The notes below the pieces were generated by a model that searched no databases, had not been told where the DNA came from, and saw only the letters and a list, made by a program, of their open reading frames with translations. Below are positions 1-45,794 of a DNA stretch of 45,794 nucleotides, in pieces (the stretch's first letter is position 1; each line of letters begins with the position of its first letter). Location of the stretch: assembly GCA_001512965.1 (NCBI GenBank), contig LFRW01000022.1, positions 67,836 through 113,629 of the forward strand. The letters run 5' to 3'. Source of the DNA: Methanomicrobia archaeon DTU008 (GTDB lineage: Archaea; Thermoplasmatota; Thermoplasmata; Methanomassiliicoccales; Methanomassiliicoccaceae). A program made the translations under genes and the position numbers.

Positions 1-14
1 GGGGGAGAACCCCC
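1..14 (-). terminator. Possible hairpin terminator after the thermosome gene
   Basis: Five G, the loop AGAA and five C form a perfect short hairpin eight bases beyond the thermosome stop codon. It lies at the window edge, so any following T tract cannot be seen. Function as a terminator is inferred from position only. Confidence 0.35.
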
Positions 15-21
15 GTCACGT

Positions 22-1650
22 TTAGTCCTCTTCGCCCATGTCGGGGGCGCCGGCTCCAGGGCCTCCGTTCCCGCCAGCGCGGGCCGCGATGACGTCGTCG
101 ATACGAAGGATCATGACAGCGGCGTCGGTGGCGGAGTTGATGGCCTGGCGGCCAACCCTGATCGGCTCCACTACGTTCTCGGCCTTCATGTCGACGATCT
201 TGCCCGTGTAGACGTTGAGCCCGGCGTTGACCTTGCCGTCCTTGTGGGACTTCCTCATGTTGATGAGGATGTCAATGGGGTCAAGACCAGCGTTCTCGGC
301 GAGAGCGGTGGGGATGACCTCCATGGCGCTGGCGTAGGCGTCGATGGCGATCTGTTCGCGGCCGCCCACGGTTGCAGCGTACTCACGCAGACGGAGGGCG
401 ATCTCCGCAGCGGTGGAACCTCCACCGGTAACCATCCTGCCGTCCTCGATGGCGACGGCCACGACGGACATGGCGTCGTCGAGGGAGCGCTCGACCTCAT
501 CGATCACATGCTCGGTGCCTCCCCTGAGCAGCAGGGAGACGGCCTTGGGGTTCTGGCAGCCGGTGATGAAGGTGAGTTCGTCCTCGCCCAGCTTGCGGAC
601 CTCGAGCAGGCGTGCGGTGCCCAGCTCATCGGCGGTGAGCTCCTCGATCTTGGTCACCACGGTGGAACCGGTGGCCTTTGCGAGCTTTTCCATGTCAGAC
701 TTCTTGACGCGGCGGACGGCGAAGATGCCTTCCTTGGCAAGGAAGTGCTGGGCCAGGTCGTCGATGCCCTTCTGCACGAACACCACATTGGCACCGCTGG
801 CCTTGATGGTCTCGACCATCTTGCGCAGCATGTTCTCCTCCTCGGCGAGGAAGGCGGCCATCTGGGATGGGTCGGTGATCTCGATCTTGGCGTCGATCTC
901 GGTCTTCTGGACCTCGATGGCGGCGTCGAGCAGGGCGATCTTCGCGTTCTCGACCTTCTTGGGCATTGCCGGGTGGACAGGCTCCTTGTCGATGATGACG
1001 CCCTGGATGAACTCGGTGTCGTCCATGGAGCCGCCGGTCTTCTTGACGATCTGGATGTTGTCCATATCGACGGTCCACTTGTCACCGTCCTTCTCGGCGA
1101 TGGCGGTGACGGCGTTCACGGTCAATTCCGCAAGAGCCTCGCGGGAACCGCTGACGGACTTGGAGATCATGGAGGTTTCAGCGATGAGCTTGAGAGCCTC
1201 CTTGTCGTCTATGCTCACGGGGGTGGAGACGGAGTCCAGTACCTCCTGCGCCTTGGCGGCTGCGAGTCTGTAACCACCCGCGATAATAGTGGGGTGAATG
1301 TTCGAGTCAATGAGGTCGACGGCCTTCTTCAGAAGCTCTCCGGCCAGGATCACCGCGGTGGTGGTCCCGTCCCCGGCCTGCTCGTCCTGGGTCTTGGCGA
1401 CCTCTACCAGCATCTTGGCAGCAGGGTGGTCGACATCGATCTCCTTCAAGATGGTCACGCCATCGTTGGTAATGACGACATCCCCAAGGGTGTCAACAAG
1501 CATCTTGTCCATTCCACGGGGCCCAAGGGTGCTGCGGACCGCATCGGCGATGGCCTTGGCGGCCATGATGTTGTTGTACTGCGCGTCCTTTCCTCTATCC
1601 CTCTTGGTACCTTCTTTCAGGATGAGTATAGGTGTATTTCCCATTCCCAT
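22..1650 (-). CDS. thsA: Thermosome subunit (group II chaperonin)
   Basis: This 542-residue protein is an archaeal group II chaperonin subunit, which forms the double-ring ATP-dependent protein-folding cage in the cytoplasm. Nearly the whole family length is present. The N-terminal equatorial domain carries [12 protein letters not shown] (residues 61-72) and GDGTTT (93-98), the nucleotide-binding and catalytic loops. The apical domain includes the helical lid seen in thermosomes. The tail is glycine-rich and acidic (GGNGGPGAG then GEED), as in many archaeal thermosomes. The start at 1650 gives the usual short N-terminal extension; a second ATG two codons later is an alternative. The gene is divergent from the DUF2240 gene and has a TATA-like box near 1721-1731. 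Whether it is the alpha or beta type cannot be told without comparison to paralogues elsewhere in the genome. Confidence 0.97.
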
Positions 1651-1720
1651 TTATCTACCTCCAATGTCAGATCATAACCAGCTAGTTTGTTTCCTAGCTA
1701 AGCTTCCGTTGAATGTTTGT

Positions 1721-1731
1721 TCTTCTATATA
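1721..1731 (-). promoter_or_regulatory. TATA-like box of the thermosome gene
   Basis: Read on the minus strand the stretch is GCTTATATAG, a good archaeal TATA box. It would place transcription start near 1698, leaving a leader of roughly 45-50 nt before the thermosome ATG. No heat-shock operator was identified with certainty. Confidence 0.5.
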
Positions 1732-1885
1732 AGCATAGTGAACCTATACCCTCTCCCAGGAATTCCCATCGCAGAAAAAGGAACGGCCGAGCGGCCCGTC
1801 CGATGGTGTGAGCGCTTCCTCTTCATGATCAGGGCGACCGACAGGGGGATATTGAAATATTGAATGAAGTGTTCAGAGGGGCGAC

Positions 1886-2353
1886 ATGGGAGAGCTAGAG
1901 ACTTGCTTGGCAGTCCTTTACAAACGTAAGGGGAAGAACGTCCTAACCGAGGCGGAGTTTCAGTTCGCGGTCTCACTTGACTTCAGGTGGTTCACCCCGC
2001 AGGAGGCCCAGAGGCTGATGGACCTGGCGATAAAACGCGGCCTGCTCGTCCGCAACGACATGTATCTCAGCCCCTCGTTCGACTACAAGGACATAGATGC
2101 ACCGCTCTCCTTCAGGCCAAGCCATGACGTCCTGTCGGAAGAGAAGGAAGAGCCCAATCTGTTCGCCCGCCTGGTGGGGCTGATAGCCTCCAAGGGAGGC
2201 TTGAAGAAGAGGGAGGCCGTGGCCCGCATCAACAAGATGCAGGAACGCCTGGGCGTGGATGTTGAAGTCGCCGCCCTGGTCATTGCCAGCGACCTCGGGG
2301 AAGATGTTTCCGACCTGGTCGGCCCGGTCAGGGAGGAGATACTCTCCCGATGA
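1886..2353 (+). CDS. DUF2240 family protein
   Basis: The 155-residue soluble protein matches the archaeal DUF2240 family by its overall pattern: an N-terminal helical, winged-helix-like segment (about 1-65, containing FTPQEAQRLMDLAIKRGLL), a short acidic linker, and a C-terminal helical part (about 90-155). No catalytic motif is visible and the molecular role is unknown. The start ATG is preceded by GAGGGG with suitable spacing, and an AT-rich ATATTGAAATATTG stretch sits about 30 nt upstream. It faces the aMBF1 gene tail to tail, with the two stop codons directly adjacent. The helix-turn-helix-like N-terminus makes nucleic-acid binding possible but this is only inference. Confidence 0.8.
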   Translation: MGELETCLAVLYKRKGKNVLTEAEFQFAVSLDFRWFTPQEAQRLMDLAIKRGLLVRNDMYLSPSFDYKDIDAPLSFRPSHDVLSEEKEEPNLFARLVGLIASKGGLKKREAVARINKMQERLGVDVEVAALVIASDLGEDVSDLVGPVREEILSR

Positions 2354-2857
2354 TCACTTCTTCTTGATCAGGTCCCCTAGGGTCAGCACGTCCCTGCTGC
2401 TCTTGGTCGACGCAGGCTTAACCAGAGCCACCTTCTCGGTGAGCTTGATATTGAGCTCCTTCTCCAGCTTCTTTATCATTTGATCGCTGGGCCTCATCGA
2501 ACCGTTTTCGAGCTGGGCGATGACGCTGCTCTTCTCGTTGACCTTGGAAGCAAGTTCGTCCTGCTTGAGGTTTCGGGCCATCCTGGCCTCGCGTATCACT
2601 TTGTTGTAATCGGGCACCAGATCGATCACGGTCTCCTCTTTGAATACGTCCCGAGAGCGCATCCTCCGCTCACGTGCCTGCAGCCTTTCCTCGACCACCG
2701 CCCGGGAGGGTGCCACCCCTTTGCCCTTCTTGGATGGTCCCTTTCCTTCAGGACCTTCCCCGAAGCGTGAGCATTCCTTGCATACCTTGAGTTGGGCGCC
2801 CTCTAGAAATATGGTCCGAATGTAATCGGACTCCTTGCCGCACATCTCGCAGATCAT
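2354..2857 (-). CDS. Multiprotein bridging factor aMBF1
   Basis: This is an archaeal MBF1-type protein: an N-terminal zinc ribbon (Cys 3, 6, 26 and 29 from the chosen start) and a Cro/C1-type helix-turn-helix near residues 84-140 (IREARMARNLKQDELASKV, then IAQLENGSMRPSD). Between them lies a basic, flexible linker. Archaeal MBF1 is ribosome- and transcription-associated; the exact function is debated. The open frame continues upstream to 2899, but I chose the ATG at 2857 (167 aa) because family members begin M-x-C-x-M-C-G and a TATA-like box at 2888-2895 would lie inside a longer gene. The gene converges on the DUF2240 gene with no gap. Confidence 0.92.
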   Translation of the reverse strand: MICEMCGKESDYIRTIFLEGAQLKVCKECSRFGEGPEGKGPSKKGKGVAPSRAVVEERLQARERRMRSRDVFKEETVIDLVPDYNKVIREARMARNLKQDELASKVNEKSSVIAQLENGSMRPSDQMIKKLEKELNIKLTEKVALVKPASTKSSRDVLTLGDLIKKK

Positions 2858-2887
2858 TTCTCGTCGGCTGACTAATTTCATTCCACG

Positions 2888-2895
2888 ATTTAATG
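2888..2895 (-). promoter_or_regulatory. TATA-like box of aMBF1, deciding its start
   Basis: On the minus strand this reads CATTAAAT. A start of transcription about 26 nt downstream falls near 2863-2866, a few bases before the ATG at 2857, so the mRNA is probably nearly leaderless. That argues against the longer open frame from 2899. Confidence 0.45.
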
Positions 2896-3124
2896 ACATT
2901 GCTTTTGCATCGCTGTTCGTTGCGTAAGCTTTCGACCTCTCGCGATGCGGAGAGATGAGGCGCAGGAATAATTAATGGTGTCGTCATATATCAACTAGTT
3001 AGGAGAAGGGTGAAGCGTCCAGCGCCGTGGGGAATGGATGTCTGGCCAATGCCGTTCCAGTCGATCATCCTGCGAAACGGTCTTATAGCTCAGCCCTTAT
3101 TGTAATCGTCGCCGAGGTGAGCCA

Positions 3125-4333
3125 TTGAAAGAACCCCAGTTGGAAGAGCTCGTATCCGAGATGAAGGACAAGGTCGAGGTCCTGGAAAGGCGCAACGGAG
3201 AGCTCCTGGAAGAGATAAGAAGAGTGGAGGGGGAGAAGCGCTACGTGGAAAGCGAGCTCTTCCGTCTGCAGAAGGAGCTCAAGCGTATGCGGGCTGAGAT
3301 GGAGCGGCTGAAGTCCCCTCCATTGATCATCGGCGCAATAAAGGATGTCTTGGCCGACGGCCGGGTCATCGTAAAGTCTTCCACTGGTCCCGATTTCATA
3401 GTGTCCACCTCCGAGTATGTTCCGGTCGAAGACCTGGTCGTTGGATCGAGAGTGGCTCTGAACAAGCAGACCCTTGCAGTCATGGGCGTGCTGCCTCCGT
3501 CTCTCGACCCCATCGTCGTGGGGGCCGAGATAATCGAGAAGCCTGCCATCTCTTACGATATGATCGGAGGACTTGACGAACAGATACTGGAGGTCAGGGA
3601 GGCCGTGGAGGATCCGCTGCTCAAGCCCGATCTCTACAAGAAGGTTGGCATCGAGCCGCCCAAGGGAGTGTTGCTGGTCGGTCCCCCAGGGACCGGAAAG
3701 ACCCTGCTGGCCAAAGCAGTGGCGCACCAGACCAATGCAACCTTCATCCGCTTCGTCGGCTCCGAGCTGGTCCAGAAGTACATCGGGGAGGGCGCTCGCC
3801 TGGTCCGTGAACTGTTCGAACTGGCGAAGGAGAAGGCTCCCAGCATCGTGTTCATCGACGAACTCGACTCCATCGGAGCGAAGAGGCTGGAGGTCGCCAC
3901 CTCAGGAGACCGTGAGGTCCAGAGGACTCTGATGCAGCTGCTGTCAGAGCTTGACGGTTTCAACCCGATAGGTGAGGTCAAGATCATCGGCGCAACGAAC
4001 CGCCCTGACATACTGGACGACGCGCTGCTCCGGCCTGGAAGGTTCGACCGGATAATCGAGATACCCGTTCCGGGCTACGAGGGCCGGCTGGAGATCTTCA
4101 AGATCCACACCAAGAAGATGAGCATCGAAGATGGCATCTCCCTGGCAGATCTGGCAATGAAGGCAGAAGGCGCTACCGGAGCAGACATCAAGGCCATATG
4201 CACCGAAGCTGGGATGTTCGCCATCCGCGACAACCGCGACAAGGTATCCATGCTCGACTTCGAGAGGGCCATAGTCAAGGTCCTGGACAACGAGGCAAAC
4301 AAGATCGTGGAAAGCGGCGTGATGTTCGCTTAA
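3125..4333 (+). CDS. pan: Proteasome-activating nucleotidase PAN
   Basis: PAN is the hexameric AAA+ unfoldase that feeds substrates to the archaeal 20S proteasome, the counterpart of the eukaryotic Rpt ring. The 402 residues show an N-terminal coiled coil (about 3-65), an OB-fold domain (about 66-140), Walker A GPPGTGKT (186-193), the pore loop KYIGEG (218-223), Walker B FIDELDSI (243-250) and an arginine-rich segment RPGRFDR (303-309). The start is TTG at 3125, supported by an excellent GAGGTGA ribosome site a few bases upstream. The C-terminus is VMFA, so the usual hydrophobic-Tyr-X docking motif is replaced by a hydrophobic-Phe-X form. The gene stands alone, followed by an AT-rich promoter region. 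Confidence 0.97.
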
Positions 4334-4402
4334 AACCCCTTCACTCCATCCTTTTCATATATCAGTCGCAATAATCAAACAACGCCATTATTACATAATA
4401 TA

Positions 4403-4412
4403 TTATATATAA
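4403..4412 (+). promoter_or_regulatory. TATA box for the winged-helix gene
   Basis: A run of AT-rich sequence contains TTATATATAA. Its centre is about 25 nt before the ATG at 4432, the spacing expected for a leaderless archaeal transcript. Confidence 0.55.
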
Positions 4413-4431
4413 GACGTTCATTCATAAGCAT

Positions 4432-4758
4432 ATGAGATTGAAGGGTGTGTTTCCCACCCACATCGACGATGCTTCCGCACGTATAGTCCAGGCGACCATG
4501 TTTCGCCCTCGAACGGCCGTTCAGATAGCCAACGCCACAGGCGTTCCCGTGGCCCAGGTGTTCCATAGGATCCGACGGCTGAAGGCCGTCGGCTTTCTAC
4601 GCGAGGAGGTTAGGGTGATGAGCTCCGCAGGCAGAGAAGTGCCTTTCTTCGTCAGCACGCTCGGTTCCAGCCAGCTCTTCATGGAGGGCGAGCGCTCCCG
4701 CATCAGACTATCGGCGAGCACGGACCGACAGGGACCGGACCTGGGAAAGCTGCTCTAG
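4432..4758 (+). CDS. Small winged-helix DNA-binding protein
   Basis: The 108-residue protein has a predicted winged helix-turn-helix over about residues 15-70: a helix through ARIVQATMF, then TAVQIANATGVPVAQVFHRI as helix-turn-helix, followed by a wing (FLREEVRVMSSAGREVPFF). The C-terminal 25 residues are polar and probably disordered. It resembles the MarR/ArsR-like transcriptional regulators common in archaea, but I cannot assign a specific family or target. A strong TATA box supports leaderless expression. It ends tail to tail with the GPN GTPase gene, the two TAG stops sharing the palindrome CTAG at 4755-4758. Confidence 0.78.
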   Translation: MRLKGVFPTHIDDASARIVQATMFRPRTAVQIANATGVPVAQVFHRIRRLKAVGFLREEVRVMSSAGREVPFFVSTLGSSQLFMEGERSRIRLSASTDRQGPDLGKLL

Positions 4759-5522
4759 GGATTATTGCCGATATCCTCGCCACCTTCGAAGTACATCTGC
4801 ACCATGGAATAGATGTCCTCCATCCCCGTGCCCTCTTCGGATGAGACGGGGTACATCTCCTTGTACATTCCCACGTTCTCCATCGCCTTGAACAGTTCGA
4901 TGCTCATGATGGACTGGGCATTGATCTGCTTCTCCGTCAGAGAGTTGTAGAGGGCATAGGGGTCGCGGGACCATCCCTTCATCTCCTCCAACTCCTCCTC
5001 GGACAAGATGTCTGCCTTGGATATCACGTTCATTATCGGCAGATCGAAGCGGAACTGGGTTATCCCGCAGAGCATGAGATCGGAAACGAAGCCATTGGGG
5101 GTCCTCGCCAGGGTGGGATCGGAGAGGAACACGAGGAAGCCGTCCTCCTTTCCCAGCTCCTCGATTATGGCATTGCTTGATTGACGGAATGCGAACAGTT
5201 CCATCTGCCCGGGCGTATCGATGAGGCAGTAGTCCGCGCGGAACTCCTTGACCACCGTGGTCCATTCCCTATTGTTCAATGCCATCAGGTCAGCGGCCAC
5301 CACCTGTGCGCCATTGGGGCCGAGGGAGTAGTCCTTCATCACATCGGCGATATTGACCCAGTCCCGGATATCCACGTCAGGCTGATAGGGCACGTAGTCC
5401 GCTCCCGGGTCGAGATTGACCATGACGGCATCGATGCCCTGAAAGTCAAGCCATTCCTTGAACGCCTGGACGAGGGTGCTCTTGCCGCTTCCCGCTGTGC
5501 CTATGAAATAGAGATATCTCAA
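4755..5522 (-). CDS. GPN-loop GTPase (XAB1/Npa3-like)
   Basis: This is an archaeal member of the GPN-loop GTPase family, whose eukaryotic relatives (Gpn1/Npa3) act in RNA polymerase II assembly. The 255 residues contain the P-loop GTAGSGKST (8-16), the MVNLDPGAD segment, the diagnostic GPN tripeptide (SLGPNGAQ, residues 68-70), the DTPGQMELF switch and a NVISKAD-type guanine-recognition motif. The length is normal for the family. The archaeal substrate or partner is not known with certainty, and a role in polymerase assembly is an inference from eukaryotes. It converges with the winged-helix gene and overlaps it by four bases. Confidence 0.93.
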   Translation of the reverse strand: MRYLYFIGTAGSGKSTLVQAFKEWLDFQGIDAVMVNLDPGADYVPYQPDVDIRDWVNIADVMKDYSLGPNGAQVVAADLMALNNREWTTVVKEFRADYCLIDTPGQMELFAFRQSSNAIIEELGKEDGFLVFLSDPTLARTPNGFVSDLMLCGITQFRFDLPIMNVISKADILSEEELEEMKGWSRDPYALYNSLTEKQINAQSIMSIELFKAMENVGMYKEMYPVSSEEGTGMEDIYSMVQMYFEGGEDIGNNP

Positions 5523-5831
5523 ATCATGCCTCCTTGGACCATCCGATGAACGATGGGAGCATCAGCCGAGAGAAAAAGATTTTGGAACGCAGCTTCTCGG
5601 ACTATGTTTTCGAAAGGGCGATCGAGCGTCACGACCTAGCTCCACGGGACCGAAGCGTTCGTCCCTCCTCGCAGCCCACCATGGTTGAACGCCCCCGGGC
5701 GTTTCTGCGTCCATGCCTCAGCAGAGATGCAGGGGCCGCGACCTTCGATACATCTGCTTACGCCTTCACACCCATGGGTCGCATGAGGGCATCGATCGGA
5801 GAGTCTAACGGAACTATTGATGGAAAAGGAG
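5523..5831. other. Intergenic stretch, no convincing gene
   Basis: About 309 bases separate the GPN GTPase start from the tRNA gene. An open frame runs through it on the plus strand from 5534, but it continues through the antisense of the tRNA (giving the familiar artefact GPEGFEPSTHRL) and has no relative that I recognise. The region probably carries the GTPase promoter near 5525-5580. Confidence 0.5.
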
Positions 5832-5905
5832 CGGGCCCGGAGGGATTCGAACCCTCGACCCATCGGTTAAGAGCCGATTGCTCTACCTAGCTGAGCTACG
5901 GGCCC
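5832..5905 (-). tRNA. tRNA-Lys(CUU)
   Basis: Reading the minus strand, the 7-bp acceptor stem GGGCCCG pairs with CGGGCCC. The D arm is GCTC/GAGC. The anticodon stem ATCGG/CCGAT encloses the loop CTCTTAA, so the anticodon is CTT (lysine). The T arm is GAGGG/CCCTC with loop TTCGAAT. The discriminator is G, as usual for lysine tRNAs. There is no intron and CCA is not encoded. Confidence 0.97.
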
Positions 5906-6016
5906 CTTTCAGGCGCCTAAAGAAAGTTGATGTACATAAGTCTTTCGCGACCTATCTCTCTTGCCCCAGTTCTTGGGCGGGAACGATTATTACCGGACGG
6001 AGACAAAAAGAGAGAC

Positions 6017-6505
6017 ATGACGCTAGCAAGAGAGATCATGACGTCTCCCGTGGTGACCTTCGATGAGAGCATGACGCTGCGGGAGGCGACCGTCATCATG
6101 GCCAACAAGAAGGTGTCCGGGGGTCCGGTGCTGGACAGGGAAGGCAGGCTCATCGGCATATTGTCGGAGAGGGACATCCTGGAGGAGGCGATGAGAAAGG
6201 TTGGCCTGGAGATGGCCTGCCCGTCGCTGTCGTTCATCTCTCTCCCCTATGAGCGCATCATTAGGAACGAGGAGGTGTGTCGGCAGTTCGACGAGGTGGG
6301 CGACGTCGAGGTGGGAGCCGTCATGAACGACGAGGTCATCGCCGTGAAGGGGGACGACACGGCGGAGAAGGCGCTGGAGACGATGATGAGGTTCGACATC
6401 AACCGTCTACCCGTCGTTGACGACGACGGCAAGCTGATCGGCATCGTTGCCAGGCAGGACATCATGTGGTCCATGTGCCGCACACTCCAGTCCAGATGCA
6501 CCTAG
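6017..6505 (+). CDS. CBS domain pair protein
   Basis: The 162-residue soluble protein consists of two CBS domains (about 5-60 and 100-158). Each shows the typical pattern: MTSPVVTFDESMTLREATVIM, then GGPVLDREGRLIGILSERDIL, and later MNDEVIAVKGDDTAEKALE with INRLPVVDDDGKLIGIVA. Paired CBS domains form a Bateman module that binds adenosine nucleotides or S-adenosyl ligands; stand-alone archaeal versions mostly have unknown targets. I chose the ATG at 6017 rather than a TTG at 5927 because the extra 30 residues do not look like CBS sequence and the shorter start is where the first CBS strand begins. It ends in TAG. Confidence 0.9.
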   Translation: MTLAREIMTSPVVTFDESMTLREATVIMANKKVSGGPVLDREGRLIGILSERDILEEAMRKVGLEMACPSLSFISLPYERIIRNEEVCRQFDEVGDVEVGAVMNDEVIAVKGDDTAEKALETMMRFDINRLPVVDDDGKLIGIVARQDIMWSMCRTLQSRCT

Positions 6506-6600
6506 GCATTTTCCGCTTCAGTGCAGAGTGAGGCGCTAGTTATTTCAATGGAATGGGGATTGTGTAAGCGGGATGCCATCTGAGCGATCTTGAAGTTCAC

Positions 6601-7344
6601 GTGCTTGCCAGCGGCAGTGACGGGAACTGCACCGTCGTTCGCTGCGACGACACCGCCATAATGCTAGACGCAGGACTATCCGGTCGGCGCATAACGAAGC
6701 TGATGGAGTGCGCCGACCTCGGGCCAGATGAGCTTTCAGGCATACTCCTCACGCATGAGCATTCCGATCACGTCAAGGGAGCGGGCATCCTCTCCAGGCG
6801 ATACAAGTTGCCCATATACGCCAACGAAAACACCTTGATATGCTCCAACATCGGTGCGGTCAGCAGCAGTGTCATATTCAAGACGCTGCAACCGTTCTCC
6901 ATCGGCCCGCTCACCATCAGACCGTTGCCGATATCACACAATGCCGCGGAGCCGAACGCCTTCCATATAGTATGCGAAGGTCGCAGCATGCTGCTGGCCA
7001 CCGACCTGGGTGTGGTGAACGGCGAAGTGTTCTCCGCCCTTCGAGAGGTGGATCTTGCAATGATCGAATCGAACCACGACCTCAACATGCTCATCCACGG
7101 CCCGTATCCCCCCATGCTAAAGAACGAGATACGTTCCGACCGAGGGCACCTGAGCAACATCGACTGTGCCAGGGCGCTGTGGAGCACGTCCCGAGAGGGT
7201 CGCAAGGTCTTCTTGGCCCACATAAGCAAGAACAACAACACGCCTGAGCTGGCCAGGCGCACGGTGGCAAGGACGCTTTGTTGTTGCGAGGATGAAGTGG
7301 ACTGCATGATGGGCCCCGAGGACGTCCGCTCGATCATCGTCTAG
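6601..7344 (+). CDS. MBL-fold metal-dependent hydrolase (YycJ/WalJ-like)
   Basis: This 247-residue metallo-beta-lactamase-fold protein has the metal-binding signature HEHSDH (residues 52-57) after LLT, plus later metal ligands in ISHNAAEPNAF, LATDLGVV and RGHLSN. It resembles bacterial YycJ/WalJ, a 5'-3' exonuclease-like MBL protein; the archaeal substrate is unknown. Start: the open frame offers GTG at 6601, directly at LASGSDGN. Relatives, however, begin about seven residues earlier, and those residues (LEVHV) are encoded in frame just upstream without a normal start codon. A one-base frame problem near 6573-6600 or a non-standard start is therefore possible. It converges on GINS with an 11-base overlap. 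Confidence 0.88.
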   Translation: MLASGSDGNCTVVRCDDTAIMLDAGLSGRRITKLMECADLGPDELSGILLTHEHSDHVKGAGILSRRYKLPIYANENTLICSNIGAVSSSVIFKTLQPFSIGPLTIRPLPISHNAAEPNAFHIVCEGRSMLLATDLGVVNGEVFSALREVDLAMIESNHDLNMLIHGPYPPMLKNEIRSDRGHLSNIDCARALWSTSREGRKVFLAHISKNNNTPELARRTVARTLCCCEDEVDCMMGPEDVRSIIV

Positions 7345-8089
7345 AACCTGCGATGCGGATCGTCACGGCCTTATTTCGTGCCACCAACGCCTTTGCTATC
7401 GGTGGAGGAAGACAGACCACATCCTCCTTCTTGAGATGGTAATCCCTCCCTGGACCCGCGAACGGGGGGAGGTCCTCGAGAATGCGAAGGACTTCCGCAT
7501 CTAACGTTGCCGGCGGAGTATAGGCATGGGTCTCTTCATCGCCGGGAACGTCTTCCGGCTCCATGGCGGCCTGCTCCAGCTCCTCGATGCCCTCATCATC
7601 CATTGGAGGAACCGGCTCCTCCATCTCCTCCTGTTCACATGCTGGAGGTTCGATGGGCGGAACGGGCGGAAGCCGAGGGGGCGGGACCTCCTCTCCCGCC
7701 TCCATGTCCAGCAGGGCTTTGTGGCGCTCCCTTATCAAGGAAGAGACGCTTTCGAAGATCCTTATCTCCTCGGGGGTGAGGCGGCCGGTGTCCACACGGT
7801 TGCCCTGGGCGGCCCGAAGGGCCATGGCCAGGATCTTCTCCATGCGGAACTCGAAGACCTGGTCCGCCTTCTCCTGGAACTTGGTCAGCTGGTTGGCGGC
7901 GAGCTTTGCCCGGGTGGAGAACTGATCCATCGCGAACTCCCTCTCGCTGTCCCTGCGCAGCTCGGCCAGCTTCTTCCTGATGACCTCGTACAGGTCCTTC
8001 CTTACCTCGGTTATGTTCTTGGTCCTCTGCTCCTTCCGGTAGACCTCGGTAAGATCATCGTACTCGAAGGCCATCTCGGGAGGGGACAT
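7334..8089 (-). CDS. DNA replication factor GINS
   Basis: The protein (251 aa from the chosen start MSPPEMAFEY) matches archaeal GINS, part of the CMG-like replicative helicase with MCM and the Cas/Cdc45-like RecJ. The helical A domain (about 5-125) has the characteristic LTEVYRKEQRTKNITEVRK opening and a conserved LTPEEIRIFESVSSLI helix. A proline- and glutamate-rich acidic linker (about 140-195) leads to a C-terminal beta-rich B domain (about 200-251, with PPFAGPGRDYHLKKEDVVCL). A much longer open frame reaches 8422, but the additional 111 residues are low-quality sequence antisense to the DUF167 gene. It is divergent from DUF167. Confidence 0.9.
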   Translation of the reverse strand: MSPPEMAFEYDDLTEVYRKEQRTKNITEVRKDLYEVIRKKLAELRRDSEREFAMDQFSTRAKLAANQLTKFQEKADQVFEFRMEKILAMALRAAQGNRVDTGRLTPEEIRIFESVSSLIRERHKALLDMEAGEEVPPPRLPPVPPIEPPACEQEEMEEPVPPMDDEGIEELEQAAMEPEDVPGDEETHAYTPPATLDAEVLRILEDLPPFAGPGRDYHLKKEDVVCLPPPIAKALVARNKAVTIRIAGSRR

Positions 8090-8173
8090 GATTGAGGGAA
8101 TCCGGAGATGCGTATTTGAGAATATCCCGGCGGACGTCTGGAATGGAACGTCATAACGATGGGGTAAGATATT

Positions 8174-8191
8174 CATTCCCCGGACGGAATG
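8174..8191. other. Small dyad in the GINS/DUF167 divergent promoter region
   Basis: CATTCC and GGAATG form six-base inverted arms separated by six bases, just before the GTG start of the DUF167 gene. It could be an operator or a small mRNA hairpin. There is no direct support for either. Confidence 0.25.
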
Positions 8192-8198
8192 GGGGAGC

Positions 8199-8507
8199 GT
8201 GGACCTGTCAACGGTGTTGCGCGGCGTCCGGGATGGGACGGAGATCGACATCATGGTGACCCCGAACGCCAAGGTCCCCTCCATAGGTGAGGTGGACGAA
8301 TGGAGGCGTCGGCTGGTCGTCAAGGTACGGGCGGTCCCCTCCGAGGGAAGGGCCAACCGCGCGGTGTGCGAACTGTTCCAGAGCGTTCTTGGCGAGAAGG
8401 TGGAGATATTGCACGGCGCCACGGACCGTCATAAAACGCTGCTGGTCCCGCTCGAGGTGAAGGAAGTCCAGCAGAGATTGGAGGCTGCCCTTGCGCGACA
8501 TCGATGA
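8199..8507 (+). CDS. DUF167 (YggU-like) protein
   Basis: The 102-residue protein belongs to the DUF167/UPF0235 family (YggU in E. coli), a small alpha/beta fold of unknown function. The family pattern is clear: IDIMVTPNAK near the N-terminus, then VVKVRAVPSEGRANRAVCELF, the SVLGEKVEILHGATDRHK segment, and a closing helix. The start is GTG at 8199. It overlaps the following Toprim gene by 17 bases, so the two are probably co-transcribed and translationally coupled. Such pairing is suggestive of an RNA- or DNA-related role but gives no specific activity. Confidence 0.88.
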   Translation: MDLSTVLRGVRDGTEIDIMVTPNAKVPSIGEVDEWRRRLVVKVRAVPSEGRANRAVCELFQSVLGEKVEILHGATDRHKTLLVPLEVKEVQQRLEAALARHR

Positions 8508-8898
8508 GATGCTGGAGGAGTTCGAGGAGATCATCGAGGAGCTTAGGGAGCTCGCTCGCCAGAGCGTGATACTGGTCGAGGGGAGGAAGGACCGCCATGC
8601 CCTCGACGTGCTTGGCGTCCACGGCGACATAGTCCAGGTTCAGGACGCCCGGGGCATATTCGGAGTCGCGGAGGAGCTCGCCGCCAAGAGGCGGAGCGCC
8701 GTCATACTCACCGATTGGGACCGCAAGGGTGGTCAGCTGGCCGAACTTCTGCGGAACGCTCTACGATCATGCGGCGTCCCCTACGACGACAGCATCCGGA
8801 TGAAGATAGCCGTGCTGAGCAAGAAGGAGATCAAGGACGTGGAATCGATCCCGGCGTTCGTCTCCCTGCTAGATGAGAGGCGGCGGACGATGCGATGA
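8491..8898 (+). CDS. Toprim domain protein (UPF0292-like)
   Basis: A 135-residue stand-alone Toprim protein. The catalytic-type glutamate lies in ILVEGRKDRHAL (Glu30) and the metal-binding DxD in LTDWDRKG (Asp75 and Asp77), as in primases, topoisomerases and the M5-type RNA maturases. A short acidic helix (about 1-25) precedes the domain. Small archaeal Toprim proteins of this kind are not well characterised; nuclease or nucleotidyl-transfer chemistry is a family-level inference. The start used is TTG at 8491, inside the DUF167 gene; an ATG at 8509 is an alternative that would nearly abolish the overlap. Confidence 0.85.
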   Translation: MRDIDEMLEEFEEIIEELRELARQSVILVEGRKDRHALDVLGVHGDIVQVQDARGIFGVAEELAAKRRSAVILTDWDRKGGQLAELLRNALRSCGVPYDDSIRMKIAVLSKKEIKDVESIPAFVSLLDERRRTMR

Positions 8899-8957
8899 TT
8901 TGCCGCCCTTCCTCCGTTAGAATAAATATCGTCATCGCACTGTACTGAACGAGAACC

Positions 8958-10277
8958 ATGACGGACGAGAGGATGCTGAGTAAACTGGGGATTGACAGCG
9001 TGGAGGAACTCTTCTCGGACATACCGGTCTCGGTCAGGACCGATGGGGTCCCGATCCCGCCCGGGATGTCGGAGATGGAGGTTATCCGCGAAGTGACCAG
9101 CATGCTGTCCGCCAACATCACCGCGTATGATCATCCATGCTTCATGGGGGGCGGCGTGTATCATCGCTTCATTCCCTCGGCGGTGAAGGCGATCATATCT
9201 CGCTCCGAGTTCGTCACCTCGTACACTCCTTACCAGGCGGAGATAAGTCAGGGCATGCTGCAGGCCTTGTTCGAATACCAGAGCTACGTGGCCGAACTGA
9301 CGGGCATGGAAGCGGTGAACTCGTCGAACTATGATGCCGCTACCGCCCTGGGAGAAGCGGCCACCATGTGCCATCGCGTGAACGGGCGCAGGAAGTTCCT
9401 CATTCCGCAGCTGATCAGCTGCGATAAGAGGGGCGTGCTGCGCAACTATGTCAAGGGCGTGGGCATGGAGATCGTGGATTATGCGTACGACCCTTCGACC
9501 GGAGAGGCTGACATGGACGATCTGAAGGAAAAGATCGATGGCGATGTGGGAGGGGTGTATGTCGAGGTTCCCAACTTCCTTGGAGTGATGGACCGGCATG
9601 CCGCGGAGATGAAGGAGGTGATCGGCGATGCGCTTCTCGTCGTGGGGGTGGACCCCATCTCCCTCGGCCTGCTGAAGGCCCCGGGAGACTATGGCGCGGA
9701 CATAGTCATCGGCGAAGGGCAATCGCTCGGCTCGCCGATGAACTTTGGCGGCCCTCTGCTCGGACTGTTCGGCTGCCGGCAGGAGCTGGTCCGGAAGATG
9801 CCTGGCAGGGTCATAGGGATGACGAAGGACGCTGAAGGCAAGAGGGCCTTCTGCATGACCCTGCAGACCAGGGAGCAGCACATAAGACGGTCCAAGGCCA
9901 CCTCTAACATATGCACCAACGAGGCGTTGATGGCCGTGGCCGCCGCGGCATACCTGGCCATCGTCGGCCGCGATGGCCTCCGGGCCGTGGCCAAGAGCAA
10001 CATGGCGAACGCTAGGAAGCTGCGCGACGCCCTATCATCGGTCAAGGGCGTGGAGTGCCCCGTGCTTGACGCTCCGTTCTTCAACGAACTGCCCGCCCGC
10101 CTCCCCATCAAGCCGGAGAAGATGTCGAAGGTGCTGCTGCGAAAGGGCATCATCGGCGGAATTCCGCTGATAAAACACGTACCGGAGATGGGCGATTGCA
10201 TGCTGTTCGCCGCCACGGAAATGACGACCGACAACGACATCGAAAGACTTGTCGAGGCCATGGAGGTGGTGGTATGA
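8958..10277 (+). CDS. gcvPA: Glycine dehydrogenase (decarboxylating) subunit 1
   Basis: This 439-residue protein is the N-terminal half of the split P-protein of the glycine cleavage system, which decarboxylates glycine and passes the aminomethyl group to lipoyl-H protein. Family hallmarks include the opening pattern with MLSKLGIDSVEELFSDIP, the CFMGGGVYHRFIPSAV segment, FVTSYTPYQAEISQGMLQAL and ICTNEALMA. It is a PLP-fold subunit but the Schiff-base lysine lies in the partner. Its stop overlaps the gcvPB start (ATGA at 10274-10277), indicating co-translation. The aminomethyltransferase and H-protein genes are not in this window. Confidence 0.97.
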   Translation: MTDERMLSKLGIDSVEELFSDIPVSVRTDGVPIPPGMSEMEVIREVTSMLSANITAYDHPCFMGGGVYHRFIPSAVKAIISRSEFVTSYTPYQAEISQGMLQALFEYQSYVAELTGMEAVNSSNYDAATALGEAATMCHRVNGRRKFLIPQLISCDKRGVLRNYVKGVGMEIVDYAYDPSTGEADMDDLKEKIDGDVGGVYVEVPNFLGVMDRHAAEMKEVIGDALLVVGVDPISLGLLKAPGDYGADIVIGEGQSLGSPMNFGGPLLGLFGCRQELVRKMPGRVIGMTKDAEGKRAFCMTLQTREQHIRRSKATSNICTNEALMAVAAAAYLAIVGRDGLRAVAKSNMANARKLRDALSSVKGVECPVLDAPFFNELPARLPIKPEKMSKVLLRKGIIGGIPLIKHVPEMGDCMLFAATEMTTDNDIERLVEAMEVVV

Positions 10278-11803
10278 GCTATCATCAGGCCGATTACGAC
10301 CTCAGGCTCATCCATGAGATGAAGGGGAGGACGGACTTCACCCTTCCGCCGGTGGAGGACGGGGAGATCCCTGAACAGTTGCTCCGCACCACCCTTGACA
10401 TACCGAACCTTGAAGAGAACGAGGTGGTGCGCCACTACACCAATCTGTCCCAGATGAACTTCGGAGTGGACAACGGGTTCTATCCCCTGGGCAGCTGCAC
10501 CATGAAATACAATCCCAAGTACGCAGACGTCTTGGCATCCCTTCCGACCGTCACCGACGTGCACCCGGCTCAGGATGAGGATGGGGTGCAGGGCAGCCTC
10601 CGCCTGATGTACGAGCTGGAAAGGGCGCTGGCGGCCATCGCGGGCATGGACGCGGTGAGCCTGCAGCCCGCGGCCGGTGCCCACGGGGAGTTCACCGGCA
10701 TGCTGATAGTGAAGGCATACCACGACAGCATGGGCGAGGAGCGTACGGAGGTCATCGTGCCCGACAGTGCCCACGGCACCAACCCCGCATCGGCCGCCAT
10801 GGCCGGCTTCGATGTCATCGAGATACCGTCATCGCCCGAGGGGCGCGTAGACCTGAAGGCTCTGGAGGCCGCGGTGTCGAACCGCACGGCGGCGCTGATG
10901 CTCACCAACCCCAACACCCTGGGGATCTTCGAGCAAGACATCCTCAAGATAGCAGAGACCGTTCATGGCGTCGGAGGCCTGCTTTACTATGACGGGGCCA
11001 ACCTCAACGCCGTGATGGGCCGCACCAACCCCGGCATCATGGACTTCGACATAATGCATTTCAACCTGCACAAGACGTTCGCAACACCCCATGGAGGCGG
11101 AGGTCCAGGGGCCGGACCGGTTGCCGTCAAGGCGTTCCTTGAACCGTTCCTACCGTCCCCACGCATCGTTATGGAGGATGGTTCGTATCGTTTGGTCGAA
11201 AGTCCCCAGAGCATAGGCAAGGTGAGGTCGTTCCATGGCAACTTCGCCGTCCTGGTACGCGCCTACGCCTACATACTCAGATGCGGTTCGGATGGTCTCA
11301 AGGCAGCCTCGGAACGGGCGGTGCTCAACTCCAACTATCTTCTCAAGCGCTTAGCTCCCGCCTATGACATGCCATTTGGGGAGCTGCGCAAGCATGAGTT
11401 CGTGGTGTCGGCGAAGCGTCTCAAGGAGGAGAAGGGGATCACGGCCCTGGACATATCCAAGCGGCTACTGGACCACGGCACCATGGCACCCACGATATAC
11501 TTCCCCTCCCTGGTGGAAGAAGCGCTGATGATCGAGCCCACCGAGACCGAGAGCATGGAAACGCTGGACCGCTTCGCCGAAGCCATGCTCTTCGTGGCCA
11601 AGGAGGATGTGTCGGTGGTGAAGGAGGCGCCGCATAACACCTCGGTCCGCAGGGTCGATGAGGTTCGCGCCGCCAAGGACCTGGTGCTCAGCTACTTGAG
11701 GCTCAAGCGGCGCTTGAAAGAAGGCCTGGCCGGCATGAAGGCGGACGGCGATGCCAAACAATGCTCGTTCTGCGCCACCTTGATCGGCACGGAGAAGCGA
11801 TAG
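10274..11803 (+). CDS. gcvPB: Glycine dehydrogenase (decarboxylating) subunit 2
   Basis: The C-terminal half of the split P-protein, 509 residues. It supplies the PLP-binding lysine (Lys267 in HFNLHKTFATPHGGGGPGAG) and motifs such as YPLGSCTMKYNPK, QPAAGAHGE, SAHGTNPASA and YYDGANLNA. The chosen ATG at 10274 overlaps the gcvPA stop; the open frame extends upstream to 10196 but that part is antisense-like basic sequence inside gcvPA. The last 20 residues contain a Cys-x2-Cys (CSFC), which is unusual for the family and may be a small lineage-specific tail. It is followed after two bases by thymidylate kinase. Confidence 0.97.
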   Translation: MSYHQADYDLRLIHEMKGRTDFTLPPVEDGEIPEQLLRTTLDIPNLEENEVVRHYTNLSQMNFGVDNGFYPLGSCTMKYNPKYADVLASLPTVTDVHPAQDEDGVQGSLRLMYELERALAAIAGMDAVSLQPAAGAHGEFTGMLIVKAYHDSMGEERTEVIVPDSAHGTNPASAAMAGFDVIEIPSSPEGRVDLKALEAAVSNRTAALMLTNPNTLGIFEQDILKIAETVHGVGGLLYYDGANLNAVMGRTNPGIMDFDIMHFNLHKTFATPHGGGGPGAGPVAVKAFLEPFLPSPRIVMEDGSYRLVESPQSIGKVRSFHGNFAVLVRAYAYILRCGSDGLKAASERAVLNSNYLLKRLAPAYDMPFGELRKHEFVVSAKRLKEEKGITALDISKRLLDHGTMAPTIYFPSLVEEALMIEPTETESMETLDRFAEAMLFVAKEDVSVVKEAPHNTSVRRVDEVRAAKDLVLSYLRLKRRLKEGLAGMKADGDAKQCSFCATLIGTEKR

Positions 11804-11805
11804 GC

Positions 11806-12456
11806 ATGGCAGCGGACACGCCTGCGATGACCATGGCCTCCGTCGGCACTGCATCCTATCGTAGCAGGTTCATGGTGTTCGAGGGCATCGATGGCTCAGG
11901 AAAGACGACGATCGCCAGACTGATGCATGAGCGCATCACGGCGTTGGGGAGGCCATCCGTGCTGACCGCCGAACCGACCGATAGTTGGACAGGATACATG
12001 GTGAAGGAAGGGAACGAGAAGGCGGCGAGCCCGTTCACCGAGACCTTGCTCTACATGGCGGATCGGGCGGAACATACCGCCCGCATCAAGCAATGGCTGA
12101 CCGATGGGAAGGACGTCGTATGCGACCGTTATGTCGGGAGCACCCTGGCCTATCAGGGGGTGACGCTGCGCCCGCTCCTTGGGGATTCAGCGTCGGAATG
12201 GCTGCGGACGATGAACGAGCCGTTCACCATCCGCCCGGACATAACGATACTGCTGCTGCTGGACCCCGAGATGGCCATGGAGCGTATGAACGGTCGTCCT
12301 GGCAAGGAGAAGTTCGAGAAGCTGGAGTTCCTGCAGGGCGTCGATGAGCAATACCGCAGACTGGCCAAGGAGGACGACAGCTATGTGGTCATCGATGCCT
12401 CCTTACCGCTCGAGGAAGTGGCGGAGACCGTCTGGAACATCATTGCCAGGATATGA
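11806..12456 (+). CDS. tmk: Thymidylate kinase
   Basis: Thymidylate kinase phosphorylates dTMP to dTDP for DNA synthesis. The 216-residue protein has the P-loop GIDGSGKT (27-34), an AEPTDS loop equivalent to the DR-containing substrate region (VCDRYVGSTLAYQG), and a LID segment rich in arginine and lysine (MNGRPGKEKFEKLEF). The chosen ATG at 11806 lies two bases after the gcvPB stop. It gives about 20 residues ahead of the first strand (MVFEGIDG), more than in most relatives; the ATG at 11872 would begin right at the strand. Linkage with gcvP makes sense because glycine cleavage supplies the methylene-folate-type C1 units used to make dTMP, but this is inference. Confidence 0.94.
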   Translation: MAADTPAMTMASVGTASYRSRFMVFEGIDGSGKTTIARLMHERITALGRPSVLTAEPTDSWTGYMVKEGNEKAASPFTETLLYMADRAEHTARIKQWLTDGKDVVCDRYVGSTLAYQGVTLRPLLGDSASEWLRTMNEPFTIRPDITILLLLDPEMAMERMNGRPGKEKFEKLEFLQGVDEQYRRLAKEDDSYVVIDASLPLEEVAETVWNIIARI

Positions 12457-12773
12457 GCGATGACGGCGTAAGGGTGAACGATCCCCGACCTGACCCGAAG
12501 GGTCGAGGTCAAGCAGGGACGTAGGGATTCTTTATTCATCCGCCCACCCTGTGTTCGTTGGCAATGATCGACTTAGGGGAAGGATGTCCACGGCATGGAT
12601 TCGGACGGTTCCCGTCCGATCGCTTCAACGCCCCATCGATGACGTTCTTTGCGACATTTCAGCAGTGCATGCTCTGCGCATGCTGACCTTGGTTCGTTCC
12701 CACCTCACCTTAAGGGTCCAGGATGGAGCTTCCTGAGAGATATTGTTAAAAATCAGAGGGGGGATGCGCCATC
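12457..12773. other. Intergenic stretch between tmk and coaBC
   Basis: No gene is visible in these 317 bases. It contains a GC-rich imperfect dyad at 12487-12510 followed by a short T-rich patch, and an AT-rich TGTTAAAAATC near 12742-12752 that is well placed to be the coaBC TATA box. Confidence 0.6.
12487..12510 (+). terminator. Hairpin after tmk, possible terminator
   Basis: GACC-T-GACCC and GGGTC-GA-GGTC pair around a GAA loop to give a strong nine-pair hairpin with a small bulge, about 30 bases after the tmk stop. A T-rich patch (ATTCTTTATT) follows about 16 bases later. Termination is inferred. Confidence 0.35.
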
Positions 12774-13961
12774 ATGCATCCCTCGGAGGGCATACGCTCG
12801 GCCAAGAGCAGGCTCCTTGAAGGAAAACGCATAGTGTTGGGCATCACTGGCAGCATCGCCGCGGTGGAATGTTTCAACCTGGCTCGCGAACTCATTCGCC
12901 ATGGGGCCGATGTGCAGGCCGTCATGTCTCCAGAGGCCTTGAAGCTCGTAACGCCGGACGCGATGCGTTTCGCAACGGGCAATGAGGTGATCACCGAACT
13001 GGACGGCAGGACCCAGCATGTAGACCTGTTGGGGAGCTACGACGACCATGCCGACCTATTGCTCATCTTCCCCTGCACGGCCAACACGCTGTCCAAGATG
13101 GCATTGGGCATCGACGACACTGCCGTGACGACCATGTCGACCATTGCCATAGGCGGCGGCGTCCCGGTCATCGTGGCCCCGGCCATGCACGCGTCCATGC
13201 TGGAGCACCCCGCAGTGAAGAAGAACATGAACACCCTGCGTGAGATGGGCGTGGAGTTCGTCGGCCCAAGGATGGAAGAGAAGAAGGCCAAGGTCGCTAC
13301 GGTCGAGGAGATCGCCGCCGCGGTGGCAAGGAGGCTCGGACCCATGGACCTGGCCGGTAGAAAGGTGTTCGTCATCGGCGGCGCCTCCGAGGAGCCGATC
13401 GACGATGTCAGGGTGATCACCAATCGCTCCACCGGCGAGACCGCGGTCCAGCTGGCCATGGCGGCCTGGCTGCGTGGCGCCGACGTGGAGCTATGGGCTG
13501 GACGCATGTCTCATCCAGTGCCGTCTTACATTGAAAGGCGTGACTTCCAGAGTGTAAGAGACCTGCTGGACATGGTGAACGGAGAGGCAAAGGACATCGT
13601 GATCGTTCCCGCTGCCCTCTCCGACTACGCCGCCAGACCGTCTCGAGGCAAGATACCTTCCAACCTTGACTCGCTCAGGATCGATCTCGAACCCCTTCCG
13701 AAGGTGCTCCCGGCACTGCGACATAGCGCAAGGGTTCTGGTAGGCTTCAAGGCGGAGGTCGGTCCATCCGACGATGAGCTGCTGCGACGGGCACGGGCAA
13801 GGATGGAGGAATACGGCCTCGACCTCATCGTGGCGAACGATCTCGGCAAGGTATCGAAGGGAGAGACCTCGTCCTTCCTCCTTCGATCGGATGGAACGGT
13901 CGAAAGGTACGAAGGGAGCAAGGAAGGGCTTGCCCACCGCATACTGGACGAGGTGCGTTGA
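12774..13961 (+). CDS. coaBC: Bifunctional CoaBC (Dfp)
   Basis: Bifunctional phosphopantothenate-cysteine ligase / phosphopantothenoylcysteine decarboxylase, making 4'-phosphopantetheine for CoA. The 395 residues comprise the flavin-dependent CoaC domain (about 18-190), with GITGSIAAVE and the active-site segment PAMHASMLEHPAV, and the CoaB ligase domain (about 200-395), with VFVIGGASEEPIDDVR, ITNRSTGETAVQLA and the late VGFKAEVG lysine. In bacteria the decarboxylase motif reads PxMNxxMW; the PAMH form here seems to be the archaeal version. It is followed four bases later by pantoate kinase, so the two form a CoA-synthesis operon. Confidence 0.96.
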   Translation: MHPSEGIRSAKSRLLEGKRIVLGITGSIAAVECFNLARELIRHGADVQAVMSPEALKLVTPDAMRFATGNEVITELDGRTQHVDLLGSYDDHADLLLIFPCTANTLSKMALGIDDTAVTTMSTIAIGGGVPVIVAPAMHASMLEHPAVKKNMNTLREMGVEFVGPRMEEKKAKVATVEEIAAAVARRLGPMDLAGRKVFVIGGASEEPIDDVRVITNRSTGETAVQLAMAAWLRGADVELWAGRMSHPVPSYIERRDFQSVRDLLDMVNGEAKDIVIVPAALSDYAARPSRGKIPSNLDSLRIDLEPLPKVLPALRHSARVLVGFKAEVGPSDDELLRRARARMEEYGLDLIVANDLGKVSKGETSSFLLRSDGTVERYEGSKEGLAHRILDEVR

Positions 13962-13965
13962 GGGG

Positions 13966-14820
13966 ATGAAGGCCGTCGGCTTCTGCCCGGGGCACATCAC
14001 CGGACTGTTCTACCCCTGCCCGCACGAGGACGTGCTATCGTCAGGCTCGAGAGGGGCAGGGATGTGCGTGCACCTCGGCGCCAGGAGCGAGGTGTCCCTG
14101 AACGAGTCGGGCGAGGTGCACATAACGATAAATGGAAAGAGTGGTACGGCGGCGGTCACCAGAGCTGCGGTGAAGGAGATGCTGCCCCCCGGCACCGGTG
14201 TGACCGTCGATACGATGCTCGAGCTGCCCATGGGCAGCGGCTTCGGGATGAGCGCGGCCGGGGCCCTCTCTGCAACCATCGCTCTTGCCGACCTGCTCGA
14301 CCTTTCGCGGCAGGAGGCGTTCGAGGCGGCGCATCGGGCGGAGATATCCAGCCATAGCGGCCTGGGGGACGTGGCCGGCCTGATGGCTGGGGGGATCGAG
14401 CTGAGGAAACGCGAAGGGATCCCCCCTGTCGGGGAGGTCGTCAGACTGGCCGACCATCTGGACATCGTCGCCTGCGTCGTGGGTCCTCGCATGTCCACCG
14501 CTGCGGTGCTGGGTTCCGGTTCGGACCTGCTGCCCCGCACCGGCAGGGAATGCCATCGCCTTCTGATGGAGGAACCCACCTTGGAACGGTTCCTTCAGCT
14601 ATGCCGTGGATTCGCGGAGAGGAGCGGGATAATCACCGAGCCTGTGCGCAGGGCATTGAACAAGATCGACGGCTTGGGCCCATGCTCCATGGTCATGCTC
14701 GGCAACTCGGTGTTCGCCGCAGGGGACCTGGATAGGCAGGAGGCCATACTGAAGGAGTTCGGTCCGACCTACAGGCTGCATCTCGACCTGGAAGGGCCAA
14801 GGGTCATTCGTAGAGAGTGA
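13966..14820 (+). CDS. Pantoate kinase
   Basis: A GHMP-family kinase of 284 residues, matching archaeal pantoate kinase, which replaces bacterial pantothenate kinase by phosphorylating pantoate before condensation with beta-alanine. The GHMP ATP loop is ELPMGSGFGMSAAGA (86-100), preceded by the opening AVGFCPGHITGLFYP and followed by SSHSGLGDVAGLMAGG. The C-terminal GLGPCSMVMLGNSVFA segment is also typical. The start at 13966 lies just after the coaBC stop; the upstream part of the open frame is antisense-type sequence inside coaBC. It runs with coaBC as a two-gene CoA operon. The C-terminus overlaps the DUF357 gene on the other strand by 17 bases. Confidence 0.94.
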   Translation: MKAVGFCPGHITGLFYPCPHEDVLSSGSRGAGMCVHLGARSEVSLNESGEVHITINGKSGTAAVTRAAVKEMLPPGTGVTVDTMLELPMGSGFGMSAAGALSATIALADLLDLSRQEAFEAAHRAEISSHSGLGDVAGLMAGGIELRKREGIPPVGEVVRLADHLDIVACVVGPRMSTAAVLGSGSDLLPRTGRECHRLLMEEPTLERFLQLCRGFAERSGIITEPVRRALNKIDGLGPCSMVMLGNSVFAAGDLDRQEAILKEFGPTYRLHLDLEGPRVIRRE

Positions 14821-15097
14821 AGAGCCTGTCATCTCCGCCAACATCGAACAGGCCGATGCGGGCACCGCAGTCCAGCCATCCATGCGCGTAGTTCACCGCG
14901 GCGAAGGCGTTGACCAGGTCCCCGCTCTCTCGGAAATGCATGGCGTCCTCGTAATATGAGGTGGCCATGTTCAGGAAGTCTTCGGCCAGTCGACGGTTAA
15001 ACGATCGCTCCGGCGCGGCGATGACCAGCTTCTCGAGCGCCCGTCGGGTGGTGTCGAGGTACTTCAGCACCTTGTCCTCGCTGATCACCTGGTTCAT
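14804..15097 (-). CDS. DUF357 family protein
   Basis: A 97-residue helical protein of the archaeal DUF357 family. The pattern of three amphipathic helices is clear: EDKVLKYLDTTRRALEKL, FLNMATSYYEDAMHFRESGD and VNAFAAVNYAHGWLDCGARIG, giving a TPR/HEPN-like helical bundle. No function is established. It starts inside the stop of the HerA-like gene (ATGA at 15094-15097), so the two are translationally coupled and may act together. The end overlaps the pantoate kinase gene by 17 bases in convergent orientation. Confidence 0.88.
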   Translation of the reverse strand: MNQVISEDKVLKYLDTTRRALEKLVIAAPERSFNRRLAEDFLNMATSYYEDAMHFRESGDLVNAFAAVNYAHGWLDCGARIGLFDVGGDDRLFTLYE

Positions 15098-16710
15098 AGC
15101 TCCTCTTCCTCCATCTCGACATCGTCCCCGGGGGCATCGTCATCGGATACTATCTGGACCGATTCGCCGCCATGGCGGCTTTCCCTCGGGCGCACTTCCA
15201 CGAAGAGGGGCATCTGCACGTTCCCTCCCACCACCAGGGCGACGCCTATCGGTAGCCGCTGTATCTCATCGGCCATGCCGGCCGTGAGACCCTCCACTGA
15301 GGCGGTGATCGCCTTGAGATCGTTGGGATTGGTGACCTTCAGTATCATCTGCGTGTTGCATTGGGAAAGCACGCTCTTATCCACCTTGGCAGCCCGTTGA
15401 CTGATGATCGTCAAGCCAAGGCCGAACTTTCTCCCCTCCGCAGCTATGGTGCGGAATATCTTCGACGATGCGGCGGTGCCGACCTGGGGGCAGAAGTTAT
15501 GCGCCTCCTCCACCACCAACATCATGGGGGGTATGCGGTCCAGCTTGCGCAGCTCGAAGAGCGCCGAGCATATGCGTTCCACTACCAGTTCCGCTATGTC
15601 GGGCGGCGTCCCCTTGAGGTTGACTATGGTCATCTTGCCCTTGAGCACAAGCTCATCTATCCTGGTGCCCGATTCAGCGAAGATGTTGATCTCGTCCAGA
15701 TATTCGAGCTCGCTTATGAGGGCGGCGTTGCCGCCTTCCTCCTCCGCCTCCAGCACCTTGATGATGTCCCTGAGCGAGTAGTCCCTCTTCACGTTCTTGA
15801 TCAGGTCCACCGCCTTTCGCAGCGGCGTGAGGTATGCCCTGCCGTTCTTGATGCTCGTAAGGGCGAGAAGGTCGCGGGGCTCGATGTTGGCCAGGGTGAA
15901 CTTCAGCGGGCGGGCGAGAGGGTTTGCGGAAGTATCGGTGGCGAACTCGATGATCTTATCGGCATAGCCGCGGGGTTCGACGCCGAAGTCCCTGCCGCCC
16001 GGAGGGATGCGTCCCTTCTCCCTCATGGAGCCATACTCGCCATGCGGATCGATGACCATTATGGTGACGTCATGCTTCATCAGCTCCTCGATGAGGTCGC
16101 CGCACATGAACGACTTGCCGCCCCCGGTCTTGGCAAGGATGCATACGTGCTTCTGAACCATGGAGTTGATGTCGACCTCGACACGGATGTTGTGCCCGGC
16201 CAGCAGGCCGATGTATGCTCCGGTCGAGGTATGCTCCTTCAGCCCGATGACCTCCTTTATCAGCTCGTCCGTAGCCCTGAAGACCATCTGGCCGGCTCGA
16301 AAGGGAGTTCGGGGCGACTGAAGCAGCCCGCGGTCGTCACGATACCCCACTATGTTTACGGACGCCGTGACCTTCTCCTCGATATCCAGGTCCTCCCCGT
16401 TGAGGACCCTCTTTGCCTTCTCGATGGAGAGGTCGGTCCTTCGCTCCATCTCCATTATCTGTCCCAGCACCCAGCCTGAGCTGTCATGCTCCACCTGGAT
16501 GTAGTCCATCTTCTCCAATGAGCCGGTGACCCACACATTGAACGAACTGGTGCCGACATTCCCGTAGATCATCCCCATGGGTTCGGAGGCGGGAAGGTCG
16601 AGCGCCTCGACCGCCGCCTGCTGAGACTCGTCAGTCCCAGGAGGTTGCGGCTCCAGCCTGGCCTCCTCGCCCGGGGCGGGAACGTCCGCCTCGGTATCCA
16701 TATTATGCAT
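15094..16710 (-). CDS. HerA-like ATPase/helicase (DUF87)
   Basis: A 538-residue FtsK/HerA superfamily ATPase. An acidic, proline-rich N-terminus (1-42) precedes a HerA-type beta barrel (about 45-160). The RecA-like core has Walker A AKTGGGKSF (193-201), DPHGEYGS (221-228) and Walker B LVVEEAHNF near residues 402-411. It also has the sensor and arginine region ISQRAAKVDKSVLSQCNTQ. HerA-type enzymes translocate double-stranded DNA and usually work with NurA, Mre11 and Rad50 in end resection; none of these is next to it here. Instead it is coupled to DUF357. It could be the genome's main HerA or a diverged paralogue. The C-terminus is strongly acidic. Confidence 0.92.
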   Translation of the reverse strand: MHNMDTEADVPAPGEEARLEPQPPGTDESQQAAVEALDLPASEPMGMIYGNVGTSSFNVWVTGSLEKMDYIQVEHDSSGWVLGQIMEMERRTDLSIEKAKRVLNGEDLDIEEKVTASVNIVGYRDDRGLLQSPRTPFRAGQMVFRATDELIKEVIGLKEHTSTGAYIGLLAGHNIRVEVDINSMVQKHVCILAKTGGGKSFMCGDLIEELMKHDVTIMVIDPHGEYGSMREKGRIPPGGRDFGVEPRGYADKIIEFATDTSANPLARPLKFTLANIEPRDLLALTSIKNGRAYLTPLRKAVDLIKNVKRDYSLRDIIKVLEAEEEGGNAALISELEYLDEINIFAESGTRIDELVLKGKMTIVNLKGTPPDIAELVVERICSALFELRKLDRIPPMMLVVEEAHNFCPQVGTAASSKIFRTIAAEGRKFGLGLTIISQRAAKVDKSVLSQCNTQMILKVTNPNDLKAITASVEGLTAGMADEIQRLPIGVALVVGGNVQMPLFVEVRPRESRHGGESVQIVSDDDAPGDDVEMEEEEL

Positions 16711-16802
16711 CCCGCCTGGTTATTAGAGGGTGCAGATATATACTTTTCAACCCAGAAAGAGACCGCGGGCCTCCGTCCACTCCCTTGCCGGGCTACGAGA
16801 TA

Positions 16803-16813
16803 TCCTTAAAAAA
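16803..16813 (+). promoter_or_regulatory. TATA-like box of the PRPP synthetase gene
   Basis: TCCTTAAAAAAC lies about 26 nt before the ATG at 16835. This supports a leaderless transcript and the shorter start for prs. Confidence 0.5.
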
Positions 16814-16834
16814 CGTTCCACCAATGACCCCATC

Positions 16835-17692
16835 ATGATTGTTATCGGTGGAACCTCCTCCAGGAGTCTCGCACAGGACCTGGCCCAAGAGCTCGACGCG
16901 AAGTTCGTCAAGGCCAACGTGGTCCGCTTCCCCGATGGAGAGTGTTACGTACGCATCGAGGAGGAGGAGCTCGATGACGATGTCATCGTCGTCCAGAACA
17001 CCCACCCCGACCACAACCTGGTGGAGGCGCTGCTTCTGCAGGACGCCGCTGCTGGCCTGGGAGCCATGAAAATAATCACCGTTGTGCCGTACTTCGGGTA
17101 TGCAAGGCAAGACCAACGGTTCAAGAAGGGCGAGGCGCTGAGCGCCAAGGTCATGGTGAAGACCCTGGGTATCTGCTCCGATCACCTGGTGACCGTGGAC
17201 GTGCACAAGCCCATCATCCTCGACTGGTTCAAAGGAAAGACTGACGATGTTCATGCGGCGCCCTGTGTGGGAGAGTTCTTCAATGGCCACGGGATCGACC
17301 TGGTCCTTGCTCCGGACGAGGGAGCGCTGCAGCGTGCCATGGAGGTTGCCAAGGTGATCGGCGCTGACGTCGACTATCTGGAGAAGACCCGCCTATCCGG
17401 CGAGGTCGTGAGGATGGCCCCCAAGAACGTCGATGCCAAGGACAAGAACGCTCTTATCGTTGACGACATCATCTCAACCGGCGGGACCATAGAAGCGGCG
17501 GCGAACCAGCTAAAGATCTTCGGGGCCAAGAGCGTGACCGCGGTGTGCACGCACGGGCTGTTCACCAAGAACGCCCTGGACAGGCTCAGAAAGTGTTGCA
17601 ATGCCGTGTACTCGACCAATACGATAGAGAACGAGGTGTCGGTCATCTCGGTGGCGCCGCAGATTGCGAGCGTGCTGAGCGGCCAGCTATGA
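16835..17692 (+). CDS. prs: Ribose-phosphate pyrophosphokinase
   Basis: PRPP synthetase, which transfers pyrophosphate from ATP to ribose 5-phosphate to make PRPP for purine, pyrimidine and amino-acid synthesis. The 285-residue protein is the short archaeal form. It shows MIVIGGTSSRSLAQDLA at the start, a FPDGECYVRI segment, PYFGYARQDQRFKKGE (ATP-binding flexible loop), VDVHKPIILDWF in place of the DLHSxQ motif, and the PRPP-binding loop ALIVDDIISTGGTIEAAA. The chosen ATG at 16835 fits both the protein family and a TATA box 26 nt upstream; the open frame back to 16730 is not coding-like. Confidence 0.96.
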   Translation: MIVIGGTSSRSLAQDLAQELDAKFVKANVVRFPDGECYVRIEEEELDDDVIVVQNTHPDHNLVEALLLQDAAAGLGAMKIITVVPYFGYARQDQRFKKGEALSAKVMVKTLGICSDHLVTVDVHKPIILDWFKGKTDDVHAAPCVGEFFNGHGIDLVLAPDEGALQRAMEVAKVIGADVDYLEKTRLSGEVVRMAPKNVDAKDKNALIVDDIISTGGTIEAAANQLKIFGAKSVTAVCTHGLFTKNALDRLRKCCNAVYSTNTIENEVSVISVAPQIASVLSGQL

Positions 17693-17734
17693 ATAGCTGA
17701 TGAGCCATGACCGTTCGACTCCGTGGTGATGAAC

Positions 17735-19132
17735 ATGAGGAAAGAAGAAAACTTCAGTGAGTGGTACAATGACCTGGTCGAGCAGGCCGGCCTGACCGAT
17801 AAACGCTACCCGATCAAGGGAATGAACGTCTGGCCCGCATATGGCTGGAAGGTCATGCGTCAGATCGACACGTTCATAAGACAGGAGCTGGACGCCACTG
17901 GCCATGATGAGGTGTGCTTTCCCCTGCTCATCCCCGAGACGGAATTCAAGAAGGAGAAGGACCACATCAAGGGCTTCGACTCCGAGGTATATTGGGTCAC
18001 GCATGCCGGCTTGAACGAGCTGGACGTTCGCCTGCTGCTCCGCCCGACCTCCGAGACCGCGATGTATCCTATGTTCTCGATCTGGGTACGCTCGCACGGC
18101 GACCTTCCTTTGAAGATATACCAGCTGGTCAACACCTTCCGCTATGAGACCAAGCAGACCAGGGCGTTCATACGCGTAAGGGAGATACATTTCTTCGAGT
18201 CGCACACGTGTCACGTGGACGAGGAGGATGCGCAGAGGCAGGTGGAGGAGGACTTCATCATCCTTGAGAAGTTGATGGAACGCCTGGCACTTCCCTACCT
18301 ACTATTGCGCCGCACGGAATGGGACAAGTTCCCCGGCGCACATTACACGGTCGGTATCGACACGTACATGCCATCAGGGCGCAGCTTGCAGCTCGGCTCC
18401 ATCCATCATTATCGAGAAAACTTCTCCAAGCCGTTCGACATCAAGTATGAGGATGTCGATGGTAACCAGAAGTACGTGCACCAGACCACGTTCGGCATGA
18501 GCGAACGGTTGCTGGGGGCGGTGGTTGGCGTCCACGGGGACGACAAGGGGTTGGTGCTCCCGCCCGACATCGCACCGGTGCAGGCCGTCATCATCCCCAT
18601 CATCGCCAAGGGCAACCTGGAGGGGGTCACGGCCGAGGCGCGCCGCCTTGCGGATGAGCTGAACGCTGCCGGCATCCGGACCCATTTGGATGACGGCGAT
18701 GAGCGGCCTGGGGCCAAGTTCTACAAATGGGAGCTGAAGGGGGTCCCGCTGCGTCTCGAGCTCGGTGGCAGGGACATCGCCAACGGAGTGGTGTCATATG
18801 CCCGTCGGGACACCGGTGAAAAGGGGACCTTCCTGCGCAAGAGCGCGGGCGAGGACGTGGAAGCCCTTCTGCTCAAGATCTCGAAGGAAATGAGGGACCG
18901 GGCACGGCAGCGCATGGAGTCATCGATCACGACGATCGATTCGCTCGACGATCTCCCGGAAAAGTGGCTGCGTTTCGGCTGGTGCGGCGAGGAGGAGTGC
19001 GGAAAGAAGATAGAGGAGACCGCCAACATCAAGATCCTCGGTTCGCCGTACGAAAAGGAAGAATATCATGGCAAGTGTCTTGCATGCGGAAGGGAGACCG
19101 ACACCGTGGTATATGCCGCTCGGGCGATGTGA
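17735..19132 (+). CDS. proS: Prolyl-tRNA synthetase (archaeal type)
   Basis: Class II aminoacyl-tRNA synthetase that charges tRNA-Pro; 465 residues from the chosen start, the normal size for the archaeal/eukaryotic form without the editing insertion. Motif 2 and 3 regions are visible (LLLRPTSETAMYPMF; VNTFRYETKQTRAFIRVREIHFFESHT; later QTTFGMSERLLGAVVGVHGDDKG). The C-terminal zinc-binding domain has Cys pairs in WCGEEECGKK and CLACGRE. The start at 17735 is favoured by a GGTGAT ribosome site at 17725-17730; GTG 17723 and ATG 17729 are in-frame alternatives. The gene is followed by two consecutive hairpins and a T tract. Confidence 0.97.
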   Translation: MRKEENFSEWYNDLVEQAGLTDKRYPIKGMNVWPAYGWKVMRQIDTFIRQELDATGHDEVCFPLLIPETEFKKEKDHIKGFDSEVYWVTHAGLNELDVRLLLRPTSETAMYPMFSIWVRSHGDLPLKIYQLVNTFRYETKQTRAFIRVREIHFFESHTCHVDEEDAQRQVEEDFIILEKLMERLALPYLLLRRTEWDKFPGAHYTVGIDTYMPSGRSLQLGSIHHYRENFSKPFDIKYEDVDGNQKYVHQTTFGMSERLLGAVVGVHGDDKGLVLPPDIAPVQAVIIPIIAKGNLEGVTAEARRLADELNAAGIRTHLDDGDERPGAKFYKWELKGVPLRLELGGRDIANGVVSYARRDTGEKGTFLRKSAGEDVEALLLKISKEMRDRARQRMESSITTIDSLDDLPEKWLRFGWCGEEECGKKIEETANIKILGSPYEKEEYHGKCLACGRETDTVVYAARAM

Positions 19133-19166
19133 TCGCCCAACCTTTTCCTACTTCCAGAGTGTTGGG

Positions 19167-19200
19167 CGGGGTGCAACGGCCACGTCGGGCCCGCACCCCG
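19167..19200. other. GC-rich hairpin after proS
   Basis: CGGGGTGC at 19167-19174 pairs exactly with GCACCCCG at 19193-19200, and GGCC/GGCC can pair inside the loop. The result is a very stable 34-base hairpin 34 bases after the proS stop. It could be part of a terminator or an RNA element. Confidence 0.5.
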
Positions 19201-19217
19201 TTTCCATCGGCCGGAAC

Positions 19218-19245
19218 CGATGCTTCACAGCATCGAGGCCTTTTT
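19218..19245 (+). terminator. Hairpin plus T5 terminator after proS
   Basis: CGATGC, loop TTCACA and GCATCG form a perfect six-pair stem, followed five bases later by TTTTT at 19241-19245. This is the clearest terminator-like element in the window. It lies between proS and the convergent small membrane protein gene. Confidence 0.6.
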
Positions 19246-19279
19246 ACGGCAAGAACAGGGATTGGTCAGGTGGGTTCGT

Positions 19280-19483
19280 TCAGTCCCTGAGGCGGGTCAG
19301 CGCCAGGCCTAGCAGACCGAACAGGACCATGACGACCGTTAGGCCATAGATAGGTATGTACTTGGGCTCGAAGAAGTTCCAGCTTCCATAGGCGATGCCC
19401 CAGCCGATGTATACGGCAAGGCCTCCGATGATGAGGAGTATGGACAGAACCTTTATGGTGGTGTTGACAGAGCTGTCTGCCAT
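19280..19483 (-). CDS. Small two-helix membrane protein
   Basis: A 67-residue protein with two hydrophobic segments (about 10-32 and 43-62) separated by a short polar loop containing FFEPKYIPIYG. The N-terminus is polar and the end is basic (LTRLRD), suggesting both ends are in the cytoplasm. I do not recognise the family and no function can be assigned. It lies convergent to proS and divergent from trmI. The good hydrophobic pattern and clean start support it as a real gene. Confidence 0.68.
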   Translation of the reverse strand: MADSSVNTTIKVLSILLIIGGLAVYIGWGIAYGSWNFFEPKYIPIYGLTVVMVLFGLLGLALTRLRD

Positions 19484-19761
19484 TGGGGTCGTTCAATGCC
19501 ATGTCCGTATTAAATCCTTTTTCCCAGCAGGCATCGGTCAATTGGGGGCTGGAGCCTTTGCCGATATCGCCCTCGAGCGCCAGGCGTACGGCGAACCGCA
19601 GACCGGCCAGGTGGCGCTCGTGCACATGGATGCATGGCATCATCGACCGAACCTTGAACCTCTGACCCCTCCCTGCGGTACGATGGCGGACCTTTGCACT
19701 TCAAGGACGTTGCGTTCACCCTAGCCCCAACATACAAAACCTTTTCATCCGTTCCAGATAT

Positions 19762-20535
19762 GTGAGCGTCATGCTTGGCGAGGGCGACCTGGTCTACCTG
19801 TTGGACGATAGAAGAAAACGACATTGGCTGACCATCAGGAACGACATGGTGAACGTTCAAGGTCTTGGCGTGGTGGACGCCGGTCGCCTCATCGGGACCG
19901 AAGATGGCTCTTCGATAAAGATCGCCGGTCGCGAGTTCTTCGTCTTCAAGGGCGGTATAATAGAGCAGATGAGCTCATTGGACCGGGGCCCTCAGATCAT
20001 AACGGCCAAGGATGCGGCGACCATCGTGTTCCACCTGGACCTTGGCGCTGGAGATGCGGTCCTGGAGGCTGGCGTCGGCTCCGGTGCCCTGACCCTCGCC
20101 CTTCTCCATGCCGTCGCACCTTCCGGCAAGGTCATCACCGTCGAGCTGAGGGAAGAGTTCGCCCAGAAGGCCCGCAAGAACATTGAACGGTCGGGGCTCG
20201 CATCGATCTGGGACCTCCGATTCGGCGACGTGAAGGAGGTAGATATCGGATCCACGGTCGACGCCGTCGTTCTGGACATGCCGGACCCCTGGCTTGCCCT
20301 TGATAACATAGGCCGGTTCCTCCGTCCAGGCGGCCGCTTCGCCGGCTATGTGCCGAACGCCAACCAGGTCGCGGACCTTATGAACGGATTGAGGGACAGG
20401 GGTTATCAGGAATTGGTCGCTCTGGAGAACATACAGCGCACCATCGAGGTACATGCCGGAGGCGTGCGGCCATCCTTTGAGAACCTGGGCCATACCGGCT
20501 ACATGGTGTTCGGCCGGCGTGGCATCAGGCGCTGA
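19762..20535 (+). CDS. trmI: tRNA (adenine-N1)-methyltransferase TrmI
   Basis: A 257-residue SAM-dependent methyltransferase of the TrmI type, which makes m1A in the T loop (position 58, and 57/58 in archaea) of tRNA. It has the small N-terminal beta domain (about 1-75) with GEGDLVYLLDDRRK, then the Rossmann domain with the SAM motif VLEAGVGSGALTLAL, an acidic turn ITVELREEF and the VVLDMPDPW motif that follows. The gene starts with GTG at 19762, about 26 nt after a CATACAAAACC TATA-like stretch; an ATG at 19771 is also possible. Confidence 0.95.
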   Translation: MSVMLGEGDLVYLLDDRRKRHWLTIRNDMVNVQGLGVVDAGRLIGTEDGSSIKIAGREFFVFKGGIIEQMSSLDRGPQIITAKDAATIVFHLDLGAGDAVLEAGVGSGALTLALLHAVAPSGKVITVELREEFAQKARKNIERSGLASIWDLRFGDVKEVDIGSTVDAVVLDMPDPWLALDNIGRFLRPGGRFAGYVPNANQVADLMNGLRDRGYQELVALENIQRTIEVHAGGVRPSFENLGHTGYMVFGRRGIRR

Positions 20536-20872
20536 CATCCACCTGTACCCCGGTGATCGCCGCTGAGGTCCCGTCACGGACCATGTATGAACAGCGAGGG
20601 CACCATGGCGTTCGCTGTCGACTAGCGCGAAGCCATGGGATTCTCGAAACCTCTTCTACCTGAACTCCAGCCCTGAGATGGGTGATGAATTCCCCGCGCC
20701 CATCATCTCGTGTCGGCCACATCGCCATTGCCTTGACCCGGCCAGGAGTTCGCAGAACCGGTCCTGACCAGGCTTCCTGACCTGATGCCCAGGAATGCCA
20801 GGGCATTAGCGTTTTATTCCATTGATTATAAGTATTACAATATTATAAATGTATATTATACATTGATGGGAC
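20536..20872. other. Intergenic stretch before the transglutaminase-like gene
   Basis: No convincing gene in 337 bases. A 93-codon frame on the minus strand (20525-20806) ends with a Cys-x2-Cys segment, TPWCPRCSYMVRDG, that looks like a fragment of a zinc ribbon, but the rest is not protein-like. It may be a decayed gene. The last 35 bases are very AT-rich and hold the next promoter. Confidence 0.5.
20840..20849 (+). promoter_or_regulatory. TATA box of the transglutaminase-like gene
   Basis: ATATTATAAA is centred about 27 nt before the GTG at 20873, consistent with a leaderless mRNA and supporting the GTG start. Confidence 0.5.
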
Positions 20873-22414
20873 GTGAACGCGCCTCTCAATCGCCAAATCC
20901 TCGCCTTCTCCGTATTGCTGGTGCTGATCGTCTCGTCCGTCGGCATCGCGCTGTTCATGAATCCTTCGCAGAATGAAGATAGCGGGAAGGACCTCTATCT
21001 GGCCGGGATGCGGGAGTTCGAAAATTCGAACTACAATGCCGCCTCCGACCTTTTCAACCGCTCCTATCAGGCGTACAAGAGCGCCGGAGAGCAGGAACTC
21101 GCCCGGCAATCGCTCGAATGGAAATTCCGGGCAGACCGCATCCTGCTGGAATACTGTTTGAACCGCGAGCAGGCCGAGGTGCTCCTGGCAGAGGTGTACC
21201 ACTGGGTCCCTAGCGAGGTTCGTTCCTCCTGGCTTGACGATGAGAGAGTGGAGCGCATAGTGTCAGACGGGGGAGAGCGGTTCTTCTACGGCATCGCTGA
21301 AAATCTTGCCTTCCGTAATCTCACTTTGTATCATGAGTTGCATGACGGGCGCGGAACCGACATTTATGCGGCCGTTATGAAGGAGATCATCGAAGCGGAT
21401 GCGAAACGCGAGGATAAGACCTACTTCAACCAAACGAGATTCATCGCAAACGGCGCCCTGGCAATTCCCAGGGGCGCTCTGCCCGCAACAGGAACCCTCT
21501 CGATATGGATCCCCGTACCGATAGAGACAGCGAGCCAGGAGATCACGGGATACCCGATGGTGACAATCCAGGACATGAGATGGGTGAAGGCGATGAGCCT
21601 GCCCACCGCTGACATAGGCTACGTCTACCTTGAGGTTCCCTTGGACGGGCTACAGGAGGACGTGACCGTTTCCGTCTCATATTCATTCACTGCATACCAG
21701 ATGCACTTCGATATCGACCCCTCCGCAGTAGGAGAGTATGACCGCTCCTCGCCTGAGTACTTGAAATACACCGCATCTCACGGCAACATCCTGGTGACGG
21801 AAGAGGTCATGGAAGAAGCGCGAGCAGTGGTCGGCGATGAGACCGACCCATACGTCCAGGCCAAGCTGCTGTACGACTACGTGATCGGTAATATCAGCTA
21901 CAGCTACACCCCTCACACATCGCTGGAAGCTCTGGGGATCGCCGAGTCGGAATATGTACGCGAGAATCGCCGCGGCGATTGCGGGGCGCAGAGCATGTAC
22001 TATTGCGCCCTGCTCCGCTCCCTCGGCATCCCTGCCCGCTCCACCGGTGGCTACCAGATGCTTGGCGGTGGCACCGGCACGCACTTCTGGGCGGAATTCT
22101 ACCTCCCCAACTATGGGTGGGTTCCGGTCGATGTCACCGGGGCCGAGGGGATGGACTGGATCTGGCTGGATAGCGTGACCCCAGAGGAGAGGGAACGCTA
22201 CAAGGAATACTACTTCGGAAATCTTGACAACTGCAGGTACGTCATCCAGAAAGATGTGGACGAGTCGCTATGGCCCGAGCCGGACACCTTCCCGCTGCTC
22301 TCTTTGGCCTTTCAGTACCCAATGGCCTCCTGCACGACCTCCGACCTGGACATGCCAGTAGTGGCGTTGGACTACTGGGAGTTCGTCATCACGCCGGATG
22401 CGCCGAAACCTTGA
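20873..22414 (+). CDS. Membrane-anchored transglutaminase-like protein
   Basis: A 513-residue extracytoplasmic protein. An N-terminal hydrophobic helix (about 8-29) acts as signal or anchor. Residues 38-110 are helical and TPR-like (YLAGMREFENSNYNAASDLFNRSY). A beta-rich domain follows (about 190-275). The transglutaminase/cysteine-protease-like core (about 325-425) shows RRGDCGAQSMYYCALLRSLG with Cys370, THFWAEF with His404 and WVPVDVTG with Asp420, so the catalytic triad is complete. Such archaeal proteins are thought to be peptidases or amidases acting on cell-surface polymers, but substrates are unknown. The GTG start is fixed by a TATA box. The gene sits alone ahead of the purine operon. 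Confidence 0.88.
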   Translation: MNAPLNRQILAFSVLLVLIVSSVGIALFMNPSQNEDSGKDLYLAGMREFENSNYNAASDLFNRSYQAYKSAGEQELARQSLEWKFRADRILLEYCLNREQAEVLLAEVYHWVPSEVRSSWLDDERVERIVSDGGERFFYGIAENLAFRNLTLYHELHDGRGTDIYAAVMKEIIEADAKREDKTYFNQTRFIANGALAIPRGALPATGTLSIWIPVPIETASQEITGYPMVTIQDMRWVKAMSLPTADIGYVYLEVPLDGLQEDVTVSVSYSFTAYQMHFDIDPSAVGEYDRSSPEYLKYTASHGNILVTEEVMEEARAVVGDETDPYVQAKLLYDYVIGNISYSYTPHTSLEALGIAESEYVRENRRGDCGAQSMYYCALLRSLGIPARSTGGYQMLGGGTGTHFWAEFYLPNYGWVPVDVTGAEGMDWIWLDSVTPEERERYKEYYFGNLDNCRYVIQKDVDESLWPEPDTFPLLSLAFQYPMASCTTSDLDMPVVALDYWEFVITPDAPKP

Positions 22415-22482
22415 CGGCTCGCAACCGAAACCTCCGGATAAACTGTTAAGTAAGCGAGGGTATTCCAGAAGTGGTGCTGACC

Positions 22483-22722
22483 ATGGTCAAGGCAGATATC
22501 CGTATCGAACTCAAGCACGGCGTTGCCGACCCCGAAGGAGAGAACACCCGAAAAGCCCTGGAACTGCTGGGGTTCAAAGGGATCAAGAGCGTCAAGACTG
22601 TCAAGCTCTTCGAGGTGGAGATGGATGCGGAACCCGAGGAGGCCAAGGAGGCTGCCGAGGAGATGTGCCGCAGGCTGCTGGCCAACCCAGTCATCCAGAC
22701 CTTCCGAGTCGACCTGAAGTGA
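22483..22722 (+). CDS. purS: FGAM synthase subunit PurS
   Basis: The small structural subunit of phosphoribosylformylglycinamidine synthase, which bridges PurL and PurQ. The 79 residues show the PurS pattern: ADIRIELKHGVADPEGENTRKAL, GFKGIKSVKTVKLFEVEM, and the closing helix with LANPVIQTFRVDL. An upstream GTG at 22471 is in frame, but GGTG about six bases before the ATG at 22483 favours the latter. The stop overlaps the purL start by one base (TGATG), so purS-purL-purQ is a tightly coupled operon. Confidence 0.94.
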   Translation: MVKADIRIELKHGVADPEGENTRKALELLGFKGIKSVKTVKLFEVEMDAEPEEAKEAAEEMCRRLLANPVIQTFRVDLK

Positions 22723-25046
22723 TGGACATGGCCGAACTCACAAGGAAGAGGGACCTGCCGTTCCCGTTGTACGAGGTGGACATCTTCTCCGCCTCAGACA
22801 GGGACCTGATGAACATCTCGGCATCGATGGGTCTGAACCTTAGCCTGGACGAGATGCATGAGGTCCGGAAGTACTTCGATGCGAAAGGGCGTCTGCCGAC
22901 CGACATCGAGCTGCAATCGATCGCACAGGCTTGGTCCGAGCACTGCTGCTACAAATCGTCCAAGGTGATCCTGCGGGAGCATATCTTCACCATCAAGCAC
23001 CCTGACGTGCTGGCCAAGGGCGATGCGGGGGTGATGGTGTTCGACGATGAATACGCCTATGCGCTGCGCGTGGAGAGCCATAACCACCCGTCGGCCATCG
23101 AGCCATATGGCGGCGCCGCCACCGGGATCGGCGGCATCGTCCGTGACATATTGGCGATGGGCGCGCAACCCGTCGCCCTTGTCGACCCGCTGTTCTTCGG
23201 CCCCCTGGATCTCAAGGAGACGCCTCCGGGGGTGAAGTTGCCCAAGTACCTGGTCAGAGGGGTGGTCTCAGGCATCCGCGACTATGGCAACCGTATCGGC
23301 ATCCCCACCGTCGCGGGAGGCGTTTTCTTCGACCCGTCGTACACTGGTAACTGCCTTGTGAACGTGGGCTGCGTTGGCTTCATGCGCCGCGACAGGTTGC
23401 TGAACAACGCCGTCAAGGGCGTCGGGGACGTGCTCATCCTGGCAGGCGGTCGCACCGGCAGGGATGGCATACATGGGGTGAACTTCGCGTCGGCCGAACT
23501 GACGGAGACGTCAGAAGAGGAATCCCGCGGTTCGGTCCAGCTAGGCGACCCGATAACCAAGGAGCCGCTCATCCACGCCTGCCTGGAGGTGAACGAGCGC
23601 GGCCTGATATCCGGGATCAAGGACCTGGGAGGCGGAGGACTATCCTGCGTGGTCGGGGAGATATCGCTCGCCGGAGGGTGCGGAGCGGACGTGGAGCTGG
23701 ACCGCGTTCCCCTTAAGGAGGAAGGGTTGGCACCCTGGGAGATATGGGTGTCCGAGTCGCAGGAGCGCATGATGCTTGCCACCCCCGAGGAGAACGTCGA
23801 TGCCGTGCTCGAGGTGTTCGCCCTGTGGGACGTTACTGCCACGGTCATCGGGCGAGTGGTGAGTGACCAGAGGGTTCGGATCACCTATGATGGCGAGCTC
23901 ATCTATGAGCTCGACCTCGACTTCCTGACCAAGGGGCCAGAGTACTGCCGCCCGTGGGCCCCGCCATCCTCTGCTTCGAAGGAGAGCTTCCTCGCCCCTA
24001 ACCTGCCAGAGGATGTCAACGCGATCATACTGTCCACATTGGCGGACCCCAATATAGCGTCCAAGGAATGGATGGTCCTGCAGTACGACCACGAGGTTCG
24101 AGCCTCCACCGTCGTGAAGCCGCTGCAAGGCAAGACAGGATTCCGCGGGCCTGGCGACGGGGTGGTCATAAAGCCCCTCATGGACTCATATCGTGGCCTT
24201 GCCATAGCCATCGGGGTGAATCCATGGTTCACCTCTCAGGACCCATACAACGGCGGAAGGAGTTCCGTTGACGAGATGTGCCGCAACATCGCCGCGGTGG
24301 GCGGCAGGCCTCATTCGCTGACCGATTGCATGAACTTCGGCAACCCCGAGAAGCCCGAGAGGCTGTACGAGTTCCGTGAGGCGGTCAGGGGCGTCGGAGA
24401 GATGGCCAGGGCGATGAACCTGGCAGTGCCGTCCGGCAACGTGTCGTTCTACAACGAGACCGCGCTAGGGCCTACGCTCCCTACGCCTACCTGCATGGGC
24501 GTTGGCATAGTCGAGGACATACGCAAGTGCGTCACCACGGACCTGAAGCGCGCTCAGAACCCAGTATATCTGATCGGAGAAACGAAAGATGAGATGGGTG
24601 CGTCCATCCTGTATCGCCGCTATGGCGGAAAGGGCGGGAAGGTGCCGGAGGTGGACGCGACGGCGCTGTCAAGGAACATCGACACCGTCCTGGCCGCTGG
24701 CCAGGCCGGAATGTTGAGAAGCTGCCATGATTGCGCCGACGGTGGTCTCGCCATAACCCTGGCGGAAATGTGCATAGGTGGCGACCTGGGCCTACAGCTG
24801 GACATCTCTGGAATGGGAGATCTTAGCTTCGAAACGAAGCTGTTCTCGGAGTCCAACTCTCGCTTCGTGGTCGAGGTGGACGCGGTCAAACGCTCGGACT
24901 TCGAGCGCCTTGCAAAGGACGCGATATATCTGGGCGTCGTGGATCAAGACAAGAGGATGGTCATCCGGGATGGTCATAGGAAGGTGGACCTCAAGGTCGC
25001 GGCCATGAGAAAGGCATGGTCCGACACGCTATGGAGGCTGGTCTGA
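22722..25046 (+). CDS. purL: FGAM synthase subunit PurL
   Basis: The large subunit of phosphoribosylformylglycinamidine synthase, which performs the ATP-dependent amidation of FGAR in step four of purine synthesis. The 774-residue length is that of the small-PurL class used with PurS and PurQ. It has two AIR-synthase-like halves. Conserved segments include SEHCCYKSSK (72-81), ESHNHPSAIEPYGGAATGIGG (118-138, the metal and substrate loop) and, in the second half, TDCMNFGNPEKPE and SCHDCADGGLA. The start overlaps purS by one base, and the gene's own TGA overlaps the purQ ATG in the same way. Confidence 0.97.
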   Translation: MDMAELTRKRDLPFPLYEVDIFSASDRDLMNISASMGLNLSLDEMHEVRKYFDAKGRLPTDIELQSIAQAWSEHCCYKSSKVILREHIFTIKHPDVLAKGDAGVMVFDDEYAYALRVESHNHPSAIEPYGGAATGIGGIVRDILAMGAQPVALVDPLFFGPLDLKETPPGVKLPKYLVRGVVSGIRDYGNRIGIPTVAGGVFFDPSYTGNCLVNVGCVGFMRRDRLLNNAVKGVGDVLILAGGRTGRDGIHGVNFASAELTETSEEESRGSVQLGDPITKEPLIHACLEVNERGLISGIKDLGGGGLSCVVGEISLAGGCGADVELDRVPLKEEGLAPWEIWVSESQERMMLATPEENVDAVLEVFALWDVTATVIGRVVSDQRVRITYDGELIYELDLDFLTKGPEYCRPWAPPSSASKESFLAPNLPEDVNAIILSTLADPNIASKEWMVLQYDHEVRASTVVKPLQGKTGFRGPGDGVVIKPLMDSYRGLAIAIGVNPWFTSQDPYNGGRSSVDEMCRNIAAVGGRPHSLTDCMNFGNPEKPERLYEFREAVRGVGEMARAMNLAVPSGNVSFYNETALGPTLPTPTCMGVGIVEDIRKCVTTDLKRAQNPVYLIGETKDEMGASILYRRYGGKGGKVPEVDATALSRNIDTVLAAGQAGMLRSCHDCADGGLAITLAEMCIGGDLGLQLDISGMGDLSFETKLFSESNSRFVVEVDAVKRSDFERLAKDAIYLGVVDQDKRMVIRDGHRKVDLKVAAMRKAWSDTLWRLV

Positions 25047-25879
25047 TGAACATACAGGATATCAGGGTATGCGTGCTTCGCATAGAAGGCACCAACTGTG
25101 AAGAGGAGGCCTACAACGCGTTCAAGCTGCTCGGTGCCGACCCTGAGAAGGTGCACCTGAAGCAACTGACCGGGGACTGCCCTCCGTCCATGAGGCGGGA
25201 CCTTGACGATTACCAGATACTAATGTTTCCCGGCGGGTTCTCCGCCGGGGACTACGTCCGGGCGGGCGCCATCTTCGCCGCCCGCATCAAGAGCCGCCTG
25301 GCACCGGATGTGGAGAACTTCGTCTCCTCAGGCAGACCCGTGCTGGGCATATGCAACGGTTTCCAGATCCTCGTCGAGCTGGGTCTCCTCCCTTCGTTCG
25401 ATGAGATCTTGAGCGAGGAGCCGCAGGCAGCCCTGTACACCAACGATTCAGGACGTTTCGAGTGCCGCCCCACCTACCTCAAGCATGAGAACCATGGCAA
25501 GTGCGTGTTCACCTCGCAGTTGCCGAGAGGGGAGGTCGTGCTGTTCCCGAGTGCCCATGCCGAAGGGAACCTGAGATTCCCGACAGATCGAGAAATGGAG
25601 ATCGTGAGAAGGCTGGAGGAGAACGATCAGATCGTGTTCCGGTACGTGGACGCGGATGGCAACTATGCAGGATACCCATGGTGTCCGAGCGGCACCGTGG
25701 CAAACATCGGCGGGATATGCAATCCGGAAGGAAACGTCCTAGGCCTCATGCCTCATCCAGAGAGAGTGATGTTCAGATACCAGCACCCGGATTGGACAAG
25801 GGACCAGGACCCGAACGCTCCAGGTGACGGGAGGGTGATATTCTCTTCCGCCCTAGAGTACGTGTCCAGAAGGTATTGA
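25046..25879 (+). CDS. purQ: FGAM synthase glutaminase subunit PurQ
   Basis: The class I glutamine amidotransferase subunit that delivers ammonia to PurL. In 277 residues the nucleophile is Cys103 in VLGICNGFQILVELG, and the His-Glu pair lies in GLMPHPERVMF near the C-terminus. The N-terminal strand VCVLRIEGTNCEEE and the MFPGGFSAGDYVRAG segment are typical. The protein is some 30-50 residues longer than many bacterial PurQ, with the extra sequence mainly in the middle, as I would expect of the archaeal form. The ATG overlaps the purL stop by one base. It converges end to end with the riboflavin kinase gene. Confidence 0.96.
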   Translation: MNIQDIRVCVLRIEGTNCEEEAYNAFKLLGADPEKVHLKQLTGDCPPSMRRDLDDYQILMFPGGFSAGDYVRAGAIFAARIKSRLAPDVENFVSSGRPVLGICNGFQILVELGLLPSFDEILSEEPQAALYTNDSGRFECRPTYLKHENHGKCVFTSQLPRGEVVLFPSAHAEGNLRFPTDREMEIVRRLEENDQIVFRYVDADGNYAGYPWCPSGTVANIGGICNPEGNVLGLMPHPERVMFRYQHPDWTRDQDPNAPGDGRVIFSSALEYVSRRY

Positions 25880-26548
25880 TCACTCGTCGGTGTCGATCCG
25901 GACCTCCACGGTGTCACCGTCCTTCAGGCCCAGGGTCCGGCGCAGGCTGTACTTGCACAGGACCTCCATCACCTCGGAATAGTGGGAGCGAGATGGCATT
26001 ATCACTGCACAATCCAGGTTGTGCATGGTGGCGGGATACGCCTTCACCTCTCCGAAGGTGCGGCCGTTTCGCTGGAACCCGCTAATGGTCAAACCTTCGC
26101 TGCGGCGTAACATCTCCATCTTCGATTGGTCGGACGGTATGACCTTCAGATTGAGCGTGCCCTCGAACGGTGTGAAGCCCAGCTTCTCCTTGAACTGCTC
26201 TTGATATCCTGGCTGGTTCACGTAGTATTGCCCTTCGCCCATCCCAGTGGTCACCACGCCCTTGATGACCAGGTGGTCCTTCATCTCGAATATCCTTTGA
26301 TACTCGGAATACTCTGCCCGGAGGGCGTCCAATCCCTTCTTGGTTATCTTGATGCGCTGCTTTCTGGCTCCGAGGTCCCTCTGGATGTACCCCTCCTCCA
26401 GAAGTTCCAGTATCCTCTTTGACGCCGACTGCTGGCTTATGTCCAGCTTTTCACCCAGCTCCCGAGAGGAGATGACTATGTAGTCGTTGATGCCTCCGAG
26501 CAGGGCGATCTGCTTCAAGGCTGTTGAGAATTTTTCGTTGATGTCCAT
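25880..26548 (-). CDS. ribK: CTP-dependent riboflavin kinase with HTH domain
   Basis: An archaeal riboflavin kinase (DUF120 family), which uses CTP rather than ATP to make FMN. Residues 1-90 form a MarR-like winged helix-turn-helix (SSRELGEKLDISQQSASKRI), and residues 91-222 the kinase domain with VVTTGMGEGQYYV, GFTPFEGTLNLKV and the late LGLKDGDTVEVRI. The fusion to an HTH is known in archaea and suggests that the protein also represses its own or other riboflavin-related genes. A TATA-like TATATTGG at about 26575-26582 indicates a leaderless mRNA. The gene is divergent from the DUF2099 gene, sharing an 82-base promoter region. Confidence 0.95.
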   Translation of the reverse strand: MDINEKFSTALKQIALLGGINDYIVISSRELGEKLDISQQSASKRILELLEEGYIQRDLGARKQRIKITKKGLDALRAEYSEYQRIFEMKDHLVIKGVVTTGMGEGQYYVNQPGYQEQFKEKLGFTPFEGTLNLKVIPSDQSKMEMLRRSEGLTISGFQRNGRTFGEVKAYPATMHNLDCAVIMPSRSHYSEVMEVLCKYSLRRTLGLKDGDTVEVRIDTDE

Positions 26549-26630
26549 CCCTCCATGATTTTCCCGTAGCTACCAATATAGCATGGTTCCATCCCTGACA
26601 CGCTATTTAAGGATTTCATGAGCTAGATTC
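26549..26630. promoter_or_regulatory. Divergent promoter region ribK / DUF2099
   Basis: Eighty-two bases hold two TATA-like boxes back to back: TATATTGG on the minus strand (about 26575-26582) for ribK and CTATTTAAGG on the plus strand (26603-26612) for the DUF2099 gene. Each lies about 26 nt from its start codon, so both mRNAs should be leaderless. The HTH domain of RibK could act here, but that is speculative. Confidence 0.5.
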
Positions 26631-27527
26631 ATGGACAGGTCGATAGCTATTCATGAATGTGAAAGAGAAAGGCTTGATTTAGGAGATGAGGATTCTTATT
26701 CGATGGCCATGGATCGGCATGTGATAGAGGCTCTCGGATGCACGAGAATCGTCATAGAGAACGGTAAGATCGTCGAAATAGGGGAGCCGCGGGTGAGAAC
26801 TTGTCCATTGTTCCTTAAAGCCAGAGGGATGACGGAGCTGAACGTGGACAGCATCCGCGAGAACATCGAGTTCCGAATTCAGGACTTCGGCATGTGCACC
26901 CCTGCTAGATCGATGCGCATGCGAGACTTCCTCTCATATGGCATATCAGAGCTTATCGGCATGGCGCTGGATAAAGGGATGATAGACGCCGCCGTGATGG
27001 TATGCGATGGCACGGGCACCGTGGTGGTGACCGATCCCGAGCTGGCTCAGGGCATCGGAGGCCGCGTGTCCGGCATCATCGAGACATCGCCCATCGAAGA
27101 GCTGATCGAGGTCGTGGGGCGAGATAACGTGGTGGATCCTGAAACGGCCGCCATAGACCAGGTGAGGGGTGCGGAACTTGCCTTCTCATTGGGGCACAAG
27201 CGAGTGGCGGTCACCGTGGTCCAGGCGGAAGACGCGGCCGAGATCCGCCGACGGTTCGGGCAAAGGGTGGCGATCTTCGCAGTGCATACCAGCGGCATAA
27301 CGGAAGAGGATGCCGAAACCTTATTCGAGGTGAGCGATATCGTCACCGCCTGCGCCTCGAGATGTGTTCGGGCGGTCGCAAGGAGGAAAGCGTTGTACCA
27401 GGCGGGCAGAAAGGTGCCTGTATACGCCGCCTCGTTGTGGGGGGAGTCCCTGCTCAAGACGAGGGTGGAAAAGCTGGGAAAGCCGAACGTGACCTACCCC
27501 GAGGAGCCGCCACAACCGCTGATCTAG
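26631..27527 (+). CDS. DUF2099 protein (methanogenesis marker 8 family)
   Basis: A 298-residue protein matching the DUF2099 family, known as methanogenesis marker protein 8 because it occurs in methanogens. The recognisable core runs from about residue 27: DRHVIEALGCTRIVIENGKI, then a CPLF segment, ENIEFRIQDFGMCTPARSMRMRDFLS, CDGTGTVVV and a later VTACASRCVRAVARRKALYQ. Several conserved cysteines (in TCPLF, GMCTP, VCDG and TACASRC) suggest metal or cofactor binding, but the biochemical role is unknown. It is the main hint here that the host is a methanogen or close relative. The N-terminal 25 residues are an extension; the ATG at 26631 fits a TATA box. It ends in TAG, sharing CTAG with the PIN gene. 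Confidence 0.85.
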   Translation: MDRSIAIHECERERLDLGDEDSYSMAMDRHVIEALGCTRIVIENGKIVEIGEPRVRTCPLFLKARGMTELNVDSIRENIEFRIQDFGMCTPARSMRMRDFLSYGISELIGMALDKGMIDAAVMVCDGTGTVVVTDPELAQGIGGRVSGIIETSPIEELIEVVGRDNVVDPETAAIDQVRGAELAFSLGHKRVAVTVVQAEDAAEIRRRFGQRVAIFAVHTSGITEEDAETLFEVSDIVTACASRCVRAVARRKALYQAGRKVPVYAASLWGESLLKTRVEKLGKPNVTYPEEPPQPLI

Positions 27528-27877
27528 AAGTCCATTCCCAGGTGGCTTCCGCCTCGCAGCAATATGACCTTGATCCTCTTCTCCCGCAGGCGGGCGATGA
27601 GGGCCCGGTCGTTCGTAACCACATAGGCATCGTGACGTTCGGCGAGCTCGATCACCGCTTGATCGCCGGTGGCCTCGGTGTCGACCACCTTGTAGCGGAA
27701 GGCCAGTTCGATGGCGGCGCGAGCATGCTTGTTGGAAGAGCGCCTCAGCTCGCCGATCAATGGTCCAGGAACAAGTATTTCGCAGTTCCCCAACAATGAG
27801 CGCAACTGGGAATCGATGTTCACAGAGCGCTCAAAAGGGAGGAGGAGGGCATTGGTATCCAGTACGACGACCGGCAT
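27524..27877 (-). CDS. PIN domain protein
   Basis: A single PIN-domain protein of 117 residues (119 from the alternative GTG at 27883). The acidic metal ligands expected of PIN nucleases are in place: VVLDTNALLLP at the N-terminus, GELRR, TGDQAVIELAE and VVTNDRALIARL. This gene is linked to translation genes (S6e, aIF2gamma) rather than to an antitoxin gene, and resembles the archaeal PIN proteins of the Fcf1/Utp24-like or rRNA-processing group. A housekeeping RNA-processing role is therefore more likely than a toxin role. It follows aIF2gamma by a few bases. Confidence 0.9.
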   Translation of the reverse strand: MPVVVLDTNALLLPFERSVNIDSQLRSLLGNCEILVPGPLIGELRRSSNKHARAAIELAFRYKVVDTEATGDQAVIELAERHDAYVVTNDRALIARLREKRIKVILLRGGSHLGMDF

Positions 27878-27883
27878 GCCCAC

Positions 27884-29107
27884 CTACTCGATGATCCCAT
27901 AACCTATGAGGCGCCACTTGCCCGATATGCGACGGGAAATGGCCACTCTCTGACCGACATCGGCGCAGACTGGGATCTTCAGCACGACCTCGGATTCGTT
28001 TCCGCGAGCCGAGGTCACAATGCCGACCGTGGTAGCGGTTCCGATGCTGAGCATCAGCGGCTCGTTGGTCTTGATGTTCTCCACCATAAGGTCCTCTGCG
28101 GTTCCCACCACCCTTTCCAGCAGGTGAGTGGTCATGGTGAACTTGTGCAGCACCGGAGGTAGTGTCCCAGGCTTCCCGAGCACCCTTCCAGTGACCCCAT
28201 CCGACTTCGTCAGCGACGGGTCCAGCTTTGTCCCGATGGCGATCAGGCCGCCGGGCAATGCCTTTTCCAGCGACAGGCTCCCGCTGTGCAGCGATGAGAT
28301 CGTGGTGGTGATGCGCTCATATGTCGTCTTACCCCCCACCTCTACCTTTCGACCAGGGAGGATCTCGATCTCGTCCCCTACTTCCAGGACACCTTGGGTT
28401 AAAGAACCTCCAAGCACTCCGCCCCTGAGGGACTTCGGGTCAGAGCCTGGCACGTTGATGTCGAAAGAACGGGCCACGAACATGCGCGGGTCCTTATCGA
28501 TGTTGGCACGGTTGGTAGGTATGTGCTTCTCTATCGCCTCGATGAGCTTGTCGATGTTCACATCATGATGTGCCGATACTGGTATGATAGGGGCATCTTC
28601 GGCGATCGTGCCCTTGACGAACCTCTTGATGGCCCGGTAGTTCTCCAACGCCTCCTCCTTGGTGACGATGTCGACCTTGTTCTGCACGATTATGATCTTC
28701 TCCACACCGATGATGGATAGAGCCATCAGATGCTCCTCGGTCTGGGGTTGGGGGCAGGGCTCATTGGCAGCGATCAGCAATAGGGCACCTTGCATCATGG
28801 CCGCGCCCGACAGCATCGTGGCCATCAGCGTCTCGTGTCCCGGGGCATCGACCAGTGATATCGCTCGAAGGAACTTGGCGTCCCCTCCGCACTCGGGGCA
28901 GGTCGGAGAATTGGTGTACTTGTCGCAATCGTTGCATTTGTAGAATGCGGCGTCAGCATAGCCCAGCCTGATGGAGATGCCTCTCTTGATCTCCTCGGAA
29001 TGGCGGTCCGTCCACTCTCCGCTCAGCGCTTTGGTGAGCGTTGTCTTGCCATGGTCGACGTGACCGATCATGCCAATGTTTATCTCAGGCTGCTGGCTGA
29101 CTTTCAT
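27884..29107 (-). CDS. Translation initiation factor aIF2 subunit gamma
   Basis: The GTPase core of the archaeal aIF2 complex, which delivers initiator Met-tRNA to the small ribosomal subunit. The 407 residues contain G1 GHVDHGKT (15-22), G3 DAPGH (87-91), G4 NKVD (143-146) and the zinc knuckle with Cys58, Cys61, Cys70 and Cys73 in the G domain, followed by two EF-Tu-like beta domains (about 205-310 and 315-405). The start overlaps the S6e stop by one base (TAATG). The order S6e-aIF2gamma-PIN is a conserved archaeal arrangement as far as I recall. The stop is TAG. Confidence 0.98.
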
Positions 29108-29502
29108 TACTTCTTCTCCTCTTTCGCGGGAAGCAGTTCCTCTATCGGCTTGGAGCCTTCCTGGGAGATGACCATGTTTATCTGAACGGTCTCAGGGCCT
29201 ATGGTGTTACCGCGAACGCCCTTCCGGCGCCTAAGGCCGGGCTCCGAGGAATTGAATCCTACGCCATCTGTCAGAAGTATCCTCTTGCGCCTGGAGCCAG
29301 GGAGGTCTTCGCGCATGGGGATCCCATCCTTGTCGCTTCCGCCTCTAATGGTAAGCTTGTAGCTGGGAAGACCCACGAATATGCCGTCGACGACGTCTCC
29401 TATCTTCTTTCCAATCAAGGAGTTGGCATGATATCCGGAGACCGGTACCTGGTAGGATTTGCCGGTCTTCACATCATTGATGACCGCTTTGAACTCAACC
29501 AT
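29107..29502 (-). CDS. Ribosomal protein S6e
   Basis: Archaeal/eukaryotic small-subunit protein eS6, 131 residues. Recognisable segments are [19 protein letters not shown] at the start, [38 protein letters not shown] and [20 protein letters not shown]. The archaeal form lacks the long phosphorylated C-terminus of eukaryotic S6. The open frame continues to 29652, but an AGGTGA ribosome site four bases before the ATG at 29502 and the family N-terminus fix the start. It heads the operon with aIF2gamma and the PIN gene. Confidence 0.97.
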
Positions 29503-29537
29503 CATTTCACCTGCTGTGGATGAACGCCTTAAGGTAG

Positions 29538-29552
29538 CCTTAAATAAATAAC
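29538..29552 (-). promoter_or_regulatory. TATA box of the S6e-aIF2gamma operon
   Basis: The minus strand reads AGTTATTTATTTAAGG. A start of transcription about 26 nt downstream would leave a short leader that carries the AGGTGA ribosome site of S6e. Confidence 0.5.
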
Positions 29553-29652
29553 TATTGGCTGTCTGACGGGCTGAAGAAACCGACCCTTTCCCCCGGATGG
29601 GCCTGACTGAAAAGAGCAAAGCCTGAACACCCTCCTCCGCCTTTCTTCCCAT

Positions 29653-31247
29653 AGAATCCCGAGCTACAGCACTATGCCAAAGCTAGTCAGTTAACTTGGA
29701 TTTTCCATCAATCGAAGTTGTACTAAGGCAATGAACAGATGTTGAACCCTCTGAAGCGTCCCTAGCCGACGCTGCAGTCAACTTTGGGGCTGGAGTCCCG
29801 ACCGATTCTCCATGGCGAGAGCCTCTTGAGGATTCACTACCTACTCGATGGAGGAGTATGCCGATTCAATGTAACTAAGCCTGCTTCGACCGTCAAGATT
29901 TCTAAAAATTCGCCCTTCGTCCTCGATCAGGCCGGAACCCTCTTTCACCCATACTTGAGGTGGGCTTTCGAGAATAGGAGACGCCGCGTGGCGTGGTCTC
30001 GCGGGGAGCTTACGATGGCCCAAACAATATTGATATCGATCTGGAAATGAAACTTTGACCAAATCAGGCCAACAGGAGGCGCGTATGGGCGGCCCACCTT
30101 CTCGACAGCATGTCGATGCATTAGCGATAGATCGAGTACATCCGTTCGAACCATTGTCGACCGATTTCGACCGGATTTAGTCAAGGGGATTGAGCAAGCC
30201 AGTGATGAAGTACACCCCTCATCCCCTGAAGACTATCATCTGGACATGGATGGGGGGGAGGCGACGCTGGCTTGTACAAATCTAAAAATGAAGTTGATGA
30301 ACTGCTCGCCCCGAAAGTCTCGAAGTCATGTTAATGGCTTGAGGCAGGAAGACACATCGAACGCTCCGTTGAGCAGGGCAAGCCGACTATTTCAGGACGA
30401 CAATGGATCGAACCAAAATTGACATGTCGATGTACCATATGTAGCCGCGAACGATGGGCGTGTCAACCTGGATGCTAATAATCGGAAGAAAGTGTATGTG
30501 CAGATAGTCGCGCCCATATCAATGGTTGTGTGATATTCTCCTGTTGCGAAGGTCGGTGGCCTGCATCGAACCGATACATGCTGTTCGGATGGCCAGAGCT
30601 GGATCACGCCACCATTTGGCAAGGATCGACCTATCTCAAAGGCGCACTCAGATATAGCGGTGAGGCCCACACGTTGGGCATGTAGCGAGGTTGGTTTTTA
30701 ATGCGGGAATCGAATAGAAGTTGTTGGTCTGGCTCCAGAGCGTGTGATGGTACCAGATCAATTCGCTGATGCTTGTGTATTATCATCAATTGGGTCAGGA
30801 ATCCATCGGCATCATGGAGAGCTTCAGCGGATGGGGACTGGGCGAGCCGTCCTGAGAATGGTATCGTTCAGTTCGCATCCTCGGAGAAAGGTTACTCGAT
30901 CTAGTACTTGAGAGAAGTCCTGACCCTGTGTGTTAGGTCGACTAACGCCACAGAGGAAGATCGAGGTTGAACAGGCAGACCTCCAATCAGCCAAGACCGT
31001 CTTGACTTCCCCGAAGCGAGGATGGGTCTCAAGGAGGCAGACAGAACCGCACAAGGAGAAGCTAGCAGTATAGAGCCACAGATGGGACTGTGTTCGGACC
31101 CATTGAGTAGCATGGTCAAGCTCTTGGGCGGATAGCGACCGGGCATATACATGACCCGTCCTGTGAAGATGAGACGCACATGATGGCTTCAGAAACAGAC
31201 CTTTGTTCCATTCGCCATTAGGCCTCGCCATTCGAGGCTCGCTTCAA
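29653..31247. other. Long stretch without an intact gene
   Basis: About 1.6 kb between the S6e promoter and the HD gene contains no open frame that I can recognise. The frames present are short, on both strands, and do not look like proteins. Between about 30890 and 31240 one plus-strand frame stays open except for three stops (TGA, TAG, TGA) and reads somewhat like a decayed coding region. No terminal inverted repeats of an insertion sequence were found. It looks like eroded, possibly laterally acquired DNA. Confidence 0.55.
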
Positions 31248-31263
31248 TTTTTAATATTTATTT
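31248..31263 (+). promoter_or_regulatory. TATA-like region of the HD module
   Basis: The AT-rich run TTTTTAATATTTATTT lies about 35-45 nt before the TTG start of the HD gene. It is the only promoter-like sequence before the two-gene unit. The following leader carries two GGAG ribosome-site motifs. Confidence 0.45.
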
Positions 31264-31294
31264 ACCTTTACTGAAAGAAGGAGCGGAGAGCCAC

Positions 31295-32197
31295 TTGGAT
31301 CTGTTTGAGATAAGGGACCCATTGTATGGCTTCGTTGAGGTCAATGAATGGGAGAGGACCATCATCGATCATCCTGCATTCCAGAGATTGAGACATATCA
31401 AACAACTTGGTCTCACCGAGTACATATACCCAAGCGCGACCCACTCGAGGTTTGAGCATTCAATAGGCACGATGAGTCTAGCAAGTCAGATGTACGATTG
31501 CATCGTTGGAAAAGAAAAGAACATCCAGATCCTCAAAGATAATCTCAGCTTCAATGAGTCAGGAATCGAGCGTGATAGGCAGCTCATCCGTCTTGCCGCC
31601 CTCGTCCATGACATCGGGCACTCGCCATTCTCTCACGCGCCCGAGGATTTGATGCCAATCAACCCACAAACGGGTAAGCCTTACAGGCATGAAGACTATA
31701 CCGTAGCGGTTATCAAAGGGCCACTGAAGGCAGTCATAGAAGAACACCCCATCAACGGTAACTATCATATCCAAGCTGACGAGGTGGCAGCTGTCATCGA
31801 GGGTAATGCTGCCGTCCTGAAAGACAGGGTGTTCTGGAAGGTCCTCATCTCCGGCCAGTTGGATGCCGACCGGGGCGACTATCTCCTTAGAGACTCGCAT
31901 CATATAGGCGTCAAGTACGGAGTCTACGACTACTCAAGGATGGTGAAATCCCTAGTCCTTGGGACCGATCCCGAGTCCGGCGAGGTGATATTAGGTATAA
32001 GTCATGGTAGCAGGCAGGTCGCAGAGGCGGTCATACTAGCAAGATATCAGATGTTCACACAGGTATACTTCCACAAGACACGTAGGGCTTACGACTTCCA
32101 TCTGAACGGCGCGATGAGAGAGGTCTTGCCAAACGGTCTTCTTCCGCCCCCAGATAAGATTGAAGAATACATCAGTTATGATGACTCGAAGATCTAG
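31295..32197 (+). CDS. HD-domain phosphohydrolase, part before in-frame amber
   Basis: The first 300 residues of a COG1078-type (YwfO/SAMHD1-like) HD phosphohydrolase; the family includes dNTP triphosphohydrolases. Residues visible: EIRDPLYGFVEV at the N-terminus, FQRLRHIKQLG, HSRFEHSIGTM (His55), the HD pair in LVHDIGHSPFSH (His105, Asp106), and the conserved LDADRGDYLLRDSHHIG (Asp190, Asp192). All metal-binding residues are therefore present. The start is TTG with GGAG at 31285-31288. The frame ends at TAG (32195-32197), but the same frame continues for 121 more codons that look like the rest of the family's C-terminal region. The local DNA is AT-richer than the flanks, suggesting lateral transfer. 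Confidence 0.88.
   Translation: MDLFEIRDPLYGFVEVNEWERTIIDHPAFQRLRHIKQLGLTEYIYPSATHSRFEHSIGTMSLASQMYDCIVGKEKNIQILKDNLSFNESGIERDRQLIRLAALVHDIGHSPFSHAPEDLMPINPQTGKPYRHEDYTVAVIKGPLKAVIEEHPINGNYHIQADEVAAVIEGNAAVLKDRVFWKVLISGQLDADRGDYLLRDSHHIGVKYGVYDYSRMVKSLVLGTDPESGEVILGISHGSRQVAEAVILARYQMFTQVYFHKTRRAYDFHLNGAMREVLPNGLLPPPDKIEEYISYDDSKI
32195..32197 (+). other. In-frame amber codon inside the HD gene
   Basis: A TAG follows YDDSKI and is followed in the same frame by TMIKQASEKPD, continuing to a TAA at 32558-32560. It is either a nonsense mutation, a termination-reinitiation point (an ATG lies one codon later), or a read-through site such as pyrrolysine in some methanogens. Elsewhere in this window TAG serves as an ordinary stop for several conserved genes, so it is not recoded wholesale. 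Confidence 0.7.
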
Positions 32198-32200
32198 ACC

Positions 32201-32560
32201 ATGATCAAGCAGGCCTCCGAAAAGCCTGACTGTAAGGCGGTGGTGAATTGGAGCCATATTCGCCTACTCCATAATACGTCAGAAACACCAGATGAGAAGG
32301 AGATGGATTACTTCGAAGGATTGGTCAAGGCGCTCGATAAGAAGGAGATATGGAACCATGTAGATCTAGCTGAAACCACCTGGTACAGACTAAATGACCA
32401 AGAGAGCAAGGAGATAAGCATCATCGATAAGTGGGGAAAGGTTGATCCACTTTCAAGCTTCTCGAAGATAGTTAAAAATATGGGAGCAGTAAAACGATCA
32501 TCAGTATACGTCAAAATGGCTGATAGAGAGATGGCAGAACAGATAAAGAAAGGGATGTAA
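32201..32560 (+). CDS. C-terminal part of the HD phosphohydrolase after the amber codon
   Basis: This 119-codon frame is in phase with the HD gene and begins at an ATG one codon after the TAG. It reads WSHIRLLHNTSETPDEKEMD, then LVKALDKKEIWNHVDLAETTWY and a basic end (MAEQIKKGM). This matches the position and length of the C-terminal helical region of COG1078 proteins, so read-through would give a 421-residue protein of normal size. No sign of decay beyond the amber codon is visible: there are no frameshifts or further stops. It could be made separately by reinitiation and assemble with the N-terminal part. The next gene starts five bases after its stop. Confidence 0.7.
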   Translation: MIKQASEKPDCKAVVNWSHIRLLHNTSETPDEKEMDYFEGLVKALDKKEIWNHVDLAETTWYRLNDQESKEISIIDKWGKVDPLSSFSKIVKNMGAVKRSSVYVKMADREMAEQIKKGM

Positions 32561-32565
32561 GAGGG

Positions 32566-33096
32566 ATGGATGTGGCGAGGGCCAAAATCTCGTTCAACAA
32601 TGTGGCAATGATCGGGTACCTGGTAAAGGAGCTTAATGAAAAATATCCAGACGCGCAGGTGGGCAAGACAGTGGTTCAGAAGATGATGTTTCTCCTGAAC
32701 AGGATGAAGATCTGCGACTTTAACTACACCCTTTACCACTACGGTCCATTCTCATCCGAGGTGGCAAATGAGCTGGACTACGCCAGCGATCTAGGGATTG
32801 TAGAGATCGAGTGGGAAGAGGATAAGGGTTACTTCATCAGGCCATTGGAGAAGAATGGGACGTATAACATCGAACTCTCCAGCGACAGTAAAAAAGCCAT
32901 AGACTATCTAGTGAGCACATATGGCAGGTTTAACGCCGCCGAACTCTCAATAATAGCAACTGGTTACTATTTGATGGACAATTTCGGAATCCAAGATTGT
33001 GGCCTGCCTCAGGCAGTACATGAGATAAAACCCAAGTTCGGCATTGAGAAAATAAGGAATGTCTTAGCAGAAGGGCTTGTTACGAGAAAGGAGTAA
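32566..33096 (+). CDS. YwgA/DUF4065-like (Panacea-type) protein
   Basis: A 176-residue soluble protein resembling YwgA and the SocA/GepA-like DUF4065 (Panacea) proteins. The signature is an N-terminal helix with MIGYLVKELNEK, then VGKTVVQKMMFLLNRMK, the aromatic segment YTLYHYGPFSSEVANELDYAS, a basic/acidic middle, and a C-terminal helix with AAELSIIATGYYL. Panacea domains are known as broadly neutralising antitoxin modules, whereas YwgA itself is uncharacterised. In Bacillus subtilis, as I recall, ywgA lies next to ywfO, the relative of the HD gene here, so this pair is a conserved module across domains. It starts five bases after the HD stop. A GTG two codons later is an alternative start. 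Confidence 0.78.
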   Translation: MDVARAKISFNNVAMIGYLVKELNEKYPDAQVGKTVVQKMMFLLNRMKICDFNYTLYHYGPFSSEVANELDYASDLGIVEIEWEEDKGYFIRPLEKNGTYNIELSSDSKKAIDYLVSTYGRFNAAELSIIATGYYLMDNFGIQDCGLPQAVHEIKPKFGIEKIRNVLAEGLVTRKE

Positions 33097-34038
33097 TATC
33101 ATATCCCAGACTTTGGCCATCGTAACATCGACCGTCATGGTTGGAAGATGCTAGGACTTCCCGTTTCCATTCTACGCCTTCCACCATGGATATTGATTGC
33201 TATTGTCCCATGAGCGAGCAGGACAATTCCGATGACTGTATCGGAACGAAGAGTGGAGAAAATATGGATGAGAGTGTGCTCGAGCTTCGCCATCGAGCTT
33301 AATAACTGACCAATTCCATTGAAATGGAGTGATGGATGCACCTTCAGAGAGTATTGTATTTACATCTGCCTATGCAAGCATACCATATTCAAATTTAAAT
33401 TGATAGAAGCAATGGAAAAAACCGAAGCAGGCCTGAGAGCTATCGACAATACTGAGAAATCTCGGTAATTTTTGTCCCACACCATATATTAATACGAGAT
33501 AGACACACCAGTTAGCAAGGCGACATTATCCCCATAAAGCTCTACGGAACGATGCGCTCAGACACGAAGATCCATTTCCTTTACTATATATGTTAATTGG
33601 TTTTTCATCCTGTTCGAGTTGCTAGTTATGCCTTACGGCAATTACTGCTGGACCGTGTCGAGGACAGGTAATGGCCAATTTCTTAGCCATTCTCAAAGGG
33701 GATGTGCAACACTGTGCAACACTTGAGCTAAACAGACGTGTGTAAGAAGGACTATGAGCTGGATGTCGATCGTTACTTTGATGGTTTGACAGATATTCGA
33801 TTAATAGAACTCATTCGATTAAAGATCCTCAGCATGCCTGAATTCCAAGACCGCAGACCAGTGCAGCAGAATGCCATCATTGCATCCTAGGGTTTTAACA
33901 TGGTTTTCTTAACCTATAGGGCAAATTGCTATTCTCCCATAGTCGACAAATTGGACGAAATCGAGTTTTCCCGTCAGCTATCCGCAGCCATTGGAGGATC
34001 TCAGCATGACGCTTGCGGCCAGGATGTCAATTATAATG
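33097..34038. other. AT-rich stretch without a gene
   Basis: About 0.94 kb after the HD module with no convincing frame. It includes several TATA-like runs (for example around 33480-33495 and 33580-33600) and a tandem 10-base repeat. It seems to be the right flank of the AT-rich island that carries the HD module. Confidence 0.55.
33703..33722 (+). repeat. Tandem 10-base repeat
   Basis: TGTGCAACAC occurs twice without a gap. Nothing else nearby repeats it, so it is probably a chance or slippage duplication. Confidence 0.4.
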
Positions 34039-34047
34039 CAATAAAAT
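34039..34047 (+). promoter_or_regulatory. TATA-like box of the GyrI-like gene
   Basis: GCAATAAAATGC is centred about 25 nt before the ATG at 34067, indicating a leaderless mRNA and supporting that start over the one at 34046. Confidence 0.45.
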
Positions 34048-34066
34048 GCTATACTGCCGTGAGAAC

Positions 34067-34522
34067 ATGGACGATTATGAGCTGATCGACACAAAGGAGC
34101 AGTTGTCCGCGGCCATGAGGGAGAGGGTGGGGTACAATGAGATCGCATCGGCCGTCGGCAGGATGTATGGGTTGCTGTGGGACTTCATCATGCGCCGCGG
34201 CCTGCGCGTGGTTGGCCCTCCATTCATATATTATCATTCCTGGTCCGACGAGAGCGCCGACCTGGAGTGCGGGTTTCCGGTATCAGAGCCGTTCGAGGGG
34301 GAGGGGAGCATCAGGCCGTTCACGCTTCCGTCGTTGAGAGCGGCCAGGGGGACGCATGTCGGCCCCTATGACCGCCTCGTGGAGACCTATGGATCCATGG
34401 AACGGTGGATCCGCTCCCAGGGGTACGAGCCAGCGGACCACATGTGGGAGGCCTATCTCAACGATCCGGAAAAGGTCCCTGATGAAGAGTTGATGACCGA
34501 AGTGATCTGGCCGATAAAATAG
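34067..34522 (+). CDS. GyrI-like effector-binding domain protein
   Basis: A 151-residue stand-alone SOUL/GyrI-like (AraC effector-binding type) domain. The two-fold pattern is visible: YNEIASAVGRMYGLLWDFI, then GPPFIYYHSW with the acidic GFPVSEPFEGEG, and in the second half ARGTHVGPYDRLVETYGSMERWI followed by HMWEAYLNDPEKVPDEE and a final EVIWPIK. These domains bind small hydrophobic ligands, and some hydrolyse cyclopropanoid toxins. No DNA-binding domain is attached. Its place at the border of the AT-rich island but with the high GC of the main chromosome suggests it belongs to the old flank. Confidence 0.9.
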   Translation: MDDYELIDTKEQLSAAMRERVGYNEIASAVGRMYGLLWDFIMRRGLRVVGPPFIYYHSWSDESADLECGFPVSEPFEGEGSIRPFTLPSLRAARGTHVGPYDRLVETYGSMERWIRSQGYEPADHMWEAYLNDPEKVPDEELMTEVIWPIK

Positions 34523-34541
34523 GAAAGGGTTTGAAGCGGGC

Positions 34542-37070
34542 TCAACCCCTTCTTCCTGGAAGGATGAGCCCCAGGGCGATGAGCGTCAGGGCCAGCATGG
34601 AAAGGCCCACCACCAGCATCATGGTGGTCGTGGGACCCCTCTCCACGGGCGTCAGGCCGACCATCGCCATCTCCCCTGGCCCCAGTCTGAGAGGCGTCAT
34701 AACGCTCTGATAGCCGTCCCTTGAGACCGTGACCTCATAGGTTCCGGGTTCGACATCCAATGCGAAGACGCCATCGCCGTCCGTTACGGCCTGTTGGCCG
34801 TCGCTGAGAGCGACGACCGCGCCGGCCACGGGGCGGCCGACGCTGTCCGTGACCATCCCCTTGGCAGGCGGAACCTCCACGATGGTGAAGGTCCACTGCG
34901 AGATCGCCATGTTCCCAGCCAGGTCAGTGGCGTTGACCATCACGGCATATGTCTTCCCGCGGACCAGCTCCGAGGAGGGTACGAACACTATGCTGGCTCC
35001 GTCCAATGAAACCTCTCCTTCGATGTCCTCGAGCATAATGGTCGCGTGCGCCACGGTCTCCGAGAAGGTGGCCGTGATGACGTTAGGCCTCTGCTGGACC
35101 TCACCCTGCGGGGATGCCGCCTCCACGACCGGCGGAACGGTGTCGATACGGACGATGATGCCATCCGTGTCCGTCCAGCCATTGGCGAACGTTCCCCTGA
35201 CGCTGACCCGGTGGTCGCCGTCCGACAAGGCCGTCAGCGTCATTGCCGACGACGGTCCATCATGTGCTGTCCAGGGTCCGTCGTCCACTCTCACTTCCAC
35301 CTTCACCAGCGACGCCGGGTCGTCTGTCCCCCACTCCACCACCACGGTCGCCTCGTTCGTCGTCCATCCATCGGACGGCGAGAGTATCCTGATCGCTGGT
35401 GCGGTCGTGTCGATGGTGAAGGGAAGGGACGCGATGAAGGAGTTGTCTAGCATGTCCCTCGCCTCCACCTCCACGAGATGCTCACCGTCGGACAGGTCCG
35501 AGAACAGCACCGATGTGGTCCCGGTCCAGACGGACCAGGGGCCGCCGTCGATACGGTATCGGAACTGGGACACCCCTGACGGGTCCGAGGCGGACCAGGT
35601 CACATGCACGGACGGTACGTCCAGACGCTCCCCCGATGCGGGCGATGTGAACGTGACAGCCGGACCTGACCGGTCCACGGTGAAGCGGACGCTTGCGACT
35701 CCGGTGTTGCCCGCCTGATCCATGGCGGAGACTTCGAAGACATGCTCGCCTTCGGAGAGACCGCCCATCGTGACATGTGTGGAGCTGGAGAGGGAGGACC
35801 ATGGACCACCGTCCATCCGGTAACGGTATCCATCTATGCCTGAAGGATCGGAGCCGCTCCACCTGAACGTCACCGACGACTCGCTGGTGAGAAGCCCGTT
35901 GGCCGGCGATGTGATTGAGACGGTGGGCGGCGCGCTGTCCATGGGGCCGCGATGGTCGTCCACCAGGGAACCTCCCCGATATGGATAGCCAGGCGTACCT
36001 GTCAATACCATCGATGCGATGGCCTGCCCGCCGGCGTCCCATATGGCCTGCTCGGCGAAGTCGTACCTGACGAGAGGGTACGCGCCGTTGTAGGCGAGCT
36101 CGCCCCAGAACAGCGGCTTCCCGTTCTGGCGGGCCCAGCCCTCGGGCAGCTCGAAATTGATGGCGTCTCGGTTGGAGCCATAGTAATGGACCTGCAATAC
36201 CTCCACGCCGATGCTGCCGACCGCCAGGTCGAAATCGGCCTTGTTCCACTTGAAAAGCGTCCCCAGGGCCGCAACCCCCATCGTACGCAGATGGGAGGAC
36301 GCGCCATCCGTTGCCGACACCGCTGCCCTGGCCCAGGTGTTGAAACGAACCTTGTCCCCTTTCCAGTAGGATTGTGACACCTTATCGTGGTCAGGCTCAT
36401 TGAACAGATCGTACCAGCAGATGGCGTTCTCATCCTCCAGCTCCGACATGACATCTCGACAGTATGCGGCATAGCGGGCAAAGGCCGAGGAGGACGGATC
36501 GAATACAGAGCCTGACCCTCCGAACTGGAAGGTGGGATATTCCTGAGAACCGGCCAGAACCAGAGTGACCCATACTCCATGGGCCTCGGCCTGCTTGCAC
36601 ATGGTGCGGAGCAGGGAGATGTACTCGTCATGATGGTTCAGCCATGCATTGTACTGTAGAGAGGTGCCCCAGGCGTCTCCGCACCCTATGCGCACGAGAT
36701 TGCAGCCATAGTACTGAAGCAGGGCGAAATACTGGTGCCAGAAACGGTCCGGAGTATCGTTGGGATTGACAGGGCTCCGATCGTAATCGTTGGTGTCGGG
36801 AGTGTTGAACACCGATGTCCAGCCCCTCACCCCCGCATCTCCATTGATGTAGGCCATGATGGCGAACTGCAGCGCAGTGGTGTCGACAACGCCGAAGAAT
36901 CTCTCATCGGGCATCTCGCCGTCGACGAGTATGTTCGTCCCCGACACCGTCACCCTGCCAATGGGTGACGAGGCAGATGCTGCGGGGGCCTCGCACATGA
37001 TCAAGGCCCCTGGAAGAAGAAGCCCGAGCATGATCAGTACCGCCATCGTCCTGTTCGTTGACTGTCGCAT
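34542..37070 (-). CDS. Secreted GH5-like glycosidase with Ig-like repeats and C-terminal anchor
   Basis: An 842-residue exported protein. A signal peptide (1-33) is followed by a TIM-barrel glycoside hydrolase domain (about 38-375) of the GH5/cellulase-mannanase type. The acid/base Glu225 lies in WYDLFNEPDHD and the probable nucleophile Glu324 in PLFWGELAYNG. Then come three Ig-like repeats (about 380-466, 468-555, 557-644), each with the SITSPANG...RYRMDGGPW...LSEGEHVFEV pattern, a Big_5-like domain (about 645-732), a carboxypeptidase-regulatory-like domain (about 737-806), a transmembrane helix (about 815-837) and a basic tail. It should be held on the outside of the cell membrane and act on polysaccharide. 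The true substrate is unknown. Neighbouring genes do not suggest a pathway. Confidence 0.88.
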   Translation of the reverse strand: MRQSTNRTMAVLIMLGLLLPGALIMCEAPAASASSPIGRVTVSGTNILVDGEMPDERFFGVVDTTALQFAIMAYINGDAGVRGWTSVFNTPDTNDYDRSPVNPNDTPDRFWHQYFALLQYYGCNLVRIGCGDAWGTSLQYNAWLNHHDEYISLLRTMCKQAEAHGVWVTLVLAGSQEYPTFQFGGSGSVFDPSSSAFARYAAYCRDVMSELEDENAICWYDLFNEPDHDKVSQSYWKGDKVRFNTWARAAVSATDGASSHLRTMGVAALGTLFKWNKADFDLAVGSIGVEVLQVHYYGSNRDAINFELPEGWARQNGKPLFWGELAYNGAYPLVRYDFAEQAIWDAGGQAIASMVLTGTPGYPYRGGSLVDDHRGPMDSAPPTVSITSPANGLLTSESSVTFRWSGSDPSGIDGYRYRMDGGPWSSLSSSTHVTMGGLSEGEHVFEVSAMDQAGNTGVASVRFTVDRSGPAVTFTSPASGERLDVPSVHVTWSASDPSGVSQFRYRIDGGPWSVWTGTTSVLFSDLSDGEHLVEVEARDMLDNSFIASLPFTIDTTAPAIRILSPSDGWTTNEATVVVEWGTDDPASLVKVEVRVDDGPWTAHDGPSSAMTLTALSDGDHRVSVRGTFANGWTDTDGIIVRIDTVPPVVEAASPQGEVQQRPNVITATFSETVAHATIMLEDIEGEVSLDGASIVFVPSSELVRGKTYAVMVNATDLAGNMAISQWTFTIVEVPPAKGMVTDSVGRPVAGAVVALSDGQQAVTDGDGVFALDVEPGTYEVTVSRDGYQSVMTPLRLGPGEMAMVGLTPVERGPTTTMMLVVGLSMLALTLIALGLILPGRRG

Positions 37071-37086
37071 GGTGCATCCCTATTGA

Positions 37087-37444
37087 CGGGCGCACACCTT
37101 GGAGCGGGATATATCGGACTTTTCAGCTGATTATCAACTATAGCTACTTCTAGGAAAACATCGCTCGAAAACCACCCGCATGATGGCGAGATCGACGGGC
37201 AAGGAAACGTTCAGAGCCCCTGCCGGAGATGCATGATTCTGGAGCATGAGGACCTCCGGCTAACCATCAGAACGTGGAATGAGAGGTTCAACCCCGGTCT
37301 GACTACTATAAACCTACGAAATGTAGTTAAATGACATGTGATTTTCGCACATGCATCCATAGAATGCCTTCGTCTCGTTAGTGCTGTAGCATAGATAGGT
37401 ATTTCTATAACCTGCTCATGCGACGTGCCGTTCCGAAGGGAACA
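37087..37444. other. Intergenic stretch between the glycosidase and 133-aa genes
   Basis: About 360 bases with no convincing gene. It carries the promoters of the two divergent genes: AT-rich tracts at about 37110-37150 (minus-strand gene) and TTTCTATAACC near 37402-37412 (plus-strand gene). Confidence 0.5.
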
Positions 37445-37455
37445 GGTGATGCAAG

Positions 37456-37857
37456 ATGACGAACGAAGACGGCGAGATGACTAAGGAGATGATCGAAGCC
37501 CTCGCTCTCGTGGACGACGCGATCAAGCTCGACAAGGACAAGTTCCTGGACCTGACGCGTCAAGTCACTTCCCTGATCGAATATCTTCAGCGTTCAAAGG
37601 CAAATCCCGTTACCATATACTACGTGACGAGGGCGCTAGACGGCTACGCCTCGGAAAGGATCATGTCTTTCGGCCAGGCAGTGGAAAGGAGCAGGCCAGA
37701 AGGCTCGACCATGAGCGCCGAACACCTGAAGGCGGCGGCGGATAAACTGTTCGAGATCGCTCTTGAGGACGCGTCCAAGATGACCAAGGAGGAGCAGCAG
37801 GCGCTAGTGGAGCAGGCACTGGCACGCAAGAGGGCCGCTGAGATAGGTTATGTGTGA
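37456..37857 (+). CDS. Hypothetical protein, 133 aa
   Basis: I do not recognise this family. The protein is soluble, strongly helical and charged, with no cysteine. It has an amphipathic stretch (IEALALVDDAIKLDKDKFLD), a central FLDLTRQVTSLIEYLQRSK that may form a coiled coil, and a C-terminal part full of Lys, Glu and Gln (KMTKEEQQALVEQALARKR). The start is well supported by AGGTGAT five bases before the ATG. It is followed 90 bases later by the nuclease-helicase gene with its own TATA box, so an operon is uncertain, although a partner role is possible. Confidence 0.75.
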   Translation: MTNEDGEMTKEMIEALALVDDAIKLDKDKFLDLTRQVTSLIEYLQRSKANPVTIYYVTRALDGYASERIMSFGQAVERSRPEGSTMSAEHLKAAADKLFEIALEDASKMTKEEQQALVEQALARKRAAEIGYV

Positions 37858-37908
37858 ACGTGGTATCGCTCCGGCCGCGTCAATATTACCGCGCCGGACC
37901 GATATGAT

Positions 37909-37921
37909 TTTTATTAAATAT
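37909..37921 (+). promoter_or_regulatory. TATA box of the nuclease-helicase gene
   Basis: TTTATTAAATATC is centred about 33 nt before the first ATG (37948), which would give a transcript with a very short leader. Confidence 0.5.
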
Positions 37922-37947
37922 CTTGAAGCCACCTGACCGTCCAGGGA

Positions 37948-40900
37948 ATGCGGGCATGTCAAGGCCCGCCCTGGATGGGAAAGATGAGCGAGCTTGACGG
38001 GAATGGTCCGGATATCAACGTGACCGATATCGGGGACTACGTCGACAAGAACTGTTGCGAGCGCGACCTGAAGCTTCGACTGATCAGTCGTAAGGATCCT
38101 GACGCATTGAACCGGATGTTCCCCTATCGTCAAACGATCAGGGGGACCCTCGATCCGGTCCTATCCATGTCTGGACGAAATAGAGAGGCGGAGGTCGAAG
38201 CGGCCCTCTCCCAGCGCATGCGCTGCCTGAACCCATCCATCGAGGGCGAGGAGAACAACATGCGATGGAGCGGCCTACTTTCCGCCCTCCGTACGCTGGA
38301 GCAAGGGGAGGAATGCTTCGCCCGGGAGGTGGAGATCGATCGCAGGATCGGCAAGTATCTGATCACGGGCAGGATGGACTTCGTCATACTGACGTGGAAG
38401 GAGCAGAGGCCGGTCCTGCGCATCGTCGAATGCAAGGCCAGCAGGAAGGAGAAGACCTATCACCGCATCCAACTGGCCGCCTATCGCCTGATGGTCGAGG
38501 AGGAGCTTCGCGAAACGCCCCCGGTGATCGCCGGAAGGGTCCACGACGATGTCGAGGTGGAAGCGGTGGTGGTCCGCATCGATGAGGGGTCGCGCCGTGC
38601 GCAGGACGCCATTGACATGCCATCGCTCGAACTGCGGGAAGAGATGGATGACGTGAGGCGCCTGCTCGCCCCAGGAGGGCCGGTGGATGTCATCGACGCC
38701 ACCCCCCTGGATGAACTGAGCTATCGATTGGACGAGAAGTGCGACAGTTGCTTCCACGATACCATATGCATGCCGGAGAGTGAAAGGCAGGCCAGGCTGG
38801 AACTGCTGGGACTCGACCCGGTCACTGTGAGGGCTCTTCGCAAGGGAGGTGTCGGAGACCTTCTGGCCCTGGCCGATCTCGATCTCTCGTCCCCCCAGGC
38901 ATCGGCCTTGCGCAACACGCCAGGCTTCGGCGCGGACCTGGACGATCTGGTGAGGCGCGCCAAGGCGCGCCGTTCCACCCTCCCCGGCCGCCACGAGAAC
39001 GATTTCCAGGTGATGTCGCTGGTCCATCACGGCATCAGCCTTCTGCCAGCGCACCGGAACGAGGCGGGATTCCAAACCATACGGGTATATCTCAGCGTCG
39101 AGTACGATAACGTGGAGGACCGTGTCGTCGGCCTGTGCGCTCACATCACCGACAGCAAGGACATGATATTCACAGTCTGGAACGACGATGCCCCTGATGC
39201 CGTTCCCCAGGAGGGGGCGGAGGAGGGTGTGGCCGGTCCCTTGCAGGGCGCATACGTCATCAGGATGATGGAGAGCGGGTGGAGCGGCGTCGTCGAGGAT
39301 GACGACCGGACCGAGGGGGAAATGGTCTCCTCCTTCTTCGAAGGGCTGGGGAGGGCGATATCGGCCATCGCGGGGAAGGACGAGTTTCGCCCGATACACT
39401 TCTATGTATGGTCATCGAGGGAGATGACCGCCCTGGTCGAGTCATGCTCCCGGGCGGGAGGACCATTGCTGCGCAGCCTCACCGAGCTACTGGGCTGCCG
39501 GGAGAAATGCCGCGGAGACCTGGAGCAGCTGATCTTCACCTCCATCTCCGATGAGATCTCAAGAAGCAGGGCGCTGGGCCATACATCCTTCAGCCTTCCC
39601 CTGGCGGCAAGCGTTCGATGGTATGGGAAGTCGTTCCACTGGCATCGCATCGTGGGCGAGGAGCCTGTGGACCTCGCGTATGCGTTCAAGCGGGACCTGT
39701 TCGATAATCGCGCATATCTCTACCTCACCGAGGACGGGAGATGGGCGCCCGAGGGTCGAAGGTCTCCCGGCGCCCAGCGCCGGTACATGGAGGTGCGCAC
39801 CAGGTTCCGTTCCAGCATACCGATCCCATACTGGCATGCCATGTGGGGAACTCTCCCGGACAAGGATGAATGGAAGGACCCCATGCTGCGCAGGGCCCTC
39901 GTCGACTACCGTCGGGGCGGCAGGCCTGAACTGATCAGGGCGTTCCTGATGGCCAAATGCGAAGCCCTCCGATGGCTGGAGGAGCGGCTCGACGCCAAGA
40001 ACAGCAGGGTGGAGAAGCCCATGGTCCCTGTCAAGGAGCTGGGCGATTTGGAGCGATACTTCACCGACCGCTATGACCTTGTCAGGGCCTGCCAGGACTT
40101 TCTCCGCCTTGACCATCATCGAGACAAGACCGAGTGGCTGGCCGAACTGGCCAGATCGCCGGCGGCCATGGTGGCGGAGGGGACCTGCATGCCCCTCCGC
40201 AACGTCCGCTTCCAAAGGGAGGGAAGGAGGACCGTGTTCGAGGCCTACATGGACATCGAGAGGTACGGCATGGACCTCTCCTCGTTCCTGTCGTCCTGCG
40301 GCCTGGACACCGGAATGATGCGCATAACGCCGTACGATGGGAGCATCGAACGCGGACCCAGCGCATACCAGGCATTATATGGCGGCGTCACGGCGTCGGT
40401 CACCTTGATGGATATGGAGAAAGGCATCGTCCAGGGAGATGTCATACCCTACTCGGATAGGGGCCTGGGCTCTGACTACATCCTCACTTCCACCCCTCCA
40501 AAGGAAGGCAGGATGGACTTCGCCCTGGCTGGGGAGTCCAAGTCGGCCTATGTCCGAAATAAGGTGGACCGATGGCTCGAGGAGAACCGCCATGCTCCTT
40601 CGATCGAATGGTTCGACCCCATCGCGCCCGCCGTCCCTGTCCGCGAGGCGCCTGCTGCAGAGCGGTTGGATTCGTACCGTACAGTGCTGAGCGAGATGCG
40701 GCTGAGACGATCTCCCCTGGACGACGTACAGATCCAGGCCTGCCTTGAAGGGCTGTGCTCCACAGTGCAATTGATCCTCGGGCCTCCCGGCACCGGGAAG
40801 ACGAACACCGCCTCGGCGGCCATAATGATCAGGCTGGCCACTCGGCCAGGCAACAAGCTGTTCCTCCTATCCGCCACCACCCACACGGCCGTGGACGAAC

Positions 40901-42093
40901 TGTCAGGTAGGCTCAGAGAGGCGGTGCCGGAGTTCCACAGGGCAGCCGAGATGGCGGGGATCGATGTCGGTCCTGTGACCGTCCTGAACATAAGGAAGGA
41001 ACCGTCAGGATGCGATGAGATAACCTACGAGGATGTCGCCGTCATCAAGGAGCGCCTGCTTGATGGCGACGTGGTGGTGTGCGGCACCGTCAACGACCTT
41101 CTGAGACTAGGCGAGAACTTCGAGAGGCAACGATGGCCCCGGGTGACGGCTCGCGCGGACGGCTTGGTGGTGGACGAGGCGTCCATGATGCTCTTCCCTG
41201 AATTCCTGGCCCTCTCGACCCTTGTGGCCGAGGACGGGGAGATCATGCTGGCCGGCGATCACATGCAGCTGTCGCCGATCACCGCCCATGATTGGGGACG
41301 GGAGACCAGGGAGCAGGTCATGAAGTTGTACCCCCACGAGTCCGCATATAATGCGATGAGGCGCTTGGCCAGGGCCTGCCCCGAAGGTGCCATGAAACAA
41401 TCGGCCCTGTCCATAACCTATCGCCTGACGCCCGAGATCACCTACCTCATATCCTCGGTGTACCGAAAGGAGGGTGTGGAGCTGGTGTCCAACAAGGTGC
41501 ATGTCAGGAAGCAAGGGACCTTTACGTGCCTGGCGGACGTCTGGAGATCGCCGGGAGTATATCTGGTGGTCCACGGCGAGTCGTCATCACGGAAGAGCAA
41601 TCCGTTCGAGGCCACGCTCATACGGGACATCATACTGGCCAGGGGAGCGAGCGAGGCGGACGTGCCGCCTGGGACGATATCGATAATCACCCCGCATCGA
41701 GCTCAGAGGGGGCTCCTGAAGGAGAGGCTTAGCGACCTGGAATACCATATAAGACTGATCGACACCGTCGAGCGCCTTCAGGGAGGAGAGTGCCAGACCA
41801 TCATAGTGTCTGGAACGCAGAGCGACGCCATGGCCATCAGCAGCAACGCCGAGTTCATCCTGGACCTCAACCGCACGAACGTCATATTCTCCCGCGCGCA
41901 GGAACGGCTGGTGGTCGTGTGCTCCAAGAACCTCCTTGACAGCATGCCATCCGACTTCGATGACTACTCATCGTCCGTTCTATGGAAGCATCTTCGCGCA
42001 GTGTGTGACCGCACCATGCTCCATCTGGACGGGTACGAACATGTCGTGGAGGTCAGGGTCCCGGGCCGATTCTGGGATGGAGGTGTGGAATGA
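37948..42093 (+). CDS. Cas4-like nuclease fused to SF1 (Dna2/UPF1-like) helicase
   Basis: A 1381-residue protein. Residues 25-280 form a PD-(D/E)XK nuclease of the RecB/Cas4 type: Glu128 (REVEI), Asp144 (GRMDFV), Glu161-x-Lys163 (VECKAS) and Gln175 (HRIQLAAYR). It has an iron-sulfur cysteine set like Cas4 and Dna2: Cys36/37 before the core and Cys265, Cys268, Cys274 (CDSCFHDTIC) after it. A middle region (about 280-900) of unclear fold follows. The C-terminal SF1 helicase has Walker [14 protein letters not shown] (near 943-953), Walker B VVDEASMM (near 1071) and late motifs RLQGGECQTIIVSG and NRTNVIFSRAQERL. It should process DNA ends or flaps. Start uncertain: ATG 37948, 37975 or 37984. It overlaps the DUF1294 gene by four bases. 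Confidence 0.9.
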   Translation: MRACQGPPWMGKMSELDGNGPDINVTDIGDYVDKNCCERDLKLRLISRKDPDALNRMFPYRQTIRGTLDPVLSMSGRNREAEVEAALSQRMRCLNPSIEGEENNMRWSGLLSALRTLEQGEECFAREVEIDRRIGKYLITGRMDFVILTWKEQRPVLRIVECKASRKEKTYHRIQLAAYRLMVEEELRETPPVIAGRVHDDVEVEAVVVRIDEGSRRAQDAIDMPSLELREEMDDVRRLLAPGGPVDVIDATPLDELSYRLDEKCDSCFHDTICMPESERQARLELLGLDPVTVRALRKGGVGDLLALADLDLSSPQASALRNTPGFGADLDDLVRRAKARRSTLPGRHENDFQVMSLVHHGISLLPAHRNEAGFQTIRVYLSVEYDNVEDRVVGLCAHITDSKDMIFTVWNDDAPDAVPQEGAEEGVAGPLQGAYVIRMMESGWSGVVEDDDRTEGEMVSSFFEGLGRAISAIAGKDEFRPIHFYVWSSREMTALVESCSRAGGPLLRSLTELLGCREKCRGDLEQLIFTSISDEISRSRALGHTSFSLPLAASVRWYGKSFHWHRIVGEEPVDLAYAFKRDLFDNRAYLYLTEDGRWAPEGRRSPGAQRRYMEVRTRFRSSIPIPYWHAMWGTLPDKDEWKDPMLRRALVDYRRGGRPELIRAFLMAKCEALRWLEERLDAKNSRVEKPMVPVKELGDLERYFTDRYDLVRACQDFLRLDHHRDKTEWLAELARSPAAMVAEGTCMPLRNVRFQREGRRTVFEAYMDIERYGMDLSSFLSSCGLDTGMMRITPYDGSIERGPSAYQALYGGVTASVTLMDMEKGIVQGDVIPYSDRGLGSDYILTSTPPKEGRMDFALAGESKSAYVRNKVDRWLEENRHAPSIEWFDPIAPAVPVREAPAAERLDSYRTVLSEMRLRRSPLDDVQIQACLEGLCSTVQLILGPPGTGKTNTASAAIMIRLATRPGNKLFLLSATTHTAVDELSGRLREAVPEFHRAAEMAGIDVGPVTVLNIRKEPSGCDEITYEDVAVIKERLLDGDVVVCGTVNDLLRLGENFERQRWPRVTARADGLVVDEASMMLFPEFLALSTLVAEDGEIMLAGDHMQLSPITAHDWGRETREQVMKLYPHESAYNAMRRLARACPEGAMKQSALSITYRLTPEITYLISSVYRKEGVELVSNKVHVRKQGTFTCLADVWRSPGVYLVVHGESSSRKSNPFEATLIRDIILARGASEADVPPGTISIITPHRAQRGLLKERLSDLEYHIRLIDTVERLQGGECQTIIVSGTQSDAMAISSNAEFILDLNRTNVIFSRAQERLVVVCSKNLLDSMPSDFDDYSSSVLWKHLRAVCDRTMLHLDGYEHVVEVRVPGRFWDGGVE

Positions 42094-42344
42094 CCGCATA
42101 TCTTTGGATGCCCTATGTCATCATAAACGTTGTCGCTTTCATGATGTACGGCGTCGACAAGCTGCGCTCGAAAGGGAGGAGAAGGACGAGGGAGCGCACC
42201 CTGCTGGCCGCCGCCCTGGTCGGCCCCTTTGGAGCCTTGGCGGCCATGCGGCTGTTCAGGCACAAGACCCGCAAGCCCAAGTTCTTCCTGGTGCCTATCT
42301 TCCTGGCGCTTCATCTTGTCGTCGTCGTTCTCCTGATCCTATAG
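42090..42344 (+). CDS. DUF1294 membrane protein
   Basis: An 84-residue integral membrane protein of the DUF1294 family, with hydrophobic segments at about 4-20 (ending in the conserved MMYGVDK), a basic loop with KLRSKGRRRTRERTLL, a second segment around GPFGALAAMRLFRHKT, and a third at 65-84. The family has no known function. The ATGA overlap with the nuclease-helicase gene implies coupled translation. Confidence 0.88.
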   Translation: MTAYLWMPYVIINVVAFMMYGVDKLRSKGRRRTRERTLLAAALVGPFGALAAMRLFRHKTRKPKFFLVPIFLALHLVVVVLLIL

Positions 42345-42380
42345 GTGCTTTGAAGTACCTCCAGAGGACAAGACCAGGTC

Positions 42381-42873
42381 ATGAGTGGCAAGATCGAGGT
42401 CGGTGACCGGGCCCCCACCTTTCGACTTCCGGACCAGGAGGGCAAAGAGGTGGACCTGGCCGATCGCATAGGGAGAGGGTCGCTGGTCCTGTATTTCTAT
42501 CCAAAGGACTTCACCATCGGGCTGTACGTTGGAGGCTCGTGAGTTCCGGGACATGTACAAGGAGTTTCAGCGGCGGGGCGCCGATGTCATCGGCATCTCT
42601 GGCGACGATGTGGAAACGCATCGTCGTTTCGCCGAGGAGCATGACCTGCCGTTCACGTTGTTGAGCGATGTCGGCGATAAGGTGAGAGACATGTACGGAG
42701 CATGGAGCATCGTCGGCACGCCCGATCGCATGACGTTCCTGATCGACAGGCAGGGCATCGTGCGAATGGTGTTCTCGTCCAACATACAGCCGAAGAAGCA
42801 CATCTCGGAGGCGCTCAAGGAACTGGAGGCCATGATGGCGGAGGGGACGGCGAGGTTAGCGCAATCATCATGA
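42381..42873 (+). pseudogene. Peroxiredoxin (Bcp/AhpC type) with one-base frameshift
   Basis: The frame from the ATG at 42381 encodes a normal peroxiredoxin start (GDRAPTFRLPDQEGKEVDL, then LVLYFYPKDFTIG), and the rest of the protein (EAREFRDMYKEFQRRGADVI and ISGDDVETHRRF, ending at 42873) is in the next frame. Removing one G from GGG at 42519-42521 restores GCTLEAREFRD, with the peroxidatic Cys in its usual place. No resolving cysteine is visible five residues later, so it would be a 1-Cys-like enzyme. Nothing else in the gene is damaged, so a sequencing error or very recent mutation is likely. An AGGTC ribosome site precedes the ATG. Confidence 0.88.
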
Positions 42874-42907
42874 ACCCCGGGCGACAAAGTAACGTCCGGT
42901 GGACGAA

Positions 42908-43453
42908 ATGGAGCACTACAATCTGTTGGTGACCTACCATCCCACGAGGGCTGGTCTCGCAGAGAAGGAGGTACGGAAGAGAGTCGAAGAGGCAGGCGAG
43001 AGAGTGGAAGAACTGGTCAACTCTTGCATAAGCGGTGTGTTCTGCGTCGAGGTGTCAGGGGACGTGAAGCAGCTCGTGTCCGATATCCGCGAGGAGTTCT
43101 GGGAAGATCCTGGAATGCTCACGCACACATTTCACTGGATGCCAGTAGATCGCTGGGTCAAGGCCAATGTGGAGGACATGACCGACGCGGCAAGGGAGCT
43201 TGCCGAGGGCATCGAGGAGACCGAGCGATGGATGATGCACATGCATAAACGCCGCCATGACATGACATCGGAGGAGCTCGTACTGGCCTTGACGGAGCCC
43301 ATCAGCAAGGGGAAGGTCGACCTGAGGAATCCTGATAAGATCATCGCCGTAGAGGTGCTCGGCGGAATGGCCGGCATGTCCCTGGTGACACGGGATCAGG
43401 TCATCGACGCCAACCGCATGAGGCAAGAGATCGGCATACCGATAGTCTACTGA
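42908..43453 (+). CDS. THUMP domain protein
   Basis: A 181-residue protein with a stand-alone THUMP domain, an RNA-binding domain found in tRNA-modifying enzymes. The pattern is in the segment starting NLLVTYHPTRAGLAEKEVRKRV, the short middle strand VEVSGDVKQLV, and the late KVDLRNPDKIIAVEVLGGMAGM plus VTRDQVID. There is no catalytic domain, so it may support a partner enzyme acting on tRNA, as Tan1 does with Kre33/Nat10 acetyltransferase. The start at ATG 42908 follows a GGTGG ribosome site; GTG 42899 is an alternative. It converges with pepF, overlapping by seven bases. Confidence 0.9.
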   Translation: MEHYNLLVTYHPTRAGLAEKEVRKRVEEAGERVEELVNSCISGVFCVEVSGDVKQLVSDIREEFWEDPGMLTHTFHWMPVDRWVKANVEDMTDAARELAEGIEETERWMMHMHKRRHDMTSEELVLALTEPISKGKVDLRNPDKIIAVEVLGGMAGMSLVTRDQVIDANRMRQEIGIPIVY

Positions 43454-45231
43454 TCCCCCATGGTGGACTCCAGTTCGGCCATGAATGCCTTTGCCTGCTC
43501 GATCCCCTTGAGCCAGAACTCTGGATCTTCGATATCCATGCCAAGACCCGCCGCAAGTTCGGCGGCCGAGCGGCTCGAGCCAGATGCCAGCAGCTCCTTG
43601 AAGGCCGGAACGAAGTCCGGCCCCTGCTCCTTGTACATCCGATACAAGGAGAAGACGAAGAGCTGAGCGAAAGTGTAAGGATAATTGTAGAACCTGGTGC
43701 CCGCGAAGTAATGGTGAGGGAACCTGGCCCAGTCCCATTCAGAGTCCTCCAGCCATTCCACTGCATCGCCATAGAACCTGTCCTGGGCAGCCCGCCACAG
43801 CTTGGATATCTTCTCGCCGTCAAGTTCCACGCCCGCTTCCATCTCCTCGTACAGGCTAGACTCGAAGAGGAATCGGAACCCTTCCTGGAACACGGATAGG
43901 GTGAAACCGTCCAGAACCTTCACCAGGATGTGCTGCCGCTCCTCCCTGGACGCTGCCTCGTCCTTCAACCTTTCTGCCAGGAGGAGCTCCCCCATCAAGC
44001 TGCCGCACTCCGCTATGCAGAGAGAGACGTGGCAGTTGCTGTAGTTCTGCGCTCTGGTATACAGGTAGGCATGAACGGCATGACCCATCTCATGGGCGAG
44101 AGTGTTCACATCGTTAAGACGTCCGTTGTACGACTGCAGGATGAAGGCCGAACGGCCGTTCACCCATGTAGAGCAGAATGCGCCGGTCCTCTTGCCCCTG
44201 CGCACCTGTGCGTCTATGCGTCCCCGTTCGAACATGTCGCCGGCCCACTCGCCGAACTGTCCGTCGAAGTCGCGAAATGTGGACAGCACGATGTCCTTCG
44301 CCTCATCCCATGAATATTTACGATCGGGAACGCTGGGGAGCGGCGCCCGAAGGTCCCAGCTTCCAAGACGCTCAAGTCCTAGCAATCGGGCCTTGATGCG
44401 GAAATACCTCTGGCAAAGACCGACGTGGTCCTGGACGACGCGCATGAGGGCCTCCACCGCTCCCGAGCTTATGTCATTGGCCAGCAATGTAGGCTCTAGA
44501 GGAGAGCTGTAACCGCGCAGCTTGCACATCGCCGCGTGATCCGCCACGATGGTGCGGAGGATGTCGGACCATAGCAGCTCATCCCGCTTGAGAGTGGAGC
44601 CGATCGATTCGTAGACTGCCCGCCTGGTCGCCCTCTCGGGGTCATACATGTAAGCATATAGCTCTCCGATGCCAAGGGATCGCTTCTGGCCGGCGATCTC
44701 GACCTCGAACGTTCTGGTGCTGAGCCATTTGCCCTGCAGCTTGGACAGCATCTGGATGCCGTTCTGGTCCTTGGTCATGATGATCTTCTCTTCGGCCTCT
44801 GACAGCAGGTAGGGGGCGGCACGTGAGCGCCTCTCCAGATAGTGTCGGTAATCGGACAGGGCCGGATCGTCCATGAGCTCAGGTCGAGACAGCAGGAGCT
44901 GTCCGAGCTCGATGCCGATGGCGGCCATGGCCTTACTCGCCTCCGTGCCGGCCTTCATGTACGCGCTGTTGAGCTCGTTCGCGACCGGATCGGTCATGTT
45001 CGATGCGAAGAGCAAGGAGCAGTATTCTTGAACTCCCTCGTATCGTAGCGCCAGTTCATCTTTCCGTTCCAGCATGTTTCGCAGCCCCTCGGCGTCCAAG
45101 GCTGCGATGCGTCCGCGATAGTCGTCGGCGAACTCCCTATGGTCTTTCACCATTGCCTCGAGATCGGTCTTGATGCTCTGCGGATCGGTCGATGACACCA
45201 GCTCGGACAGGTTCCATTGAGGGACGGACAT
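43447..45231 (-). CDS. pepF: Oligoendopeptidase F (M3 family)
   Basis: A cytoplasmic M3-family zinc metallopeptidase of 594 residues that degrades oligopeptides. The zinc-binding site AHEMGHAVHAY lies near residue 377-385, with a downstream glutamate ligand in the GSLMGELLLAE segment. The N-terminal helical region (about 1-200) and the C-terminal part with YFAGTRFYNYPYTFAQLF are typical of PepF. The start ATG at 45231 is supported by AAAGGAGT before it; the open frame allows an ATG at 45246 that lies upstream of that ribosome site. The end overlaps the THUMP gene by seven bases. Confidence 0.97.
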   Translation of the reverse strand: MSVPQWNLSELVSSTDPQSIKTDLEAMVKDHREFADDYRGRIAALDAEGLRNMLERKDELALRYEGVQEYCSLLFASNMTDPVANELNSAYMKAGTEASKAMAAIGIELGQLLLSRPELMDDPALSDYRHYLERRSRAAPYLLSEAEEKIIMTKDQNGIQMLSKLQGKWLSTRTFEVEIAGQKRSLGIGELYAYMYDPERATRRAVYESIGSTLKRDELLWSDILRTIVADHAAMCKLRGYSSPLEPTLLANDISSGAVEALMRVVQDHVGLCQRYFRIKARLLGLERLGSWDLRAPLPSVPDRKYSWDEAKDIVLSTFRDFDGQFGEWAGDMFERGRIDAQVRRGKRTGAFCSTWVNGRSAFILQSYNGRLNDVNTLAHEMGHAVHAYLYTRAQNYSNCHVSLCIAECGSLMGELLLAERLKDEAASREERQHILVKVLDGFTLSVFQEGFRFLFESSLYEEMEAGVELDGEKISKLWRAAQDRFYGDAVEWLEDSEWDWARFPHHYFAGTRFYNYPYTFAQLFVFSLYRMYKEQGPDFVPAFKELLASGSSRSAAELAAGLGMDIEDPEFWLKGIEQAKAFMAELESTMGDQ

Positions 45232-45357
45232 GATGACTCCTTTCATACTTCATGCCGGGCGACTTATTTGGTTCTATTTCCAGCTGCGAGTGCGGATAGA
45301 TGCGTAGACCTGCACGACAATCCGGCCAAAATCTACAGGGTACCGTATTTGTATATA

Positions 45358-45792
45358 CTACCTAGAATTTTTATTTCTTTTCCAGTAGAATAGGCTTCCT
45401 ACTCCAATGAGCAAGATTGTGATGAAACCAACAGGAAGATACCAACCGTGTTCCATAGGAGGGAGAGCCGACTCAGATTTTGCTGCCTCAGTGTCGAATG
45501 CATAGACAATGCCCGCGCTCGTTGCTATGAATAGGCATCCATCAGTAAAAACGGGTGAGCAGTGAGCATAGCTCGCAGGAATGATGACAATCTCTTCAAT
45601 CAGATTACCACTCAAGTCTACAGCTAATAAACGGCTATTTTCCTCATTAGTCACGGCGAAAATCAAATCATTAACCACAATCGGTGCTCCGCCGACAAAC
45701 GTCTCACCTAGAGAATAATTCCAGAGCTCATTACCGACAAAATCTAACATAATGATGTCAGTTTCCGTTGTGATCGGGTAACGTCTCAGATC
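45358..45792 (-). CDS. Partial membrane-anchored PQQ-like beta-propeller protein
   Basis: The 3' end of a gene that runs off the right edge of the window; the frame is open to the last base. The 144 codons seen contain beta-propeller repeats of the PQQ type (LDFVGNELWNYSLGETFVGG, LLAVDLSGNLIEE, SPVFTDGCLFIATSAGIVYAFD), then a linker and a C-terminal transmembrane helix (about YLPVGFITILLIGVGSLFYW) with a basic tail. The protein is probably exported and anchored by its C-terminus. The DNA is visibly AT-richer than the neighbouring pepF, as often seen for surface proteins acquired laterally. Its function is unknown. Confidence 0.8.
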   Translation of the reverse strand, partial: DLRRYPITTETDIIMLDFVGNELWNYSLGETFVGGAPIVVNDLIFAVTNEENSRLLAVDLSGNLIEEIVIIPASYAHCSPVFTDGCLFIATSAGIVYAFDTEAAKSESALPPMEHGWYLPVGFITILLIGVGSLFYWKRNKNSR

Positions 45793-45794
45793 TT

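What the first reader, a model, noticed from the sequence alone, without database searches (positions are those of the whole stretch)
31295..33096. Two-gene HD hydrolase + YwgA/DUF4065 module in an AT-rich island: candidate defence or toxin-antitoxin system
A dNTPase-like HD protein is followed five bases later by a YwgA/Panacea-like protein. The same families are neighbours in Bacillus (ywfO-ywgA, from memory), so a conserved association across domains seems likely. HD dNTP hydrolases can block phages by nucleotide depletion, and DUF4065 proteins are known as antitoxins. The pair lies alone in AT-richer DNA between two gene-poor stretches, as expected of an acquired accessory module. I know of no described function for this pair in archaea.
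Basis: partly seen in the sequence, partly recalled or inferred. Interest (0 to 1): 0.75.

Follow-up and report, generated by a model that had tools for sequence, protein, structure and literature searches.

The report
Mobile dNTPase–antitoxin-like pair, here interrupted
A methane-producing archaeon has picked up a two-gene cassette, a SAMHD1-like enzyme that should destroy DNA building blocks plus a small DarG/Panacea-like protein that probably restrains it; the cassette recurs in many bacteria and archaea, often among virus-defence genes, but the enzyme gene in this copy carries an in-frame stop codon.

Summary
The HD gene (31295, TTG) stops at TAG 32195-32197 after 300 codons. The same frame runs on to 32560 as a collinear C-terminal domain, so 'five bases' to the Ywg gene (32566-33096) holds only if TAG is read through. 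Intact relatives are 400-450 aa. The pair lies in a ~4.5-kb, 48% GC insertion (29558-34065); congeners have 0.25-0.44 kb there. Retrieving relatives by the HD protein alone gave a clade in which 30 of 32 testable loci have a Ywg gene directly downstream, in about nine phyla, against 0 of 35 other HD proteins. HD and Ywg distances correlate (r = 0.73). Neighbours are enriched in defence genes: one pair lies between brxC and pglX, another follows pglX-pglZ. HD keeps the dNTPase residues and SAMHD1/EF1143 fold. The Ywg model's only significant PDB match is the DarT-blocking domain of DarG. Best reading: a toxin-antitoxin-like antiviral dNTPase module not modelled in PADLOC. The copy here is probably truncated. 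Pyrrolysine read-through is not excluded (congeners have PylS; the genome has an mtmB with TAG). Binding, toxicity and defence are untested.

The parts
29558..34065 (.). Acquired insertion (~4.5 kb, 48% GC) holding only the HD-Ywg pair; absent from congeners
   Evidence: Synteny: window 29557 and 34066 are 246 bp apart in G001, about 270 bp in G003, 439 bp in G005
31248..31263 (+). Possible archaeal TATA-like promoter element; GGAG at 31280-31283 as possible ribosome-binding site (inference from sequence only)
   Evidence: read; no test
31295..32197 (+). HD (SAMHD1/EF1143-like) dNTP hydrolase, catalytic part, 300 aa up to the in-frame TAG; all conserved HD/HE/D residues present
32195..32197 (+). 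In-frame TAG inside predicted helix 297-306; the column is hydrophobic or aromatic in 26 of 27 relatives, never lysine
32198..32560 (+). Open continuation of the same frame: C-terminal domain (120 codons to TAA), collinear with intact relatives
32566..33096 (+). Ywg: Panacea/SocA-like, DarG-C-terminal-domain-like protein, 176 aa, intact

Best explanation
The pair is a horizontally spread two-gene module. Gene 1 is a SAMHD1/EF1143-type dNTP triphosphohydrolase (effector). Gene 2 is a stand-alone DarG-C/Panacea-type protein that most likely binds gene 1's product and keeps it off in uninfected cells (type II toxin-antitoxin-like); infection would release or trigger the enzyme, drain dNTPs and stop viral replication. 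Shown here by computation: gene pairing, co-inheritance, mobility, defence-gene neighbourhoods, active-site and fold conservation. Inferred: substrate, inhibition, trigger, defence. In this genome the HD gene is interrupted by TAG after the catalytic core, so this copy is probably a decayed effector with an intact partner, or makes a 300-aa core without its C-terminal domain.
For: HD catalytic residues invariant in 28 relatives (H50, R52, H105-D106, H109, H132-E133, D192, D195, R199-D200); fold matches 2hek, the dNTPase EF1143 (3irh/4lrl) and SAMHD1 along the whole chain. Ywg directly downstream, usually with 4-bp overlap, in 30 of 32 testable loci found by HD alone, against 0 of 35 other HD proteins. 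Mantel r = 0.73, best of 5000 permutations 0.32. Clade spread over about nine phyla; window and its family member G007 lie in different subclades. Empty site in congeners. 63 PADLOC families at E<=1e-20 among 137 neighbours of pairs against 4 among 125 control neighbours; BrxC|pair|PglX in L060, PglX-PglZ upstream in L125, BrxD-BrxHI upstream in L083, type IIG RM enzymes in L093 and L077. Ywg: PF13274 over cut-off, DarG HMM over positions 160-329 for relatives, Foldseek top 7yk3 DarG E 8e-5, the only hits below 1e-3. DarG's C-terminal domain blocks DarT by binding (PMC11481870); Panacea antitoxins neutralise by complex formation (PMC8832971).
Against: No experiment. The control neighbours differ in taxa from the pair loci. 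Many pair loci show no recognised defence neighbour within 4 kb. DarG fold similarity does not show that the target is the HD protein. In the window itself no defence system is next to the pair (the 37948-42093 helicase-nuclease, only weakly like MkoA/Cas4, is conserved in congeners). The window HD gene is interrupted.
Confidence: 0.6

Rival explanations
1. Nucleotide-pool housekeeping: the HD enzyme trims dNTPs and Ywg is an ordinary regulator; defence neighbourhoods are incidental.
For: HD proteins of this superfamily are widespread in genomes; the window's own genome and relatives carry a separate conserved HD paralogue; many pair loci lack recognised defence neighbours; the Bacillota clade is large.
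Against: The pair is patchy (6 of 390 genomes of the phylum), inserted at an otherwise empty site, lies in a clade apart from the housekeeping HD, and has defence-enriched neighbours.
Confidence: 0.2
2. Dead gene: the copy in this archaeon is a decayed pseudogene (or the TAG is an assembly error in a metagenome-assembled genome), so the locus does nothing here even if the family is a defence module.
For: Single in-frame TAG at a hydrophobic column inside a helix; TAG ends 10 of 33 ordinary window genes and 16-18% of long ORFs in the sampled genome; related HD genes are also frame-shifted in L059 and L091.
Against: After the TAG there is no further stop or frameshift in 120 codons, and its divergence is not raised (post/pre identity ratio 0.45 against 0.48 +/- 0.10 for intact pairs); Ywg and the HD catalytic core are intact. 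A young mutation would look the same.
Confidence: 0.55
3. Pyrrolysine read-through: TAG is translated in this methanogen and the full 421-aa HD protein is made.
For: 13 of 15 genomes of the family, including all five congeners, have PylS; the window's genome has a full-length mtmB with in-frame TAG; the reading frame after the TAG is clean.
Against: PylS and PylB are not found in this assembly; the ~8.8-kb pyl cluster of G001 is exactly missing at a suspicious join on contig 16. The TAG column is hydrophobic or aromatic, never Lys, in relatives. The G007 homologue (PylS present) has no TAG. TAG is an ordinary stop in 15-18% of long ORFs in both genomes.
Confidence: 0.12
4. Ywg is the sensor or a proteolysis adaptor (SocA-like) rather than a direct inhibitor, or the HD enzyme acts on a nucleotide signal or modified nucleotide instead of dNTPs.
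For: SocA, also a Panacea protein, works as a ClpXP adaptor (PMC8832971); Clover shows that a partner gene can control a dNTPase by a nucleotide signal (PMC12265719).
Against: Results for tested Panacea antitoxins were most consistent with direct binding (PMC8832971); the DarG domain is a direct blocker (PMC11481870); Ywg has no recognised enzyme domain.
Confidence: 0.2

Closest known systems
Anti-phage dGTPases (PADLOC dGTPase; NCBIfam NF041026)
   Same: HD-superfamily dNTP hydrolase, likely dNTP depletion
   Different: Only weak, partial matches (20-45 bits; the NCBIfam cut-off is 400 bits); no Panacea/DarG partner is modelled with them
Clover (CloA dNTPase + CloB nucleotidyltransferase; PMC12265719)
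   Same: Two-gene system: a dNTPase held in check by a partner gene
   Different: Partner here is a DarG/Panacea-fold protein, not a nucleotidyltransferase
PanAT toxin-antitoxin systems (Panacea/DUF4065, PMC8832971)
   Same: Second protein carries the Panacea domain and sits next to a putative effector
   Different: HD dNTPase is not named among the toxins in the main text (HD domain, dGTP, NTPase: no occurrence); only 10 of 29 partners match PF13274 at E<=0.01; supplement not read
DarTG (DarG C-terminal domain, 7yk3)
   Same: Fold and profile match of Ywg to the DarT-binding, DNA-mimicking domain
   Different: No macrodomain and no DarT; partner is an HD hydrolase
EF1143 / SAMHD1 dNTPases (2hek, 3irh, 4lrl)
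   Same: Fold, HD_assoc domain, active-site residues
   Different: Not known as two-gene cassettes with a Ywg partner; window copy interrupted

Membership tests
SAMHD1/EF1143-type HD dNTP triphosphohydrolase | HD metal-binding and HE catalytic residues | tested here: met
   invariant in 28 sequences including the window
SAMHD1/EF1143-type HD dNTP triphosphohydrolase | Fold along the whole chain | tested here: met
   model of the read-through sequence pLDDT 93.5; Foldseek E 1e-21 to 2hek, 1e-20 to 4lrl
SAMHD1/EF1143-type HD dNTP triphosphohydrolase | Complete open reading frame including C-terminal domain | tested here: not met
   in-frame TAG at codon 301; met in relatives such as L058
SAMHD1/EF1143-type HD dNTP triphosphohydrolase | dNTP triphosphohydrolase activity | not testable with these tools
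   biochemistry needed
Panacea (PF13274) antitoxin | Pfam model over its cut-off | tested here: met
   27.8 against 25.7 bits; 10 of 29 family members at E<=0.01
Panacea (PF13274) antitoxin | Neutralises a neighbouring toxic protein | not testable with these tools
   needs expression tests
DarG antitoxin | C-terminal DarT-binding domain fold | tested here: met
   Foldseek 7yk3_B/D E 8e-5 and 3e-4, TM 0.62-0.69; profile E 1e-7
DarG antitoxin | Macrodomain plus DarT gene | tested here: not met
   176-aa protein without macrodomain; neighbour is HD
Clover | Nucleotidyltransferase partner (CloB) | tested here: not met
   partner matches SocA_Panacea, no nucleotidyltransferase domain
PADLOC anti-phage dGTPase | Strong match over the full model | tested here: not met
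   31-45 bits over about 75-80 of 395 positions
Defence-island gene | Enrichment of defence genes next to homologues | tested here: met
   (taxa of control set not matched)
Pyrrolysine protein | Pyl machinery in the organism | tested here: inconclusive
   PylS/PylB absent from the assembly but PylS present in all congeners; mtmB with TAG present
Pyrrolysine protein | TAG conserved in homologues | tested here: not met
   no other homologue aligned has TAG or Lys there

The most novel reading that the evidence does not exclude
The HD-Ywg cassette is an undescribed cross-domain antiviral dNTPase system, and in this methanogen the full effector is made only when the amber codon is read as pyrrolysine, so that the defence enzyme is gated by the genetic-code expansion and hence by methylamine metabolism.
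Probability: 0.06. Interest if true: 0.85.

Novelty: new variant of a known kind. Interest (0 to 1): 0.62.

Why it matters
If the inference holds, a SAMHD1-like dNTPase paired with a DarG/Panacea-type inhibitor is a widespread two-gene immune module that uses nucleotide depletion in both archaea and bacteria and rides inside BREX-like operons. It would join two known themes (dNTP depletion; Panacea/DarG neutralisation) in a combination that PADLOC does not model and for which I found no description. It can be tested directly with ordinary toxicity, rescue and phage-plating assays on intact homologues.

Tried and rejected
A direct relative of Ywg in genome contigs by the single sequence: none; the 7-row Ywg alignment was too diverse for pattern search. 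Plasmids and phages: no full-length pair found. My first conclusion (no PylS, hence no pyrrolysine) was withdrawn. TAG frequency does not separate the Pyl and non-Pyl cases, because a PylS-bearing congener uses TAG at the same rate. An orthologue scan for internal stops was dominated by shadow ORFs and is not used. Rfam found no RNA element in the insertion; no flanking repeats, tRNA or integrase were found that would show how it entered. Neighbours in the IMG/VR contig L137 could not be named, so its viral origin is unverified. The viral structure library gave nothing significant for Ywg. Searches for the families together in papers found no description.

Full report
WHAT IS THERE. The first gene starts at TTG 31295 and encodes RDPLYGF...HSRFEHS...HDIGHSPFSH...RHEDYT...LDADRGDYLLRDS, an HD hydrolase (PF01966 E 5e-9). 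By the standard code it ends at a TAG at 32195-32197 after 300 codons. The same frame stays open to TAA 32560. This second part is homologous: tblastn with the read-through protein aligns residues 6-412 with an uninterrupted 448-aa protein of a relative (G007) and residues 4-417 with a 420-aa Methanothrix protein (L058, 54% identity). PF19276 rises from 22.9 to 28.7 bits, over its cut-off of 23.1, when the stop is bridged. The second gene, 32566-33096, is intact and passes the cut-off of PF13274 SocA_Panacea (27.8 against 25.7 bits).

THE TAG. The genome is a 1.76-Mb, 59-contig assembly estimated 99% complete. Thirteen of 15 genomes of its family, including all five congeners, have pyrrolysyl-tRNA synthetase over the cut-off; this assembly has none, nor PylB. 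Yet it has a full-length mtmB with an in-frame TAG. The reason may be an assembly fault or a real deletion: on contig 16 the sequence follows G001 to position 32,674 of its contig 11 and then jumps to 41,451, skipping the pyl cluster, with 99% identity to G001 for 1.1 kb after the join. So pyrrolysine decoding in this organism is unresolved. TAG is an ordinary stop here (10 of 33 window genes; 16-18% of long ORFs in this genome and 15-18% in PylS-bearing G001; 11% was reported as the maximum in the three first genomes of the methanogen order Methanomassiliicoccales, PMC3941956, to which I take this family to belong by inference). The interrupted column is hydrophobic or aromatic in 26 of 27 relatives and never lysine, and lies inside predicted helix 297-306. 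A nonsense mutation or an assembly error is therefore more likely than a pyrrolysine residue. The part after the TAG has not decayed further, so the event is recent or tolerated. HD genes are also frame-shifted in two related loci, L059 and L091; these too are metagenome assemblies.

AN ACQUIRED INSERTION. Aligning the window with congeners shows that window 29557 (upstream of the gene for ribosomal protein S6e) and 34066 are neighbours elsewhere: 246 bp apart in G001, about 270 bp in G003, 439 bp in G005, against 4.5 kb in the window. The inserted DNA has 48% G+C against 59% in the rest of the window, with GC3 0.53-0.60 against 0.76. It carries no other convincing gene, no tRNA, no Rfam element and no flanking repeats. 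The host also has an ordinary HD paralogue on contig 16 that is conserved in the family and lies in a different clade of the tree.

THE PAIR ELSEWHERE. In 390 genomes of the phylum, a Ywg-like gene was found with an HD gene beside it in six; a more sensitive profile search gave no further pairs among its best 30 loci. A scan of 84,980 species genomes by the HD alignment alone returned 80 loci. Counting loci found by HD only, in the clade that holds the window protein 30 of 32 loci that extend past the HD gene have a Ywg gene directly downstream, mostly overlapping by 4 bp; none of 35 HD proteins outside this clade does. The clade covers Methanothrix, Methanophagales, Bacillota, Acidobacteriota, Pseudomonadota, Planctomycetota, Ignavibacteriota, Nitrospirota, Chloroflexota, Coatesbacteria and one contig of a viral collection (L137, origin unverified). 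The window protein is nearest to Methanothrix and Methanophagales, whereas G007 of the same family lies among Clostridia, which points to separate acquisitions. HD and Ywg distances correlate (Mantel r = 0.73; largest of 5000 permutations 0.32), so the two travel together. A second HD clade in Thermoplasmatota also has Ywg partners, twice in the order Ywg-HD.

DEFENCE NEIGHBOURHOOD. In L060 the pair lies between brxC (1198 bits) and pglX (1555 bits). In L125 pglX and pglZ precede it; in L083 brxD and brxHI-like genes (also like Shango SngB/SngC) precede it; L077 and L093 have type IIG restriction-methylation enzymes beside it. G007 has a BrxHI-like helicase gene directly upstream, and G240 an HmaA/NOV_C-like gene. 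Over 137 neighbour proteins of pairs, 63 PADLOC families match at E<=1e-20; over 125 neighbours of control HD genes, 4 do. These are counts of families, not proteins, and the control genomes are of other taxa.

PROTEINS. The HD family keeps H50, R52, H55, H105-D106, H109, H114, H132-E133, D192, D195-Y196 and R199-D200 without exception in 28 sequences. The predicted structure of the read-through sequence (pLDDT 93.5) matches 2hek, the dNTPase EF1143 of Enterococcus faecalis (3irh, 4lrl) and SAMHD1 over its length. The catalytic core lies before the TAG; what is lost is the C-terminal domain, which in SAMHD1-type enzymes helps to build the tetramer (established knowledge, not tested). Ywg is predicted with pLDDT 94. 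The only PDB entry below E 1e-3 is DarG of Mycobacterium tuberculosis in complex with DarT (7yk3, E 8e-5, TM 0.62-0.69); the family profile finds the same chain and no other (E 1e-7). That domain blocks DarT by mimicking ssDNA in its binding site (as summarised in PMC11481870). PADLOC sees Ywg relatives mainly as DarG C-termini and the HD only as a weak generic dGTPase, so the pair is not modelled there.

MECHANISM. I propose that Ywg holds the dNTPase inactive by binding it, and that infection frees or activates the enzyme, which drains dNTPs. Shown by computation: pairing, co-inheritance, mobility, context, active site, folds. Inferred: activity, inhibition, trigger and defence. For the copy in this window the likeliest state is a truncated effector with an intact partner.

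NOVELTY. Searches of open papers for the families found dNTPase defence with another partner (Clover, PMC12265719) and Panacea antitoxins with other toxins (PMC8832971, whose main text names no HD or dNTPase toxin; its data sets were not readable here). I rate the pair a new variant of a known kind.

Noticed in passing
own genome contig 16, 26432-28400 (locus L166): mtmB with in-frame TAG next to a join that skips exactly the pyl cluster and second mtmB of congener G001, with 99% identity to G001 for 1.1 kb after the join: real deletion or chimeric assembly.
   Followed up: partly
window 37948-42093: 1381-aa protein with Cas4-like nuclease and helicase parts, weakly similar to MkoA/DpdJ defence models; conserved at this place in congeners, so probably not part of the insertion.
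   Followed up: partly
L054:423-1220 (G043): Panacea/Ywg-like domain that appears to be fused to a DUF488-like domain in one protein (recognised by eye, not searched).
   Followed up: no
L049:9320-10267 (G105): Apparent DarG: macrodomain followed by the Ywg-like domain, an archaeal relative that links the two families.
   Followed up: partly
L059 and L091: HD genes of the same clade interrupted by frameshifts, with Ywg intact in L091; repeated loss of the effector frame or assembly errors.
   Followed up: partly
L047, L046, L045: A separate HD clade in Thermoplasmatota with Ywg partners, in the order Ywg-HD in two of three: a second origin or rearrangement of the association.
   Followed up: partly
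L043:13613-19356 (G007): Genes of 1119, 180 and 603 aa upstream of a BrxHI-like helicase and the HD-Ywg pair, without Pfam matches: possibly an undescribed defence operon.
   Followed up: partly
L048:9840-10376 (G309): The closest Ywg relative in the phylum by single-sequence search (E 6e-14) has no HD neighbour; its partner is unknown.
   Followed up: no
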